This document shows, in pieces, positions 1 to 64,000 of a stretch of 64,000 nt of DNA; the first letter of the stretch is position 1, and every line of letters starts with the position of its first letter. The stretch is from positions 372,001-436,000 of the forward strand of contig NZ_CP051155.1 of assembly GCF_012277275.1 (NCBI RefSeq), in the 5' to 3' direction. Below the pieces are notes generated by a model. The model saw only the letters and a program-made list of their open reading frames with translations. It was not told where the DNA came from and did no database searches. Position numbers and translations under genes: made by a program. Origin of the DNA: Gephyromycinifex aptenodytis. Its GTDB lineage: Bacteria; Actinomycetota; Actinomycetes; Actinomycetales; Dermatophilaceae.

Positions 1-957
1 GGTCCGGGCCAGCTGAACCAGGTCGTAGCGGCGCCCGGAAAGACTGCCTGGAGTGAACGGCACATACGAGGGGTCGAACTCGGGTTTGGCGTACCCACCC
101 AAAGAGATGGCGGCGCTATAGGTGCTGGGGTGCAACATCGTGCTCATCAACGCACACCAGCCACCCGCGCTGGCGCCGAGCGTTGCCCACGACTGACGCC
201 CCGCCGCCACGCGCAGATGCGTGTACGCCCAGGCCGGGACATCGCGGGTAAGCCAATCCTCCATCTGGATGTGCCCGGGGCCACCGTTGACGCATTCGGT
301 GTCCAGCCGGTTCGGCCCCCAATGGGGGATGAGGACCACCGGCTCACGCATCTTGTGCGCCGCCACGTTCTGGGCGATGACCGAGTCAATGTGGAAGACC
401 GAGAAGTAGGCCAGTGGCGAAGGTAGATAACCGTGGTAGGTCTCCAGGACGGGGTATTGACGGTTCCGCGCAGCCGGGTCCTGGTAGGAGGGCGGGAACC
501 AGACGGTGACCTTCCCGGTGTAGCCGCTTACCGGACCGGGCACGGTGAACTCCTGGTAGCCGCCGCTGGCAGTCGGCTTCAGATGCAGTTTCGTGCTCGC
601 CCGCCCGGCGGTGGACATCGTGGCGAAGGGCTGAGGCCCGACCTGGGCCTGGCTCGACTGGGAAGCGGGGCTGCCTCGGTGGGTCTGAGGCGGTAGAACC
701 ACCGGGTCGCGCACGGTGGAGAGCAGATCACCCACGGTGTCGTACCAGCCGTACTGCGCGTTCACGGGGGCGATGACGTTCAGCGTGCCCAGCACGATGA
801 GGACCACGACGCTGAGCAGGCGCCGCAGATACGACCAGATCCCGGGATCGGCCGCTTTTGCCCACCGCAGCACGATCCAACTGACCGCCAGCAGCAGCAG
901 GAGCCGCAGCCCCCACACCAACGCCGGACTCGCGAGTGAGAACGTACTCAGGCCCAT
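1..957 (-). CDS. Esterase-family alpha/beta hydrolase, membrane-anchored (C-terminus off window)
   Basis: Read directly on the minus strand from the ATG at 957; the frame stays open to the window edge, giving 319 residues without a stop. The N-terminus has two hydrophobic segments (about residues 14-30 and 47-65), followed by a linker and an esterase domain. The nucleophile elbow reads GASAGGW, as in the putative-esterase family that includes esterase D and mycolyltransferase-like proteins. The motif VLIPHWGPNRLDTEC lies upstream of it. The active site probably faces the outside of the membrane. The substrate cannot be told. The gene diverges from the phosphatidyltransferase gene that follows. 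Confidence 0.8.
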   Translation of the reverse strand, partial: MGLSTFSLASPALVWGLRLLLLLAVSWIVLRWAKAADPGIWSYLRRLLSVVVLIVLGTLNVIAPVNAQYGWYDTVGDLLSTVRDPVVLPPQTHRGSPASQSSQAQVGPQPFATMSTAGRASTKLHLKPTASGGYQEFTVPGPVSGYTGKVTVWFPPSYQDPAARNRQYPVLETYHGYLPSPLAYFSVFHIDSVIAQNVAAHKMREPVVLIPHWGPNRLDTECVNGGPGHIQMEDWLTRDVPAWAYTHLRVAAGRQSWATLGASAGGWCALMSTMLHPSTYSAAISLGGYAKPEFDPSYVPFTPGSLSGRRYDLVQLART

Positions 958-1122
958 GCGCGTGCTCCCCGTGCGGCGAAGCGTAAGCAGGTGGGTGCAG
1001 CCTGGCACCCGGGGTTGCTCTTCACGCTCCCACTATGCGATCGCCCTCCTGAGAGGAGCCTGGGCAGAGCATCACTGCGCGGCTGCGCCAGGGCTGGTGG
1101 GGGCCTGGGTAGGCTGGCCTGG

Positions 1123-1752
1123 ATGACCGAGGGCAAGGACATGACGGGATCGCGCGCTGCACATCAGGAGCCGTCCGCTCACGCTGTTCCCGACCGGGTG
1201 TTCACCGTCCCGAATATGCTCACCATGCTGCGCCTGGCCGGGGTCCCGGTGTTCCTATGGCTGCTGACACGCGGGGAGAGCGGCTGGGCGGTCCTGTTAC
1301 TCGTCGTCTCCGGCCTGACCGACTATGCCGACGGTGCGATCGCTCGACGATGGCATCAGGTGAGCCGACTCGGACAGGTGCTGGATCCGGTCGCCGACCG
1401 GCTCTACATCCTGGCTACGATCCTGGGACTGTGGTGGTTCGGTACGCTCCCCGGTTGGTTCGTGCTCGCGCTGCTGGCCCGAGACGCGTTCGGATCGTTG
1501 GTTGTGTGGGCCGTGCGACGCCGCAACTATCGGGGGCTGCCGGTGCACCTGGCAGGCAAGGCCGGAACCTTCTGCCTGCTCATCGCGTTCCCGACACTGC
1601 TGCTATCGGATTGGCTGGCGGGGGGATCCGGCGAAGCAGCGGCGCTGGCGGCCGGCTGGGCCCTGGCATGGTGGGGGCTGTTCCTGTACTGGGTCTCCGG
1701 TCTGCTCTACGGCGTGCAAGCCCTACAACTGCGAAGGAGGGAGCAAGGATGA
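1123..1752 (+). CDS. CDP-alcohol phosphatidyltransferase family protein
   Basis: A 209-residue integral membrane enzyme. The family signature is complete: DYADGAIARR near residues 67-76, then G84, D88 and D92 in GQVLDPVADR, matching DGxxAR-x8-GxxxDxxxD. Such enzymes transfer a phosphatidyl group from CDP-diacylglycerol to an alcohol such as glycerol phosphate; the acceptor is not determined here. Starts at 1123 and 1141 are both possible and neither has a strong ribosome binding site. It overlaps the next gene by ATGA, so the two are probably co-translated. Position and neighbours match pgsA2 (Rv1822) of M. tuberculosis. Confidence 0.88.
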   Translation: MTEGKDMTGSRAAHQEPSAHAVPDRVFTVPNMLTMLRLAGVPVFLWLLTRGESGWAVLLLVVSGLTDYADGAIARRWHQVSRLGQVLDPVADRLYILATILGLWWFGTLPGWFVLALLARDAFGSLVVWAVRRRNYRGLPVHLAGKAGTFCLLIAFPTLLLSDWLAGGSGEAAALAAGWALAWWGLFLYWVSGLLYGVQALQLRRREQG

Positions 1753-2651
1753 CGCGTCGTGTCGATGAGTCGATGACCCTCCTGAACGAGATGTTGGAAC
1801 GGCCTCTGGACCCCTCGTATGCCGCTGCCGCGCAGCGCCGCCGAAGCGAAGGGCGGCAGCCCGATCGGACCTGGACCTCGCCCTGGGTGCTCGCGGTGTT
1901 GGTCCTGACGGGGCTGCTGCTGGGGGTATCCGTGGTCAATATCGGTGCGCTGGCCCGCCCCGCTGAGCGCGCCGCCAGCCGCGCCGAACTCATCTCCCGC
2001 ATCAGCGACGGCGAAGCGCAGGTCGCTGCCCGATCGGCTCAGATCACGCGGCTGCAAAGCGATGTGCAGCAACTGCAAAGCTCCACCATGGGTGGCGCCG
2101 AAGCCGACCGGCTGCGTGACCTCAGCGCTGTAGCCGGCTCGACCGCCGTCAGCGGGCCGGGCTTGCGGATCACCCTGGATGACCAAGGCGACACTGACGT
2201 GGCCCCCGGATCCCAACCCCGCGAGAACGGGGCCGACGACACCGGGCGGGTGGTGGCCAGGGACGTCGTCTACCTCACCAACGCGCTGTGGCAGGCGGGA
2301 GCCGAAGCGGTGGCGGTGAACGGGCATCGCCTCACCTCCGGCACCGCGATCCGCGCTGCCGGACAAGCCATCACGGTCGGTTTTCGACCGTTGAGTCGCC
2401 CCTACGTCATCGAAGCGGTTCTGGGGCCGCAGTCCAGCACCCAGTTCACAACCGGCGCCGGGGGGCAGTACCTGGCCGAACTGCGCAACAGCTACCAATT
2501 GCGAGCCGCCTCCCGCCCGGTGAACGACCTCAGTCTGCCCGCAGGGGAGGTGTTGACCTTGCGTCAGGCCCACGTGCCGTCCACGCCGGGCGTGACGCCG
2601 CCAGCGGCGTCCCCGTCCATGTCCAACCCAACCCGGGAGTCCTCGCAATGA
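1749..2651 (+). CDS. DUF881 family membrane protein (first copy)
   Basis: A 300-residue protein with a cytoplasmic N-terminus of about 45 residues, one membrane segment (WVLAVLVLTGLLLGVSVV), a coiled-coil-like stretch (about 75-115) and a DUF881 domain containing GPGLRITLDD. A long frame remains open far upstream, but I chose the ATG at 1749 because it overlaps the previous stop by ATGA and has a GAAGGAGGGAG ribosome binding site. DUF881 proteins resemble the division-associated YlxW/YlxX type of Gram-positives; their function is not established. The gene sits in a DUF881 / small basic protein / DUF881 triplet. Confidence 0.88.
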   Translation: MTRRVDESMTLLNEMLERPLDPSYAAAAQRRRSEGRQPDRTWTSPWVLAVLVLTGLLLGVSVVNIGALARPAERAASRAELISRISDGEAQVAARSAQITRLQSDVQQLQSSTMGGAEADRLRDLSAVAGSTAVSGPGLRITLDDQGDTDVAPGSQPRENGADDTGRVVARDVVYLTNALWQAGAEAVAVNGHRLTSGTAIRAAGQAITVGFRPLSRPYVIEAVLGPQSSTQFTTGAGGQYLAELRNSYQLRAASRPVNDLSLPAGEVLTLRQAHVPSTPGVTPPAASPSMSNPTRESSQ

Positions 2652-2980
2652 TCCCCCTCATCGGACTGCTCGTCGGCCTCGTCGTGGGGTTGGTGCTGCA
2701 GCCGACCGTGCCGATCGGGCTGCAGCCCTACCTACCCATCGCCATCGTCGCTGCGCTCGACGCCGTCTTCGGCGGGCTGCGCGCGAGTCTGGACGGGATC
2801 TTCGACGACAAGGTCTTCGTCGTCTCGTTCCTGTCCAATGTCGTCGTGGCCGCGCTCATCGTCTTCCTCGGCGACCAGTTGGGGGTCGGGGCGCAACTGT
2901 CCACCGGGGTCATCGTGGTTCTGGGCATCCGGATCTTCTCCAACGTGGCCGCGATCCGGCGCCACATCTTCAAAGCATGA
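2648..2980 (+). CDS. sbp: Small basic protein family (DUF1290) membrane protein
   Basis: A 110-residue protein with three hydrophobic segments: residues 2-20, about 28-45, and a long one at about 56-95. It ends in a basic tail (RRHIFKA). It matches the Sbp/DUF1290 family, which in Bacillus lies beside the division genes and in actinobacteria sits between two DUF881 genes, as here. ATGA overlaps at both ends indicate tight translational coupling. Its molecular role is unknown; an envelope or division role is inferred only from context. Confidence 0.88.
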   Translation: MIPLIGLLVGLVVGLVLQPTVPIGLQPYLPIAIVAALDAVFGGLRASLDGIFDDKVFVVSFLSNVVVAALIVFLGDQLGVGAQLSTGVIVVLGIRIFSNVAAIRRHIFKA

Positions 2981-3750
2981 GCACCCCCGTGAGCGACCCG
3001 CAGCCCGCCCCCGCCCGCCCCGAGGACGGCCGGGGGCGTGGGCTGCTGCGGCTGCGGCTGACCCGATCCACCCTGCTCGGCGGCGCCCTCACCGCTGCGT
3101 TGGGGCTGGCGCTGTCGACGCAGATCCACCAGACCCAACAGCAGGGTCTGGAGTCGCTGCGCGAACCGGAACTCATCGGCATCCTCGACAACATCACCGA
3201 GCGCCGGGAACGCCTGGACCGAGAACTGCGCGAACTGGAACTGGAACGCGCTGAACTGGCTCGTGATTCTGGTGGGACTGAGGCGTTGCGCCGCGCCGAT
3301 GCCCGGGTCGACGCCCTCGCCGTGCTGGCGGGTACTGCTCCTGCCGAAGGCCCCGGCATCGTGGCGGAGATCAAGGCCTCGCCGGGCGCGGTGGGTTCCG
3401 AGACCCTCCTGGACGGGGTGCAGGAGTTGCGCGACGCTGGAGCCGAGGCCATCCAGATCGGTGATGTGCGCGTCGTGGCCTCCACCGCTTTCACCCAGGA
3501 CGACGCCGGCCGAATCCTCGTGGCGGGCAAGGCCCTGAACCCGCCTTACCGTCTGCTGGCGGTGGGGGAGGCCCAGACTCTTGCCTCTGCGCTGGACATT
3601 CCCGGTGGTGTCAACGAAAGCCTGCGCCAGGCCGGGGCCAAGGTCGAGGTGAAGATCGAGGACTCAGTCCTGGTGAACGCGTTGCACGCGCCGAGCCCGG
3701 CTCGTTACGCTCATCCAGTACCCGCTGCTGGCGGGGACAGTGCATCCTGA
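2977..3750 (+). CDS. DUF881 family membrane protein (second copy)
   Basis: A 257-residue paralogue of the first DUF881 gene. It has a proline-rich cytoplasmic N-terminus, one membrane segment (LLGGALTAALGLALS, about residues 33-47), a strongly charged coiled coil (about 60-95, rich in ERLDREL-type heptads) and the DUF881 domain (about 110-235) with GPGIVAEIKASPGAVGSETL and AEAIQIGDVRVVAST. It begins inside the stop of the small basic protein gene (ATGA). A 39-base gap with a good ribosome binding site separates it from gcvH, so the glycine-cleavage gene may share this transcript. Confidence 0.87.
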   Translation: MSTPVSDPQPAPARPEDGRGRGLLRLRLTRSTLLGGALTAALGLALSTQIHQTQQQGLESLREPELIGILDNITERRERLDRELRELELERAELARDSGGTEALRRADARVDALAVLAGTAPAEGPGIVAEIKASPGAVGSETLLDGVQELRDAGAEAIQIGDVRVVASTAFTQDDAGRILVAGKALNPPYRLLAVGEAQTLASALDIPGGVNESLRQAGAKVEVKIEDSVLVNALHAPSPARYAHPVPAAGGDSAS

Positions 3751-3789
3751 CCGCGAACCGCGGCCTTTTCATCTCACGCAAGGAGCGTC

Positions 3790-4179
3790 ATGAGCGAGCT
3801 GGATTACCCCGAGGCACTGCGATACACCGCAGAACACGAGTGGGTGCGTGTTGGTGAAGACGGCCACGTCCGCATCGGCATCACGTCGTACGCCCAGGAC
3901 GCCCTCGGCGATGTCGTCTACGTCGACCTGCCTGCTGTCGGCGACCGCGTCGCTGCCGGTGAGGGTTGCGGCGAGATCGAATCCACCAAGTCGGTCAGCG
4001 ACCTGTACAGCCCGCTCACCGGTGAGATCGTCACCGTCAACGAGGCGCTGGAATCCTCCCCGCAGCTGGTCAACAACGACCCGTACGGCGAGGGCTGGAT
4101 GTTCGAGATGAAGGTCGACGACGTCGCCGACATCGAGGAACTTCAGGACGTCGACACGTACACGGAGTCCCTGGGCTGA
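3790..4179 (+). CDS. gcvH: Glycine cleavage system H protein
   Basis: A 129-residue lipoyl carrier that shuttles the aminomethyl group between the P, T and L proteins of the glycine cleavage system. The lipoylation motif GEIESTKSVSDLYSP places the modified lysine at residue 67, and HEWVRV near the N-terminus is typical. The start ATG follows an AAGGAGCG ribosome binding site. A strong hairpin follows the stop. gcvP lies 2.8 kb downstream, separated by regulators; gcvT and lpd are not in this window. Confidence 0.97.
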   Translation: MSELDYPEALRYTAEHEWVRVGEDGHVRIGITSYAQDALGDVVYVDLPAVGDRVAAGEGCGEIESTKSVSDLYSPLTGEIVTVNEALESSPQLVNNDPYGEGWMFEMKVDDVADIEELQDVDTYTESLG

Positions 4180-4202
4180 GCTTTAGTCGAGCCCAACACG
4201 AT

Positions 4203-4239
4203 CCGGCGCCCCGGCCCACAAACGTGGCCAGGGCGCCGG
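4203..4239 (+). terminator. Hairpin after gcvH
   Basis: Perfect 9-bp arms, CCGGCGCCC at 4203-4211 and GGGCGCCGG at 4231-4239, with an inner GGCC/GGCC pairing. There is no U-run, as is common in actinobacterial terminators. It separates gcvH from the FHA gene, which probably has its own promoter. Confidence 0.6.
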
Positions 4240-4320
4240 TTGCGTGATCAGGAGTTCCCGGACGCTCCAGTGGTGGTCTAGGGTTGTGCCAAGAGTCTTT
4301 GAAAGGACAGGTGAGCCGTC

Positions 4321-4773
4321 GTGAGTGACACGACCCCCAACGGGACCGAGTCTCGGCCGGATCCCGCCACGATGCGGTACACGGGCATCGTGGAGCCGGA
4401 GGCGCCGCTCGCCCCCGACACCCGGCTCGCCCCGGAGGACCAGACCACCATCGAGGCGCTCCGTCCCGGGACAGCCTTGCTGCTGGTCCTGCGCGGTCCC
4501 AACACCGGAGCCCGCTTCTTGCTGGACTCCCCACTGACAACCACTGGACGGCACCCGGACAGCGACATCTTCCTGGACGATGTGACCGTCTCACGCAAGC
4601 ACGCCGTGTTCCAGCAGGACGGCGACACCTTCGTGGTGCGCGACGTCGGCTCGCTCAACGGCACCTATGTCAATCGGGAACGCATCGACTCGGCCACCCT
4701 GCGCGCAGGGGATGAGGTTCAGATCGGCAAGTTCCGACTGGTGTTCCACACCTCGCGTCCCGCGGCGGGCTGA
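4321..4773 (+). CDS. garA: FHA-domain regulator, GarA/OdhI-type
   Basis: A 150-residue protein with a GTG start. The C-terminal FHA domain (about residues 53-145) carries GRHPDSDIFLDD, VTVSRKHAVF and DVGSLNGTYVNRE, nearly identical in pattern to GarA of mycobacteria and OdhI of corynebacteria. In those organisms it binds and inhibits 2-oxoglutarate dehydrogenase, and is switched off when Ser/Thr kinases phosphorylate an N-terminal ETTS motif. That exact motif is absent here; the nearest candidate is EDQTTIEA, about residues 40-47. Its position between gcvH and a MerR gene matches Rv1827. Confidence 0.9.
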   Translation: MSDTTPNGTESRPDPATMRYTGIVEPEAPLAPDTRLAPEDQTTIEALRPGTALLLVLRGPNTGARFLLDSPLTTTGRHPDSDIFLDDVTVSRKHAVFQQDGDTFVVRDVGSLNGTYVNRERIDSATLRAGDEVQIGKFRLVFHTSRPAAG

Positions 4774-4782
4774 GACGCCCAC

Positions 4783-5508
4783 GTGCCCGGTTCACGACCC
4801 CGTGGGCGCCTGACGATCGGCGCCGTGCTCGAGCGGCTCCGCCCCGACTTCCCGGACGTCAGCATTTCTAAAATCCGGTTCCTGGAGGCCGAGGGGCTCA
4901 TCAAGCCTGACCGAACTCCGTCGGGCTACCGCTCGTTCAACGAAAGCGATGTCGAGCGGCTGCGTTACATCCTGCAGGCACAGCGGGACCGATTCTGGCC
5001 GCTTCGGGTCATCCGGGAGGCCCTGGATGCCCAGGATCGCGGTTTGGAGGTCCCGACGCCGGAATCGGTTTCCCCGCGCGCCCCCGCCTCGCTACCCGAC
5101 CCTGATCTGCCGAGCGAGGACCAGCTCACCCCCGGCGGCCCGGCACTACGGCTCACCCGGCGGGAACTGTCCCAGGCCTCCGGGCTGCAGATGGAGTTGC
5201 TCGATGCCCTGGTCACCTACGGCCTGCTGCGCCCGGACCGGGAGGGGCACTTTTCCGCCTCAGCCTTGCCGGTCGCTTCGGCTGCAGCAGATCTGGCCGC
5301 CTTCGGAGTGGAGCCTCGACACCTGCGAGCGTTCCGGACCGCCGCCGACCGGGAAATCGGCCTGGTGGAGCAGGTGATCGCGCCGCTGAAGGGCCGCGCT
5401 GACGGGGCTGCGGCGCGGACGAGGGCCCGATTCCTGCGTCACTGCATCGCCTTGCACACCGCACTCGTCCGGGCGGGCCTGGAGGACGATCGCAGTCCCC
5501 GGCGGTAG
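4783..5508 (+). CDS. ftsR: MerR-family regulator, FtsR-like
   Basis: A 241-residue protein with a GTG start, nine bases after the FHA gene. The N-terminal MerR winged helix includes LTIGAVLERLRPDF, SISKIRFLEAEGLI and PSGYRSFNESDVERLRYI. The C-terminal half (about 120-235) is helical and lacks the cysteines of metal-sensing MerR proteins. Its position directly after garA/odhI matches corynebacterial FtsR, an activator of ftsZ expression, and Rv1828; the role here is inferred from that. It is probably co-transcribed with the FHA gene. Confidence 0.85.
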   Translation: MPGSRPRGRLTIGAVLERLRPDFPDVSISKIRFLEAEGLIKPDRTPSGYRSFNESDVERLRYILQAQRDRFWPLRVIREALDAQDRGLEVPTPESVSPRAPASLPDPDLPSEDQLTPGGPALRLTRRELSQASGLQMELLDALVTYGLLRPDREGHFSASALPVASAAADLAAFGVEPRHLRAFRTAADREIGLVEQVIAPLKGRADGAAARTRARFLRHCIALHTALVRAGLEDDRSPRR

Positions 5509-5517
5509 CGTTGGGGT

Positions 5518-6018
5518 GTGATTAACCTCGACGTGCTCGGAGTCCGGGTAGAACTGCCTACCAACCATCCGATCGTGTTACTGCGAGAGTCCGATGGCGA
5601 CCGGTATCTGCCGGTATGGATCGGTGCAGCCGAAGCCGCTGCCATTGCCTACGCCCAACAGGGCGTCGTCCCGCCTCGCCCGCTGACCCATGACCTGCTG
5701 CGAGATGTGGTGCAGGCACTCGGCTCAGAGCTGGAAGAGGTCCGCATCGTGGAGATGCGCGCCAATATCTTCTACGCCACGCTGCACTTCCGCGGTGGCG
5801 TAGAGGTCAGTTCGCGTACCTCGGATGCCATCGCGTTGGCGTTGCGTACCCAGGCTCCGATTCGCGCGGCTGAGGCTGTGATGGACGAAGCCGGGGTCGT
5901 CGTCTCTGAGGACGAGGATGACGAGGTGGAGCGTTTCCGCGAATTCCTCGACCAGGTCTCCGCCGAGGATTTCGAAGCGCCGCCGGGTCCAGACCCCGAT
6001 GAAACCCCAGATGTGTGA
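5518..6018 (+). CDS. Bifunctional nuclease family protein (DUF151)
   Basis: A 166-residue protein with a GTG start, ten bases downstream of the MerR gene. The first 130 residues match the DUF151/BFN family: LPTNHPIVLLRESDGDRYLPVWIG, then PLTHDLL and SSRTSDAIALALR. The tail is very acidic (EDEDDEVERFREFLDQ). Members are reported to have DNase/RNase activity, but the role of the actinobacterial version is unclear. Gene order matches Rv1829. Confidence 0.88.
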   Translation: MINLDVLGVRVELPTNHPIVLLRESDGDRYLPVWIGAAEAAAIAYAQQGVVPPRPLTHDLLRDVVQALGSELEEVRIVEMRANIFYATLHFRGGVEVSSRTSDAIALALRTQAPIRAAEAVMDEAGVVVSEDEDDEVERFREFLDQVSAEDFEAPPGPDPDETPDV

Positions 6019-6153
6019 GGCGAGCCGACGGCACGCCGGGCCGAGTCGTTGCCAAGGGGCATCTGCCCCCGTACCGTCGAACATGCCCGCAAGCGAGTAT
6101 TTCGCGTTGACCATCGGGCTCGACGTGCAGCTCTACGGGCAGGGGAGGACAGC

Positions 6154-6762
6154 GTGAATCCGACGGACCAGGCGAGACCGCCCACGGCAGCCACCCCGGC
6201 CTTCTCGCAGGTCACCCAGGGAGTTCTGTTCACCCCGGCCGAGTCCATCAGCGAAGACACCGGCTTCCGGGGCCCCGTGGCGTGCCGCGCCGCCGGCATC
6301 ACGTATCGGCAACTGGATTACTGGGCCCGCACCGGGCTCGTCGAACCTTCACTGCGATCGGCCACCGGTTCTGGCACGCAGCGGTTGTACAGCTTTCGTG
6401 ACGTTCTGGTCCTCAAGGTGGTCAAGCGCCTCTTGGAGACCGGTGTGACACTGCAGCAGATCCGCGTCGCCGTCACCCATCTGCGGGAGCGCGGCGTGGA
6501 AGATCTGGCCCAGATCACCTTGATGAGCGATGGCGCCAGCGTGTACGAGTGCACTTCCGATGACGAGGTCATCGACTTGCTGCACGGCGGCCAAGGCGTT
6601 TTCGGTATCGCCGTCGGTCGGGTCTGGCGCGAGGTAGAGGGCGAGCTGTCCCACCTTCCCAACGAGCGGCTCGGACAGGAACCCTCGGAGGAGGCCGTGG
6701 CGCCCCTCACTGACGGCACTGATGAGCTCAGCGCCCGCCGCCGCGTGCGCCGCACCGGCTGA
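6154..6762 (+). CDS. MerR-family regulator (second)
   Basis: A 202-residue protein. The GTG at 6154 is preferred because GGGGAGGA lies a few bases upstream. The MerR domain includes PVACRAAGITYRQLDYW, TGLVEPSL, GTQRLYSFRDVLVLKVV and LLETGVTLQQIRVAV. The C-terminal part has DDEVIDLLHGGQGVFGIAVG, typical of Rv1830-type regulators next to gcvP. The ligand is unknown. Together with the FtsR-like gene it makes two non-metal MerR regulators within 2 kb, separated by the DUF151 gene. Confidence 0.87.
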   Translation: MNPTDQARPPTAATPAFSQVTQGVLFTPAESISEDTGFRGPVACRAAGITYRQLDYWARTGLVEPSLRSATGSGTQRLYSFRDVLVLKVVKRLLETGVTLQQIRVAVTHLRERGVEDLAQITLMSDGASVYECTSDDEVIDLLHGGQGVFGIAVGRVWREVEGELSHLPNERLGQEPSEEAVAPLTDGTDELSARRRVRRTG

Positions 6763-6846
6763 GAAATCGGTTCGGAAACGGGCTCGGCTGTCCCCGACCG
6801 GCAGGCTCGGCGTGGCCTGCGATGTTAGGCTGCTCACGCCGTTCAA

Positions 6847-6932
6847 CTCGCGAGTGAGAGTCCCCGTTTTGCAACGGGGCGCCGAAGGGGCAAACCTCCC
6901 CAGAACCTCTCAGGCCCACAGGAACCCGCGAG
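6847..6932 (+). promoter_or_regulatory. Glycine riboswitch (single aptamer) upstream of gcvP
   Basis: The conserved aptamer core is readable: GTGAGAG, a CCCCG/CGGGG hairpin, GCGCCGAAGGGGCAA, then CCTCTCAGG. P1 forms by CTCGCG (6847-6852) pairing with CGCGAG (6927-6932). Glycine riboswitches bind glycine and usually switch on glycine-cleavage genes. Only one full aptamer is visible; 6933-6970 (CCGTGAAACCGC and following) may be the expression platform or a degenerate second domain. The gcvP start lies about 95 bases further on. Confidence 0.9.
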
Positions 6933-7026
6933 ATCGGCACCGTGAAACCGCACCGCTGCGGTGACAGGGGGGGAGGTCGCCATCCGGCGTTGCGCGAACG
7001 CGCCCCGGCCCACAAGGAGATCTCAC

Positions 7027-9900
<2,874 letters not shown>

Positions 9901-9925
9901 CGCCCAGGGTCGAAACAGTCAGCAG

Positions 9926-9966
9926 TTGCGAACCGCGCCACGGACGCTCCGGGGCGCGGTTCGCAA
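9926..9966 (+). terminator. Hairpin after gcvP
   Basis: Perfect 14-bp arms: TTGCGAACCGCGCC, then a 13-base loop, then GGCGCGGTTCGCAA. It lies 26 bases after the gcvP stop and ends the gcv region. Confidence 0.75.
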
Positions 9967-10019
9967 GTTGTACCCGTAAAGTTGCCCCGACCTCGACAGG
10001 CGAACAAAGGGCGACAGTC

Positions 10020-11507
10020 ATGGGCCAGGAAGTCGGCGGCGGCGAGTGGAGCAACCAGCAGCGCCAGCAGTACCGCGAAAAGGTGAGCCAGAACCTCGAC
10101 GTCTTTGAGCGCATGCTGTCGGTGGCGAGCTTCGACGCCGGTGACATGACCACGGGCATGGAGATGGAGCTGTACCTGCTGGATGAGGGGCTACATCCCA
10201 GCATCCGCAACAAAGAGGTTCTCGAAGCGATCGGCGATGAGTCCTTCCAGAGCGAGTTGGCCAAGTTCAACCTGGAATTGAACGTCGACCCACGCTCCAT
10301 CGAAGGCGATGAATTGCAGCGTTTGGAGCGCGACCTCACCGCGGCCTTGCAGCGGGCCGACGCCGCCGCCGGCACTCAGGGATGCCGCTTGCTGGCCGTG
10401 GGGACCTGCCCGACGATCATGCAGCAGGATTTCGGGCGCGATTCCTTCTCGGAGGCGCGCCGATACACCGCTCTGAACGACGCCATCATGCGGGCGCGCG
10501 GCGAAGACATGTTCATTGACATCCACGGCGTGACCGGGGAACGGCTGACGATGTACGCCGACTCCATCGCACCGGAATCAGCCTGCACCTCAACCCAACT
10601 GCATCTGCAGGTGGCTCCGCACGAGTTCGCCGCCTACTGGAACGCAGCCCAGGCATTGGCCGGGCCGCAAGTGGCACTGGGAGCCAACTCCCCGTTCGTG
10701 TGCGGTAAGCAGTTGTGGCACGAGACGCGCATCCCGCTGTACACCCAGTCGGCCGACACCCGGTCGATCGAGTTGGTGAACCAGGGTGTTCGGCCCCGGG
10801 TGGGGTTCGGGGATCGTTGGATCACCTCGATCTTCGACCTGTTCGAGGACAACGTGCGCTACTACCCGGCGCTGCTGCCGGAGGTCTCGGACGAGGATCC
10901 GGTGGCGGTGCTGGAGTCGGGTGCCCCGCCGGAGTTGGCCGAGCTGCGGCTACACAACGGGACGATCTACCGGTGGAACCGCCCGATCTACGACACCGCG
11001 GGGGGACGCCCTCACCTGCGGGTGGAGAACCGGGTACTGCCCGCGGGTCCTTCGGTGGTGGACGTGGTGGCGAACGCAGCCTTCTACTACGGTGCCTTGC
11101 GTTTCTTGGCCACCGAGGATCGTCCGGTCTGGACCCAGATGAGTTTCTCTGCGGCCAAGACGAACTTCCGCGACGGCGCCCGCGACGGCATGCAGGCACG
11201 GTTGTATTGGCCTTCACATTCCTCGGTGTCACCGGATGAGCTCGTCCTGCGAACCTTGTTGCCGATGGCCGAGGAGGGTTTGAGCACCTGGGGGGTCGGG
11301 CGCGAAGCGCGCGATCGCTACTTGTCGGTGATCGAAGGGCGAGCCAAGAGCAGGCAGAACGGCGCCACCTGGCAGATCGAGACGGTGCGAGTGTTGCAGG
11401 ACAAGGGCTTGGATCGGGCCGACGCCCTGCACGAGATGCTGGCCCGCTACCTGGACAACGCCGCCTCCGGGCAGGCCGTACACACCTGGGCGCTGCCGGC
11501 ACGCTGA
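10020..11507 (+). CDS. Glutamate-cysteine ligase family protein (GCS2-like)
   Basis: A 495-residue protein. TTGMEMELYLLD and FNLELNVDPRSIEGDEL carry the acidic metal-binding residues of the glutamate-cysteine ligase superfamily, followed by TCTSTQLHLQ-like (ACTSTQLHLQV) and LRVENRVLPAG. Actinobacterial members of this length are annotated as glutamate-cysteine ligases, but the true product may be gamma-glutamylcysteine, an ergothioneine precursor or another gamma-glutamyl amide; the substrate cannot be settled from sequence. The ATG at 10020 is chosen over an upstream frame extension that runs through the gcvP terminator. Confidence 0.78.
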   Translation: MGQEVGGGEWSNQQRQQYREKVSQNLDVFERMLSVASFDAGDMTTGMEMELYLLDEGLHPSIRNKEVLEAIGDESFQSELAKFNLELNVDPRSIEGDELQRLERDLTAALQRADAAAGTQGCRLLAVGTCPTIMQQDFGRDSFSEARRYTALNDAIMRARGEDMFIDIHGVTGERLTMYADSIAPESACTSTQLHLQVAPHEFAAYWNAAQALAGPQVALGANSPFVCGKQLWHETRIPLYTQSADTRSIELVNQGVRPRVGFGDRWITSIFDLFEDNVRYYPALLPEVSDEDPVAVLESGAPPELAELRLHNGTIYRWNRPIYDTAGGRPHLRVENRVLPAGPSVVDVVANAAFYYGALRFLATEDRPVWTQMSFSAAKTNFRDGARDGMQARLYWPSHSSVSPDELVLRTLLPMAEEGLSTWGVGREARDRYLSVIEGRAKSRQNGATWQIETVRVLQDKGLDRADALHEMLARYLDNAASGQAVHTWALPAR

Positions 11508-11564
11508 GCGGGCCGATAGGGTGGGCTCGACCAGGACTTTTCTCGAGATATGAAGGCTGGTGTC

Positions 11565-12794
11565 ATGACCGTTCGTCGCGTTGCTCTGTTGACTGCTGGT
11601 GGTTTTGCTCCCTGTTTGTCCTCTGCCGTCGGGGGGCTGATCGAGCGTTACACCCAGGTCGCCCCAGACGTGGAGATCATTGCTTACAAGCACGGCTACC
11701 AGGGTCTGCTTACCGGTGACTACATCACTGTGAATGAAACCGTTCGCGAGAAGGCGGCGCTGTTGCACCGCTACGGTGGCTCGCCGATCGGTAACTCCCG
11801 GGTGAAGCTCACCAACGCTAAGGACCTGGTCAAGCGAGGCCTGGTCCCCGAGGGGATCGATCCGCTGCACTATGCGGCCGAGCGCCTCACCGAGGACGGC
11901 GTCGACGTGCTGCACACGATCGGCGGGGATGACACCAACACCACCGCCGCTGACCTGGCCGCGCATCTGGAGAAGACCGGTCATCACCTGGTGGTGGTGG
12001 GCCTGCCCAAGACCATCGACAACGACATCGTCCCGATCCGGCAGTCCCTCGGTGCGCAGACCGCGGCTCAGCAGGCCGCTATGTTCGCCAGCAACGTGGT
12101 TGCCGAGCACAACTCCGGTTCGCGGATGCTCATCGTGCACGAGGTGATGGGGCGCAACTGCGGCTGGCTGACTGCTGCCGCGGCCCGCGAGTACCGTTCC
12201 TGGCTGGACCAGCAGGAGTGGCTGCCGGAGATCGGTCTGGACCGGCGCGCCTGGGATGTACACGGGGTGTATGTGCCCGAGGTCGAGATCCACATCGACG
12301 CCGAGGCCGAGCGCCTGAAGTCGGTCATGGACGAGGTCGGCAACGCGACGATCTTCTTGTCCGAGGGTGCAGGCGTCTCTGACATCGTCGACCTGATGGA
12401 GAAGAACGGTGAAGAGGTGCCCCGTGACGCCTTCGGTCACGTGCGTCTGAACGAGATCAACCCCGGAGCCTGGTTCGGCAAGCAGTTCGCCGAGAAGATC
12501 GGCGCCGAGAAGGTTCTGGTGCAGAAGTCCGGCTACTTCTCCCGTTCGGCCCCCGCGAACCAGACCGACCTGGCGTTGATCAAGGAAATGACCACGATGG
12601 CGGTCGACCGGGCGCTGGAGGGCACTCCGGGCGTCATCGGACACGACGAGGACCGCGGGGATGAACTGCGCGCCATCGAATTCGACCGGATCGCCGGCCA
12701 CAAGGCCTTCGACTACAAGCAGCAGTGGTTCATCGACATGCTGAAGGACATCGGCCAGGGCTGGCCCGAGGGCCAGCACCTCGGCGGTCAGTGA
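11565..12794 (+). CDS. pfp: Diphosphate-dependent 6-phosphofructokinase
   Basis: A 409-residue phosphofructokinase (fructose 6-phosphate to fructose 1,6-bisphosphate). The motif IGGDDTN (about residues 119-125) has Asp where ATP enzymes have Gly, and PKTIDNDI carries the lysine associated with diphosphate use, so PPi is the likely donor. EVMGRNCGWL and KSGYFSRSA complete the active site. The ATG at 11565 gives the usual MTVRRVALLTAGG start with GAAGG upstream; an ATG at 11550 is the alternative. A PPi enzyme would allow reversible glycolytic flux. Confidence 0.92.
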   Translation: MTVRRVALLTAGGFAPCLSSAVGGLIERYTQVAPDVEIIAYKHGYQGLLTGDYITVNETVREKAALLHRYGGSPIGNSRVKLTNAKDLVKRGLVPEGIDPLHYAAERLTEDGVDVLHTIGGDDTNTTAADLAAHLEKTGHHLVVVGLPKTIDNDIVPIRQSLGAQTAAQQAAMFASNVVAEHNSGSRMLIVHEVMGRNCGWLTAAAAREYRSWLDQQEWLPEIGLDRRAWDVHGVYVPEVEIHIDAEAERLKSVMDEVGNATIFLSEGAGVSDIVDLMEKNGEEVPRDAFGHVRLNEINPGAWFGKQFAEKIGAEKVLVQKSGYFSRSAPANQTDLALIKEMTTMAVDRALEGTPGVIGHDEDRGDELRAIEFDRIAGHKAFDYKQQWFIDMLKDIGQGWPEGQHLGGQ

Positions 12795-12817
12795 CCCGCC
12801 GACTTCCCACCCTGTTC

Positions 12818-12851
12818 TCAGGCCGCTCCCCGTTCGTGGGGGGCGGCCTGA
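12818..12851 (+). terminator. Hairpin after pfp
   Basis: Near-perfect inverted repeat, TCAGGCCGCTCCCC with GGGGGGCGGCCTGA around a GTTCGT loop, 24 bases after the pfp stop. Confidence 0.75.
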
Positions 12852-13136
12852 GTCGTTCCCGCTCCGCGCTCACAGCGGTTCACCGGCGGTGTGTGAACCG
12901 CCGACCTGTGCAGTTTCCGGGTCGGGCGTCCAATCGACGAATCGTCGCGAACTTGTGACTTTTTCGTCGTTCGACTCAGTTCTGAAGGCCTGACGTCGAT
13001 GTGAGGTGCAGGCGTTACCCGTGGTCCGGCCGCTGCATGCCGTGGCGCAGGGACCGATGAGCGGTGACGTGTCCGGGGGCCACGCACGTGCCGAACGCGT
13101 TCGTGTGAATAGATGCCAACAGGGAGAAAACACACC
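12852..13136. other. Leader region of the amidase gene
   Basis: No convincing gene. It probably holds the promoter and a long 5' leader of the secreted amidase. Cell-wall hydrolase genes in actinobacteria are often preceded by c-di-AMP (ydaO) riboswitches; I searched for that core here and did not find it. The ribosome binding site AGGGAGAAA at 13121-13129 fixes the downstream GTG start. Confidence 0.4.
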
Positions 13137-15131
13137 GTGCGTTTGCGACGCCTGTCGAGAATTGCTGCTGTCACGCTTTTCGCGCCTGCCATCTTGGTTT
13201 TGCCAGCGCCCAGCGAGGCAGCACCCAAGCCCGTCCCCGTAGCCTCCTCGACCAAAGAGGTACCTCTGCTCGATCCGGCCACCCCCGCGGTCGGGGATGG
13301 TGATGTGGTTTCCGCACGCGATGTGCGAATGGCCAAGAACCAAACCCCCCAGATGGCCGTGAAGGGCGCCCCGCACGTCGTGGGCGTGAGTGTGCCCAAG
13401 CCGCTGCCCAGCGAATTGGCTGTCATCGGGGTGACCTGGGCGGATAGCGACTCCCCGCTTGCTGTGCAGTATCGAACTCGGCAAGCCGGCCAGTGGGGCG
13501 ACTGGCAGAGCGTGGAGGCCGACCAGGGCGAAGACGTCGGGGCTGATGCGGGCGTCGAAGCCGACGCTGCGACGGCCCGCGACGGCTCCGACCCCATCGT
13601 CATCACCGGAGGCGGCCAGGTGCAGGTCCGCCTGCTCGGTGCAGTGGGCGCCGACCCGGTCGACCCGAGCCTGTCGATCATCGACCCGGGGGAGTCTGCC
13701 GCAGACGCCGCCGCGGACAGCCAGGCACCCGGAGCCGCCCACGCAGCGGCTGCGCGGCCGGCGATTCGCTCCCGCGCACAGTGGGGCGCGGATGAGTCGC
13801 TGCGCCGTGGTTCCCCGTCTTATGGACAGGTACGCGGCGTGGTCGTACATCACACCGCAGGCACGAACAACTACTCCCAAGCGCAAGTGCCGGCCATCAT
13901 GCGCGGGATCTATGCCTTCCACGTCAAGGACCGCGGCTGGAACGACATCGGCTACAACTTCCTCGTAGACAAGTGGGGCCGGGTCTGGGAAGGGCGCGCG
14001 GGCGGCACCTCAGCCGCGGTCAGCGGTGCGCACGCCACAGGCTTCAACGGCGTCACCATGGGCATCTCGGTGATGGGCGACTACCGCAAGGTGCAACCCA
14101 GCTGGGCCGCCATGGACGCGGTCACCCGGATCATCGCCTGGAAGGCCTCCATTCACAGATTCAACCCGCAGGGCAGCTTCACCCACCAGGGCAAGACCTA
14201 CCGGGCCGTCGTCGGTCACCGCGATGTCGGCTCGACCAGTTGCCCCGGTCTGGTCAGGGACCACCTGAGCGGGATCGCCGCGCGGGCCCGCAAGCTCGCT
14301 GGAAGCAGTAGCACCGGAAGCAGCGGCAACACCGGAAGCAGCGGCAACACCGGAAGCAGCGGCGGGAATGCCGTGCCGGGGGTCAACCCGCCGGTCAACA
14401 CCACCTCGTCGGGGTTGAACAGCGCAGATGCCGTCATGCGCGGATCCACCGGGGCGCTGCTGGGCGTCTCACCGACCGCCTCCGGGATCTCCTACGCTCG
14501 TAAACTCTCCGGTTCGGACTGGCGCAGCTTCGACCGGGTCCTGGTCTCCACCGATCTGACCGGTGACCGATACCCCGACCTGGTAGCACGTCAGAACAGC
14601 ACCGGGGCGCTGTTCGTTGCCCCCGGAACCAGCACCGGCGTCGGCACCCCAATGCGTCTTGGCCGAGGTTGGAACGCGATGTCCCACCTGGTCACCCCCG
14701 GGGACTGGAACGGCGACGGCAAGGCCGATCTGCTGGCTGTGCAGGCTTCTACGGGCAACCTGCTGCTTTACCCCGGTGTGGGTGAGGGCGGATTCGGCGC
14801 TGGGCGCAAGATCGGCCACGGCTGGTCCGGCTTCCGCTACGTGCTCGCCGCCGGGGATTGGAACGGTGACCGCAAGGTCGACCTCTTCGCCGTCAACGGC
14901 CACGGGCACGGGTATCTGTACCCGGGTAACGGCCGTGGCGGCTTCGGCAAGCCGGTGCGGTTGAAGGGCAGCTATGGCTATAACAGCCTGACGGCACTGA
15001 CCGGCTCGCAGAGCCTTCTCGCGGTTGACGGATCGGGCACTGGAACGCTCATCAGCGACATCAGCACCCGTTCACTGCGGGTCTCCAAGGTCGCTCCGCA
15101 CTTCCGCGGCCTCAACGTCTACAGCGGTTGA
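13137..15131 (+). CDS. Secreted N-acetylmuramoyl-L-alanine amidase with FG-GAP repeats
   Basis: A 664-residue exported cell-wall hydrolase. Signal peptide: basic start, hydrophobic stretch, cleavage near PSEAAPK. The amidase_2/PGRP domain (about residues 205-380) starts SRAQWGADESLRRG and has zinc ligands in VVVHHTAGTNNY, VVGHRDV and TSCPGLV; YNFLVDKWGRVWEGRAGG is typical. A Ser/Gly/Asn linker (three copies of an 18-base repeat) leads to VCBS/FG-GAP-like units (about 425-660) with DLTGDRYPDLVAR, DWNGDGKADLLAV and DWNGDRKVDLFAV, Asp/Gly-rich calcium-type loops. It cleaves the muramoyl-L-alanine bond; the repeats probably bind the wall. Cognate peptidoglycan cannot be told. Confidence 0.93.
   Translation: MRLRRLSRIAAVTLFAPAILVLPAPSEAAPKPVPVASSTKEVPLLDPATPAVGDGDVVSARDVRMAKNQTPQMAVKGAPHVVGVSVPKPLPSELAVIGVTWADSDSPLAVQYRTRQAGQWGDWQSVEADQGEDVGADAGVEADAATARDGSDPIVITGGGQVQVRLLGAVGADPVDPSLSIIDPGESAADAAADSQAPGAAHAAAARPAIRSRAQWGADESLRRGSPSYGQVRGVVVHHTAGTNNYSQAQVPAIMRGIYAFHVKDRGWNDIGYNFLVDKWGRVWEGRAGGTSAAVSGAHATGFNGVTMGISVMGDYRKVQPSWAAMDAVTRIIAWKASIHRFNPQGSFTHQGKTYRAVVGHRDVGSTSCPGLVRDHLSGIAARARKLAGSSSTGSSGNTGSSGNTGSSGGNAVPGVNPPVNTTSSGLNSADAVMRGSTGALLGVSPTASGISYARKLSGSDWRSFDRVLVSTDLTGDRYPDLVARQNSTGALFVAPGTSTGVGTPMRLGRGWNAMSHLVTPGDWNGDGKADLLAVQASTGNLLLYPGVGEGGFGAGRKIGHGWSGFRYVLAAGDWNGDRKVDLFAVNGHGHGYLYPGNGRGGFGKPVRLKGSYGYNSLTALTGSQSLLAVDGSGTGTLISDISTRSLRVSKVAPHFRGLNVYSG
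14302..14365 (+). repeat. 18-bp tandem repeat encoding a Ser/Gly linker
   Basis: About three copies of GGAAGCAGCGGCAACACC (some varied), translated as GSSGNT units, joining the amidase domain to the FG-GAP repeats. Confidence 0.8.
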
Positions 15132-15162
15132 GCTCGAGCGTCACAGCGCAATCGATACGGCC

Positions 15163-15195
15163 AAGGGGTCGACCGCAGCAGTCGGTCGGCCCCTT
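15163..15195 (+). terminator. Hairpin after the amidase gene
   Basis: AAGGGG-T-CGACCG pairs with CGGTCG-G-CCCCTT (one mismatch in the stem), 32 bases after the amidase stop. Confidence 0.7.
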
Positions 15196-15244
15196 CGCTG
15201 TGCGCGTTTCGTCCCATCCCGGGGGCGGGGCGATACTCGAACTT

Positions 15245-16174
15245 GTGACAAGCCCTCCGACTGCTGCCCGTAACCTTGCTCGCTTCGCCTGGCTCGCGAT
15301 TGCTGCCGCGATCGCGACCATCGCGTTGAAGACCGGGGCGTGGTACGTCACAGGATCGGTGGGTCTGCTCTCAGACGCGGCCGAATCCCTGGTGAACCTA
15401 GTGGCAGCCGTCGTTGCGCTGGTGGCTTTGCAGGTGGCGGCGCTGCCGGCAGACAAGAATCACCAGTTCGGGCACGCGAAGGCAGAGTATTTCTCGGCCG
15501 CTTCCGAAGGCATCATGATCTTCGTGGCAGCGCTGTTCATCATCGGTGCCGCCCTGGAACGGGTGATCCATCCGGCCCCGGTGGACAACATCGAGATCGG
15601 GCTGGTCATCTCGGTGATCGCCTCGGTGATCAACGCGGCGGTGGCCTTCGTCCTCCTGCGCGCCGGGCGAAAATACCGCTCCCATACCTTGATCGGGGAC
15701 GGCAAGCATCTGCTCACCGACGTGTGGACCACCGTCGGGGTGGTGCTGGGGGTCGGTGTGGTCGCGCTGACGGGATGGCACATTCTTGACCCGATCGTCG
15801 CGCTGGCAGTCGGAATCAACATCATCATCGTCGGCTGGAGGCTGCTGACGGAATCGATGTCCGGGCTGATGGACGTCTCCTGGCCCAAGGAGGACAACGC
15901 CCGACTCGCCCGGCTCATCCGCGAGCACACGACCCAGGATGTCGACGTGCATGCCTTGCGCACACGTGAGGCAGGGCATAGGCGGTATGTAGAGTTCCAC
16001 ATCCTGGTACCGGGCGCATGGAACGTGCAGCAGGCGCACGACCTTGTCGAGGAGATGGAGACGGCCATCCGGGAGGCGTTCGAGGGCGTGACCATCTCGA
16101 CCCACCTTGAACCGCGCGAGGATCCGCGCTCCTACTCGGATTTCGAAACCGAGGTAGCGCTGCCGGTCGACTGA
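15245..16174 (+). CDS. Cation diffusion facilitator (CDF) metal exporter
   Basis: A 309-residue protein with about six membrane segments and a cytoplasmic C-terminal domain. CDF proteins export divalent metals (Zn, Fe, Mn, Co) in exchange for protons. Segment 5 has HLLTD, the usual HxxxD metal pair. Segment 2 has SDAAESLVN, where the iron/zinc transporter FieF has DSLVD, so one site has Glu/Asn in place of Asp/Asp. The GTG at 15245 begins just before the first hydrophobic segment; the frame extends further upstream into the amidase gene, which is rejected. The metal is not determined. Confidence 0.9.
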   Translation: MTSPPTAARNLARFAWLAIAAAIATIALKTGAWYVTGSVGLLSDAAESLVNLVAAVVALVALQVAALPADKNHQFGHAKAEYFSAASEGIMIFVAALFIIGAALERVIHPAPVDNIEIGLVISVIASVINAAVAFVLLRAGRKYRSHTLIGDGKHLLTDVWTTVGVVLGVGVVALTGWHILDPIVALAVGINIIIVGWRLLTESMSGLMDVSWPKEDNARLARLIREHTTQDVDVHALRTREAGHRRYVEFHILVPGAWNVQQAHDLVEEMETAIREAFEGVTISTHLEPREDPRSYSDFETEVALPVD

Positions 16175-16193
16175 AACCTTGTGTTTGGGGGAA

Positions 16194-16215
16194 GTTCGCC
16201 CACGGTTCGGTGGCG
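16194..16215 (+). promoter_or_regulatory. Possible PhoP (PHO) box upstream of the alkaline phosphatase
   Basis: Two adjacent 11-base direct repeats, GTTCGCCCACG and GTTCGGTGGCG. Streptomyces PhoP binds 11-base direct repeats whose consensus starts GTTCACC. The site is 104 bases before the start of a phosphate-scavenging enzyme, so phosphate control is plausible, but the second repeat departs from consensus. Confidence 0.4.
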
Positions 16216-16318
16216 AGAACCTGTATCGCCTCGCTTGAGCAGACAGGGTGGCACTGGTGTATCTGCGAACCACCTGATGCCGAGCGAACTACACCCCACA
16301 ACTGCCACGAGGACCGTC

Positions 16319-18304
16319 ATGCCCGAAAGTCATGCTCCTTCCCCCTCCAACGCCCCCACCAGGCGCTCTGTCTTGCGCGGCGGTGGTGCTGCCGCTGGCG
16401 CGGTCGTCGTCGGCCTAGCGGCGCCGGAGCAGAGCCGCGCCGCAGGTTCGGCCGCCCACACCGGCCTCACGACCCCAGCTTCAGCTGCCAACCTGCGCAC
16501 CTTGGACCCGCACACGTTCACCACCCGCAGCAGTATCGGCGTGGCTCGCCACCCTGGTTTGAGCGAAGCGGCTTCTCCTCGGCCTTCGGTGCGGATCCTG
16601 CCGATTGATCGAGCCAAGTTCTTGGTGAACGCGCTGTTCGATCTGCGGGTCGAAGCTACCGGAATCGACCCGATGACGGCCCGTATCGAAATCACCGTCG
16701 AGAACGAATCTGGGCCGCTGCACCTACTGCGGGGCACGCCGCTGCGGACTAGTTCGGAGCCGGGCAGCTTGGAGGTCACCTACCAGGACGTCTATTACCC
16801 TTCGGCCGGGAAGATCACCATCACCGCGACGGTGACGAGCGGGGCCAGCAAGGCTACGGCGAAGGTGCACCACGAAGCCGTCACGACGCACACCCGCGGC
16901 AGGGGAGTGAAGAACGTCATCTTCTTCCTCGGCGACGGTATGGGGCAACCCGCGGTCACCGCGGCCCGCATCCTGTCCAAGGGGATGACCGAGGGGAAAT
17001 ACCACAGCCTGCTCGAGATGGATGTCATGGACCACCGCGGTCTGGTGACAACTTCCGGCTACGACTCGATCGCCACCGACTCGGCCAACTCCATGTCTGC
17101 GTACATGACCGGGCACAAGAGCTCGGTGAACGCCATGGGCGTCTACGAGGGCAACGCCGCTGATCCTGCCGCGCATCCCCGGGTGGAGACCCTGGCCGAG
17201 ATCGTCAAGCGCTCGCGGGGTATGGCGGTCGGCATCGTCACCACCGCCGAGATCCAGGACGCCACTCCGGCGGCAGTCTTCGCGCACACGCGCCGACGCT
17301 CGGAGTACGCCTCGATCATGGACCAGGCCTTGCAACCCGGTCAGATGCCTGATGTGTACCTCGGTGGGGGACTGGCCGCACTCTTGCCCAAGACCGAGAA
17401 GGGCTCGGAGCGGGAGGACAACCGCGACCTGCGCAAGGAGTTCAAAGCCAAGGGCTTCACACATGTGACGACCCGCGCTGAGCTCAAGCGCGCCATGAAG
17501 AAGAACCCGGGCAAGCTGCTGGGCACTTTCCACACCGGTCACCTCAACGTGTACCTGGACCGCGAGCACCACAAGAAGGCCGAGGTCCTCAAGGAGTGGA
17601 ACGATCAGCCCACCCTGATGGAGATGACGCGGTCAGCGTTGTCCATTCTGGAGAAGCGCAAGGAAGGCTTCTTCCTGATGGTCGAGGCTGCCTCGATCGA
17701 CAAGATGGAACACCCCCTGGATGGGCCGCGGGCCGTCTACGACTGCATCGAGTTGGACAAGTGCGTGGGGATCGCCAAGGAATGGGCAGCCAAGCACGGT
17801 GACACGCTCATCGTCGTCACGGCTGACCACAACCATGCAATGAGCATTGTGGGCACCCACGACCGCCGCGGCAAGCCTTCTCCGGACCGCGAAGGTAATG
17901 GCGTGTACGGCGACGCGGGATTCCCCACCTATGTGGACAGCGACGGTGACGGCTTCCCGGACAGCCCCGACCCCGATGTGCAGCTCTTCTACGGCTGGTC
18001 CAACCACCCGGACCACTCGGATGACTTCCAGCACAACGAGACGTTCGCCCAGCCTGCGCTCGCGGACGCCAGGGGCAGGGCTGTGGACAACCCCAAGCGG
18101 GATCCCGGCGCCTTGGTGCAGGTCGGCAACCTGCCTTACAAGCAGAGCAACTGTGTACACACCGTCGAGGACGTCAGCATCGTCGCTTCGGGGCACGGCT
18201 CCGAGCGCTTCAACGGAGTCCTGGACAACACTGAGGTCTTCTTCGCCATCGCCCATGCGCTGGGACTGAAAGTTAAGAAGCCCGGGGCCACCCGCCCATC
18301 GTGA
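16319..18304 (+). CDS. phoA: Tat-exported alkaline phosphatase
   Basis: A 661-residue phosphomonoesterase. The N-terminus has a twin-arginine signal, TRRSVLRGGG (R15, R16), then an Ala/Val-rich stretch, indicating export folded with metals bound. A beta-rich segment (about 90-185) precedes the catalytic domain. The domain starts NVIFFLGDGMGQ (metal-binding Asp) and has TDSANSMSAYMTG with the nucleophile at about Ser255, then VEAASIDKMEHP, VTADHNHAMS and GHGSERFNG metal ligands. It releases phosphate from organic phosphates outside the cell. A PHO-box-like pair of repeats lies upstream and a strong bidirectional terminator downstream. Confidence 0.93.
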   Translation: MPESHAPSPSNAPTRRSVLRGGGAAAGAVVVGLAAPEQSRAAGSAAHTGLTTPASAANLRTLDPHTFTTRSSIGVARHPGLSEAASPRPSVRILPIDRAKFLVNALFDLRVEATGIDPMTARIEITVENESGPLHLLRGTPLRTSSEPGSLEVTYQDVYYPSAGKITITATVTSGASKATAKVHHEAVTTHTRGRGVKNVIFFLGDGMGQPAVTAARILSKGMTEGKYHSLLEMDVMDHRGLVTTSGYDSIATDSANSMSAYMTGHKSSVNAMGVYEGNAADPAAHPRVETLAEIVKRSRGMAVGIVTTAEIQDATPAAVFAHTRRRSEYASIMDQALQPGQMPDVYLGGGLAALLPKTEKGSEREDNRDLRKEFKAKGFTHVTTRAELKRAMKKNPGKLLGTFHTGHLNVYLDREHHKKAEVLKEWNDQPTLMEMTRSALSILEKRKEGFFLMVEAASIDKMEHPLDGPRAVYDCIELDKCVGIAKEWAAKHGDTLIVVTADHNHAMSIVGTHDRRGKPSPDREGNGVYGDAGFPTYVDSDGDGFPDSPDPDVQLFYGWSNHPDHSDDFQHNETFAQPALADARGRAVDNPKRDPGALVQVGNLPYKQSNCVHTVEDVSIVASGHGSERFNGVLDNTEVFFAIAHALGLKVKKPGATRPS

Positions 18305-18357
18305 GCGTCCGCTGAGGTGCGCAGGGTTTCAAACCCGGCTTCGGATTGAGGAGCACA

Positions 18358-18399
18358 CCGACGCGGTCTCGTCCCCACTGCGGGACGAGACCGCGTCGG
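18358..18399. terminator. Bidirectional terminator between convergent genes
   Basis: Perfect 18-bp arms starting CCGACGCGGTCTCG and ending in the complementary GACCGCGTCGG with a six-base loop. It lies between the alkaline phosphatase (plus) and the siderophore-interacting protein (minus), so it can serve both. Confidence 0.88.
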
Positions 18400-18415
18400 G
18401 CTCTGCGGGGTCAGC

Positions 18416-19300
18416 TCAGGGACGGGCCCGGCCGAGGCGCCAGAACCCGGAGCTCGTGATCGCGCGACGCGGCACGCCGAGTTCCTTGGTGAGGTACTTC
18501 TTCGCGGCTGCCACGGTGGAGCCTTCTGCGCAGATCCAGGCGTAATCGATCCGGCCCAGGGTCAGCTCGCGCAGCGCCGGGAGAAGCGCGCTACCTGGTG
18601 CTGAATCGCCGCGGAAACGTACATCGACGCCCGACATCCGCACTTCGTCGTAGATGTGATCGGCACCCGGGACCTCGGCCAGCGTGGTCAGCCGCGGCAT
18701 CGGGGAGGTGTCCGCGCTGCGCTGAGCGTGCTCATCAAGGATGGAGAGAATCCCGGGCAGGCCCGTCTCGTCTGCCAGCAGAAGGTGGTGCCCGGTCGGG
18801 GGCGCCGATGCGTACAGGGCTGTCTGTACGCGCAGGCCCACGTGGTCACCGGGAGCCACCGAGTTGATCCACTGCGCCCCCGGTCCGTCGTGGCCGCGGG
18901 AGATGATGTCGAGATCGAGTCGCCCCTCATCTGGCCGGTGTGCCCGGATCGTGTACCAACGTAACTCCGGCCGCACGTGCTCGGGGATCCGACCCAGCGC
19001 CGACCGCGGGTTGAATACGTTCTCCGGCAAGACCAGCTCTATTCCAGGTCGCGGCATGAAAACCCCGACGTACTCATCGGGTCCCATCCGCTCCAGGGTG
19101 TGTAGCTCCGGTGCCTGCAACACAACTCGGCGAAATGCGGGGGAGAGGTCGACGACGTCCACTACCTGTGTCGGGAACTGCGGGTAGTGCTCACGCTGGG
19201 GTGGCAGGGCCATAGCCCTGGATGCCACCGCTGTGTAGGAGGCGACGATTCCGCGTTCCACTTTGCCGTACCGCGTCATAAGCAGGCTCCCCCGGTCCAT
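18416..19300 (-). CDS. Siderophore-interacting FAD/NAD(P)H flavoprotein
   Basis: A 294-residue ferric-siderophore reductase of the SIP family (ViuB/YqjH type). The FAD domain (about 40-160) includes RRVVLQAPEL, RWYTIRAHRPDEGRLDLDI and GDHVGLR; the NAD(P)H domain includes HLLLADETGLPGILSIL. The C-terminus YAWICAEGSTVAAAKKYL and SGFWRLGRA is typical. It reduces Fe(III)-siderophore complexes in the cytoplasm to release iron. An IdeR-type box overlaps the promoter ten bases upstream of the start. No siderophore synthesis or uptake gene adjoins it. Confidence 0.93.
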   Translation of the reverse strand: MDRGSLLMTRYGKVERGIVASYTAVASRAMALPPQREHYPQFPTQVVDVVDLSPAFRRVVLQAPELHTLERMGPDEYVGVFMPRPGIELVLPENVFNPRSALGRIPEHVRPELRWYTIRAHRPDEGRLDLDIISRGHDGPGAQWINSVAPGDHVGLRVQTALYASAPPTGHHLLLADETGLPGILSILDEHAQRSADTSPMPRLTTLAEVPGADHIYDEVRMSGVDVRFRGDSAPGSALLPALRELTLGRIDYAWICAEGSTVAAAKKYLTKELGVPRRAITSSGFWRLGRARP

Positions 19301-19309
19301 GGTCCGTAC

Positions 19310-19328
19310 TTAGGCGAGCCTAACCGGG
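19310..19328 (-). promoter_or_regulatory. IdeR/DtxR iron box
   Basis: The plus strand reads TTAGGCGAGCCTAACCGGG. Against the 19-base consensus TTAGGTTAGCCTAACCTAA it matches at 14 positions, including the core of both half sites. It lies immediately upstream of the SIP gene start, where iron-loaded repressor would block transcription. Confidence 0.8.
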
Positions 19329-19544
19329 AGTGCGGGTGGGTGTCTGCCCCCGGTGGGCACATCGGGTCCAGACCGCGTCGTCGCAGGTTCGAGGCGTCCC
19401 CGCTTTGACGGTTGTGCGCCTCCGAACTCACCGCTGAAACGATGATGAGAACGTAACGATGGTTGACAGCATGGGAGAGCTGTTGTCAGCGATCTACGTG
19501 CGGGCCAGAACTGCGACCGGTGAGAACCTCGGGGAGTTGGAAAT

Positions 19545-20486
19545 ATGAACGAACACAACACCAATGCTGCGACTCAGGCAGCTCATCGGGCTGGCCGGGT
19601 CGTGGTGCTGGGTTCTTTGAACGTCGACCTGTTCGCGCGGGTGCAGCGACATCCGTTGCCCGGTGAGACAGTGCTGGGCCAGGGCGGTGAGACCCGCTCA
19701 GGTGGCAAAGGCGCTAATCAGGCGGTGGCGGCGGCCCTGGCCGGGGCGAACGTGACGATGATCGGCTGTGTCGGTTCGGACGCCAACGCCCAGGTCGCGC
19801 TGGCGGGGCTGCGTCGCGCAGGGGTCGATGTCAGCGGCGTGCGCGTCGTCGAGGGACCGACCGGAATCGCCCTCATCACGGTCTCCGCGGACGGCGAGAA
19901 CTCGATCATCGTCATCCCGGGCGCCAACGCGGCGCTGAACGAAATCGAGGTGTCTGCCCTGGCCGACTTGGGCACTGGGGATGTGTGCGTCTTGCAAGGA
20001 GAGGTACCCGTCGAGATTGCGGCGCAGGCGGCACAGGCCGCCCACGGGCGCGGCGCGCGCATCGTCATCAACCTCGCCCCGGTCGTGGACTACCCGGCGG
20101 AGGTGCTGCGCTGCGCGGACCCGCTCATCGTCAACGAGCACGAGGGGCTAGGGGCGCTGGAATTGCTCGGCGGGTCCGGTACCGACGCGGGCGACCCGCG
20201 CGCGCTCATGGTGGCGCTGCTAGCGGCGGGGGTGCCCACGGTGGCGATGACCCTGGGCGGTGACGGGGCGCTCATCGGCGCTGGTGACTCCATCGACGCA
20301 GTGCCGGCAGACGCCGTACCGGTGGTCGACACCACCGGCGCGGGCGACGCCTTCGCCGGTGCGCTCGCGCAAGGTCTGGCCGCCGGGTCCACCTTGCTCC
20401 AGTCGGCTCATCGCGCAAACGATTTCGCGGCGCACGCGGTCCAGCACGCCGGAGCGCAGGACTCCTACCCAGATTGGAGGGCCTGA
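19545..20486 (+). CDS. rbsK: Ribokinase (PfkB family)
   Basis: A 313-residue sugar kinase. The N-terminal sugar-binding motif VVVLGSLNVDLFARV and GGKGANQAVAAALAGA are typical of ribokinase, and the C-terminal anion hole and catalytic base lie in VDTTGAGDAFAGAL. It phosphorylates ribose to ribose 5-phosphate using ATP. The protein has an extra N-terminal tail of about 18 residues. No ribose transporter adjoins it, so the gene appears to stand alone; the substrate could be another nucleoside-derived sugar. Confidence 0.9.
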   Translation: MNEHNTNAATQAAHRAGRVVVLGSLNVDLFARVQRHPLPGETVLGQGGETRSGGKGANQAVAAALAGANVTMIGCVGSDANAQVALAGLRRAGVDVSGVRVVEGPTGIALITVSADGENSIIVIPGANAALNEIEVSALADLGTGDVCVLQGEVPVEIAAQAAQAAHGRGARIVINLAPVVDYPAEVLRCADPLIVNEHEGLGALELLGGSGTDAGDPRALMVALLAAGVPTVAMTLGGDGALIGAGDSIDAVPADAVPVVDTTGAGDAFAGALAQGLAAGSTLLQSAHRANDFAAHAVQHAGAQDSYPDWRA

Positions 20487-20593
20487 GCACCGACCTGGAG
20501 CCGAGGACCCCAACTGCTTGTATCGGGCGTCGTGCTCGAGGGTTGTCGGCGTCGGGACTGCTCTGATGGACCCGATCCGTGTGACGCTGGAGT

Positions 20594-22255
20594 ATGGGCG
20601 CACGCGCAGTACCGGCGGATCCTCAGCACAACACGCACTCGGAGCAGCAGGTGTGGGAGCGGCTGGTAGCCGACCTGCCGCCGGAGGCCGTCGTGCTGTC
20701 CAGCCTGCGACTGACCGATGAGAACAAGGATCACGAGGCGGACCTCGTGCTGCTGCTGCCCGAGGTGGGGGTCGTCGTCGTCGAGGTCAAAGGGGGCAGT
20801 TGCTCCCTTGATCCCACCGGCCAGTGGTGGAGCACCTCTGGGCACGGCAAGCGTCGGATCCATCCGGTCGATCAGGCTCGGCGAACCCGGTATGCGATTC
20901 GGGACTACGTCGAGTCCGACCCGCGCTGGCGTGACTCCTCACGCAGCCGGATCCGGTGGGCGCACGCCGTTGTCATGCCATACACCGATATCGCTGGGGA
21001 CTTCGCCACCCCGGATTGCCCCCGCTGGCTGATCCACGGGCGAAGTGACCAGGCGGACCTGGCGACGCGGCTGAGGCAGATCCCAGAACGCGAGCGGGAT
21101 CACCGGGCGCCCAGCCACGACGATGTCGAGTTGATGCTGCAGATCCTGCACGGCCGGAGGTTGCCGACCGAGGACGTCGTCGCCGTGGCCGATGAGCGGG
21201 CCTCCCGGGCGGACCGACTCACCCTGGAACAGGCGACCCTGCTCGGGGTGACCCGGTTGTTGAACCGCGTCGAGGTGCGTGGGGGAGCCGGCAGTGGCAA
21301 GACCGTGTTGGCGTTGGCTCAAGCGAAGGACTTGACCCGTGGTCGCCACGACCGGCCGCCACAGCGAGTGGCGCTGCTGTGTTATTCGATCGGGCTGGCC
21401 GAGTACTTCCGGCGCGAGCTGCGTGGTCTGAGCCGCAAGAAGAGGCCAGCGTTCGTCGGCACCTTCGAGGAGTTGGGTCGCTCGTGGGGCGCGCCGGGCG
21501 GCACCCGCCAGGACAGTGACTTCTGGGAGCATCGCCTCCCGGCGCAGATGGCGAGCCTGGCGGCCGAACTGCCGGTGCAGGACCGGTTCGACGCGATCAT
21601 CGTCGATGAGGCGCAAGACTTCGCCGACGGCTGGTGGATGCCGTTGCTGGCCGCACTGCGGGATGAGGAGACCGGGGGATTGTTCGTCTACACCGACGAG
21701 AATCAGCGCGTCTTCGCCCGTTTCGGACGGCCCCCGGTACCGCTGGTGCCGTTGGTGCTGGATCACAACCTGCGCAACACCCGCCAGATCGCCGACGTGT
21801 TCGCCCCGCTGACCCCGATGAAGATGCGTCCGATGGGCGGTGATGGTCCGGCAGTCCGGCTCGTTTCCTGCCAGGCCGAAGAGGCGGTAGAACGCGCCGA
21901 CGAGATCGTCGAGGAGCTGCTCGAACGCGGGTGGCGCCCTCAGGACGTCGCCCTCATCACGACCGGTTCACGGCATCCCGTGCAGGTGGAGCGCTTCGAT
22001 GAGAGCGACCCGCAAGAGTATTGGCGGGCGTTCTGGGAAGACGATGACGTCTTCTACGGGCATGTGCTCGGCTGCAAAGGGTTGGAGCGTCGCGTCGTCG
22101 TGCTGTGCGTCAACGACGCGCAAGCCAAAGAACGGGCCAAGGAAAAGCTGTACGTCGGGCTGTCCCGCGCCACCGATGAGTTGGCCGTCGTCGGCGACCC
22201 TGCTGTCATCGAGGCGGCCGCAGGGGACGCGGTCGCCAGCCGGTTGCAGCGTTGA
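20594..22255 (+). CDS. NERD nuclease-domain / UvrD-like helicase protein
   Basis: A 553-residue protein. Residues about 15-130 form a NERD nuclease-related domain, with DHEADLVLLLPEVGVVVVEVKGG holding the D...E-x-K pattern. The rest is a superfamily 1 helicase: Walker A VRGGAGSGKTVLALA, Walker B IIVDEAQDFAD, then DENQRVF, LDHNLRNTRQIADV, and a C-terminal YVGLSRATDELAVVGD. Such proteins are common in actinobacteria; roles in DNA repair or foreign-DNA degradation are proposed but not shown. A degraded copy of one segment lies 1.6 kb downstream. Confidence 0.85.
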   Translation: MGARAVPADPQHNTHSEQQVWERLVADLPPEAVVLSSLRLTDENKDHEADLVLLLPEVGVVVVEVKGGSCSLDPTGQWWSTSGHGKRRIHPVDQARRTRYAIRDYVESDPRWRDSSRSRIRWAHAVVMPYTDIAGDFATPDCPRWLIHGRSDQADLATRLRQIPERERDHRAPSHDDVELMLQILHGRRLPTEDVVAVADERASRADRLTLEQATLLGVTRLLNRVEVRGGAGSGKTVLALAQAKDLTRGRHDRPPQRVALLCYSIGLAEYFRRELRGLSRKKRPAFVGTFEELGRSWGAPGGTRQDSDFWEHRLPAQMASLAAELPVQDRFDAIIVDEAQDFADGWWMPLLAALRDEETGGLFVYTDENQRVFARFGRPPVPLVPLVLDHNLRNTRQIADVFAPLTPMKMRPMGGDGPAVRLVSCQAEEAVERADEIVEELLERGWRPQDVALITTGSRHPVQVERFDESDPQEYWRAFWEDDDVFYGHVLGCKGLERRVVVLCVNDAQAKERAKEKLYVGLSRATDELAVVGDPAVIEAAAGDAVASRLQR

Positions 22256-22423
22256 AGCCCTCCAACGACAGCATTCGCCGAGGCGAGGGCGAACGACCCT
22301 GGTGCTTGCTGAGCGACGAAACGCAGTCGCCGCTCGGTCTTGAGCGAGCCCTCGATGTCCGGGTCCGATCTTCCGCTCAGGCCGGGACCCGTTCACCAGT
22401 CGCGCTCGCGTTCAGCGTCAGCT

Positions 22424-23446
22424 TCAGTGACGCGAACTCTCGGCGACCATGCGCTGCTGCTCGACGACGTCACTGATGGACTGCTGGTAGCGGTCCAGGT
22501 CACCCATGATCTCGCTGATCTCTTGAATGCCGGAGATTGCGCTCTGGGCGTCCTGGCGGATCGTTTCCACCTGGGCAGCGATGTCGCTGGTGGCGTCGGA
22601 GGTTTCGGTTGCGAGTTCCTTGACCTCTCCGGCGACGACCGCGAATCCCTTACCGGAATCGCCTGCGCGGGCGGCTTCGATGGTGGCGTTCAGGGCCAGC
22701 AGGTTCGTCTGCTGCGCGATCTTGGTGATGAGCTCGACGACCTGACCGATCTTGTTGCTGGAGTCGTCGAGTTTGCGCATCCGTTCCGCAGAACTAGTGA
22801 CTGCTGCGATCGCTCGGTGTGAGGCAGCCGCCATCTCATTGCTCACCGCAGCAAGGGAAGCGGAGGAATCACGCAGCCGCTCGGCGGTGTCTTCGGCGCT
22901 AGTCACCAAAAGCTTGGTGCGGTGGATATCGTGCAAAGCCCCAGCTACTCGAAGCGGCATGCCCTTGCTGTCGCGCAACGTGGCCCCGCTGGCCCGGAAC
23001 CATTTGTAGTCGCCGTTCTTCAACTGCAGGCGGTACTCCAGGTCGTAGGGAGTCCTACCTGAATAGTCGTTGAGGTGATTTGCGAACGCGGTCAGGGTGC
23101 GTTCGGAATCTTCCGGGTGCAGGCGGGATGCCCAACTGTCCAGAACGTTGGGGAAGTCCCGCTCATCGGTGAAGCCGATCATGTGCCGGAATTCTTGGCT
23201 CCACCAGAATTCGTTGTTCGGGTTGACCGGGTCGCCGGCCTCGACGCTCATGTCCCACAGTCCGATGTCCGAGGCTTTCACCATGAGGTCGAACCGCTGG
23301 GTGATGAACACCTGCTCCGCTTGGGCTGCAGCCACTTGCGCTTCGAGCTCAGCGATCCGGGCGTCCCGCCCGTCGTCGATTGGCGCCGTAGAAACGGATC
23401 CCAGCACCGGTGCGGCCTCCGGTGCAGTACGGCGGAACAGGGCCAT
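22424..23446 (-). CDS. Soluble PAS-domain methyl-accepting chemotaxis-like protein
   Basis: A 340-residue protein with no membrane segment. The N-terminus has a short coiled coil ([13 protein letters not shown]), then a PAS_3 domain (about 50-175) with [23 protein letters not shown] and [17 protein letters not shown]. The C-terminus is a short MCP signalling domain with the conserved tip [20 protein letters not shown] and [15 protein letters not shown]. It would sense a cytoplasmic signal and act on CheA, but no che gene is in this window. It lies opposite to both neighbours, between a helicase gene and a copy of part of that helicase. Confidence 0.88.
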
Positions 23447-23570
23447 TGTCGATCTCCTCAGACGGGTGGGATGTCTGTTTCTTCATCGGCGGCGAATGCC
23501 GCGGGCTGAGTGGAGTCGGAGCGCAGCAATCGGAACGCTTCTCACCCTCTCTGACTAGACTCGGCATGCC

Positions 23571-23655
23571 GCGCAGGTGGCGTCCTCAAGACGTCGCGCT
23601 CATCACCACCGGCTCGCGCACCCCGTAAAGGTGGAGCGCTTCGAGGAGAGCAACC
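23571..23655 (+). pseudogene. Degraded copy of a segment of the NERD-helicase gene
   Basis: About 85 bases resemble 21927-22013 inside the helicase gene at roughly 85 percent identity by eye. The shared peptide is WRPQDVALITTGSR, followed by VERFEES (original VERFDES). A one-base deletion after the first part puts a stop (CCG TAA) in the copy. It lies just upstream of the sortase gene and has no full-length frame. Confidence 0.75.
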
Positions 23656-23684
23656 TGCGAAAGGAACCGGACGGGGAGGTGCGC

Positions 23685-24449
23685 ATGGGCTCACGTCTGT
23701 TCTGGCGCGTCATCAGCGTTATCGGGGAACTTCTGCTCACCGCTGGCGTGATCGTCCTCGGCTTCGCGGCGTGGTTCGTGTGGGGCACCGACGCTGCCGC
23801 AGCACCCGAGCACGATAAATCCGTCGCGCGCCTGCACTCCAGGTTCGAAACGCCAGCGCTGCCCCACAAGCAGCTGCCGGTCCCTGAGTCTGGCCGTGAG
23901 TTCGCCGTCATCACGGTGCCTCGCTTCGAGGAAAAACCGGTGCCGGTTGTCGAGGGCACCGACCTTTCCGTATTGAAGCGGGGGATCGGCCATGTCCCAG
24001 ATTCGGCTCTGCCGGGTGAGGTCGGTAACTTCGCGACCGCGGGGCATCGGGTGACCTACGGTCGCCCCTACCGGCATATCGACCGACTCCAGCCGGGGGA
24101 CCCAATCATTGTGGAGACGGCTCCCGGCTGGTCGGTGTACCGGTTTGTCCGGCACCAGATTGTGGAACCTGGCGCCACGCAGGTGCTCGCTCCCGTCCCC
24201 GACCAGCCAGGCGCTCAACCCACTCAGGCGTGGATGACGCTCGTGGCTTGCCATCCGCCCTTCAGCGCCCGCTTGCGGTATGTCGGGTACGCCCTGCTGG
24301 AGCGGCAGGTACCGCGCTCGCAAGGTCCCCCGGCGGAACTGTCGGCCGACGCACCCCGTGCGGCTGCAGGCGCTCGGGCCGGTACGTCCGGCCCGGTTGG
24401 CGCCTACGCTGCCGCCGATCGCGCAGTGCGAAGGGAGGGTGGTCACTAA
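23685..24449 (+). CDS. Class E-like sortase
   Basis: A 254-residue transpeptidase. The ATG at 23685 is chosen because GGGGAGGT lies just upstream and an N-terminal membrane anchor follows (residues about 8-32, ending FAAWFVWG). The catalytic domain has FATAGHRVTYG (His), WMTLVACHPPFSA (Cys) and SARLRYVGYALL (Arg). The arrangement fits actinobacterial class E sortases, which anchor surface proteins to the wall. The downstream operon partner is a giant protein with an LPFTG signal, the likely substrate. The long frame upstream runs through the helicase remnant and is not part of the gene. Confidence 0.92.
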   Translation: MGSRLFWRVISVIGELLLTAGVIVLGFAAWFVWGTDAAAAPEHDKSVARLHSRFETPALPHKQLPVPESGREFAVITVPRFEEKPVPVVEGTDLSVLKRGIGHVPDSALPGEVGNFATAGHRVTYGRPYRHIDRLQPGDPIIVETAPGWSVYRFVRHQIVEPGATQVLAPVPDQPGAQPTQAWMTLVACHPPFSARLRYVGYALLERQVPRSQGPPAELSADAPRAAAGARAGTSGPVGAYAAADRAVRREGGH

Positions 24450-24619
24450 TGTATGCGGCCCTGTGGCGTCTGTTGCCCGGCCCGTGGTGGGTTCGACTAC
24501 TGCTGGCGATCCTGTTGTGCGCGCTCGTGGTCTGGACCTGCCTGACCTGGCTTTTTCCTTGGTGGGCTGAGCTGCTCGCTGGCCTGGACGAACCGGTGGT
24601 CAGTGGCGCAAACCGTTGA
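24449..24619 (+). CDS. Small membrane protein in the sortase operon
   Basis: A 56-residue protein starting within the sortase stop (TAATG overlap). It has one long hydrophobic segment (about residues 15-42, VRLLLAILLCALVVWTCLTW) after MYAALWRLLPGPWW, and a short polar tail. Similar small proteins accompany sortases in other actinobacteria, from memory. Its function is unknown; it may assist sortase or substrate handling in the membrane. Confidence 0.75.
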   Translation: MYAALWRLLPGPWWVRLLLAILLCALVVWTCLTWLFPWWAELLAGLDEPVVSGANR

Positions 24620-24726
24620 CGGGTAAGGGTTTTCACCCGAATCGAGACGTTCTTTTGCTCACGCTGTGAAATCGGCCGCCGATAAGGACGCGGTCAGTAT
24701 CGATAGCAACGGGCAGGAGCGGACCC

Positions 24727-27700
24727 GTGTCCCGATGGTGCCGTCCCGTAATGATGATCCGCGCGAGCCTGGTCTTCCTTCTGGTGGCCACCGGGGCGTT
24801 GGTCCCCATTGAGCCGCTTCTGGGCTCTCTGGCGCCCCGAGTTGCAGCCGCGGCCGAACCCTCGCCTGCGCCCATTCCAGGTGCCACCCTTACGTTCTCC
24901 CCGCCGCACCAGGGCGCAGACCTCCTGCTCGGTCGTCCCGAGACGGTGCGTTTCGTCGCCAAGAACGACTCGAATACACCGCAGTACAACGCGACCTTCC
25001 GGATCGTTCTGCCGTCCACAGCCAAAGACGTGACCGCGACGCTACGCGGGTCCACCGAATCCTGGGCGTCGAGGAATCCGCTCGGTGCAGCCACGTACAC
25101 CTACGCGCAGGGCACCAACACGGTCTACATCTGGGAGAACGCATCCGACCTGCTCGCCGGTGTCGCGACGGTCCTGGACGTTCAGGCCACCTTCACCGAG
25201 ACCGGCCCCGTGGACGTTCCGGGTGTGGTCTACGTCAACACCTCACCCAACTACGTTCCGGACTTCTACACCGAAGACGAAGCAGCGACGGCCAACGCTG
25301 CAACGCCCAAACCGGACCCTGTCATCAAGGCAGGCGACCTCAAACCCGGGACGCCCGTCGATGGCGTCACCGCCTCGACCTCCGCGACCGGAGCGATGAG
25401 CACCACGGGCAGCCTCAACATCGTTCCGTTCCTCATCGAGAAGGACATCGACGCCCCCGAGCACGAGGTCGTACGTGGCATCCACGACAACCGGTACCCC
25501 ACGAGCGTGACCATCACCAATAACGGCATCGGCCGATCCACCTTGGGGCAGGTCGTCGACTACATCCCTGCCGAGCTGGAATACCTGGGCTGCGGGGACG
25601 TCGACAACACCACGAATCAGACACCCGAGTATGAGGGGTCCGGGACTCTGGTGGGGACAGCGCTGTCCGGGTGTACCCCTGCTGACCGGGTTGAGACGGT
25701 GGAGATCTCGCAGGCAGAAGCGACGGCTTCACTGCCTGCCGGTGTCTACACCAAGCTGACGTGGAATGACGTCGGAGAACTGGCCGCGAACGCGAAGAAA
25801 ACCTACTCCTATCTGGTGGGGGCGCCGCAGCGGGCCAACGCCATGTGGCCCGGTAATGCCCCTGCAACAGGTGGTACGCAAGCGGCGAACCTGGACAACA
25901 ACACGGGCGCCGTGACCGCCGAGCCGGCGGGGGAGCGCAGCGCCATCGGCGCAGCGCTGGTCACCGGTAGCTACCTCGGTCGCTCAAGCACGGCCCGCGA
26001 TACCGAGACCGTGACCATCGAGGACCTGGCCGTCCAGAAGAGCACCAACGCCGAGACGATCAAGGTCGGCGGGACATCCACGTGGACCATCAACGCTCAG
26101 ATCAGTGAGTACGCCACGAGCTGGGACGGCGTGCAGATCACCGACGTCCTTCCCGACGGGTTGTGCCCGCAAGGAGTGATCCTCAGCGGCACGTCTCCGG
26201 GTGAGCCGTGCCCAGACAACGAAGCGCCGCCGGTTTCAGACCCGGCGGTCGCCGCCCCGACGGGGTCCTACAACACCGACGACGGAACGATCACGCTGAC
26301 CTGGTCTCCGGGTATTGCCGCGGGTACTGCCAGCGGCCCTGGGTTGCAGGGCAAACGCGCCACGTTGAGCTTCACCACCAAGACGATGGAGAACTACCGC
26401 GTCGCCGACAACGGGCGCGTGCTCGCCAACGACTCCTGGAGCAACACCGTCACGACAACCGGGGAGCTGACGGATCGGGATACGAGCGTCGGCAGTCGCC
26501 GACTGGGGGATCAGAGCAGCGCGGTGCAGCATGCCGGGGCAGTCGAATTCGCTAAGCAGGTCGCCGCTCCGGCCGACAACGGGTCCTGCGACCCGGCCGG
26601 GATCGCCCTGCGGGCATGGAGGTCCGACGCGTCGCCCTCGTTGCCGTTCGGCCCCGGCGACAAGGTGTGTTGGCGCATCACCCTCACCCTGCCCGAAACG
26701 CTGAGTACCGCCTCCGTTCGGATCACCGACACCCTGCCGCAGGGCCACGTCTGGACAGACAAGTGGGTGCAGGGAGCCGGCACTCGACCAGGTGGCGAAG
26801 CCTGGACGCCGAGCAGCCCCGATGGAACGCAACGATCGATCACCGTCGAGCCCCGTTACGAGATCCCGCAGAACGATCCGCTGGTCATCTACCTGGAGAG
26901 CCAGATCATCGACCCCAAGGGCGCCCAACCGGAGGATCTGACCGACAACCTCGCAAAGCTCAGCTACCAGGACACCAGCGGTGCGACCTACCAGGGTCGT
27001 GCCAGTGTCGGCGTGAAGTGGAACGAGCCAGCCCTGTCGATGTCGAAGTCGGCGCGAAACGTGACGAAGAACGCTGACGTCGCCGACGCGGCCAACAGCG
27101 CCGGGGACAGCATCGAGTACACCGTCACCGTCAAAAACGACGGCAACCTCGACGCCAAGCAGGTCGTCGTCTGGGATCGCTACCCCGCCCGAATGAGCTG
27201 TCCCGAGGCCATGACCAGCACCCTGAACGGTGTCCAGACCTCTTTGGAAACGAGCTGCGAGGGCGGCTTCGCCAAGGTCACCATCGCCGACATACCCGCT
27301 AACAAACAGGTGCTCCTGACCTACCAGCTAGCGGTCCCACAGGACCCGGCACCCGGTGAGACCTACACCAACACCGCCTACGTCACCCAGTTCCAGACAG
27401 ACACCAACCAGAGCGGCAAACCGTTCATCTTCGTCCCCGAGCGCGGACCTGACCCGTCGCTGACGAGCAACACGGAGCCCCTGCAGGGTCGGGCCGAGCT
27501 CGCCGTCACCGTGTCGCCGGCAACCATGGACAAGACGCACACGACGGCGGTGACCGAATCGGGTAACACCCAGGCTCAGGCCACGATCGGTGAGCGCATC
27601 GACTACAAGGTCACCGTGACGGTGCCCGCCAAGACCACCTTGCCGACCGGCACGGTCATCCGGGATGTTCTTGCCCCCGGCTTGGTGCTCTTGACCGATC

Positions 27701-30700
27701 CCGCGCCGGCGATGACGAGTCCCACCTTCACCGGCCTGGCCGCGCCGGAAGCCTCGACCGCCGATAACGGCTCGGTCACGTGGACGACCACCAGTCCGAT
27801 GAGCAATCCCGATGATGCCGCACGCTCACTCGTGCTGACCTACTCCGCGCGGGTCGCGAACAACTCCGATGCCGTGCACGGGGTCGCCCTGCAGAACACG
27901 GCGAACCTGGACTACCGCTCACCGGGGCCGAATCCGCAAGCGATCCACCTACAGGCCTCCACGCAGACCCCCGTCGTCGAACCCGACATCGACCTCAACA
28001 TGCAGATGGGTTCCACGCTCACCGCAGGTGGGACGGTCCCGTTGACCATCACCGCCACCAATATGGACGGTTCGTCGACGGCTCACGGGACCGTTGTGCG
28101 GGTGCAGGTTCCCGACGTGCTGCGATGCCCCGCCAGCGTGCCACCGATGGGAGAGGCCGAGGGAGCGTGCACCGAAACCGACGGTCGCTCGAGGATCATC
28201 GAATGGACGATCCCGACGCTCGCACCCGGCTCAAGCGTGCAGGCAACCGTCGAGCTGGGTGTGCCCGACCCTCTTGTCGTCGGTGCCAGCTACACGGTGA
28301 CGACCACCGTGGAGACGAGCAGCTTGGCCGATACACTTGCGGGTGAACGCACCCCCAGCGCCTTGGTCAACACGGACCGGTACATCGAATCGGAGAGCCG
28401 CGTTGCAGGTCGCCCCTGGCCGAGTATCGCTAAGACCTCGGTGCCGACTGCGACCATCGGTGAGCTCGTGGACTACACCATCACCGCGCGCGTGCCGGCC
28501 CACGCCACCCTGCACGACCTGACAGTGCTGGACGAGATGCCTACCGGTTTGAGCATCGAAAACACCGACACCCGTTCGTGCGCCGGTAGCAGCGGCGCCG
28601 GAACGGTGTCCGTCAGCGAGGACAAGAAGCGGCTCGTGTGGTGGCTGGACGAAGCGGCCGCTACCCGAACGAATATGAATGTCCCGTACGAGTGCACCAT
28701 GACGGTCCAGGCAAGGGTTGAGAACACCCAGGACACCAAACACGGGTACACCCTGAAGAACTGGGCGTACGTGGTCGGTTCCACCACGGACCGGCTCGAT
28801 GCCGCGCCGCCCATCCCCGTCGACGGCGGTACTCGCGCCGCCGCCCAGGGCTACGCCGTGTGGGAGGACGTGGATGCCAACCTCGGGCTGCGTGAACCCC
28901 GGCTGGCCATCAGCAAGAGTCACCAGGGCGGTAGCAACCTGCGCGTCAGCGCGGGCAACACCATCGACTACACCGTCACGGTGACCAACCAAAACTCGCC
29001 AGCCGCCTCCGTCGCCCACGACGTCAAGGTCGTCGACACCCTCCCGCTGGTGCTGCGTCCAGAGCTTGATGAGCAGGGCCGCGCCAAAGGGAAGATCGGC
29101 GGCCAGGATGTGACGGGTGTCTGGGATGAGCAAGCGCGCACCGTGACGTGGACGGTGCCCCAGATCGCCTCACAGGGCAACCTCACCATCACCTATCCGG
29201 CGACGGTCCTCACCGGAATCGACCCCAACCAACCGTTGCGGAACTCCGTTGTTGCTACCGCCAGTTCGTTGCCGGGGGCGAGTAGCTCCGAGCGGAGCAC
29301 CTACCGAGCAGCGACGAGCGATTCCGTCGGCCCGCAGGTGATCACCGTGACGAAAGCCCGCGCTTACGATCAGCTCGCCCCCGGTGGTGTGCAGACCTAC
29401 ACCGTGACGGCAACGATCCCGTCCGGGGTGCGCGTCTATGACCTGACGATCACCGACACACCTTCGCCGTATCTGAGTTACGAGGAGACGACCGGATCGG
29501 CCTGTACCTACGTGAACTTCGACGGCGGCACCGGCGCCTGCGACCTAGCGCCCCAGGTCAGCCCGACCAAGGACGCGGACGAGTTGCACTGGTTCGTCGG
29601 CGATATTGACGCCGTGCCTCAGGCACGGACCATCTCCATCACCTACACAGCACGGGTGACCTCGGCCGCGGCAGCCTCGAGCGCGACGTCGAACATCGTC
29701 AGCGCCGGCTGGAACGGCACCGACGTGATCCGCGCCAACCCCGCCCCGGACACGGACTGGACCACGACGTACGGCTCCGAACCAGCGCGCGCCGACTTCA
29801 CCGTGTCGGTTCCGTTCATTGCCGTCGCCAAGAGCGTCGCCGACGGGCAGACGGAGGTCCAGCATCGGCATGCGTCACCGGATGAACTGCTGCGCTACAC
29901 CCTCACGGTCAAGAACACCGGAACAGCCACGGCGCACGACGTCATGGTGTTCGATGACCGAACCGAAGGGCTCACCTTCGTCAAGGACTGCGACCGGCGG
30001 TTACCGCCACGGGTCAAACTCGGCGCGGAGACAACGACGCCGGGCTCGGGATTGACGCGCCAGTTCTTCACGATCGACGCACTGCAGCGGGATGAGGAAC
30101 TCTCGTTCTCATACTGCGTCAGGATCCCCGCTGATGCGGAACAGATCGTGGATCGCGGAGGCTACGACTTCGTCAACTTCGTCGACGCCACGTACGCCTC
30201 CCAGCCGAAAGGGACACCGCAACGAGCTCTGTACGACGATGTCGCCCCAGCAGGCACAGGCGTCGAAATCGACCTACCCGGTGGCCTCTCGGGCATGGTG
30301 TGGCTCGACCGGAACACCGATGGGAAGGCCGACGCCGATGAGGCACGTGTCCCTGATGCCACGGTGCGCATCACCGGGCCGCAGGGCTTCGACAAAAAGG
30401 TCATCACCGAAGCCAACGGTGTGTGGAGCTGGAAGGGCCACCTGCCGACGGGGGAGTACCAAGTAGTTCTCGCCAACGGCCCCCTCGCCGGCACAAGGAT
30501 CGATTCCTTCCGGCACGACAGGCTGCCGGACGGCGCGGCGATGACCTTCACCGAGAGCGAGGGCAAGCGCGTCGACGGTCTGGACATCGGGCTCGTCGGA
30601 ACACTTTCCCTCGGTGACCGCGTGTGGTGGGACGCGAACCGCGACGGCGTTCAGGACTCGGGAGAAGCCGGCATCGTCGGCGCTGCTGTGACCGCCGTCT

Positions 30701-32745
30701 GGGCGGGGTTCGACAATGTGTTCGGCACCGCCACCGAGCCGGGTGACGACCAGAGGTGGACCGTGGCTACCACCACCGACGGCGCCTACCTCATCGACCA
30801 CCTGCCCGCGGGCCGCTATCGGCTCACCACGGCAACAACGGACGCTACCGGCGCCTCAGCCTGGGACGTACCCACCTGGGACGTGGACTCAGGACCGTAC
30901 TCGGGCTCCGCCAGCTCAGGCAGTGCCCTCCAGCGGGCTCGCGTCGAACTGAGCCTGAGCCAATCGGAGACCGGCGTGGGAACGGTGACTACTACCGCTG
31001 AAGGCCCGGACGCGGACGGTATCGCGGCCACCGAGGTCGATTTCGGCTTCGTCAAGGCCGACCTGCAAATCGGGGATCTCGTCTGGCTCGACTACGACAG
31101 GGACGGCGAGCGCGATGTCTCCGCGAGCGGCCCGAGCGAACCGGGGGTCGCCGGCGTGCTGGTGCGAGCCACCTGGGCCGGACCTGACGGCGTGTTCGGA
31201 TCGCAGGAAGACCCAGGTGACGATCACACCTTCACCACGACAACCGATGGACAGGGCGGTTACACGCTCACCGGTCTGCCACCGGGGGAGTACACCGTGT
31301 CGATCGCTCCGCAGGGCCAGGACGCCTCATCGCTGACTCCATCCTGGGATCTGGACGGTGTGGACTTCAGCGCCACCAATCTCACGCTGGCTCCGACCGA
31401 CGCCGACGGTCGGCTCGTCCCGCAGGGAGTTGTCACGGTGCGTACTGGGAACCCGCAGAAACCCGCGGCCAGCGAACACCCGAATGACGCCGTAGATTTC
31501 GCCCTGATCGGAACGGCCCAGAGCGTGACCGGAGTGATCTTCCTGGATCGCGATGGTGACGGGTCGCAGGGCCCCGGCGAAAGCGGCATGCCGGGCATCA
31601 GGGTGAACGTGTGCTTCGCAAACGGGCGCTGCGAGGTGGTCACGACTGGCGCGGACGGCACCTGGAGTGTCGTCGACCCGCCCGCGGGTCCGGTGACCGC
31701 CACCGTGACCTCGTCCTTGCCGGCAGGTGCCAACACCACCTCCCAGTCCGGGAACACTCCGGTAGGCGGGCGCACTGAGCTACCTGCCGGCGTCACGTTC
31801 AGCGACGTTGCCGCTTTCGGTGACACCGTCTGGCGCGATGACAACCGCGACTACGTTCTCGACCCGGCAGAGCCGCCAGCCCCGAACGTTCTGGTGAGGG
31901 CGACGTGGGCAGGATTCGACGGTCTTCTCGACGGGGAGACTCTGCCCGGAGGTCGCAAGGCGGTCTCCGGCGATGACATCACCTTCACGACGCGCACCGG
32001 AGCGGATGGGCGATACCTCTTCGGGGATATGCCCTACGGCCGCTACCTGGTCCGCATCTCACAGGTACCGGCGGGTTGGACTCCGCAACAGGACCGTGAC
32101 GGTGCCGATCCGGCCGAAACCCTTCTCACCCTTGCCCAGGGGCAAGAGGATCTGGACGTCGATTTCGCGCTCAGGCAGCTGCCGGCACCACCGCGACCCA
32201 CGCCGCCCACCACGGTCAGCCCGACCGGAGAGCCAAATGACCCGACGGCCAACCCGACTGGCGGCCCGACTGGTGATCCAACTGGCGCCCCGACCGGCGA
32301 CCCGACCGGTGACCCGACGGTCAATCCGACCGGCGACCCGACCGGCGACCCGACCGGCGACCCGACCGGCGACCCGACCGGGGATCCGACGGCCGCTCCA
32401 TCCGTCTCGCCCACCCGCGCACCTGTGAAACCCGGACCGTCGAGCACGGCCGGTTCGGGAGGTACGAACGCGAAGGTCCACCCCAAAAAACCCACCAACG
32501 CTCGCAACACCCACCGGCCATCGTCCAAGGACACCTCGGGTGTTTCGCCTGAAACAGGCGCCAGCCGGGGGCGGACCGGGTCCACTGACTACCCGGGCGA
32601 CGGCAAGGACGGGTCCGGGACGCTGCCCTTCACCGGGGCTGCCATCTGGACGTTGACCGGCACTGGGGTGATGCTGCTCCTGCTCGGGGCAGCTCTGCTC
32701 ACGCTCGTACGCCGTCGCCGGGATTCTTGGACGCTGAAGGGGTGA
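24727..32745 (+). CDS. Giant LPXTG-type surface protein with DUF11 and SdrD B-like repeats
   Basis: A 2672-residue secreted adhesin-like protein; the GTG at 24727 follows AGGAGC. Signal peptide ends near AAAAEPSP (about residue 42). About ten DUF11-type modules occupy roughly 230-1840, marked by YTVTVKNDGN, YTVTVTNQN and openings such as SMSKSARNV (about 770), AISKSHQGG (about 1392) and VAKSVADGQ (about 1697). Five SdrD/Cna B-like modules follow (about 1853-2480): VWLDRNTDGKAD, VWWDANRDGVQD, VWLDYDRDGERD, IFLDRDGDGSQG, VWRDDNRDYVLD. A PTGD repeat spacer leads to LPFTG (about 2633), a membrane segment and RRRR. It is likely wall-anchored by the upstream sortase and may mediate attachment. Confidence 0.92.
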   Translation: MSRWCRPVMMIRASLVFLLVATGALVPIEPLLGSLAPRVAAAAEPSPAPIPGATLTFSPPHQGADLLLGRPETVRFVAKNDSNTPQYNATFRIVLPSTAKDVTATLRGSTESWASRNPLGAATYTYAQGTNTVYIWENASDLLAGVATVLDVQATFTETGPVDVPGVVYVNTSPNYVPDFYTEDEAATANAATPKPDPVIKAGDLKPGTPVDGVTASTSATGAMSTTGSLNIVPFLIEKDIDAPEHEVVRGIHDNRYPTSVTITNNGIGRSTLGQVVDYIPAELEYLGCGDVDNTTNQTPEYEGSGTLVGTALSGCTPADRVETVEISQAEATASLPAGVYTKLTWNDVGELAANAKKTYSYLVGAPQRANAMWPGNAPATGGTQAANLDNNTGAVTAEPAGERSAIGAALVTGSYLGRSSTARDTETVTIEDLAVQKSTNAETIKVGGTSTWTINAQISEYATSWDGVQITDVLPDGLCPQGVILSGTSPGEPCPDNEAPPVSDPAVAAPTGSYNTDDGTITLTWSPGIAAGTASGPGLQGKRATLSFTTKTMENYRVADNGRVLANDSWSNTVTTTGELTDRDTSVGSRRLGDQSSAVQHAGAVEFAKQVAAPADNGSCDPAGIALRAWRSDASPSLPFGPGDKVCWRITLTLPETLSTASVRITDTLPQGHVWTDKWVQGAGTRPGGEAWTPSSPDGTQRSITVEPRYEIPQNDPLVIYLESQIIDPKGAQPEDLTDNLAKLSYQDTSGATYQGRASVGVKWNEPALSMSKSARNVTKNADVADAANSAGDSIEYTVTVKNDGNLDAKQVVVWDRYPARMSCPEAMTSTLNGVQTSLETSCEGGFAKVTIADIPANKQVLLTYQLAVPQDPAPGETYTNTAYVTQFQTDTNQSGKPFIFVPERGPDPSLTSNTEPLQGRAELAVTVSPATMDKTHTTAVTESGNTQAQATIGERIDYKVTVTVPAKTTLPTGTVIRDVLAPGLVLLTDPAPAMTSPTFTGLAAPEASTADNGSVTWTTTSPMSNPDDAARSLVLTYSARVANNSDAVHGVALQNTANLDYRSPGPNPQAIHLQASTQTPVVEPDIDLNMQMGSTLTAGGTVPLTITATNMDGSSTAHGTVVRVQVPDVLRCPASVPPMGEAEGACTETDGRSRIIEWTIPTLAPGSSVQATVELGVPDPLVVGASYTVTTTVETSSLADTLAGERTPSALVNTDRYIESESRVAGRPWPSIAKTSVPTATIGELVDYTITARVPAHATLHDLTVLDEMPTGLSIENTDTRSCAGSSGAGTVSVSEDKKRLVWWLDEAAATRTNMNVPYECTMTVQARVENTQDTKHGYTLKNWAYVVGSTTDRLDAAPPIPVDGGTRAAAQGYAVWEDVDANLGLREPRLAISKSHQGGSNLRVSAGNTIDYTVTVTNQNSPAASVAHDVKVVDTLPLVLRPELDEQGRAKGKIGGQDVTGVWDEQARTVTWTVPQIASQGNLTITYPATVLTGIDPNQPLRNSVVATASSLPGASSSERSTYRAATSDSVGPQVITVTKARAYDQLAPGGVQTYTVTATIPSGVRVYDLTITDTPSPYLSYEETTGSACTYVNFDGGTGACDLAPQVSPTKDADELHWFVGDIDAVPQARTISITYTARVTSAAAASSATSNIVSAGWNGTDVIRANPAPDTDWTTTYGSEPARADFTVSVPFIAVAKSVADGQTEVQHRHASPDELLRYTLTVKNTGTATAHDVMVFDDRTEGLTFVKDCDRRLPPRVKLGAETTTPGSGLTRQFFTIDALQRDEELSFSYCVRIPADAEQIVDRGGYDFVNFVDATYASQPKGTPQRALYDDVAPAGTGVEIDLPGGLSGMVWLDRNTDGKADADEARVPDATVRITGPQGFDKKVITEANGVWSWKGHLPTGEYQVVLANGPLAGTRIDSFRHDRLPDGAAMTFTESEGKRVDGLDIGLVGTLSLGDRVWWDANRDGVQDSGEAGIVGAAVTAVWAGFDNVFGTATEPGDDQRWTVATTTDGAYLIDHLPAGRYRLTTATTDATGASAWDVPTWDVDSGPYSGSASSGSALQRARVELSLSQSETGVGTVTTTAEGPDADGIAATEVDFGFVKADLQIGDLVWLDYDRDGERDVSASGPSEPGVAGVLVRATWAGPDGVFGSQEDPGDDHTFTTTTDGQGGYTLTGLPPGEYTVSIAPQGQDASSLTPSWDLDGVDFSATNLTLAPTDADGRLVPQGVVTVRTGNPQKPAASEHPNDAVDFALIGTAQSVTGVIFLDRDGDGSQGPGESGMPGIRVNVCFANGRCEVVTTGADGTWSVVDPPAGPVTATVTSSLPAGANTTSQSGNTPVGGRTELPAGVTFSDVAAFGDTVWRDDNRDYVLDPAEPPAPNVLVRATWAGFDGLLDGETLPGGRKAVSGDDITFTTRTGADGRYLFGDMPYGRYLVRISQVPAGWTPQQDRDGADPAETLLTLAQGQEDLDVDFALRQLPAPPRPTPPTTVSPTGEPNDPTANPTGGPTGDPTGAPTGDPTGDPTVNPTGDPTGDPTGDPTGDPTGDPTAAPSVSPTRAPVKPGPSSTAGSGGTNAKVHPKKPTNARNTHRPSSKDTSGVSPETGASRGRTGSTDYPGDGKDGSGTLPFTGAAIWTLTGTGVMLLLLGAALLTLVRRRRDSWTLKG
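32219..32391 (+). repeat. 12-bp tandem repeats encoding a PTGD spacer
   Basis: About fourteen 12-base units of the type CCGACCGGCGAC, translated PTGD with variants PTGG, PTGA, PTVN and PTAA. Several central copies are identical, which favours slippage. The stretch forms a wall-spanning spacer before the sortase signal. Confidence 0.92.
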
Positions 32746-33068
32746 GGGACGCACTGCCGCAGGAAGGGTTCTGCGTGGTACTCCAGGCCTGCCTGTTGCG
32801 GGCTGGCTGCGCAGGGGTCGCGCACGAGCGTCGGCCGTGAACGCTGCTGCGACGCAGGCCACGTCGGCCGCCCAGGCCCGCGCCTGAGCGGTTGGCGCAG
32901 CGCACGCGACGGCTTACTGGGGCGTGGCGGCACGTTGGGCAGACAAACCCGCTGTCGACTATCGGGGCGGGCGCCGATCGGCTCCTCCTCGGCTATCGCA
33001 GGAAAGGAGCTCGCCTGACTGGACCACGAGTCTTGGCAAGCGCCGGGCGCCTCACTAGGCTCAAGGCG
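32746..33068. other. Intergenic region between surface protein and TPP riboswitch
   Basis: No gene could be supported on either strand. Short open frames here have no ribosome binding site or family motif. It should hold the promoter for the riboswitch transcript. Confidence 0.5.
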
Positions 33069-33162
33069 CCGCGCGGGGCGTCCTGGGCACCAGGACTGAG
33101 ATGGGCAGACCGGCCCGGACCCGTGGAACCTGATCTCGATCACGCGAGCGGAGGGAACGCGG
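33069..33162 (+). promoter_or_regulatory. TPP (THI-box) riboswitch upstream of tenA
   Basis: Conserved elements in order: GGGGCGTCC, ACTGAGATG, GACCCGTGGAACCTGATC, then AGCGGAGGGAACG. P1 is CCGCG (33069-33073) pairing with CGCGG (33158-33162). It binds thiamine pyrophosphate. Downstream, CTCCC (33181-33185) can pair with GGGAG (33194-33198), which covers the ribosome binding site, so control is probably at translation. Confidence 0.93.
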
Positions 33163-33204
33163 CAGCTCACCCCTGGTGGGCTCCCACGCGCTCGGGAGGA
33201 CTTG

Positions 33205-33954
33205 ATGACCACTCTCGACCACAATCTCGACACCCAAACGAATGTCCCCGCAGGTGAGGGCTTCACCGCTGCCCTGCGACGGGACCACGATCGTCTCTTC
33301 GAGGCGTTCTGGGCGCACCCGTTCCTGGCGGGGCTGCGCGATGGCTCTCTGAGCAGGGAAGCCACCCTGTTCTATGTCGGGCAGGACCACCAGTACCTGT
33401 CGGCGTATCTGCGTTGCTATGGGCTGGGGATGGCGGCCTCGCCCGACCGGGCCTGGATGGAGCACTTCGTCGACTCGTCGCTGTTCCTGCTCAATGACGA
33501 AACCCACCCGCACCACGTCATGTGCCGCGCGTTCGGGGTGGATTACGAGCAGGTGCAGCACGCTCGGCTGGCGCCTTCATCACAGGCCTACATCGACCAC
33601 ATGATGGTCAGCGGCCACGACAGCCTGGGTGTGTTGTCGTTCGCGTTGCTGCCGTGCCCGTGGACCTACATCTGGGCGGGGGAGCGCTACCTGCAACAGG
33701 TCGATCCGGCCACGGCTGAGAACAACCCGTTCCACGAGTGGTGGACGTTCTACGGTTCGCCCGACTCGCAACAGCTGCTTTCGGACCTCCTGGAGCGCTG
33801 CGATCAGCTCGCCGCGCAGGCAGGGCCGGCCGAACGCGCCCGGATGGCGCGCGCGTTCGAACTGAGCTGCTACCACGAGATCCGGTTCTGGCAGATGGCG
33901 TTCACCCAGGAGTCCTGGGACGACGTCCCGAACGAGGTGCTGGGGTCCGACTGA
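33205..33954 (+). CDS. tenA: TenA-family thiaminase II / aminopyrimidine hydrolase
   Basis: A 249-residue protein. Active-site motifs are the cysteine in LLPCPWTYIW and the glutamate in CYHEIRFWQMAF, with YVGQDHQYL and FLLNDETHPH upstream. TenA salvages the pyrimidine part of thiamine by hydrolysing aminopyrimidine precursors. The ATG at 33205 is chosen because GGAGGA ends five bases before it; a TTG three bases upstream is too close. It is the only thiamine gene in the window and is under the TPP riboswitch, which supports salvage. Confidence 0.93.
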   Translation: MTTLDHNLDTQTNVPAGEGFTAALRRDHDRLFEAFWAHPFLAGLRDGSLSREATLFYVGQDHQYLSAYLRCYGLGMAASPDRAWMEHFVDSSLFLLNDETHPHHVMCRAFGVDYEQVQHARLAPSSQAYIDHMMVSGHDSLGVLSFALLPCPWTYIWAGERYLQQVDPATAENNPFHEWWTFYGSPDSQQLLSDLLERCDQLAAQAGPAERARMARAFELSCYHEIRFWQMAFTQESWDDVPNEVLGSD

Positions 33955-33961
33955 GAGCAGC

Positions 33962-34339
33962 TCACGCTTCGGCCCCGCCTCGCGTCCACAGCGCGGGCGT
34001 GGTCGTGGTGATCGGCACGAGACCGGCGCGCGCCAGGATGGGTTGGGACAGGTGCGTGCAGTCAGCGCGTAGGTAGGACCTGCCGCGCGCCGCCGCCGAC
34101 CTGGCTCGGGCGGCGGTGAGCGCGCGGTACAGCCCGAGCCCGCGGTGGGCCGTGTCGCAGGCGCCGCCCCACAGACCAGCGAAGTCGGTGCCGTCGACGA
34201 AGTCGATTCGCCCGGAGCGCACGATCCGCCCGGCGGGTCCGCGTATGAACCAGATCTGGAGCGAACCAGGTGCGGTGCGCACCCGGTCGATGAGTTCCCC
34301 GGCGCGCTGGGCAGATCGCTCAGCGCTGTCGCCGAACAC
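33962..34339 (-). CDS. GNAT-type acetyltransferase, probably N-terminally truncated
   Basis: A 125-residue frame from a GTG start. LWGGACDTAHRGLGLYRAL matches the acetyl-CoA-binding R/Q-x-x-G-x-G/A region of GNAT enzymes, followed by the typical SQPILARAGLVPI end. Homology-like sequence seems to continue in the same frame upstream (PDDDIIEAEALAATVFGD) to a stop at 34418-34420 with no good start codon, and related proteins are usually about 100 residues longer. An A+T-rich patch begins at that point. It may be a broken gene left at an island edge. Substrate unknown. Confidence 0.6.
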   Translation of the reverse strand: MFGDSAERSAQRAGELIDRVRTAPGSLQIWFIRGPAGRIVRSGRIDFVDGTDFAGLWGGACDTAHRGLGLYRALTAARARSAAARGRSYLRADCTHLSQPILARAGLVPITTTTPALWTRGGAEA

Positions 34340-34461
34340 GGTGGCGGCCAGGGCTTCGGCTTCGATGATGTCGTCGTCTGGTGCTGCGTTGATGAGGACA
34401 GGAACTCTAGCTTTACCTTATGAATTCGTGGTGAGTGCAGCAGTCTCCGTGAAGGGTATGT

Positions 34462-35268
34462 GTGGTGACGTCAAAGGGTTTGTCAGGCAGAGCAGCTCTG
34501 ATCACGGGTGTGAGTCGCGCACGCGGCATCGGTTTCTCGGTGGCATCGCGGTTTGCGCGGGCGGGTGCGAGTCTGTATCTCACCCACAACGTCGGCCACG
34601 ATCAAGCCCAGCCATGGGGTGGGCAAGACATCTATTCAGTGATGGCCGAACTGTCAGCGCAGCTGCATGATGGCGCGGTGCTGCGGCATACGCACGCGGA
34701 CTTCGAGGACCCAGCCGAGGCGTCGAGAGTGATCGACTGGTTGGACCAGCCGGTCGACATTCTTGTGGCCAACCATGCCCGTTCTGGTGGCGACAGTAGC
34801 CTGGCGCACATCACCGCGGGGGAGTTGGAGTCGCATTGGCGGGTGAATGCGCAATCGGTGTTGTTGCTCACTCAAGGATTTGCACAGCAATGTGTGGGGG
34901 AGTCGGGCCGCGTCATCTGGATGACGTCCGGGCAGGCGCTGGGCCCGATGCCCGGCGAGGTGGGGTACGCGGGTACCAAGGCAATGTTGGCGGGGCTGGT
35001 TCCGACGGTGGCTGATGAATTGATCGACCGGGGGATTCTGCTCAACGCCGTTAATCCCGGGCCGGTTAATACCGGTTATCTGGATCCCGAGACCATCTAC
35101 AGCCGGGAGTTGTGCGAAGACCTGTTGCAGCGGTTCCCGCTGGGTAGGTTCGGTGAACCGGACGACCCAGCTCGCCTCGTCGAGTTTTTGGTCTCTGATG
35201 CGGGGCGGTGGATTGTCGGGCAGGTCATCGATTCCGAGGGTGGCTTCAGACGGTGGACGCTGACCTAG
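34462..35268 (+). CDS. Short-chain dehydrogenase/reductase (SDR)
   Basis: A 268-residue Rossmann oxidoreductase. The cofactor loop is TGVSRARGIGFSVA; catalytic residues are Ser in TSGQALGP and Tyr/Lys in YAGTK; LVANHARSGG is the NAG-like motif and VNPGPVNTGYL follows. GAAGGG precedes the start; GTG at 34462 or 34465 is possible. The C-terminus GQVIDSEGGFRR is usual in 3-oxoacyl-ACP reductase-like members. The substrate is unknown. The gene stands alone at the edge of the variable island and its third codon positions look less GC-biased than those of its neighbours. Confidence 0.85.
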   Translation: MVTSKGLSGRAALITGVSRARGIGFSVASRFARAGASLYLTHNVGHDQAQPWGGQDIYSVMAELSAQLHDGAVLRHTHADFEDPAEASRVIDWLDQPVDILVANHARSGGDSSLAHITAGELESHWRVNAQSVLLLTQGFAQQCVGESGRVIWMTSGQALGPMPGEVGYAGTKAMLAGLVPTVADELIDRGILLNAVNPGPVNTGYLDPETIYSRELCEDLLQRFPLGRFGEPDDPARLVEFLVSDAGRWIVGQVIDSEGGFRRWTLT

Positions 35269-35450
35269 CTGATGCAGTGACGCCTCGACCCAGATGACCC
35301 AGCCGTTCGGTCGGATTCACATCGACGCGGACATCCGTGAGACTGCGCGCGTGCGCTTCGTGGACGAAGCAGTCGGCGGCATTCCCAACCTCTAACCCAG
35401 CCCTCTTCGCGCCGTCACACAGGAGAGCTACGGTCCGAGTGCGGTGAGAC

Positions 35451-37118
35451 TCAGGTTGAGCCTTTCGGAGGTAGCGCACCGATGTGGGCCTCAACCTCAG
35501 CCAAGGTGGTGCACTCGCTTTCGATGGTGTCCCACCACCTGCTCTGCGTTGCCGCGTAGGTGCCATACCGGCCATAGTTCATTTGCGCTCGCGAGACGAC
35601 GAGTCCATGCCGGGCCCGCGAAAGCATGACGAGCAGAACGCGATGTTCCTCGATCAGCGCTTCGCCGTGGCTGCTCTTCTTGTGGGGCATGTGCCCCTCC
35701 TCCAGGCCGATGACGAACACCCAGTCGAACTCTTGTCCCTTACCGGCATGAGCATTGAGAAGGTGCACTCCAGGACCGACCGCCTGATTCGGGTCGGACA
35801 CGCGGATCGAACTCAGCGCTTCTCGGGCAGTGCTGGACCGGCCTTGCTCCAAGGCGGCGAAGGCATCATTGACCTGTTCCAAGGTGTCCACGTCAGAAGG
35901 ATCGACGGCGTCGAGCACCGCTTCGCGCGCAACATCGAGTGTTGCGCCACGAGGCAGCGACGCGACCATCTCCCGGATAAGGGCGACTACACGAGGGTCC
36001 TCCAGCGCCAGGTCCCACCTTCGCACGGGGATGTCAGGCAGCGAGGTGAACGCCCTGTCAATATCCTCGCGACGCCATCCGGCCCTGCTAATCACTCCTA
36101 CTGAAGCGGTTGGGTCACGTTCGATGATCTGTTGCGTCAGGCCGACCACAAGACGAGCCTCAGCGGCCCGGTCTTGCACTACGAGCGCGGCGGAGCAGCC
36201 ACCCATGGGCCAGCGCTCGGGTCTTGCGGAGATCAGTTGCGTTGTCGAGGCGAGAGATCTGCTCACGGAGTTGACGGTGGCCAGTACACCCGGCGAGGCG
36301 CGGTATGACTCTCGGAGCATGATGGGCTCGGCACACGAGTCCCGCACTTCTCGCTCGACCTGCTCGGGCGCGGCTCCGGCCCACGAGAAGATGCCTTGCA
36401 TCGGGTCCCCGGCGTAGGTCTGCCGCGCTGTGCAGCTGAGGCGTACGAGGTCAAGTTGCTGGAGCGATAGGTCTTGGAACTCATCGACCAGAACAGCGCC
36501 GAAGTGACAGCGATACAAATGGCCGACAGCCGGGATTCGCAGCAATCGCTGGGCGTGCCGAAGCAGGTCCTGGTAGTGAAGTTGCTTGGCTGTCTGGCGT
36601 TCCTTTTCGACACGGAGCGCCAGATCAGCACCGACGCAATCCCTCTTCTTCGTGAGGGCGTCGATGACTTCATCGTCGGAGAGGGGCGCCCGCTTGACCT
36701 CATCAAGAAGGTCCTCGGCGGCCCTTCTCCTCTCCACATTCGTCCCCGTCGCCTCCAATGCCTTGCGCAGCCTGCTGGTCGTGGGTAGCAGGAGACCGCC
36801 AGGGTCCAGACCGATGGTCCGACCATGGGCGAGGACGACTTCGGTAGCGTGCCCGTGGAAGTTGCGCACAGTCACGTAGCGGCGCATCCGTGCGTAGCCG
36901 AGTACGTTGCGCAGCCGCTCATGGAGATTCGTCTTAGCGCGGTTGGTGAAAGTGAGCGCAAGGATGCGTTGGTTCGGCCCGAGGAACTGGATCAGGTGGT
37001 CGGCGCGATGCGCTAGAACTTCGGTCTTGCCGCAACCCGGGGGCGCGATGATCATGGCGTGCCGCGCTTTTGCCTTTGCGGCGGCGGAATGCTCCCCGCT
37101 GAGCGCCTCGACCTTCAT
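35451..37118 (-). CDS. gajB: Gabija-type protein GajB, UvrD-like helicase
   Basis: A 555-residue superfamily 1 helicase-like protein. Motif I IIAPPGCGKTEVLAHRA (about 23-39), ALTFTNRAK (Ia), Walker B VLVDEFQDLSLQQ, QTYAGDPMQGIFSWAGA (III), RESYRASP (IV), NAHAGKGQEFDWVFVIGL (V) and LLVMLSRARHGLVV (VI). It starts inside the stop of the OLD-nuclease gene (ATGA overlap), the standard GajA-GajB order. In Gabija, GajB is activated by free DNA ends and works with GajA against phage. Assignment rests on the gene pair; UvrD-like proteins alone are common. Confidence 0.83.
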   Translation of the reverse strand: MKVEALSGEHSAAAKAKARHAMIIAPPGCGKTEVLAHRADHLIQFLGPNQRILALTFTNRAKTNLHERLRNVLGYARMRRYVTVRNFHGHATEVVLAHGRTIGLDPGGLLLPTTSRLRKALEATGTNVERRRAAEDLLDEVKRAPLSDDEVIDALTKKRDCVGADLALRVEKERQTAKQLHYQDLLRHAQRLLRIPAVGHLYRCHFGAVLVDEFQDLSLQQLDLVRLSCTARQTYAGDPMQGIFSWAGAAPEQVEREVRDSCAEPIMLRESYRASPGVLATVNSVSRSLASTTQLISARPERWPMGGCSAALVVQDRAAEARLVVGLTQQIIERDPTASVGVISRAGWRREDIDRAFTSLPDIPVRRWDLALEDPRVVALIREMVASLPRGATLDVAREAVLDAVDPSDVDTLEQVNDAFAALEQGRSSTAREALSSIRVSDPNQAVGPGVHLLNAHAGKGQEFDWVFVIGLEEGHMPHKKSSHGEALIEEHRVLLVMLSRARHGLVVSRAQMNYGRYGTYAATQSRWWDTIESECTTLAEVEAHIGALPPKGST

Positions 37119-38731
37119 AGAAGGTCCAGGCCTTCTAGAGTGTGGAGAAGCCGCGCGACGCTGCCGATTCTCTCCGCCGATTCCTTGGTGAGCGATTCAC
37201 CGACGCACACCGCCGCCGATACCTTGTCCTTACGGCAGTACGCGGCGATCACTTCTGGAGTGATGTCCTCGATGACCTTGACTCCGGCGGTCTGGATTAC
37301 AGCGGCTTCCCGGCAGTGCCCGCCGCTGATCAGGGCTCGCGCAGTGCCCGGACCGCCCAGCGCCTCGGCATACTCATCCTCCAAGTCTGCATCCGAGACG
37401 AACACGCACTTGTCCACGATGGTGGCAGCCTTACCCCCGAAGGCGCCGATCCAACTTCCGCTCTCCTGCCGGTCCACCAGGCCAAGAAGGGTGGGGCCAA
37501 AGCCATCGGGCCCGAGCAGTGGGAAGACATTCCTGAACTTCTCCGCGCCGTCCAGGTCCACTACGACCGCCCCCAGCCGGTCTAGATCGATTTCCAGGGC
37601 GCGCGCAACAGCCTCCACGATCACACGGTCTGCGGCTCCCTCGACCAGGATCACGAACCGCGCTGCTAATGCCTCTAGCAGGCGCGGCGACCACCAGTGC
37701 GCTCGCACCTTCTCGACTTTCGATAGTGTGCTGGAACCAATCTGGCGGGCGGTCCCGTACCGATCTATCGCAATAATTTCGGCCGGCTCAAAGCGGTGCA
37801 GGATGTAGGGCGAGTGGGTCACGAGAATCTTCTGGTTTCCCTCGCCGCTGAGCAAGTCTGCGATCGTTCGCTGGCTGGTCGGATGAAGGTGCAGTTCCGG
37901 CTCGTCAATAGCGATGACGTTCGCAGCCCCTTCCGCGAGGTCGAAGAGCGTCATCGCCATCAGTTGGCGCACACCGTCCGACTGCTCATGGAGGGAGACC
38001 TGGTGCTCGTCACGGTTCAGGAAAAGCGCGACGTTGCCGAGCATGTCCTTCTCTGGGTCAGCGACGCTGCGGATGGCGAACTCCTCCCGCTCCACTTGGC
38101 GTGGCATCGCACGGCTGAGATGGGTCGCAACCGTTGTTAGGAGGTCACCCACCGACTCGTTCGCATCCAGTTCTTCATTGAACTGGGTCAACAGGTTCTT
38201 CAGAGTCTTCTCGTTGTCGCCGAGGTCGGCAGCGTCGAGGAGCGTCCTCACCGGGCTCATCGGACCCTCCATGATCGAAGCCCCCCTCGTTGCTCTGAGA
38301 TAGCGCCAGCCGAAGGCTTCCAGTTGCTCGCGGCTCGGCACCCGCTCGTGTCCGCTTTCGGGGAACCACCGCCGCACCGTGACTGCCTCGTCATCCTCGG
38401 GGTGAGCCTCGACGCGCATCTGAACCCAGAGCGACTCACTCTCTTGGTCCTCAGCCACACTGATCTCAGCGGGGAACGGCGCTCGGTCCTTGTCGCTGAA
38501 GTCGGTCCAAATGACATCGACCAGCAGAGGCTGCTGGGGGTCCCGCAGATCGCTTGGGGACAGGGCCTGGTACAGGCTGGCCGTTGACGAACCGAGCGCT
38601 AGATTCAGCATTCGGAGGATCGACGACTTTCCGACGTCGTTGGCGCCAACGATGACGGCGTGTCTCCTCAGTTCAAGGTCCAGGTCCCGGACCCGGCTGT
38701 GGTTTTTTATAGTCACCCTGGATATGCGCAT
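37115..38731 (-). CDS. gajA: Gabija-type protein GajA, OLD-family ATPase/TOPRIM nuclease
   Basis: A 538-residue class 2 OLD nuclease. N-terminal ABC-type ATPase: Walker A VGANDVGKSS (about 28-37), a signature-like stretch HEQSDGVRQLMAM, Walker B NVIAIDEPELHLHP, and the switch histidine in ILVTHSPYIL. The C-terminal TOPRIM domain starts FVILVEGAADRVIVEAVA (metal Glu), then VVVDLDGAEKF and LLGLVDRQ. GajA senses nucleotide depletion during phage attack and nicks DNA, with GajB. Length is slightly below the 578 residues of the Bacillus example. Flanking transposon remnants suggest acquisition by transfer. Confidence 0.85.
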   Translation of the reverse strand: MRISRVTIKNHSRVRDLDLELRRHAVIVGANDVGKSSILRMLNLALGSSTASLYQALSPSDLRDPQQPLLVDVIWTDFSDKDRAPFPAEISVAEDQESESLWVQMRVEAHPEDDEAVTVRRWFPESGHERVPSREQLEAFGWRYLRATRGASIMEGPMSPVRTLLDAADLGDNEKTLKNLLTQFNEELDANESVGDLLTTVATHLSRAMPRQVEREEFAIRSVADPEKDMLGNVALFLNRDEHQVSLHEQSDGVRQLMAMTLFDLAEGAANVIAIDEPELHLHPTSQRTIADLLSGEGNQKILVTHSPYILHRFEPAEIIAIDRYGTARQIGSSTLSKVEKVRAHWWSPRLLEALAARFVILVEGAADRVIVEAVARALEIDLDRLGAVVVDLDGAEKFRNVFPLLGPDGFGPTLLGLVDRQESGSWIGAFGGKAATIVDKCVFVSDADLEDEYAEALGGPGTARALISGGHCREAAVIQTAGVKVIEDITPEVIAAYCRKDKVSAAVCVGESLTKESAERIGSVARLLHTLEGLDLL

Positions 38732-39081
38732 CGTGGTCTCGCTCTTCCACCCTGCTCGGGAACGAGGGCTAGCTTAGTGAACAAGCCTTCAAGCCCAGTG
38801 AAGCACCGGAGGTGCGCAGTCGCTGGGCGTGTCTGAGCGTGTCGCAGATTCCCGACATGTCGTTTCGTCGGACAGGGTGCCACCAACAGGCTGAGCCGTC
38901 CGTGCCATTTATCGGGGTCGACACAGCCGCGGTCCGCGAAGCCTTCGCAATTTTAACTGCCCGTGGGGGGTTCTGGCTTGCCCGTGCGAGTGCGCTCTGC
39001 GATCTGTCGGGCGATCTTGCGATCCTCGGTGGCGAACCCGGCCGATGGCCAGATGGCCATCCATCACGCCGACGGGCGGAG
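38732..39081. other. Gene-poor stretch upstream of the Gabija operon
   Basis: No intact gene is supported. It should contain the promoter of the gajA-gajB operon on the minus strand. It also contains the tandem TGTC..GACA repeats. A short minus-strand frame (about 39057-38953) reading GFATEDRKIARQIAERT may be another gene remnant, unidentified. Confidence 0.5.
38840..38874. repeat. Back-to-back TGTC...GACA modules
   Basis: Two units touch end to end: TGTCGCAGATTCCCGACA (38840-38857) and TGTCGTTTCGTCGGACA (38858-38874). Each begins TGTCG and ends GACA. Such arrays occur as transposase-binding sites at transposon ends, and a TnsA-like remnant lies 200 bases away, but the link is inference. Confidence 0.45.
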
Positions 39082-39340
39082 TCACTGCACGTCCACCAAC
39101 CGTCCGTCGCCGTTGCTTAGCCGCACGAAGAAATCGGGGACGTGATCGCCGGAGTGGTCGGCCCTCTGCGTCGTTCGTGCCTTGGTCACATAGGACCCCC
39201 AGCGGGCTGGGATGAGATGCCTACGACCTCAGGGCCATGATCTGCGCTCAGGAGGTACCGCCGCTCCAGCAGGCTTTCGGCCCGGTGTGCGGCGCGTCGT
39301 CGTGGAGGACCACAACAGCTGTGCGCCTACCCGGCCAAGC
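39082..39340 (-). pseudogene. TnsA-like transposase endonuclease remnant with frameshifts
   Basis: Three stretches in different minus-strand frames line up in order with actinobacterial TnsA-like heteromeric transposase subunits (remembered pattern): QLLWSSTTTRR, then ESLLERRYLLSADHGPEVVG continuing ISSQPAG, then DHVPDFFVRLSNGDGRLVDV ending in Q and a stop at 39082. The family pattern is W.S.TT, YESWLERD, VVGIASQP, HAPDYFVRRADG, VVDVR. At least two frameshifts and loss of the C-terminal half make it non-functional. Confidence 0.7.
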
Positions 39341-39416
39341 GACGAACTCGCGATAAGTCTCGTCTGGAGTGAGAGGGGACACCCGCAAGCGGCGCGATGA
39401 GGTCGCGATAACACCG

Positions 39417-39444
39417 AAATGACATAATGTAGATTATCGGCGCG
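39417..39444 (-). other. dif: dif-like XerCD recombination site
   Basis: A 28-base site with 11-base arms and a 6-base centre. On the minus strand it reads CGCGCCGATAA, centre TCTACA, then TTATGTCATTT. It matches the E. coli dif at 19 of 28 positions in my alignment and closely resembles actinobacterial dif (CCGATAA ... TTATGTCA, from memory). It lies in an A+T-rich patch outside any gene. Confidence 0.72.
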
Positions 39445-39554
39445 CTGCAGGTTGGGTCGTCGGCGTCCCGCGAGGCTGGTTCGCTGATCCGCAGGTGCCC
39501 CCGTAGCCGGTGGCGCCGTGTTGCTCAGGTTCGGCTGCAAGCACGCCTGTAAGG

Positions 39555-40175
39555 TCAGGAGTCTTGAATCACCGATCCGTCGTCAGCGTTGATCTCCACC
39601 TCAACGTCGTCGGATGCACCAGCGGGTTGAATATCAAATTCGTACTTAACCAGTCCGCTGTCCTTGCCCTCCATCTTCCATTCTCGAATGCTGCCGTCCT
39701 GCTGCTTGCGCGCGGCATCGGCGGCCTGCTGCACATCGATGAGCGAGTCGGGATCGAAGATCTTGGCGCGCTTCTTCGTGGCGTCGTCGCCCAGGTCATC
39801 CCGCTTCTCGGAGAGCTTGGACAAAGTGTTCGCGTCGTATTGGACAGCAAACTTATCCGCGGCGGAAAGGAGTTCGATCTTGTACTCCAGTCCACCGTTT
39901 TCCCGGCGCTCGAGCTCGATTTTACTCACCTGGCCATCGAATTCTTCCTGCGCCGCTTTGAGTGCGTCCTGCCATCCCTTGGCTGGCGGGTTGGCCACGA
40001 CGTCCTCATCGGTGGCGTTCGACGAAGAATCTTGGGCCGTCGCCGGGGTTGAGGCTGCAACTGGCGACGGGGACTGCGCCGGTGGCGCGGTGTCGGAATC
40101 GGCACCTGAACTGCAGGCGGTCATTAAACCGAGAGTTGCAACGATAGATAGAACGGGCACATATTTACGACGCAT
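39555..40175 (-). CDS. Lipoprotein with PepSY-like domains
   Basis: A 206-residue exported protein. The start MRRKYVPVLS leads into a hydrophobic stretch and the lipobox LMTACSS, so Cys21 is the lipidation site. A Ser/Pro/Ala/Asp-rich linker (about 22-60) is followed by two repeats resembling PepSY: GWQDALKAAQEEFDGQVSKIELE with LEYKIELL, then SLIDVQQAADAARKQQDGSI with VKYEFDIQ, ending VEVEINADDGSV. PepSY domains are thought to inhibit or chaperone extracellular proteases. No protease gene adjoins it. Confidence 0.85.
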   Translation of the reverse strand: MRRKYVPVLSIVATLGLMTACSSGADSDTAPPAQSPSPVAASTPATAQDSSSNATDEDVVANPPAKGWQDALKAAQEEFDGQVSKIELERRENGGLEYKIELLSAADKFAVQYDANTLSKLSEKRDDLGDDATKKRAKIFDPDSLIDVQQAADAARKQQDGSIREWKMEGKDSGLVKYEFDIQPAGASDDVEVEINADDGSVIQDS

Positions 40176-40434
40176 GAGGCTGCGATTTCCTTCCTTCGAA
40201 ATGCTGCGGACTGCAGGCCCGCTAGGACGACATTACCCAAGCGGGTTGTCGCAGATCTTTCGCCCCCGCCGAAAGTAGTCACGTACCACCTAGCCGTGAG
40301 GCGTACCGGTCGCGCAGTCACCTGATTACGGCCGCCCCCGGTCGTTTCGTGCGTGCTACCGAAGATCGTTTCCACTCCCCCGACCCGTCCAGGGTGTGCC
40401 TGCGTGGGCCTTCGCGCTTGCGGTCGATTGGGTG

Positions 40435-40572
40435 CTAATGCACCCAGCCGACCGCGTCACCGGCGCCGCCTGGGCTGGGCTGGGGCCGCACCCGGTGACC
40501 GCGAGCGTCCACCTCGTTGACCAGGTAGCGACCCAGATAGCCGCTGGCGCCCAGGACTAACGCCGAACTCAT
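40435..40572 (-). pseudogene. Truncated NAD(P)-binding epimerase/NmrA-like ORF
   Basis: A 45-codon frame beginning MSSALVLGASGYLGRYL, the dinucleotide-binding start of NAD(P)H-binding epimerase-type proteins, then VNEVDARGHRVRP before a quick stop. Only the first beta-alpha-beta unit is present of a family of about 280 residues. It begins 12 bases after the OsmC stop, as if once in an operon with it. Confidence 0.65.
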
Positions 40573-40584
40573 GACTGCCCCGGA

Positions 40585-41010
40585 TCAGGTCGTGGCGTCC
40601 AGCATCGTTACCGAAGTTGGTAGGGCAATGGTGCGCGAGACGGTGCACAGTCGGTCCCGGGACTGCTCGATGGCGCGCGGCAGCCGCTGCCTGGCCTCAT
40701 CTCCGCCTTCATCTGAGGGGAAACGCACCGTGAATGCCACCCGCACATCTGTGAGGTGGCTGCCCTCCTCGTCGTGGACCTTCTCCCCCGAGGCCTGCAT
40801 CGAAAACTCCTCCGGTTCGGCGCGGCGCGCAGTGATGAGGTCGACGTCGATCCCTGCGCAGCCCGCGGCGGCGGCCAGCAGCAACTCCACAGGTGTGAAG
40901 TCGGCACTGTCTCCCGATCCCATGCTCATTCGTGCCCCGCGCTCGTTGACTGCCTCGAACGTTCCCGGCCCGGTACGGATTACCTGGACAGCATGCCTCT
41001 GGTCGCTCAT
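40585..41010 (-). CDS. OsmC-family protein
   Basis: A 141-residue protein of the OsmC/Ohr superfamily. The two family cysteines are in LLLAAAAGCAGIDVD and RDRLCTVSRTIAL. Members reduce organic hydroperoxides with these cysteines; the YhfA/OsmC-like branch, which this length resembles, is less well understood. VELLLAAAAGC fits the usual TPxELLLAALGGC pattern. It diverges from the hydrolase gene to the right and is followed by a truncated NAD-binding frame. Confidence 0.87.
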   Translation of the reverse strand: MSDQRHAVQVIRTGPGTFEAVNERGARMSMGSGDSADFTPVELLLAAAAGCAGIDVDLITARRAEPEEFSMQASGEKVHDEEGSHLTDVRVAFTVRFPSDEGGDEARQRLPRAIEQSRDRLCTVSRTIALPTSVTMLDATT

Positions 41011-41141
41011 TAATTACTCCATGTGTATGTGTGCGCGGCTACCTCGATGCCACCATCATGCTGCCCTTGCTGGGTGCGCGCCCAGGAACACCGGATCTGG
41101 GTTGGGAACCCTCCACTGCGGCGGACTCCTAAGGTGAGGAC

Positions 41142-42386
41142 ATGACTGCGACCCATGTGCCCGGACTACTGCTCACCGACCACACGATCCAGGTCCCCCT
41201 GGACCACAGTGAGCCCGAAGGTGAACAGATCACGCTATACGCACGTGAGGTCGCCACCCGGGACAGCAGCGACAAGCCGTACCTCGTCTTTCTGCAAGGT
41301 GGTCCCGGCTCCGAGGCCCCCCGCCCCAGCGGGGTCCCCTCCTCTCCCCCGTGGTTGGCCCGAGCCCTGGCCGACTACCGGGTACTCATGCTCGATCAGC
41401 GTGGCACCGGCGCCTCCACCCCGTTCGGGCTCGACGACCTCAAAACAGGGACCCCCGAACAGGTCGCCGCGCGGCTGACCCACTTTCGCGCCGACTCCAT
41501 CGTCGAAGACGCAGAACTGCTGCGCGCCCACCTCGGTGTGCAGACCTGGAGCCTGCTCGGACAGTCCTTCGGCGGGTTCACCTCACTGGCCTACCTGTGC
41601 CGCTACCCGCACAGCCTGGCCGAGGTGTACATCACCGGCGGCCTCGCGGCCGTCGACCACAGCGCCGACGAGGTGTACGCCTCCACCTACGAGACCATGC
41701 GCCGTAAATCGCTGGCCTACTACCGGCGCTTCCCTGGCGACCGCGACCGGATGCGCGCTCTTCTGGCGGCCTGCAACGCCGGTGAGGTGGTGTTGCCGAA
41801 CGGGGACGTGGTCACCCCCCGGCTACTACGCACGATCGGACTCAACCTCGGCGCCATCGGAGGCCTCGAGGCGGTCCACTACCTGCTGGAAGCCGATCAC
41901 TGCTCCGCACGCTTCCGGTACGACCTGGAGGCGCTGCTGCCCTTCGGCGGGCGCAACCCGCTGTACTACGTGCTGCACGAATCCTCCTGCTGCAACGGCG
42001 GGGCCACCCGGTGGAGCGCGCAGCGAGTGATGCCGGCGGACTTCCAGGAAGACCTGACCCTGTTCACGGCCGAACACGTCTTCGACTGGCACTTGGAGGA
42101 CCGCAGCGAACTGGCGCCCTACGCCGAGGTCACGCGCCTACTCGCCGAACACGATTGGCCACGGCTCTACGACGCCGACGCGTTGCGCCAGGCCGACGTA
42201 CCCGTCGCCGCCGCCATCTACTCCGACGACGCCTACGTCACCCGCGCCTTCTCCGAGGAGACCGCAGCTCTGCTGCCGCGGATGCGCGCCTGGGTGACCA
42301 GCGAGTACGAACACAACGGCCTTCGCTTCGACGGGGCAAAGGTTTTAGACCGGCTGATCGCGCTGGCCCGCGACGAAACCTACTGA
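41142..42386 (+). CDS. Alpha/beta hydrolase, S33 proline-iminopeptidase family
   Basis: A 414-residue cytoplasmic hydrolase. YLVFLQGGPGSEAP gives the oxyanion HGGPG-type motif (QGGPG), MLDQRGTGAS is typical of proline iminopeptidases, and the nucleophile elbow is LLGQSFGGFTSL. The catalytic His is probably in TSEYEHNGLR near the C-terminus. It may remove N-terminal proline or other residues from peptides; substrate not determined. It has an ATG start, is divergent from osmC, and there is no operon partner. Confidence 0.9.
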   Translation: MTATHVPGLLLTDHTIQVPLDHSEPEGEQITLYAREVATRDSSDKPYLVFLQGGPGSEAPRPSGVPSSPPWLARALADYRVLMLDQRGTGASTPFGLDDLKTGTPEQVAARLTHFRADSIVEDAELLRAHLGVQTWSLLGQSFGGFTSLAYLCRYPHSLAEVYITGGLAAVDHSADEVYASTYETMRRKSLAYYRRFPGDRDRMRALLAACNAGEVVLPNGDVVTPRLLRTIGLNLGAIGGLEAVHYLLEADHCSARFRYDLEALLPFGGRNPLYYVLHESSCCNGGATRWSAQRVMPADFQEDLTLFTAEHVFDWHLEDRSELAPYAEVTRLLAEHDWPRLYDADALRQADVPVAAAIYSDDAYVTRAFSEETAALLPRMRAWVTSEYEHNGLRFDGAKVLDRLIALARDETY

Positions 42387-42584
42387 GTCGGCAAGGAACC
42401 CCACCGCCTCCGAAGCACACGGGGAGCCGGTGGCAAAGCCATCTCGAGGCGTCTGCGCGCCATGCGTCCAGGCGTCACTGACCCCCCTGTCACAGGGGAG
42501 GCATAGGCTGAGTTGACGCCTTCGTCGAGAAGGCGATGGGTGCGGCGAAGCCGCCCCGAATCTCGAGTGAGAAGGAGCGAAAAC

Positions 42585-43004
42585 ATGACAGACCAAACCG
42601 ACCACGGCCCGGCTCCCTACGTCGTGAACATCGAGGAAGAGACCCTCGGGAACGACACCTACCGCACCACGCTTTGGACGGGTAAGAACCTCCAACTCAC
42701 CCTGATGGCCATCGCGCCTGGTGACGACGTCGGCCTTGAGGTGCACGAGGACCACGACCAGTTCCTGCGTATCGAGTCCGGTCGGGGGCGTGCCCAGATG
42801 GGCCCGGCCAAGGACAACTTCACCCTTGACCAGGAGGTCGGCGACGACTGGGCCGTGCTGGTTCCGGCCGGGTCGTGGCACAACGTCACCAACATCGGTG
42901 ACGAGCCGCTCAAGCTGTACTCCCTGTACGCGCCTCCGGAGCACGTTCACGGCACGGTGCACGTCACCAAGGCTGACGCGGACGCCGACCCGAACGAGCA
43001 CTGA
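42585..43004 (+). CDS. Cupin-domain protein
   Basis: A 139-residue single-domain cupin. GDDVGLEVHEDHDQFLRIESGRG is cupin motif 1 with metal-type ligands H, H and E; PAGSWHNVTNIGDEPLKLY is motif 2 with the final His. The ATG at 42585 follows AAGGAG, so upstream frame extension is rejected. It closely resembles stand-alone cupins annotated as mannose-6-phosphate isomerase-like; enzymatic function is unproven. The acidic tail ADADADPNEH is variable. Confidence 0.88.
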   Translation: MTDQTDHGPAPYVVNIEEETLGNDTYRTTLWTGKNLQLTLMAIAPGDDVGLEVHEDHDQFLRIESGRGRAQMGPAKDNFTLDQEVGDDWAVLVPAGSWHNVTNIGDEPLKLYSLYAPPEHVHGTVHVTKADADADPNEH

Positions 43005-43027
43005 GACACCCCGGTCCCGCACCATGG

Positions 43028-43063
43028 ACGCGCGGCGCATGCCCGACGGCGTGCGCCGCGCGC
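43028..43063. terminator. Bidirectional hairpin between cupin and hrpB genes
   Basis: ACGCGCGGCGCA and TGCGCCGCGC form a stem of at least ten pairs (43030-43039 with 43052-43061), between two convergent genes. Confidence 0.72.
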
Positions 43064-43102
43064 GTGTGTCTGGCCTGCCGACCGCCGGCAGTGACCAGGG
43101 CT

Positions 43103-45697
43103 TCAGGGTCGGCGCCGGGCCCGCGCCGTCGGGGTAGCACTCCACGGGTCCACCGGCCAGGGGTGCTTGGGGTAGCGCCCGCGCATCTCCGAGCGCACCT
43201 GGGCATAAGGACCGGACCAGAACGAGGCCAGATCATCGGTGACCGCCAGCGGTCGTTGCGCCGGCGAGAGCAGGTGGAAGAGCAACGGAACGGCGCCGTC
43301 GAGAATGCGTGGCGTGTCCGCCCACCCGAAGCATTCCTGCAACTTGACGGCCACAACGGGTCGATCCCGTGGGTCCTGCGGGTAGGTGATGCGTACGCTC
43401 GAGCCGCTGGGCACCTTCAAACGCTGCGGTGCCAGCTCCTCCAACCGCGTTGCTGCCGGCCACGGAAGTAGCCGACGCAGCGGATCGCTCAATTCGAGGC
43501 GATCTGGTCGCCCACCGAACGAGCCCCCCGCCAGCGCGTCCAGTTCCGGCGCGAGCCACTGCTCAAGGCGTGCTGCAAGCGCGTCGTCGCTGACATCTGG
43601 CCACGGCTGCCCCAGGTAGTGATGCAGCATCGCCAACCGCCGCCGAAGTTCGGTGCCCGACTGCGACCAGGCGAGCATGCTCGGGTCGGTGCTGATCGCC
43701 GCCGCGAGCGCTTGCCGAGCCTGCGGGGGCGAGGGCGTGACGGGGGCGCTGGTGATTTCGATGGCCCCCAACGCCTTGACCCGCCGCGCGGTGACGCGCT
43801 GCTGTACCTGCGTTCGAACCTCGTCGCTCAGCAGTGGCGCGGCAACGCAGATAGCGAGTTCTTCGCTCAACGGCGCGGCAGCTCGAATGAGGGCACCGGT
43901 CCCGGCTCCTGCCCGCCCGGGTGCCACGGTCACCTCCGCGATGGCCAACCACTCGTGACCGGTCAGCGAGCTCGAGCCAGGCAGCGCAGCTCGGGTGCCG
44001 GAGGCCAGCAGGTAGGTCTCCCCGACCAGGCGGGCGATCCGGGTAGGGAAGGCCAGTCCGAGAAGTGCACCCACCAGGTAGTCCTGGCTGTCGCTCGCCG
44101 GTAGGGGGATGTTGGCGCCTGACGCCTGATCGGAGGCGACCGTTCTTGCCTTCGGCGCACGCCGGGCCAGCTGGGTGAGTCGGCGGGTCTCAGCGGCCCA
44201 CGTTTGTGCTGCGGCTCCCCGCCCGGCGCGCAGTTCGCGCAAGAGCCGCACCAGATTGGCATCCGGCGCCCGAAGATCACTGCTGACCATGGCCACGACC
44301 TGCGCGGCGAGCTCGGCACCCCAAAGCTGGGTACCGTCGAAAAGTGCCCGCGCCAGGCGAGGATCGACTGGGGCTCGGGCCAGTTCTCGCCCGTAAGGGG
44401 TTGCCTGCCCGAGCTCGTCGACGGCGCCGAGACCGTGCAGGGTCTGCACTGCTTCCTCAATGGCGTTGGTGGGGGGCGGATCTGGCAGCGGTAGGCCCGC
44501 ACCTGCCGGTGTCCCCCAGCAGGCGAGCGCGAGCGCGGCGCCGGTGAGGTCGGCTGCGGCGATCTGCGGGGTGCTGTGCGGCGCCATCGCGGCAAAGGTC
44601 GCTTCGTCGTAGCAGCGCACCACGGTGCCGGGGCCGAGCCGGGCGGCGCGGCCGGCCCGTTGGATAGCGGAGTCCCGTGAGCAGGCCCGGGTCACCAGAC
44701 CGCCCATGGCGCGACCGCTGTCGCGCCGGGGTTCGCGGGACAGCCCCGCGTCTACCACCAGCCGCACCCCCGGCACGGTCAAGGAGGACTCGGCCAGCGA
44801 GGTAGACACGACGATGCGGGGCCTTCGGCTGCTACTGGCGGAAGTGGCCACATCCTGCTCGCGCGCCGAGAGGCGGCCGTGCAGAGGCAGAACCTCCACG
44901 GCCGGGGCGTGTTGACGGATCCTAGCGACGACGTGATCGACTTCGAGGGCGCCAGGGACGAAAACGAGTGCGTCGCCTTCGGCTTGTTCCCGGGCTGCTA
45001 CGGCCACCACCGCCACGTGATCTAGGAAAGATCGCTCGATGCCGCGCGGGCCGAGTCGCGGCGCACTCGCCGGCTGCCAGCGGACCTGCAGCGGGTGAGT
45101 GGCCGCATCACACGTCACGATCGGGGCGGGGTGGCCCGGATCGCCGAGGAGGGCTGCGAAGCGAGGCGCGTCCAGGGTGGCCGACATCGTCACCAGCCGA
45201 AGGTCCTCGCGTAACGTGCGCACTTCGGCCAGCATGCCGACCAACAGGTCGGTCTCCAGGCCGCGCTCGTGCACTTCGTCGATGACTACGGCGCTGGTTC
45301 CCGGTAGGTCGGGGGCGCTGAGCAGGCGATTTAACAGCACACCGGGGGTGCAGAACTCGATGATCGTCTCGGTGCCGCAGGTGCGCTCACCGCGCACCGT
45401 GTAGCCGACGAGCTCGCCGATCTGGCCTCCGGTGAGGTAGGCCAACCGCCGAGCGGCAGCGCGAGCGGCGACACGGCGCGGTTGAGTCACCACGATCTTG
45501 CCGGCCACGCCGACGTTGCGGACCTCCGCCTCGCCCAGCACGGCGTTGGCCACAGCCGGTGGCACCAGAGTCGTCTTTCCGGTACCGGGTGGGGCCTGCA
45601 CGACCACCGCGCCGGGCCGGGCCAGGTGCGCCTCCAACTGGGGCAGCACCGCGCTGAAGCTCAGCTGGGCGCCGATGCGGTGCAGGTCGAAGTGCAT
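43103..45697 (-). CDS. hrpB: ATP-dependent helicase HrpB
   Basis: An 864-residue DEAH/RHA-type helicase. Walker A QAPPGTGKTT (about 35-43), VVTQPRRVAARA (motif Ia), VIDEVHERGLETDLLVG (motif II, DEVH), TMSATLD (III), VFVPGALEV, VVSTSLAESSLTVPGV, and CSRDSAIQRAGRAARLGPG (VI). The C-terminal HrpB-specific region ends about residue 860. Start at 45697 because the family begins near this Met; an upstream frame extension lacks support. HrpB proteins are putative RNA or DNA helicases of unclear role. Confidence 0.92.
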   Translation of the reverse strand: MHFDLHRIGAQLSFSAVLPQLEAHLARPGAVVVQAPPGTGKTTLVPPAVANAVLGEAEVRNVGVAGKIVVTQPRRVAARAAARRLAYLTGGQIGELVGYTVRGERTCGTETIIEFCTPGVLLNRLLSAPDLPGTSAVVIDEVHERGLETDLLVGMLAEVRTLREDLRLVTMSATLDAPRFAALLGDPGHPAPIVTCDAATHPLQVRWQPASAPRLGPRGIERSFLDHVAVVAVAAREQAEGDALVFVPGALEVDHVVARIRQHAPAVEVLPLHGRLSAREQDVATSASSSRRPRIVVSTSLAESSLTVPGVRLVVDAGLSREPRRDSGRAMGGLVTRACSRDSAIQRAGRAARLGPGTVVRCYDEATFAAMAPHSTPQIAAADLTGAALALACWGTPAGAGLPLPDPPPTNAIEEAVQTLHGLGAVDELGQATPYGRELARAPVDPRLARALFDGTQLWGAELAAQVVAMVSSDLRAPDANLVRLLRELRAGRGAAAQTWAAETRRLTQLARRAPKARTVASDQASGANIPLPASDSQDYLVGALLGLAFPTRIARLVGETYLLASGTRAALPGSSSLTGHEWLAIAEVTVAPGRAGAGTGALIRAAAPLSEELAICVAAPLLSDEVRTQVQQRVTARRVKALGAIEITSAPVTPSPPQARQALAAAISTDPSMLAWSQSGTELRRRLAMLHHYLGQPWPDVSDDALAARLEQWLAPELDALAGGSFGGRPDRLELSDPLRRLLPWPAATRLEELAPQRLKVPSGSSVRITYPQDPRDRPVVAVKLQECFGWADTPRILDGAVPLLFHLLSPAQRPLAVTDDLASFWSGPYAQVRSEMRGRYPKHPWPVDPWSATPTARARRRP

Positions 45698-45773
45698 GTT
45701 TACAGTCTGGGGCCCTTTCCCCTCGTCCGTGGCCGCTCGCCTGACCCGCACGGGGTGGAGCTGGGCACAGCAA

Positions 45774-45804
45774 CGGGCCCGGATCGAGGATCGATCCGGG
45801 CCCG
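45774..45804 (-). terminator. Hairpin between the CsbD and hrpB genes
   Basis: Perfect 14-bp arms CGGGCCCGGATCGA and TCGATCCGGGCCCG around a GGA loop, just after the CsbD stop on the minus strand. Confidence 0.82.
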
Positions 45805-45822
45805 CTCAACGCTGGATGGTGC

Positions 45823-45996
45823 TCAGTTCTTGAAGGCGTCCTTGACGCTCTCGCCGGCCTTCTTGAATTCGGCCTTGGCCTGGTCGCCCTTGCCCTCGGC
45901 CTGAAGGTCCTTGTCGTCGGAGGCCTTGCCTGCGGCTTCTTTGGCCTTGCCAGCCATGTCCTCGGCTGCGTTGCTGATCTTGTCGCCGATGCCCAT
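45823..45996 (-). CDS. CsbD-family small stress protein
   Basis: A 57-residue, highly charged, low-complexity protein: MGIGDKISNAAEDMAGKAKE with AEGKGDQAKAEFKKAGE and a Lys-rich end. The pattern is that of the CsbD family, which is induced by general stress (SigB) in Bacillus. The ATG at 45996 gives the family N-terminus; an upstream frame extension is less likely. A strong terminator follows. Function unknown. Confidence 0.9.
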   Translation of the reverse strand: MGIGDKISNAAEDMAGKAKEAAGKASDDKDLQAEGKGDQAKAEFKKAGESVKDAFKN

Positions 45997-46202
45997 GAGC
46001 ACTCCTAGCTCTAGAACGGATAGTGCTTCCCTGTTACCCAGGTGCACTCACAGTAAACCCACCCGGGGAGAACCGACCAGGACCAGCCTGGCCTCGCCGG
46101 GCAACAAGTGTGCGTAACCGTTGTTGCGCTTGTCGGATTGGCGCGGCCCGGCTGGGCTCGCTACCGTAGTTGAGTCCGCTTCGCGGTCGCTCCGGGGGGT
46201 AA

Positions 46203-47462
46203 GTGTTCGACTCATTGATTGGGGTCCTGATGTCGTTGCCTGCCCGCAACCGCGCCGCCATGTGCGCGGCGGCGTTGATGACAGGCCTCGGTCTCCTCCT
46301 CCCCCACTCCGTGGCACAGGCCTCCCCCAGCACCGACGGGTCGTCCCCGGTTGCCAGCACGCGACCTGGGCAAGAGCGGGAACCGTTGACGCCGGCGCAG
46401 GTACGCGAACAGGTCGCCGAAGCCGAACGCATGCAGAAGAAGCTGGAAGCCACCGACGCGAAGCTGGCTGCGGCCAATGCCAAACTCGCCGCGCTGGCAG
46501 CCCGCTCCAACTTGTTGATGGACGAAGTGACAGCGGCCCGGAGCGCACAGAAGGTCGCTGAGCGCAACGAGGCGCGGCAGAAAGCGAAGCTAAAGAAGTT
46601 GGCGGCCGAGACCGCCGCCGCCAGGCGCGACCTGGAGCGGATGGCTTACGACGCCTACGTCAACGGTCCGGGTTCGCTGCGCGAAGTCGCAGCGCTGGTG
46701 GATCTGGTTTCCGGCGGTGAGGAGGGTGTTGCGGTCGGTACCACCGACTACCTCAGCGGGGAACGCGCAGCAGACGAGAGTCGCTACGCTGCCTTGACCA
46801 AAGCCCAACAGCAGGTTGCCCAGCAGGCCGCAAAAGCCAGTGCCGAGCGCGAGGCTGCGACCGCTAAAGCCGTTCGGGCGCAGCAGGCCTCCGCGGCGGC
46901 GGTGGCTGCCCAGCAGAAGGCACTGATCGAGATGCAACAGGTTGCCGGCAACACGCGCGCAGCCTTGGCGGACCTCGGGGTTGATGCCCAAGGTCGCTTC
47001 GCCGGAATCGATATGGCGACGCTGAGCGAAGTGTCGACGACCCCGTTGTGTACCCAGCAGAATGGGGTGTACGCCAACGGGATGATTCCCGGAAGTGCGT
47101 TGTGCCCCATCTCAGGTGCCCCCGGCCACATGATGCGCCCGGAGGCGGCTCGAGCCTTGAGTGCCCTGCGTGAGGCCTATGCCCAAGCGTTCGGCCAGCA
47201 GATGTGCATGACGGACTCCTACCGCAGCTATGCGGCCCAGGTAGATGTGAAGCGACGTAAGCCGCGCCTGGCCGCAACGCCTGGAACGAGTAATCACGGC
47301 CTCGGCCTTGCGGTCGATCTATGCGGAGGTATCGAGAATTTCGGTACGCCGCAACATGAGTGGATGAAGCAGCACGCGCCCCTGTTCGGGTACTTCCACC
47401 CGTCCTGGGCGCAGGCCGGCGGCTCCAAGCCAGAACCCTGGCATTGGGAGTTCGCCTCCTGA
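46203..47462 (+). CDS. Secreted D,D-carboxypeptidase, VanY/M15B family, with coiled coil
   Basis: A 419-residue protein. Signal peptide over about residues 15-40 (ending SVAQASPS). Residues about 55-260 are an Ala/Glu/Gln/Lys-rich coiled coil (AEAERMQKKLEATDAKLAAANAKL and similar), like NlpC/P60 partners. The C-terminal peptidase M15 domain has SYRSYAAQ, SNHGLGLAVDLC (HxxGxAxD zinc motif) and EPWHWEFAS (final His ligand). It probably trims cell-wall stem peptides. The GTG at 46203 has GGGGGGT upstream; an ATG at 46230 is the alternative. Confidence 0.9.
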   Translation: MFDSLIGVLMSLPARNRAAMCAAALMTGLGLLLPHSVAQASPSTDGSSPVASTRPGQEREPLTPAQVREQVAEAERMQKKLEATDAKLAAANAKLAALAARSNLLMDEVTAARSAQKVAERNEARQKAKLKKLAAETAAARRDLERMAYDAYVNGPGSLREVAALVDLVSGGEEGVAVGTTDYLSGERAADESRYAALTKAQQQVAQQAAKASAEREAATAKAVRAQQASAAAVAAQQKALIEMQQVAGNTRAALADLGVDAQGRFAGIDMATLSEVSTTPLCTQQNGVYANGMIPGSALCPISGAPGHMMRPEAARALSALREAYAQAFGQQMCMTDSYRSYAAQVDVKRRKPRLAATPGTSNHGLGLAVDLCGGIENFGTPQHEWMKQHAPLFGYFHPSWAQAGGSKPEPWHWEFAS

Positions 47463-47489
47463 GTCAAGACGGGTGAACTGGCCCGTCTC

Positions 47490-47515
47490 GGAACATAGGG
47501 CAGCACCCGAACGTT
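47490..47515 (+). promoter_or_regulatory. Possible sigma-R/H type promoter for rbpA
   Basis: GGAAC (47490-47494), an 18-base spacer, and GTT (47513-47515) match the GGAAT/C-N18-GTT pattern of disulphide-stress ECF sigma factors. rbpA of Streptomyces has a SigR-dependent promoter, which supports the call. The leader would be about 55-60 bases. Confidence 0.5.
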
Positions 47516-47578
47516 GCCCTACGTGTGTTACTGCCCGACAGCGGGCGAATGTTAACCGTGGTGATGGAGGAAACAGGT

Positions 47579-47932
47579 ATGGCAGAGCGATCGCTGCGAG
47601 GGACCAATCTCAGCGCCCTCAGCATGGAGACCGACGAGAACGTCGTGCTCAGCGAGCGCCAGATCACGCGCTACGTGTGCTCGAACAACCACGTCAGCGA
47701 GCTTCCGTTCTCCATCGAAGCCGACATCCCCCCTGTGTGGGAGTGCCGGTGTGGCCTGGAGGCCAAGCTCGTGGACGGCCCTGAAGTCGAGGGCAAGCCG
47801 ACCAAGGCAGCACGCACCCATTGGGACATGCTTTTGGAACGCCGTTCGATCCCTGAACTGGAAGAGCTACTGAAAGAACGTTTGGAACTGCTGCGTCGGT
47901 CCCGGGGCGAGAAACCCTCCAAGACCGCCTGA
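47579..47932 (+). CDS. rbpA: RNA polymerase-binding protein RbpA
   Basis: A 117-residue actinobacterial transcription factor that binds the beta' subunit and sigma and stabilises open complexes. The zinc-binding core is RYVCSNNH...WECRCG, followed by HWDMLLERRSIPELEELL, the sigma-interacting C-terminal part. The ATG at 47579 follows GGAGG; a longer frame starts earlier but lacks a site. Its neighbours on the right match Rv2050-Rv2053c order (rbpA, ppm1/lnt, fxsA). Confidence 0.96.
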   Translation: MAERSLRGTNLSALSMETDENVVLSERQITRYVCSNNHVSELPFSIEADIPPVWECRCGLEAKLVDGPEVEGKPTKAARTHWDMLLERRSIPELEELLKERLELLRRSRGEKPSKTA

Positions 47933-47957
47933 GCAGACCTCGACGTCATCGTCTCAT

Positions 47958-47990
47958 CCGCCCCCGGACCAGCAGCTGGTCCGGGGGCGG
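47958..47990. terminator. Bidirectional hairpin between rbpA and fxsA
   Basis: A nearly perfect palindrome: CCGCCCCCGGACCAGC pairs with the complementary GCTGGTCCGGGGGCGG, with a single central base, between convergent genes. Confidence 0.85.
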
Positions 47991-48019
47991 AACTGCGATT
48001 TGGTCCAGGGCGAGGCTGA

Positions 48020-48490
48020 TCAGCGAAGTCGTACCCCGCGTACGATGCCGGTGCGTGCAAGTAGTTGGCGTTCGGCGATGCTCTGCAACCAGCCGCGGGT
48101 GATGGGACGTGTCACCGGCAGAACCAGGAAGAGACCGGCGGCGTCGGTAACGAACCCGGGTGTGAGCAACAAGGCGCCCCCGACGAGCACCAGTGCTGCG
48201 TCGGTGAGTTCGCGGGCCGGCATCTTCCCGGCCGAGAGCGCCTCACGTAGCGCGTGCCAGGCGTGTGAGCCTTCTCGTTTCATCAGCCAGGCACCGAGCA
48301 GCGACATCAGGATCAGCAGTCCGATGGTCGGCCACAGACCGATGACCCGGCCTGCTCCGATCAGCGCGGCGACCTCCACCAAGGGCATGACGAAAAAGAC
48401 CACGGCGAGCAGACCGAAAAACCCGACGCCACGGCGGCGGGATGTGGCAGGTCCTGCTGAGTAGGGACGCTGGGGTGGTAGCTGGGTCAT
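48020..48490 (-). CDS. fxsA: FxsA-family membrane protein
   Basis: A 156-residue protein. FxsA core: two close hydrophobic segments (FFGLLAVVFFVMPLVEVAALI; WPTIGLLILMSLLGAWLM), a polar loop REGSHAW, and a third with LLLTPGFVTDAAGLFLVLP. FxsA influences phage exclusion in E. coli when overproduced; its normal role is unknown. The ATG at 48490 overlaps the stop of the Ppm gene (TGATG) and is preceded by GGAGG. Gene order matches Rv2053c near Rv2051c. Confidence 0.9.
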   Translation of the reverse strand: MTQLPPQRPYSAGPATSRRRGVGFFGLLAVVFFVMPLVEVAALIGAGRVIGLWPTIGLLILMSLLGAWLMKREGSHAWHALREALSAGKMPARELTDAALVLVGGALLLTPGFVTDAAGLFLVLPVTRPITRGWLQSIAERQLLARTGIVRGVRLR

Positions 48491-49293
48491 CAATCCTCCG
48501 AGTTCGGCGGGTGGCCCGGGCGTAAAGCGCGGCGCACCTGTTCGTATCGATAACGCCCGCCCCAGGCTGTTACGTTCCACAGTGATTCCCGCACGATGGC
48601 CTTGCTCATCTTGGAATCCCCGGCTGTGCGCTCCACGAACGTGATCGGAACCTCCACGACCCGCAGTCCCGCCCGCACCACGCGCCAGGTCAGGTCCGTC
48701 TGGAAGCAATAGCCCTGGGAAGCCACCGCGTCTAACCCGATGCGCTGCAATGTCTGCGCGCGATAGACCCGGAAGCCGGCCGTTGCGTCGGCCACTGGCA
48801 TCCCCAGCAGCAGGCGGGTGTACTGGTTACCGCCGACCGAGAGCAACTTGCGATGCCACGGCCAGTTGACGATTTTTCCGCCTGGGATCCACCGTGAGCC
48901 GATGACTAGGTCTGCTTGTGATGCAGCTTGCAGCAACCGCGGTAGATCTTGTGGCCGGTGCGAACCGTCCGCGTCCATCTCCACGATCGTGTCGTAGCCG
49001 GCTTGCAGAGCCCACCGGAAGCCGGCCAAGTAGGCAGCTCCCAGCCCCTCCTTACCGGCACGGTGCAGGACCTGCACGAACGGGTCGTCCTGGGCCAGCG
49101 CGTCGGCGACCTGGCCCGTGCCATCCGGTGAGGAGTCGTCCAGGATGAGCACGTGCGCTTGCGGGGCGTATTGACGAACCCCCTGCACCACGATCGGCAG
49201 GTTTTCGCGCTCGTTGTAGGTCGGGATGCAGACGACGATCCGTTCGACCGGGTCGGTCGAATAGTGGACGCCGGCAGGGGTGGTCACAGGCAC
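48490..49293 (-). CDS. ppm1: Polyprenol monophosphomannose synthase (GT2)
   Basis: A 267-residue family 2 glycosyltransferase. VVCIPTYNERENLP starts the nucleotide-sugar domain, VLILDDSSPDGT and IVEMDADGSHRPQDLP give the DxD-type metal site, and GSRWIPGG, GFRVYRAQTL and FVERTAGDSKMS are typical of dolichol/polyprenol-phosphate-mannose synthases. It moves mannose from GDP-mannose to polyprenyl phosphate, the donor for protein O-mannosylation and lipoglycan synthesis. The GTG at 49293 has AAGGGG upstream. In M. tuberculosis Ppm1 and Lnt are fused; here Lnt is a separate upstream gene. Confidence 0.93.
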   Translation of the reverse strand: MPVTTPAGVHYSTDPVERIVVCIPTYNERENLPIVVQGVRQYAPQAHVLILDDSSPDGTGQVADALAQDDPFVQVLHRAGKEGLGAAYLAGFRWALQAGYDTIVEMDADGSHRPQDLPRLLQAASQADLVIGSRWIPGGKIVNWPWHRKLLSVGGNQYTRLLLGMPVADATAGFRVYRAQTLQRIGLDAVASQGYCFQTDLTWRVVRAGLRVVEVPITFVERTAGDSKMSKAIVRESLWNVTAWGGRYRYEQVRRALRPGHPPNSED

Positions 49294-49328
49294 GATGAAG
49301 ATCCCCTTGTCGATGGCGGACCTCGAGT

Positions 49329-50852
49329 CTACCGGGGGGCCTGCCTGGATCCTCGCCTGCGCGTCGGCCGCAGGGCAGCGGCCACGAGAACCAGTGCGAC
49401 CAGCGCCGTCAACCGATCCGGCCACGGACCCAGACGGGCGGCGAGAGTCAGCTCAGAACGTAGTGGCAGCCTCCCCTGGATGATGGCCGGCTCGAACATC
49501 TGGGTGGCTTGGTGGGCGACCCCGTCCGGGGTGATCAGGGCGCTGATCCCGACGTTGGAGGAATGCACCACGCTGCGACCGAACTCGATGGCGCGGATGC
49601 GGGAGATCGCAAGCTGCTGCGCGGACTCTGCGGACAGGTCGAACATCGCGTTGTTCGTCTGGATGATCAGCACGTTGGCCCCCGAATGCACGGCCTCCTG
49701 CAGCACATCCTCGATGGCCACCTCGAAGCAGATCCCTAGACCGGCCGCGATCGTGGGTCCCTGGCTGTTGGGGATGCGCATCAGACCGACCTTGTCGCCG
49801 GCGACGAAGTCGCGCTCCAGCAGGTCGACCTTGCGGGTGATCGCCCGGAAGAAGTCCCGATACGGCATGAACTCCGCGAACGGGACCGGGCGCCGCTTCA
49901 CGTAGCGCTGCGTAGGGCCGTGCCCCGGCAGGTACAGCAGGCTTGTGTTCGAGACGTACTCCCCCGGCCCGGCCAAGACCGCGCCCACCAACAGTGGGGC
50001 GTCCAGGTCCGCCACGGCCCGGTCGATGACCGCGCCCGCGTCCGGGTTGAGGAACGGGTCGATGTCGCTGGCGTTCTCCGGCCAGACAACCAGATCTGGA
50101 GCGGGCCGCGCGCCCGAAGCGATCTGTGCGGCGGCGAGTTCACTGACCCGACCGTGGTTATCCAGGATCTGGCGTCGTTTGGCGTTGAAGTCCAGGCCAG
50201 TCTGGGGGGCATTGCCTTGGATCGCCATGAATTGACCCGAGGGCCCATCGGTGGGTAGCGGGATGAGCAGCGGCGCCATCAGCAGCAGCACTGCGGTTAC
50301 GGCCGGCACGGCGACAGCGCGCGGTGGGCGTAGGCGATACATGGCATGGCCAGCACGGCCCAGCAGGGCGCCGATGAGCGCGACCGCGAACCCGACCGCC
50401 GCCGGACCGCCCAGGGCAGCCAGCCCCGCCAGCGGAGAGTCTGCTTGGCTGAATGCCACCCGACCCCAAGGGAAACCGCCGAAGGGCGCGACGCTGCGCA
50501 CCCACTCCAGCCCCGTCCAGACCAGCGCCGTCGCCACCGGCCGCAGCAGCACCTGTCGGCGGTGCAGCGCCGCGACCGACATGGTGAAGACCCCCACGAA
50601 GAATGCCAGCGCGAATGCCAGCGCGAACCACGGCAGCCATCCGACATGAAGCCCGGTCCAGGACACGTAGGGGATGAACCAGGCCGCTCCCCCGAGGAAG
50701 CCGAGCAGGAAACCACGACCGAGGCCGGTTCCAACGGCGCTCAGAGCGAGCAGAGCTATCCCCAGCGGGGCCATGAGCCACAGGTTGATGTCGGGAAATG
50801 AGAGCCAGAGGGCCGCTCCCCCGGCCACAGCGAGCGGGAGTCGGCGAAGCAT
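49329..50852 (-). CDS. lnt: Apolipoprotein N-acyltransferase
   Basis: A 507-residue membrane enzyme that N-acylates the lipid-bearing cysteine of lipoproteins. The N-terminal half holds about six membrane segments. The nitrilase-like domain has the catalytic triad in VVWPENASD (Glu), YVKRRPVPFAEFMPY (Lys) and AAGLGICFEVAIED (Cys), with NNAMFDLSAESAQQ. A last membrane segment lies near the C-terminus. The ATG at 50852 starts the first membrane segment; the upstream frame extension is rejected. It is followed by the Ppm gene, as a split version of Rv2051c. Confidence 0.93.
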   Translation of the reverse strand: MLRRLPLAVAGGAALWLSFPDINLWLMAPLGIALLALSAVGTGLGRGFLLGFLGGAAWFIPYVSWTGLHVGWLPWFALAFALAFFVGVFTMSVAALHRRQVLLRPVATALVWTGLEWVRSVAPFGGFPWGRVAFSQADSPLAGLAALGGPAAVGFAVALIGALLGRAGHAMYRLRPPRAVAVPAVTAVLLLMAPLLIPLPTDGPSGQFMAIQGNAPQTGLDFNAKRRQILDNHGRVSELAAAQIASGARPAPDLVVWPENASDIDPFLNPDAGAVIDRAVADLDAPLLVGAVLAGPGEYVSNTSLLYLPGHGPTQRYVKRRPVPFAEFMPYRDFFRAITRKVDLLERDFVAGDKVGLMRIPNSQGPTIAAGLGICFEVAIEDVLQEAVHSGANVLIIQTNNAMFDLSAESAQQLAISRIRAIEFGRSVVHSSNVGISALITPDGVAHQATQMFEPAIIQGRLPLRSELTLAARLGPWPDRLTALVALVLVAAALRPTRRRGSRQAPR

Positions 50853-51002
50853 GAGCGCAAGCCTAGGACACCCACACCCGAAGACAGGCACCGGAGCGCG
50901 CGCTTCGCCTCTGTGGGCGGGGACACCCCGGTGCTGCCCGGTGCGTACGCCTGCGTGTGCAGAACGCGAGGTCATCGCGGGAAGCCGTGCGAAGAATTGA
51001 CA

Positions 51003-51083
51003 AGGCCCGCACGCCGTTGGGGCCAGACCCGGCGCGACGCCAGACGCGCCGACGAGCCTGTTTTCTACTTGGCGTGCGGGCCT
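51003..51083. repeat. Large stem-loop with nested hairpin
   Basis: Perfect 13-bp arms AGGCCCGCACGCC (51003-51015) and GGCGTGCGGGCCT (51071-51083) enclose 55 bases that contain an inner GGCGCG/CGCGCC hairpin. This branched structure is larger than a terminator and may be a structured RNA. Confidence 0.6.
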
Positions 51084-51251
51084 CGGAGTCACCTGTGGTC
51101 CGAGCGAGGACTCGGGGACCGGCTAGAAGGTCGGCGACAGCGCGCGCACGTCACCGGGCTGCCTGGCAGGTGCACCCCGAGCCACCTTGCCCCTGGCGGG
51201 ACCTTCGGTGACAACGGCTCCACGCTACTGGCCTGTGGCCCACAGTCAACT

Positions 51252-51296
51252 GGCGTCTGACCTGGCACAACATCCTGTACCCCCAGGTCAGACGCC
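51252..51296. repeat. 14-bp perfect inverted repeat
   Basis: GGCGTCTGACCTGG (51252-51265) and CCAGGTCAGACGCC (51283-51296) with a 17-base loop, about 100 bases before ybaK. No U-run follows. Confidence 0.65.
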
Positions 51297-51399
51297 TGTA
51301 CAAGACATGGTAAGGAGAAGGTCAAGAGCGCCGGGAGGTCTGTTGATGCAGCAGGTGAGAGCGCCGAGAGAGACATTGCGCCCGTGGCAGACTGCCGTC

Positions 51400-51891
51400 A
51401 TGTCCAAGAGACGAGCGCAGTCCGGTTCGACTCCCGCAGTGATTCAACTCACCGAGGCGGGGGTGAGCTTTCGCCAGCATGAGTACGCCCATTCCCCTGA
51501 CGCAGAATCTTTCGGGATGGAGGCTGCGCAGGAGCTAGGCGTAGCCGCCGAGCAGGTCTTCAAGACCTTGCTGGTGGAGGTGGACGGCAAACTCGGCGTC
51601 ACGATCCTGCCCGTGGACCGGCGCCTGGACCTCAAAGCCGCCGCCGCCGCACTGTCCGGCAAGAAAGCATCCCTGGCCGACCCGCAACTGGCCCAGCGCA
51701 GCACCGGCTACGTGCTCGGGGGCATCAGCCCCTTCGGGCAACGCCGCCGGCTGCCTACAGTGCTGGACGAGAGCGCCCGCGCCCACGAGACGATCTTCGT
51801 CTCCGGCGGCAAACGCGGGCTGGATCTCGAGGTCGCACCCGTAGACCTGGTGAGGGTCCTGAACGCCGCCACCGCCAACTTGACCCGCTGA
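51400..51891 (+). CDS. ybaK: Cys-tRNA(Pro)/Cys-tRNA(Cys) deacylase YbaK
   Basis: A 163-residue editing protein that hydrolyses mischarged Cys-tRNA(Pro). The family core is present: VFKTLLVEVDGK (active-site Lys), then YVLGGISPFGQRRRLP, and SGGKRGLDLEVAP. The ATG at 51400 gives a normal YbaK length; an upstream frame extension runs through the repeat region and is rejected. It reads in the same direction as the exonuclease gene 32 bases downstream, so the two may be co-transcribed. Confidence 0.94.
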   Translation: MSKRRAQSGSTPAVIQLTEAGVSFRQHEYAHSPDAESFGMEAAQELGVAAEQVFKTLLVEVDGKLGVTILPVDRRLDLKAAAAALSGKKASLADPQLAQRSTGYVLGGISPFGQRRRLPTVLDESARAHETIFVSGGKRGLDLEVAPVDLVRVLNAATANLTR

Positions 51892-51923
51892 CCCCCCCGA
51901 CCCGCCGACCGTAAAGGCCGCTC

Positions 51924-52871
51924 ATGTCCCAGGCCCCTCGCAGCATCGCGCCGCTGCTGCTCCTCGACTCCGCGTCGCTGTACTTTCGTGCGTTCTACGG
52001 GGTGCCTGAGCGTCGCAGCAGCCCCGAAAAGACCCCGACGAACGCCATCCGCGGCTTGCTCGACATGATCGCCTCCCTGGCCCTCACGCATCGCCCCAGC
52101 GGCATGGTCGCCTGCTGGGACGACGATTGGCGCCCAGCGTTTCGGGTGCAGGCCATCCCCACCTACAAGGAGCACCGCCTCGCTGACGGCGGCGCCGACG
52201 GCGAACAGGTGCCCCCCGAACTGTCGGTGCAGGTGCCGCTCATCCAAGAAGTGCTGGCCGCGATCGGGATCGAACGCATCGGCTGCCCTGGATACGAAGC
52301 CGACGACGTCATCGGAACCCTGACCACCCGCGCGGTGGCCCGCGGCGTGCCGGTGCGGATCGTCACCGGCGATCGTGACCTGTTCCAACTCGTGGATGAC
52401 GAAGCGGATGTCGTCGTGGTGTACACCGCACGAGGCGGTGTGCGCGGGGCCGACCTGGTCGACCAGGCCTACCTGCAGCAACAGCACGGCGTCACCAGCG
52501 GGCAGCAGTACCTCGACCTGGCGGTACTGCGCGGAGACCCCAGCGACGGCCTGCCCGGGGTGAAGGGTGTAGGCGCCAAAACGGGGGTCAAACTCATGCA
52601 GGAATACACCAGCCTGACCAACCTGCGCAGCGCTCTGGAGCGGGGCGAGGGCCCTACCGGGGCGGTCGGGTCTCGCTTGGTAGCGGCACGCGAGTACCTC
52701 GGAACGGCCGTAGAGGTGGTCCGTGTCGTGCGGGATTGCCCCATCGCGCCGGTCTCCGGGGCAATCCCTGCCCGGGTGCACGACCCTGCCGCCCTGGGCG
52801 AACTCATCGAGCGGCTGGGCATCGGAACCTCGGTCAACCGGGTGCTGACCGCTCTGGGCACCCAGCCCTGA
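51924..52871 (+). CDS. 5'-3' exonuclease (PolA-type, stand-alone)
   Basis: A 315-residue FEN/PolA N-domain-like nuclease. LLLLDSASLYFRAFYGVP starts the domain; acidic metal ligands lie in ACWDDDWR, GYEADDVIGTL and VTGDRDLFQLVDD; GDPSDGLPGVKGVGAKTG is the H3TH DNA-binding motif. It removes flaps or RNA primers. Its position next to helY matches Rv2090 beside Rv2092c. The gene converges with helY and the two stops are only a few bases apart. Confidence 0.94.
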   Translation: MSQAPRSIAPLLLLDSASLYFRAFYGVPERRSSPEKTPTNAIRGLLDMIASLALTHRPSGMVACWDDDWRPAFRVQAIPTYKEHRLADGGADGEQVPPELSVQVPLIQEVLAAIGIERIGCPGYEADDVIGTLTTRAVARGVPVRIVTGDRDLFQLVDDEADVVVVYTARGGVRGADLVDQAYLQQQHGVTSGQQYLDLAVLRGDPSDGLPGVKGVGAKTGVKLMQEYTSLTNLRSALERGEGPTGAVGSRLVAAREYLGTAVEVVRVVRDCPIAPVSGAIPARVHDPAALGELIERLGIGTSVNRVLTALGTQP

Positions 52872-52877
52872 GCGGCC

Positions 52878-55748
52878 TCAGTCGACCCGGTCGGCAGCTA
52901 CCACGCCGCGCATCACCAGGTCGACGGCCGTGCGGGCCGCGCTACGCACCCCCGGGTCCTCAGCCGCGACAGCGATCTGGTCCAGCAGGTCGACGATCTG
53001 TTTGCACCGGCGGACGAAGTCACCAGCCGCGAGCTCGGAGTCTCGCAGCACCGCATCCAAGGAACGTCCGCTGGCCCACCGGTACATCACCTTCATGAGC
53101 CCTGGGTCCGGGTAGCCCGTCAAGGGCAACGAACGCTCATGTTCGGCATCCTCCAGGCGGCTCCACAACCGCACCATGTGACTGTGCGCCTCCTCGCAGC
53201 GCAGTGTCGGCAGCGCGGGCATCGGGTCGGCTTCGTCCCGGCGCGGCTCGTAGATCAGGCTCGTCACCACGGCAGCCAACTCCGCCGGTTCCAGCCCTGC
53301 CCACACACCATGGCGCAGGCACTCTGAGGTCAGCAGATCCCGCTCGGTGTACAGATGGCGCAGCCGCTGGCCCAGCGGTGTGACCTGTTCTCCCCCAGCG
53401 CTGAGGTAATCGAACTCCAGGAGCAGATCACAGACCCGGTCGAAGATGCGGGCGATGGAGCCGGTGCGCCCGTCCACCTTGCGTTGCAAGCCCGCCGTCT
53501 CCCGCTCCAGACGCCACCACCGTTCGGCCCAGCGGGCGTGCTGCTCCCGATCGGGGCAGCGGTGGCAGGGATGTTCCTTCATCTTGCGCCGCAGTTCATC
53601 GATGGTGTGCTCAACAGCTGAGGGCGCGACTCCGCCCGAGGTTGCAGCGGCGCGAGGCGGTTCGTCGGGGATCTTCACCCGCAAGGTCGCGGCCAGGTCG
53701 CGGCGTGCGGTGGCGTTGCGGGGGTTGAAGGAGGCAGGCACGGGCAGTCGGTCGTAAGGGACCAGGGCGCCGGTGAGGTCGGCAGCGTCCACGCGGCGCA
53801 ACCGTGCATCGTCGGTCAGTAGCGCCGGCGCGGCGGCTTGCCCCTTGCGTCCCTTGGCCGCGGCGACCACCAGAGCCCGCCCCTCATAGCGGCCTGCGGC
53901 GTACCACACCACGTCGCCGGGGGTCAGCTCATCAAGGCTGGCGTGGATCGCCGCCCGCTGGGTCGCTGCTCGGGCCCGGCCCGCTTCCTTCTCCAAGTCC
54001 GTGATCCGGCGTCGGATCCCCGCGTATTCGGTGAAGTCCCCCAGCTCACAGGTCATCGACTCGGCGTACCCACGCATCGCTTCTTGCTGCTCGCGGATCG
54101 CTCGGGTCATCCCCACCACGGCACGGTCGGCCTGGAACTGGGCAAAGGAGGTTTCCAGGATCGCGCGGGCGCGCGAGCGGCCATGTTGGGCAACGAGGTT
54201 CACGGCCATCGTGTACGTCGGGCGGAAGCTGCTGCGCAGCGGGTAGGTCCGGGTGGAGGCCAACCCACCAACGGCGATCGGATCCAGGCGCGGGTTCCAC
54301 AGCACCACGGCGTGACCCTCGATATCGATGCCGCGCCGCCCAGCCCGTCCGGTGAGTTGGGTGTACTCCGCGGGGGTGATGTCGGCATGGGTCTCGCCGT
54401 TGAACTTCACCAGCTTCTCCAACACGACGCTGCGAGCCGGCATGTTGATGCCCAGCGCCAACGTCTCGGTGGCAAACACCGCCGCGATACGCCCCGAGGT
54501 GAACATCTCCTCCACGATCTCGCGGAAGGTCGGCAGCATCCCGGCGTGGTGGGCCGCGAAGCCTCGGGTGAGGCCTTCAAGGAACTCCCAATACCCCAGG
54601 ACCGCCAGGTCCTGGTCGCTGAGCGCCGCAACCCGCTCCTCCACATGACGGCGGATCTGCTCCCCCTCACGAGGTGGGATGAGGCGCACATCCGCGGTGA
54701 TGAGCTGGCTCACCGCGCCGTCGCAGCCGGCCCGGCTGAAGATGAAAGTGATGGCCGGTAGCAGCCCCTCGCGATCCAGGCGCGCGATCACCTCGGCGCG
54801 ACTGGGCAGCCCGGCACGCCGCGTGCCCTGCTGGGGCAGCTGGGCGCTGACCTGTTCGCGGGAGCCGCGCGCCTGAGCCGGTACCGCACCAGCCCGACGG
54901 GCCTTCCCGCGTCGTCCGCGGGGCGCGCCGGCGTCCTGCAGCCGGCCCCGGCGGTCGGTGGTGCGAGCCATCGCCTGAATCGCTTCCAGCAGGTCCGGGT
55001 TCACCTGCACGTCGCTACCACGTTGCTCACGCCCGCGAGCAGCCCGAGCAGATTTGGGGGTGTCGCTCTCCTGGACGAACAGGTCGTACAGGTCACGGCC
55101 CACCATCATGTGTTGCCACAGCGGCACCGGGCGGTGCTCTTCCACGATCACCTCGGTGCTGCCGCGAACCTCTCCCAGCCACGCACCGAACTCTTCGGCG
55201 TTACTCACCGTCGCCGACAATGAAGCGACCTGCACATGGGCGGGCAGGTGGATGATGACCTCTTCCCAGACGGCACCCCGGAAACGGTCGGCGAGGTAAT
55301 GCACTTCGTCCATGACGACAAACCCCAAACCGGCCAGCGTGGGCGAGTCTGCGTACATCATGTTTCGCAGAACCTCAGTCGTCATAACCACGACCGGCGC
55401 TTCACCGTTGATCGAGGAATCGCCCGTCAGCAGGCCCACGTTTGCGTTTCCGTGCCGACGCACCAGGTCGTTGTATTTCTGGTTCGACAAAGCCTTGATC
55501 GGTGTGGTGTAAAACGCTTTGCGGCCCGTGGCCAGAGCCAGATGTACCGCGAACTCGCCGACGACCGTTTTACCCGCACCGGTGGGTGCCGCTACCAAGA
55601 CGCCCGAGCCGGCCTCCAAGGCCTCGCAGGCCCGCCGCTGAAACGGGTCCAGCCCGAACGGCAGGATCTCGTCGAAGGCGGCCAGTTGGGTGCCGCGGGC
55701 GGCTTCCCGCCGCCGGGCCTGTGCGTAACGCTGCGCCGGAGAAGCCAT
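52878..55748 (-). CDS. helY: Ski2/Mtr4-like DEVH helicase HelY
   Basis: A 956-residue superfamily 2 helicase. Motif I AAPTGAGKTVVGEF (about 52-65), TTPIKALSNQK (Ia), FVVMDEVHYLADR (II, DEVH), SLSATVSN (III), then helicase C domain with FIFSRAGCDGAV, ETLALGINMPARSVV and YTQLTGRAGRRGID. A basic low-complexity insertion lies between RecA domains, around residues 240-310. The C-terminal DSHCT domain includes HPCHRCPDREQHARW. Probably an RNA helicase. It ends a minus-strand series that starts with pup. Confidence 0.93.
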   Translation of the reverse strand: MASPAQRYAQARRREAARGTQLAAFDEILPFGLDPFQRRACEALEAGSGVLVAAPTGAGKTVVGEFAVHLALATGRKAFYTTPIKALSNQKYNDLVRRHGNANVGLLTGDSSINGEAPVVVMTTEVLRNMMYADSPTLAGLGFVVMDEVHYLADRFRGAVWEEVIIHLPAHVQVASLSATVSNAEEFGAWLGEVRGSTEVIVEEHRPVPLWQHMMVGRDLYDLFVQESDTPKSARAARGREQRGSDVQVNPDLLEAIQAMARTTDRRGRLQDAGAPRGRRGKARRAGAVPAQARGSREQVSAQLPQQGTRRAGLPSRAEVIARLDREGLLPAITFIFSRAGCDGAVSQLITADVRLIPPREGEQIRRHVEERVAALSDQDLAVLGYWEFLEGLTRGFAAHHAGMLPTFREIVEEMFTSGRIAAVFATETLALGINMPARSVVLEKLVKFNGETHADITPAEYTQLTGRAGRRGIDIEGHAVVLWNPRLDPIAVGGLASTRTYPLRSSFRPTYTMAVNLVAQHGRSRARAILETSFAQFQADRAVVGMTRAIREQQEAMRGYAESMTCELGDFTEYAGIRRRITDLEKEAGRARAATQRAAIHASLDELTPGDVVWYAAGRYEGRALVVAAAKGRKGQAAAPALLTDDARLRRVDAADLTGALVPYDRLPVPASFNPRNATARRDLAATLRVKIPDEPPRAAATSGGVAPSAVEHTIDELRRKMKEHPCHRCPDREQHARWAERWWRLERETAGLQRKVDGRTGSIARIFDRVCDLLLEFDYLSAGGEQVTPLGQRLRHLYTERDLLTSECLRHGVWAGLEPAELAAVVTSLIYEPRRDEADPMPALPTLRCEEAHSHMVRLWSRLEDAEHERSLPLTGYPDPGLMKVMYRWASGRSLDAVLRDSELAAGDFVRRCKQIVDLLDQIAVAAEDPGVRSAARTAVDLVMRGVVAADRVD

Positions 55749-55868
55749 GACGCCAGGCTACGTGAGGCCGCCCTTAGTGGCGCGCGCGGACCTCGGCGGG
55801 TCGCTGCAGAGGCCGCAGCCCGTGAGCTCGCCGCCGCCTAGTGCCCCACCGGTGCGGTTCGTCCCCGA

Positions 55869-56669
55869 TCAGAGCGGGCTGGCCTGGTCGTCAGACACCT
55901 GCGACCAATCCGGGCGGTCCTTGGCCCGGCGCCGGTCGATCAGCCAGGCGATGCCACACGCGAGGTAATACAAGCCGATCATCGGCAGCGCCAGCGAAAA
56001 CATCGTCCACGGGTCCGGGGTCGGAGTCATGATCGCAGCGAAGAAGAACAGCCCGATGACCGCGACTCGCCACCCTTTAAGCATGAGTTCGGCAGACAGT
56101 ACGTGCGCCAGGTTCAGTGCCACCAGGAAGACCGGCAGCAGGAAAGCAGCTCCGAAGGCAAGAATGAAACGGGTCACGAATCGCAGGTAGTCGCTGGCCG
56201 GCATGATGTTCATCGCGCTGGCGTCCTCCGGGGTGAACCCCAGCAGAATGACTACCGCCTTCGGCAAGGTCTCATAGGCGAGCCAGCAACCACTGAGAAA
56301 CAACGGGACTGCACAGAAAATGAAGGCAATCGCGGTGCGTTTTTCTTTCTTCGTCAGGCCCGGGACGATGAACGCCCAAATCTGGTAGAGCCACACCGGG
56401 CTGCTGAGCAAGAAGGCGACGAACAACGCCACACTGAACTGGACCGTGAACGGGTCGGTCAGGTTCGGGTAGTTGATACGACCGCCGGCGCTGCGCATCG
56501 GAGCGGTGAGGATCGACAGCAGGTCCTTGTACCAGATCCATCCGGGTACGGCCGCGATAACGATGGCGATCGCTGCGACGAGGACGCGATTGCGCAACTC
56601 TCGCAGGTGATCCCCCAGGGCCATGCGGCCCTGCGGGTCGCGGCTCTTGCGGCGAGGCAGTCGGGGCAT
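55869..56669 (-). CDS. tatC: Sec-independent protein translocase TatC
   Basis: A 266-residue integral protein with six membrane segments. MALGDHLRELRNRVLV is the N-terminal signal-recognition region, and FTVQFSVALFVAFLLSSPVWLYQIWAFIVPGL is the conserved first periplasmic loop and segment. It recognises twin-arginine signals, such as that of the alkaline phosphatase in this window. The ATG at 56669 lies five bases past the tatA stop. No tatB is nearby. Confidence 0.95.
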   Translation of the reverse strand: MPRLPRRKSRDPQGRMALGDHLRELRNRVLVAAIAIVIAAVPGWIWYKDLLSILTAPMRSAGGRINYPNLTDPFTVQFSVALFVAFLLSSPVWLYQIWAFIVPGLTKKEKRTAIAFIFCAVPLFLSGCWLAYETLPKAVVILLGFTPEDASAMNIMPASDYLRFVTRFILAFGAAFLLPVFLVALNLAHVLSAELMLKGWRVAVIGLFFFAAIMTPTPDPWTMFSLALPMIGLYYLACGIAWLIDRRRAKDRPDWSQVSDDQASPL

Positions 56670-56673
56670 GCTT

Positions 56674-56991
56674 TCAGTGCACAGGCGGCGGGGTCTGCGT
56701 GCTGTCGCCAGTGGCCGGGCGAGGTTCCTCACGGTGAACCGCGTCCTGCTCGGCGGCGCGGTAGGTCTCCTCGCGGTAGCCGTCCTCGCGGTAGCCTTCG
56801 CGGGCCTCGCCCCGGACGGTGTCGCGGCTGGCTGCGCTGGGCTTTTCCTTCATTTCTTCGACCTCGGCCTTGAAGATGCGCATCGAGCGGCCCAGGCTGC
56901 GCGCGGCGTCAGGAAGCCTCTTCCAACCGAAAACGATGACGATGACGAGGACAAGAACGACTACCTCGGGACCGCCGAGCCATGCGGGCAT
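56674..56991 (-). CDS. tatA: Sec-independent protein translocase TatA
   Basis: A 105-residue protein: one N-terminal membrane helix ([21 protein letters not shown]), the FG hinge, and the amphipathic helix [19 protein letters not shown]. The long acidic tail with repeated [12 protein letters not shown] is unusual. It forms the Tat pore with TatC. The order pafC, tatA, tatC, helY matches M. tuberculosis Rv2095c-Rv2092c. Confidence 0.95.
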
Positions 56992-57101
56992 CGTGAAGAC
57001 CTTTCATCAGGCTGAATAGCAGGCGTGCCAGGCAGTCTACGGCCTCGCCTGGAACGCAACGGGACCCTCCTGTGGCGCAGGGCCCAGAAGTTGGTGGGAA
57101 G

Positions 57102-58124
57102 TCATCCTTCGTTCACGTCGCTGCGGTGCAACTGCAGCGCCTGAGCTGCGCCGGTCTCGACCTCGCGGGCCAAGGCTGCCGGCTGCACCACATGAGCCGA
57201 GCCGCCCAGCCGCCACAGCAGGCGTCGAAGCCAGGTGGTGTCAGGCGTCTTCAGGTGGACCACGGCGCCGCCGTCGCTGCTGTACTCCACCCCTTCGTGG
57301 GGGTAGTAGTCGGCAACCCACAACGCTTGCGGTTCGAGGCGCAAAGTCACGAGGAGATCGTCCTGACGGGGCTGGAACAGCCCCGCGTCCAGGTCCCGAG
57401 GTCGCGCCTGCGGTGGCGGGGTGCCGTCCACATCCAGCACCTGCACCGCCTCGATGCGGTCGGCTCGGAAGAACCGAGTGCCGTTGGAGCGATGGCACCA
57501 TCCCTCCAGGTACCAGCGGCCATCGACATTCGTCAGCCGCATCGGGTCGACGTCGCGTTCGGTGCTCTCATCCCGAGAGGGGACCAGGTAACGCAGGTGC
57601 ACCCTGCGGTGCTGATCCAGGGCGGTGCGCAGGGCGGCCAGATGCTCCGGAGGTGCTTCGGCAGCGATGTCGACGTGGATGCGGGCGCTGGCCGCATCCG
57701 CACTCGCCGCCTGCCCCTGGCCCATGGCCTGCTCCAACTTGGCGAGCGTGCGCTCTATCGCCTCACGGTCCACGATGCCGGGGACCTGGGCGAGCGTGCG
57801 CAACCCGACGATGAGAGTGAGCGCCTCGTCCATGCCCAACCGCAGCGGACGGGCGATGGTGTCGGCGTTGCCGAGGTAGACCCGGCCGCTTTCCCACTCG
57901 GCTTCGATGAGGTCATCGGGCATGCCCCCGGGCAGGCCGCAGACGAACAGCAGCGCCAGGTCGGATTCGATCTGCTGCGCGCTGACGCCGAACTCCGCGG
58001 CCGCCTCGCTGATGTCCACGCCTTGACGGTTCAGCAGCCACGGCACCATCGTCAGCAGCCGGGTCAGGCGGGCCGTCGCGGACTCTTGCCCGGAGCCGCC
58101 CGCGCCTTTTCGTGCCGGGCTCAT
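57102..58124 (-). CDS. pafC: WYL-domain regulator PafC
   Basis: A 340-residue regulator. N-terminal helix-turn-helix (RLTRLLTMVPWLLNRQGVDISEAAAEFG), a WYL domain with NVDGRWYLEGWCHRSNGTRFFRADRIEAVQ, and a C-terminal WCX-like part (VEYSSDGGAVVHLK). PafB and PafC form a heterodimer that activates DNA-damage genes independently of LexA in mycobacteria. The start at 58124 overlaps the pafB stop (ATGA), so the pair is co-translated. Confidence 0.93.
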   Translation of the reverse strand: MSPARKGAGGSGQESATARLTRLLTMVPWLLNRQGVDISEAAAEFGVSAQQIESDLALLFVCGLPGGMPDDLIEAEWESGRVYLGNADTIARPLRLGMDEALTLIVGLRTLAQVPGIVDREAIERTLAKLEQAMGQGQAASADAASARIHVDIAAEAPPEHLAALRTALDQHRRVHLRYLVPSRDESTERDVDPMRLTNVDGRWYLEGWCHRSNGTRFFRADRIEAVQVLDVDGTPPPQARPRDLDAGLFQPRQDDLLVTLRLEPQALWVADYYPHEGVEYSSDGGAVVHLKTPDTTWLRRLLWRLGGSAHVVQPAALAREVETGAAQALQLHRSDVNEG

Positions 58125-59125
58125 GATGCCTGCTTCCGGTGCGCGTCCCAGGCGCCCTGCCATCGGCGAAGCACCGCGTCGCGAAGCGCGGCCGGTGCCT
58201 CGATGAAGATATCGGGCCCGAAGCCGGCCAGCTCGTCGGCGAGGATCTCGATGTCGTGAGCAGCGAACTCGATGCAGTCCCAGTCGGCGAGCGCCGATGG
58301 CAGGTCCGGAGCCGCTGCTGATGAGCGCACCACCTCCCCGCGGCGGCGCAGGGCATGCCCCGAACCGGGCCGTAGCCGCAGCCGGGCGGTGATGGACTCG
58401 CCGTCACGGGCCTGACGAGCCAGCAGCTTGCGGGGCTCGTGATCCTGCGGGATGTCGTAGCTGCCCGCCGGCCCGGCTTTGTGCACGGCGCCTTCGATGC
58501 GCCCCAGCCGGAACACCCGAGTGTCGTCCCGGTCGAGGTCGAACGCAGTCAGATACCAGCGGCCGTGCCAGGCGGCGATCCCCCACGGCTGAACATGTCG
58601 GCGAGTCACCTCCCCGGTTCGCGCAGCGCGGTAATCAAAGCGGATCGGGTAGGCCTCCACGACCGCGCGACGTACCGCGTCGAAAGCCGGCTCGGTGGTG
58701 CGGACCCGGGGTTCGACTCCGATCAAGGAATCGCTGTCCCGCTCGACCCCGTCGGCGCGCAGTTTGCGCAGCGCCTGGGCAGCCGGTCCCGCCAAGGACG
58801 CCTGCGCCCAGGTACGTCCCGCCAGGGCGAGCAAGGCCAACTCATCCGGTGCGAAGTCGATGCGGGGTAGCGCGTACTCGCGTCGGTCGATCCGGTACCC
58901 CGGTTCGTCCTCGAAGAACTCCTCCACCGGCTCGGTGAGCAGCGGTATGCCCAGGGCGCGAAGTTCGTCTTTATCTCGTTCGAACATACGGTCGAACGCT
59001 TCGTCGCTGCTGGTACGTGCGTACGCCTCGACCGCCTGACGAATCTGGGACTTCGTCAGGGGCCGACGGGTGTACAGCAGACAGATGACCAGGTTGAGGA
59101 GGCGTTCGGTTTTGGCCGCAGCCAT
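58121..59125 (-). CDS. pafB: WYL-domain regulator PafB
   Basis: A 334-residue regulator paired with PafC. N-terminal winged helix (AKTERLLNLVICLLYTRRPLTKSQIRQAVEAY), then EPGYRIDRREYALP, and a WYL domain with PWGIAAWHGRWYLTAFDLDRDDTRVFRLGRIE. The ATG at 59125 is preferred because TGAGG lies upstream; 59140 is an alternative. It binds DNA with PafC and senses single-stranded DNA in the DNA-damage response of mycobacteria. It follows the FKBP gene in the same direction. Confidence 0.92.
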   Translation of the reverse strand: MAAAKTERLLNLVICLLYTRRPLTKSQIRQAVEAYARTSSDEAFDRMFERDKDELRALGIPLLTEPVEEFFEDEPGYRIDRREYALPRIDFAPDELALLALAGRTWAQASLAGPAAQALRKLRADGVERDSDSLIGVEPRVRTTEPAFDAVRRAVVEAYPIRFDYRAARTGEVTRRHVQPWGIAAWHGRWYLTAFDLDRDDTRVFRLGRIEGAVHKAGPAGSYDIPQDHEPRKLLARQARDGESITARLRLRPGSGHALRRRGEVVRSSAAAPDLPSALADWDCIEFAAHDIEILADELAGFGPDIFIEAPAALRDAVLRRWQGAWDAHRKQAS

Positions 59126-59182
59126 GGGCGTAGACCTCATGAGCCGAACGCTACCCGACACACGTTCGATTCGAAGCCGTGC

Positions 59183-60205
59183 TCAGCTGGCGTCGAGGAT
59201 GTCCAGTACGAAGACGAGAGTGTCGTCGCCCTTGATTTGCTCCCCCTGCCCCTTCTCGCCGTAGCCGTCCTTGGGTGGGACGACCAGCAACAGCCGCGAA
59301 CCGACCGTGTTGCCCGGGATCTTCTCGTCCCAGGCTTTGATGAGCTGGCCAGCGCCGACGCGGAACTCGGCGTAGCCCTGGGGGGTCCTACCGGAGTAGT
59401 CGAAGGGGTTCTTCGGGTCGCGCCAGGTGACACCGGTGTAGGTGACTCGCACGGTCTGCCCAGGCTGAACTTTGGCGCCCTTGCCGATGATGAGCGGCTG
59501 CATGACCGTCTCCTTCGGCGGGTCCCCGGCGGGCATCGTGAAGGTCGCGGGATCAGCCGGTGTCTTGCCCATCGTGACCTTGGGCAGGCCCTCCTTGGGC
59601 GGAACCGGTGTGCCCGTGGCCTCCTTCAGCGGAGTCTTGGCGTCGGTGATCTCGAAGAAGTACAGCAGCGTGTCGTCGGGGGCGACATCCATCTGCGGGT
59701 TGCCCTGCTCACCGATCGCTTCGCGCGCCGGTACCGCGACGAGCACCCGCGAGCCGACCTTCTGGCCCAGCAGAGCGGCCCGGATAGCCGGCTGCAGCGC
59801 TTTATCCGACATCGACAGGCCCACGACCTGCTGGCCGAAGCTGGACTGGAGTTCCTTGCCGTTCTTGCCGTTGAGCAAGAGGAAGTTGGCCGTCACCGAA
59901 TGTTCTTCGATGATGGTTTGACCACTGCCCTCGTCGATGACGCGGTGCCCGGACTCGGCGACCGTGAACGGTGTCGTGGGCAGTTTGATGCTCGGCTTGG
60001 CGCCCTTGGCGCCGCTGACCTTGATCCCGTCCAGGGCAGGCGTACTGGCCGCAGTGGCGCTCGTGGCGCTCGGGGCGCTCGTGGCGCTCGGGCTGGACGA
60101 GCCTGAACCGGTCGCCTCCGGCGTAGAGGATTCTGAACCGCATCCGGCAAGCACGAGGGCCACTGGAAGAGCCGCCACAGTGAGGCGCAGACGTAGAGAT
60201 TTCAC
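59183..60205 (-). CDS. FKBP-type peptidyl-prolyl isomerase lipoprotein
   Basis: A 340-residue secreted protein with two FKBP-like domains. The GTG at 60205 starts VKSLRLRLTVAALPVALVLAGCGS, with the lipobox LAGC. A Ser/Thr/Ala-rich linker has an SATSA-type repeat. The first FKBP-like domain (about 80-200) is less typical; the second has VRVTYTGVTWRDPKNPFDYS and IPGNTVGSRLLLVVPPKDGYG. It probably assists folding of exported proteins. FKBP genes next to pafA/pafB are seen in other actinobacteria. Confidence 0.9.
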   Translation of the reverse strand: MKSLRLRLTVAALPVALVLAGCGSESSTPEATGSGSSSPSATSAPSATSATAASTPALDGIKVSGAKGAKPSIKLPTTPFTVAESGHRVIDEGSGQTIIEEHSVTANFLLLNGKNGKELQSSFGQQVVGLSMSDKALQPAIRAALLGQKVGSRVLVAVPAREAIGEQGNPQMDVAPDDTLLYFFEITDAKTPLKEATGTPVPPKEGLPKVTMGKTPADPATFTMPAGDPPKETVMQPLIIGKGAKVQPGQTVRVTYTGVTWRDPKNPFDYSGRTPQGYAEFRVGAGQLIKAWDEKIPGNTVGSRLLLVVPPKDGYGEKGQGEQIKGDDTLVFVLDILDAS

Positions 60206-60382
60206 TCGATGACCTTCGTTATATGGACATGGGACAGCGAGATTCACCATAACGCTCGCGTTGCCTGAGCCAGCACGCTCCCCTGGCGAGTTGTGGAAAC
60301 TAGGCGGATCGTTGGCCGTCCGTGACCTTTGCCGGTACTGCGCCATGCGATGAATGCCCTGAGGTCTGCGCCGATCAGCGCC

Positions 60383-61777
60383 TCACCGCGGCGGAAGATC
60401 CGCAGCGGGGTCGGCCAACAGCTCCATGAGGTGCTCCACGCGGTCGTCCTGGGCCAGGAAAGGGTCCTTGCACAGAACGGTGCGCTGCGCCTGGTCGTTC
60501 AGGCGCAGGTGTGACCAGTCGACTGTGTAGTCGCGGCCGCGCCGGTCGGCTTCGCGCACGAACATGCCCCGCAGGTGGGCCCTCGTCGTGCTCGGTGGGT
60601 AAGTGCGGGCCGCATCGATTGCAGCCTGATCCACCACACACGTCACGCCGCCTCGCTCGCGCAGTCGGGCGAACAGGCCCCGGCTCGGGTCCACGTCGTG
60701 GTAGCTGAGCTCCAGCTGGCGGATCCGCATATCGCCCAGTTCAAGATCGTGTAGCTGGGCGTAACGGGTCAACAGCCGATGCTTGATGATCCAGTCGATC
60801 TCGGTGTCGACCAGTTCCCAACGGCCGGTCTCCACCGCACTCAAGGTGCGATCCCACAGATCCAGGACTTGTTCATCCAGCGGGCGCGCCGGTCCGTGCT
60901 GGGCGAGGTAATCCGCGGCGCGCTGCTGGTACTCACGCTGGATCTGCACCGGCGTCATCGTGATGCCGGTGGCCAGCGGCACAGGGATCGAACCGGTCAG
61001 GTCGCGGTTGATGGCACGGATCGCTTTGGATTCGCTACCCAAGGTCAGGTCAGGAATCTCGACGCCTGCCTCCAGTAGCCGCAGCACCAGGTCGGTGGCT
61101 CCCACTTTGAGCAGGGTGGTCGTCTCGCTCATGTTGGAGTCGCCGACGATGACGTGCAACCGGCGGAACCGGTCGGCATCGGCATGCGGTTCGTCCCGGG
61201 TGTTGATCATGGGCCGGGAGCGCGTGGTGGCGCTGCTGGCGCCCTCCCACATGACGTCGGCGCGCTGGGAGAGGCAGTAACGCGAACTCCCATCCGGTTC
61301 GGTGAGAATGTGCCCGGCGCCCACGATCACTTGGCGGGTGATGAGGAAGGGCAACAGGGCCCGCGAAAGTCGGTTCAGATCTTGGGTGCGCGGCACCAGG
61401 TAGTTCTCGTGGCAGCCGTACGAGGTCCCGGCCGAGTCCAGGTTGTTCTTGAAGAGGTAGATCCGGCCGTCCACCCCGTCTTCGGCGAGCCGGGCGGTTG
61501 CCTCCTGAACCAGGGACTGCACGATCTGTTCCCCCGCCCGGTCTTGGGCGAGCAGGTCCGGCAGGGTGTCGCATTCGGCACTGGCGTACTCGGGGTGGTT
61601 GCCGACATCCAAGTAGAGGCGGGCGCCATTGCCGAGGAAGACGTTTGAGCTGCGCCCCCAGGCCACGATGCTGCGGAACATATAGCGCGCGACCTCATCG
61701 GGTGCCAGCCGCCGCTTCCCCTCCTGGGTGCAGGTGAGGCCGAACTCCGTCTCAAGACCGTAGATACGCCTGTCCAT
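60383..61777 (-). CDS. pafA: Pup-protein ligase
   Basis: A 464-residue carboxylate-amine ligase that attaches Pup to lysines of target proteins using ATP. The N-terminus [12 protein letters not shown] holds the ATP/Mg glutamate (E) motif; [16 protein letters not shown] carries further metal ligands, then [14 protein letters not shown] and [13 protein letters not shown]. Length is normal. It is the fourth gene after pup, prcB and prcA, as in most actinobacteria. Its absence of Dop in this window means Dop should lie beyond the right edge. Confidence 0.97.
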
Positions 61778-61810
61778 AACCAGACTCTACGGCGCGCCGG
61801 GCCGGGACGG

Positions 61811-62659
61811 TCAGCCGCGCTGGGGTGACCCGCCGTCGCGTTCGCTGTGATCGGGGTGCTGGGTCTGGGGGTTGCTGGTGGGGGCGACCGGTTCGGTGGT
61901 GCTTCGCGAGCCCTTCGATTGCGCCGAAGAGGTGGCCCGTGCCTGCCCGCCGCCTGCCGGTCGGGGCTGGTCGAGCAACTCGGCCAGGGGCGCGGCCGGG
62001 ATGCGACGGAAGGCCCGACGCGGCAGGGCGCGATCGAGAACGGCAACCTCCAGCTGTTCGGCTCCCAACTCCCGTGCCGCCCCGCCTGCGGGGTCGGTGG
62101 CCAAGGCGTCCACGGCCAGGTGTAACGCTTCAGCCAGTGTCAGCCCGGGGCGCCACCGCGGGGACAACGTCGCGCTGACCGGTTGCGCGGCCCCGCCCAT
62201 CGCCACGAATCCGTACTCGTCGGCGACCGACCCGTCGTAGGTCAGCCGGTAGATCTGGTCCTGTTCATCGGTACTGCCGACCTCTGCCACCACGATCTCC
62301 ACCTCATAAGGTTTCGATTCCTGGGTGAAGACGGTGCCGAGGGTTTGGGCGTACGCATTGGCCAGACCCCTGGCGGTGACGTCGGCACGGTCGTAGGAGT
62401 AGCCGCGAAGGTCGGCATAACGGACGCCGGCCACCCGCAGGTTCTCGAATTCGTTGTATTTGCCCACGGCCGCGAAGCCGATGCGGTCATAGATCTCACT
62501 GATCTTGTGCAGCGCGCGCGAGGGGTTCTCCGCCACGAAGGCGATGCCGCCGCTATAGGCCAGCACCACCACCGAACGCCCCCGGGCGATCCCCTTGCGG
62601 GCGTAGTCAGCACGGTCCTTCATGAGCTGCTCGGGTGAAACGTAGAAGGGCATGCTCAT
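61811..62659 (-). CDS. prcA: Proteasome alpha subunit
   Basis: A 282-residue structural ring subunit. [29 protein letters not shown] is the usual gate and H0 region; no catalytic threonine is expected. The C-terminal tail (about 240-282) is low complexity and variable. It starts inside the prcB stop (ATGA overlap). It forms the outer rings of the 20S particle and docks the Mpa/ARC ATPase. Confidence 0.96.
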
Positions 62660-63483
62660 CGGGCACCTCCGGGGTTACCGTCACGGGCCGCAACGATCTG
62701 CTGAACCACCTCGGCAAGCCGCTGATCGGGTACCAGGTAGGCGCCGTCAGCCTGCACGACCGCGCAGGTCGGCCACAGCCGCCGGCCCAGGTCGGGCCCG
62801 CCGGTGGCCGAGTCGTCGTCGGCTGCGTCGTAGAGGGCCTCCACCACGATCCGCAAGGCATCCTCCAGCTCCAGGTCAGGGCGCCACAGCTTCTTCAACG
62901 ACCCCCGGGCGAAGATGGCCCCGGAGCCCACCCCGTGGTGGTCGTGCTGCTCGTAACACCCGCCCGCGACGTCGTAACTGAAGATACGGCCCAGGCCCGC
63001 GTGGGCGTCATAGCCGGCGAACAGCGGCACAACCGGCAGCCCCTGCAACGCCAGGGCGAGGTTGCCGCGGATCATCGTGGCCAGCCGGTTGGCTTTACCT
63101 TCCAGGGAGAGCCGGACGCCTTCGATCTTCTCGAAGTGCTCCAGTTCGACCTGGAACAGCTTGACCAGTTCCACGGCGATCCCGGCTGTACCAGCGATAC
63201 CAACGGCCGAGTGCTCGTCGGTGACGAACACTTTGTCGATGTCGCGGTTGGCGATGATGTTGCCCAGCGTGGCGCGCCGGTCCCCCGCCATGACCACACC
63301 GCCTTGGTAGCTGGCGGCGACGATGGTTGTGCCATGCGGTGCCAGCGCCTCGGGAACCGCGCCTGGAAGCACCCGGCGCCCGGGGAGCAGCTCTGGGCTG
63401 AGGTCGGCCACGAAGTCCGTGAAGGAAGAGGTCCCCGACTGGAGATATGCCGCGGGTAGACCGGCGTGCCCGGACGGGGTCAC
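62656..63483 (-). CDS. prcB: Proteasome beta subunit
   Basis: A 275-residue catalytic subunit with a propeptide of 51 residues. Cleavage before T52 in [21 protein letters not shown] exposes the catalytic threonine; D and K follow in the usual places ([14 protein letters not shown]). It forms the inner rings of the 20S particle. The GTG at 63483 overlaps the pup stop, so pup-prcB-prcA is a translationally coupled operon. Confidence 0.96.
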
Positions 63484-63674
63484 TGGCCGCCCTTCTGCAC
63501 AAAGCCGCGGACGAACTCTTCGGCATCCGATTCCAGGACCGAATCGATCTCGTCCAGCACGCTGTCGATGTCCGCGTTCACTGCGGCCACCCGCTCACCT
63601 GTGGGGGCAGGCGGAGGCGTCGGTGCTTCATCCCCATCGCGTCGCTGCGCACGGATCTGCTCCTGACCGGCCAT
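63480..63674 (-). CDS. pup: Prokaryotic ubiquitin-like protein Pup
   Basis: A 64-residue disordered tag protein: [18 protein letters not shown], a coiled-coil-forming part [20 protein letters not shown], and QKGGQ at the end. The terminal Gln must be deamidated by Dop to Glu before PafA can ligate it. The ATG at 63674 follows GAGGAG; a longer frame is rejected. Confidence 0.97.
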
Positions 63675-63785
63675 GACCACTCCTCGTCTGAGATTTTCCC
63701 GCCAACAGGCGGGGGCACGCTCAACCCTACGAGACGAGCGATCCTGCCCGGCCCGCCAAACCCCGTGTCGCCGCACACCCCTGCG

Positions 63786-63832
63786 CAGCGGCCGCGTCGC
63801 ACCCGCCCGCAGGAGCGTGGACGCGGCCGCTG
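63786..63832 (-). terminator. Hairpin upstream of pup
   Basis: Perfect 13-bp arms CAGCGGCCGCGTC and GACGCGGCCGCTG with a 21-base loop, just after the stop at 63840. It isolates the pup operon from the gene to its right. Confidence 0.75.
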
Positions 63833-63839
63833 GGTAGGT

Positions 63840-64000
63840 TCAGGCGTTCGGTGAGACGTCCGTACCGATACCGCGCTGGCGGATCCGGACCTCTTCGGAA
63901 CCGACCCCGGAAAGCATCCCGGCAAGAACTCGATCGGCGGCATCTTCGTCGATCCCGGTCTGCGCCACCGTCCCGGGCTCGCCTGCGCAGGAACCCTGGC
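63840..64000 (-). CDS. C-terminus of an unidentified protein
   Basis: An open minus-strand frame of 53 codons enters from the right edge and ends at 63840. It reads GIDEDAADRVLAGMLSGVGS then EEVRIRQRGIGTDVSPNA, with strong GC3 bias and a terminator after it, so it is probably coding. Dop is expected near pup, but I do not recognise this end as Dop. Confidence 0.55.
   Translation of the reverse strand, partial: QGSCAGEPGTVAQTGIDEDAADRVLAGMLSGVGSEEVRIRQRGIGTDVSPNA

Follow-up and report, generated by a model that had tools for sequence, protein, structure and literature searches.

A predicted Gabija anti-phage module with a conserved DxxE variant of the GajA TOPRIM site in Gephyromycinifex aptenodytis

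Gabija is reported for about 15% of genomes (PMC10781630), and its biochemistry rests on few proteins. The published accounts describe a GajA tetramer together with GajB, inhibition of cutting by ATP, and (d)ATP/(d)GTPase activity of GajB (PMC10781630, PMC10822852, PMC10568477), and the DxD motif is counted among the residues that make up the full active site (PMC10781630). For the Bacillus cereus nuclease (BcGajA) this site is given as E379, E383, D432, D434, D511, residue 513 and K541 (PMC10822852), the BcGajA chain sequence carrying a Glu at residue 513. The nucleotide-sensing model was derived from a single B. cereus system, and published views of the trigger diverge (PMC10568477, PMC12407980); for Pseudomonas Gabija, phage genome circularisation is described as blocked where RecBCD is kept off the DNA ends (PMC12407980). 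Class 2 OLD genes are described with a helicase neighbour, and their metal ligands are called absolutely conserved (PMC6755086). Class 1 OLD is described as a single gene whose product lacks the C-terminal helical domain (PMC7049728).

Within the window, the entire 64,000-nucleotide stretch of Gephyromycinifex aptenodytis DNA analyzed here, two uninterrupted open reading frames follow each other on the minus strand in the order nuclease, then helicase. The gajA-like gene (37115–38731, minus strand) encodes 538 residues comprising an N-terminal OLD/ABC ATPase followed by a C-terminal TOPRIM and helical region, and the gajB-like gene (35451–37118, minus strand) encodes a UvrD/PcrA/Rep-like SF1 helicase of 555 residues. 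The helicase ATG (37118–37116) and the nuclease stop codon TGA (37117–37115) form an ATGA overlap (37115–37118, minus strand; TCAT on the plus strand), from which we infer translational coupling of gajA and gajB. The Walker A motif of GajA, GANDVGKS, spans residues 29–36 (38624–38647, minus strand), and the TOPRIM start, ILVEGAAD, residues 361–368. The original prediction of an OLD/TOPRIM nuclease overlapping a UvrD-like helicase by ATGA was thus confirmed in its coordinates, motifs and open frames.

Profile searches assigned both proteins to Gabija. The best PADLOC model for the nuclease was GajA PDLC00075 with 553 bits, followed by a further GajA model (125 bits), AriA (85 bits) and Old (78 bits), and for the helicase GajB PDLC00121 with 516 bits, the next model reaching 162. 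Over the Pfam cut-offs we found AAA_15, AAA_21, DUF2813 and OLD-like_TOPRIM in the nuclease, and UvrD-helicase and UvrD_C in its partner; in the NCBIfam search none of the matches listed exceeded its cut-off. As these domains score above cut-off and the gene pair recurs in relatives, the pairing is not a product of chance. The wide margin of both best matches and this recurrence corroborate the proposed identification as Gabija by composition. The helicase carries the Walker A (GCGKT), the DExQD box (DEFQD) and motif VI (LSRAR) that define SF1 UvrD/Rep helicases, and the alignment of 12 GajB rows shows little or no variation in GCGKTE, DEFQDL and MxSRAR. In sequence searches the window helicase scored 101–115 bits against PcrA, Rep and UvrD versus 21 bits against BcGajB.

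Related pairs are scattered. A scan of genome contigs yielded eight loci, seven at 70–71% identity (Gulosibacter, Brevibacterium, Leifsonia, Gordonia otitidis, a Dermatophilus MAG, Arthrobacter and Gordonia sp.) and one at 38% (Gordonia polyisoprenivorans). Plasmid matches comprised Rhodococcus pN2 and pGA1 (72–73%), Mycolicibacterium chubuense (44%) and Corynebacterium callunae (40%), along with 145 further records of lower identity and, among the matches listed, mostly partial coverage. When whole genomes were searched with the profile at E ≤ 1e-30, matches came from 13 of 396 within the order and from 4 of 394 within the class, the own genome included in each; the wider order search also showed that a genome of the same family (G658) contains a deeper member, 35% identical and accompanied by its helicase. 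The PADLOC GajA model at E ≤ 0.001 matched 282 of 396 phylum genomes as well as 10 of 14 control genomes, so this threshold is unspecific; a GajA search of 57 other genomes gave 35 with matches at E ≤ 0.001, none above 77 bits. Scanning viral contigs with the single protein produced 14 pattern matches with no relative among them, and the phage search returned one distant partial match (73% of the query at 24.7%).

The window clade, at about 70% identity, consists of 11 distinct copies including the window, with the identical L053 and L064 counted once. In all 11, two of them on Rhodococcus plasmids, the helicase directly follows GajA, although at one locus (L056) the contig ends inside the helicase (59% identity over residues 6–150). 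The four-base overlap recurs wherever the start of the helicase frame was read in another clade copy (9/9), and a helicase lies next to GajA in 11 deeper members, too. In one relative (L057) GajA is split. A conserved third gene was rejected as a candidate: among ten clade copies, L077 and its short flanks set aside, no flanking frame recurs in three or more at E ≤ 1e-8. Of 6 neighbouring proteins of relatives, 4 match PADLOC models, namely type I and IIG restriction, SIR2-type PDC-S65 and part of PDC-S60. The coupling ends in a deeper branch, genus g55 of family f4: GajB is absent from 6.7–12.5 kb around GajA in four genomes (L103, L104, L105, L107), and the contig of the fifth (L106) stops 117 bases beyond the GajA frame. 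Each of the five has one match to the GajB profile at E ≤ 1e-30, a frame of 852–964 residues at 132–141 bits that we take for an ordinary UvrD/PcrA; in three GajB-bearing genomes the same search gave best matches of 480–706 bits plus weaker ones. Because this branch has the GajA type and no GajB, helicase coupling is not universal and the GajA type can occur without its helicase. The absence of a helicase partner in relatives, which had been named as a point against Gabija, does not refute it in the close clade, where all 11 copies have the partner, but is seen in a deeper branch.

The scattered distribution supports acquisition of the pair by transfer, as do the plasmid copies, with moderate support from its base composition. 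The pair has a G+C content of 62.7% compared with a genome mean of 66.7% (20 samples of 6 kb, range 62.4–69.7), and 5 of 120 sampled genome stretches of its length are as low. The proposed position between a truncated GNAT gene and a TnsA remnant contributes hardly anything: the putative GNAT frame (33962–34339) matches no Pfam family at E ≤ 0.01 and is separated from the pair by an intact short-chain dehydrogenase gene (34462–35268, plus strand), likewise low in G+C and outside the system. The possible TnsA-like remnant (39085–39144, minus strand), also outside the system, is a weak likeness of 20 residues, 70–75% identical to three annotated TnsA-like proteins at E values of only 0.03–0.2, and the Pfam TnsA profile has no match in the whole genome at E ≤ 1. 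The stretch is nevertheless suggestive, since OLD/Gabija genes are reported as frequent cargo of Tn7-like transposons (338 transposons; PMC8649781). Matches to PdxS (E 0.02) in an alignment search were taken as chance. Across 38 genomes the left flanking gene occurs in two and the right flanking hydrolase in 18, the own genome included in both counts, so that without a shared left flank this comparison demonstrated no empty site.

We modeled the GajA monomer with AlphaFold2 from 26 sequences, obtaining a mean pLDDT of 84.8 and a pTM of 0.79. Seven helices are predicted beyond residue 449, matching the helical domain expected of class 2 OLD nucleases. In VIA-align the modeled C-terminal region superimposed on that of the class 2 OLD from Burkholderia pseudomallei (BpOLD) with Z 17.5 (rmsd 2.6, 174 aligned) and on that from Xanthomonas campestris (XccOLD) with Z 16.7–17.0, window residues 353–537 aligning with 6nk8 391–594. 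Identity to solved GajA in these structure alignments was low, 11–20%.

The active site departs from the described ones at the DxD motif. TOPRIM motif 1, E364 to D368 (37628–37642, minus strand), aligns with BcGajA E379 and E383, and together with D420 provides the motif 1 Glu, the second acidic residue and the first DxD Asp of class 2 OLD. The second Asp of the DxD is replaced: the alignment reads D420-R421-Q422-E423 (DxxE; 37463–37474, minus strand), with XccOLD DRD opposite the window DRQ and no gap nearby in an alignment reaching residue 423. G395, the candidate for the invariant Gly of class 2 OLD and itself invariant in the GajA alignments, aligns with BcGajA 410, the published position being 409. 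D449 and E451 of a DLE motif (37379–37387, minus strand) are candidate second metal-site residues, invariant in the GajA alignments and matched to BcGajA 511/513 and BpOLD by conservation plus weak alignment pieces of 3.9 and −1.8 bits, neither of them significant by itself. The likewise invariant K503 in the C-terminal helical region (37223–37225, minus strand) is a candidate catalytic lysine from its conservation and position, by comparison with BpOLD K562. As the DxD is missing, we classify the locus as a Gabija pair whose site is a variant, and do not assign it the canonical active site of class 2 OLD.

Across 28 rows of the GajA family the DxD is kept in 14, five of them from the single genus g55, and all 14 remaining rows (13 distinct) have a Glu three residues beyond the first Asp. 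DxxE is present in all 11 copies of the window clade and in two deeper relatives; five distant GajA-type rows have the DxD pattern in the searched stretch (5/5). On the full-length tree, calculated without L057, L075 and L076, the DxxE label requires two changes; long branches lead to L023 and to the distant rows. L065 is the window itself, alignment A4 was built without four plasmid rows, and L036 stayed outside the alignments. Scores against PDLC00075 are not split by the motif: the DxD members L063 and L062 reach 821 and 776 bits and the window and L060 553 and 552, with a DxD member (L072) at 547 and a DxxE member (L078) at 460. DxxE also occurs among the stand-alone actinobacterial OLD-like TOPRIM proteins, in 18 of the 20 examined, L033 having Ala and L050 DxD instead (L008, L040 and further matches were left out). 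PF20469 exceeded its cut-off in three of four scanned. Derivation of the window-clade TOPRIM from these proteins was rejected, a 100/100 branch separating GajA and stand-alone rows. Among the literature matches listed, no title or opening of an abstract reports such a change. Since the remaining catalytic positions, D449, E451 and K503 as candidates among them, are conserved, as is a C-terminal helical region of class 2 type, DxxE looks like a stable active-site variant and not like decay.

We consider it likely, with good confidence, that the locus is a Gabija anti-phage module acquired horizontally. Points against this reading are the low identity to solved GajA, the ranking of the Thermus scotoductus OLD above BcGajA in some comparisons, a helicase far nearer to PcrA/Rep than to BcGajB, the altered DxD and the deeper branch without GajB. 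The gene pair, its overlap, family, conservation, predicted fold and motif change are directly established here; from the B. cereus system we infer by analogy the complex, its trigger, cutting, defence and the substitution of E423 for the missing Asp. A GajA tetramer would form the ATPase-nuclease core that binds GajB helicases, in a 4:4 complex, and would stay quiet at normal nucleotide levels. Nucleotide depletion by infection, unprotected DNA ends, or both would then release GajA to cut phage or other foreign DNA, with GajB acting on DNA ends. The TOPRIM metal site would consist of E364, D368, D420, D449 and E451, E423 standing in for the second aspartate of an ordinary DxD, and K503 would complete it.

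One alternative, which we regard as possible though rather unlikely, keeps the same Gabija pair but takes DxxE to produce a nicking-only or otherwise altered GajA that holds metal A differently and does not degrade DNA processively. BpOLD is described as retaining nicking when one metal site is disturbed (PMC6755086), the D455A substitution in P2 OLD as abolishing killing in vivo (PMC7049728), and the second DxD Asp of BpOLD as acting via metal-bound waters, its single substitutions having no discernible effect (PMC6755086). The clade-wide occurrence of DxxE and its prevalence in the stand-alone TOPRIM proteins fit this alternative as well, but E423 may supply the missing carboxylate. Because substitutions are tolerated in BpOLD and D455A is not in P2 OLD, and in view of the papers on DxD conservation, we call the DxxE GajA a conserved variant that is probably active.

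There is little likelihood that the protein is instead an OLD nuclease of class 1-like type that serves housekeeping or repair, adjoined by the helicase as a matter of operon convenience. Its basis is the resemblance to the Thermus scotoductus enzyme (TsOLD), which is among the best solved matches: single-sequence phmmer gave 52.3 bits for TsOLD, marginally above BcGajA with 49.4, and VIA-align ranked TsOLD first at Z 27.5 (rmsd 5.1, 446 aligned) ahead of BcGajA at Z 20.8–24.5. The order is reversed with a 13-row profile (BcGajA 83, TsOLD 79) and in Foldseek, where GajA 8u7i ranks first and TsOLD second. A better match of the nuclease to another OLD system, which had been put forward as a point against Gabija, is answered in favor of Gabija by the profiles (GajA 553 against AriA 85 and Old 78), and single-sequence and fold comparisons do not clearly set BcGajA apart from TsOLD. 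The length of 538 residues, short for class 2, and the related branch without GajB would also suit class 1, but an assignment from length was rejected as the C-terminal helical region is present, aligns with class 2 C-terminal regions and is missing from TsOLD. Moreover, the helicase is kept in 11/11 close copies and the distribution is scattered and partly plasmid-borne. Neither the single gene nor the absent helical domain of class 1 is found here.

For the Gabija module, constraint was assessed at sites fixed in nine clade relatives. At codon positions 1, 2 and 3 the window differs at 33/323, 22/417 and 11/55 for GajA and at 44/290, 37/353 and 18/48 for GajB; changes favor position 3 (position 2 versus 3, Fisher p = 5e-4 and 7e-6, respectively). 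Constraint thus remains, but as the position 2/3 ratios of 0.26 and 0.28 exceed those of three control rows (0.07–0.16), the window lineage may be somewhat relaxed or simply longer. An inactive, decaying window copy has very little likelihood. In its favor are these ratios, the departures of the window at sites fixed in the nine relatives (224/271 kept in GajB and 279/305 in GajA), the split GajA of L057 and the degraded appearance of the stretch beside the pair; against it, both frames are open, the active-site positions match the clade and the codon-position bias persists. Of the description of the Gabija pair as intact and functional, the open frames and the window-lineage constraint bear out the first part, function being predicted; it had overlooked the replaced second DxD Asp.

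Interest centers on the DxxE site and on the branch that lacks the partner, the rest being mostly ordinary. A clade of actinobacteria in which a single catalytic residue differs offers a natural test of the required TOPRIM ligands, residues could be swapped between DxD and DxxE members given how close these are, and the branch without GajB can reveal the contribution of the helicase. A bolder reading, which we put forward tentatively, is that a distinct DxxE TOPRIM centre has been kept through horizontal spread and alters Gabija cutting, for example to nicking, and that GajA of the other branch has lost GajB and acts either by itself or together with different partners. It is equally tentative that, as part of this joint reading, the distinct DxxE metal site would extend from the window clade to the stand-alone actinobacterial TOPRIM proteins.

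In comparison with known systems, the window proteins belong by a wide margin to the PADLOC subfamily of PDLC00075 and PDLC00121. They share gene pair, domain layout, fold, most active-site residues and the SF1 helicase partner with B. cereus VD045 Gabija (PMC10781630, PMC10822852), yet differ in their 11–20% identity, in the length of GajA (538 versus 578 residues), in DxxE for DxD and D368 for E383, and in a GajB that is closer in sequence to PcrA/Rep than to BcGajB. The class 2 OLD of B. pseudomallei and X. campestris (6nk8, 6njv) have a similar TOPRIM and C-terminal helical region (Z about 17) and a helicase neighbour, which is common to their genes and the window gajA, whereas the second DxD aspartate is replaced in the window (DRQ versus DRD in XccOLD). 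Class 1 OLD of Thermus scotoductus (6p74) resembles window GajA in ATPase/TOPRIM fold and length, whereas the window has a helicase partner and the C-terminal helical region. The stand-alone TOPRIM proteins are similar in their C-terminal part (about 60–82 bits to PDLC00075) and usually carry DxxE as in the window, but, unlike window GajA, have no ATPase domain. In kind, the pair is an ordinary Gabija module with a conserved catalytic variant.

The low-G+C stretch that holds the Gabija pair spans about 34.5 to 40.5 kb of the window, given that the PepSY-domain gene at 39555-40175 (minus strand) is also low in G+C (58.5%). On the plus strand, positions 24727-32745 encode, as read from the sequence, a repetitive surface-type protein of 2672 aa, the carboxy-terminus of which carries LPFTG followed by a hydrophobic stretch and basic residues, an ending that would fit a putative sortase substrate.

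Among relatives, the pair adjoins a type IIG restriction-methylation gene in L058 (10256-13608) and type I restriction genes in L061 (1731-7905), and its surroundings at these two loci are defence-island settings. In Brevibacterium gallinarum, a SIR2-like gene matching the PADLOC candidate PDC-S65 with 484 bits adjoins the pair (L053:3402-5366, minus strand).

A split GajA and a GajA-like fragment were also found. Arthrobacter sp. Hiyo8 has two ORFs in place of one GajA (L057:6001-7618), next to which the helicase frame is open. A genome from the window organism's family contains a 118-residue piece (L003; G003:C1:559948-560292) with 43% identity to GajA residues 26-143, 76.9 bits and one in-frame stop, perhaps what is left of a related gene.

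Many actinobacteria carry stand-alone OLD-like TOPRIM proteins. The DxxE variant of the window clade was present in 18 of the 20 examined (L005, L006, L017, L027, L030-L033, L035, L037-L039, L041-L045, L047, L050 and L051), and relatives of these proteins on Streptomyces plasmids are annotated as ATP-dependent endonuclease.

GajA of the window's PADLOC type (PDLC00075) also occurs with GajB absent at four loci of one genus (family f4, genus g55): L103:5149-6744, L104:5448-7151, L105:5113-6816 and L107:5560-6651. At two of these loci, L103 and L107, the next gene after GajA encodes an ADP-ribosylglycohydrolase (PF03747). At L103 a 184-aa ORF with no match in the Pfam scan overlaps the start of the GajA gene by 4 bases. 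All four partner-less GajA proteins keep DxD, the usual TOPRIM metal-site motif.
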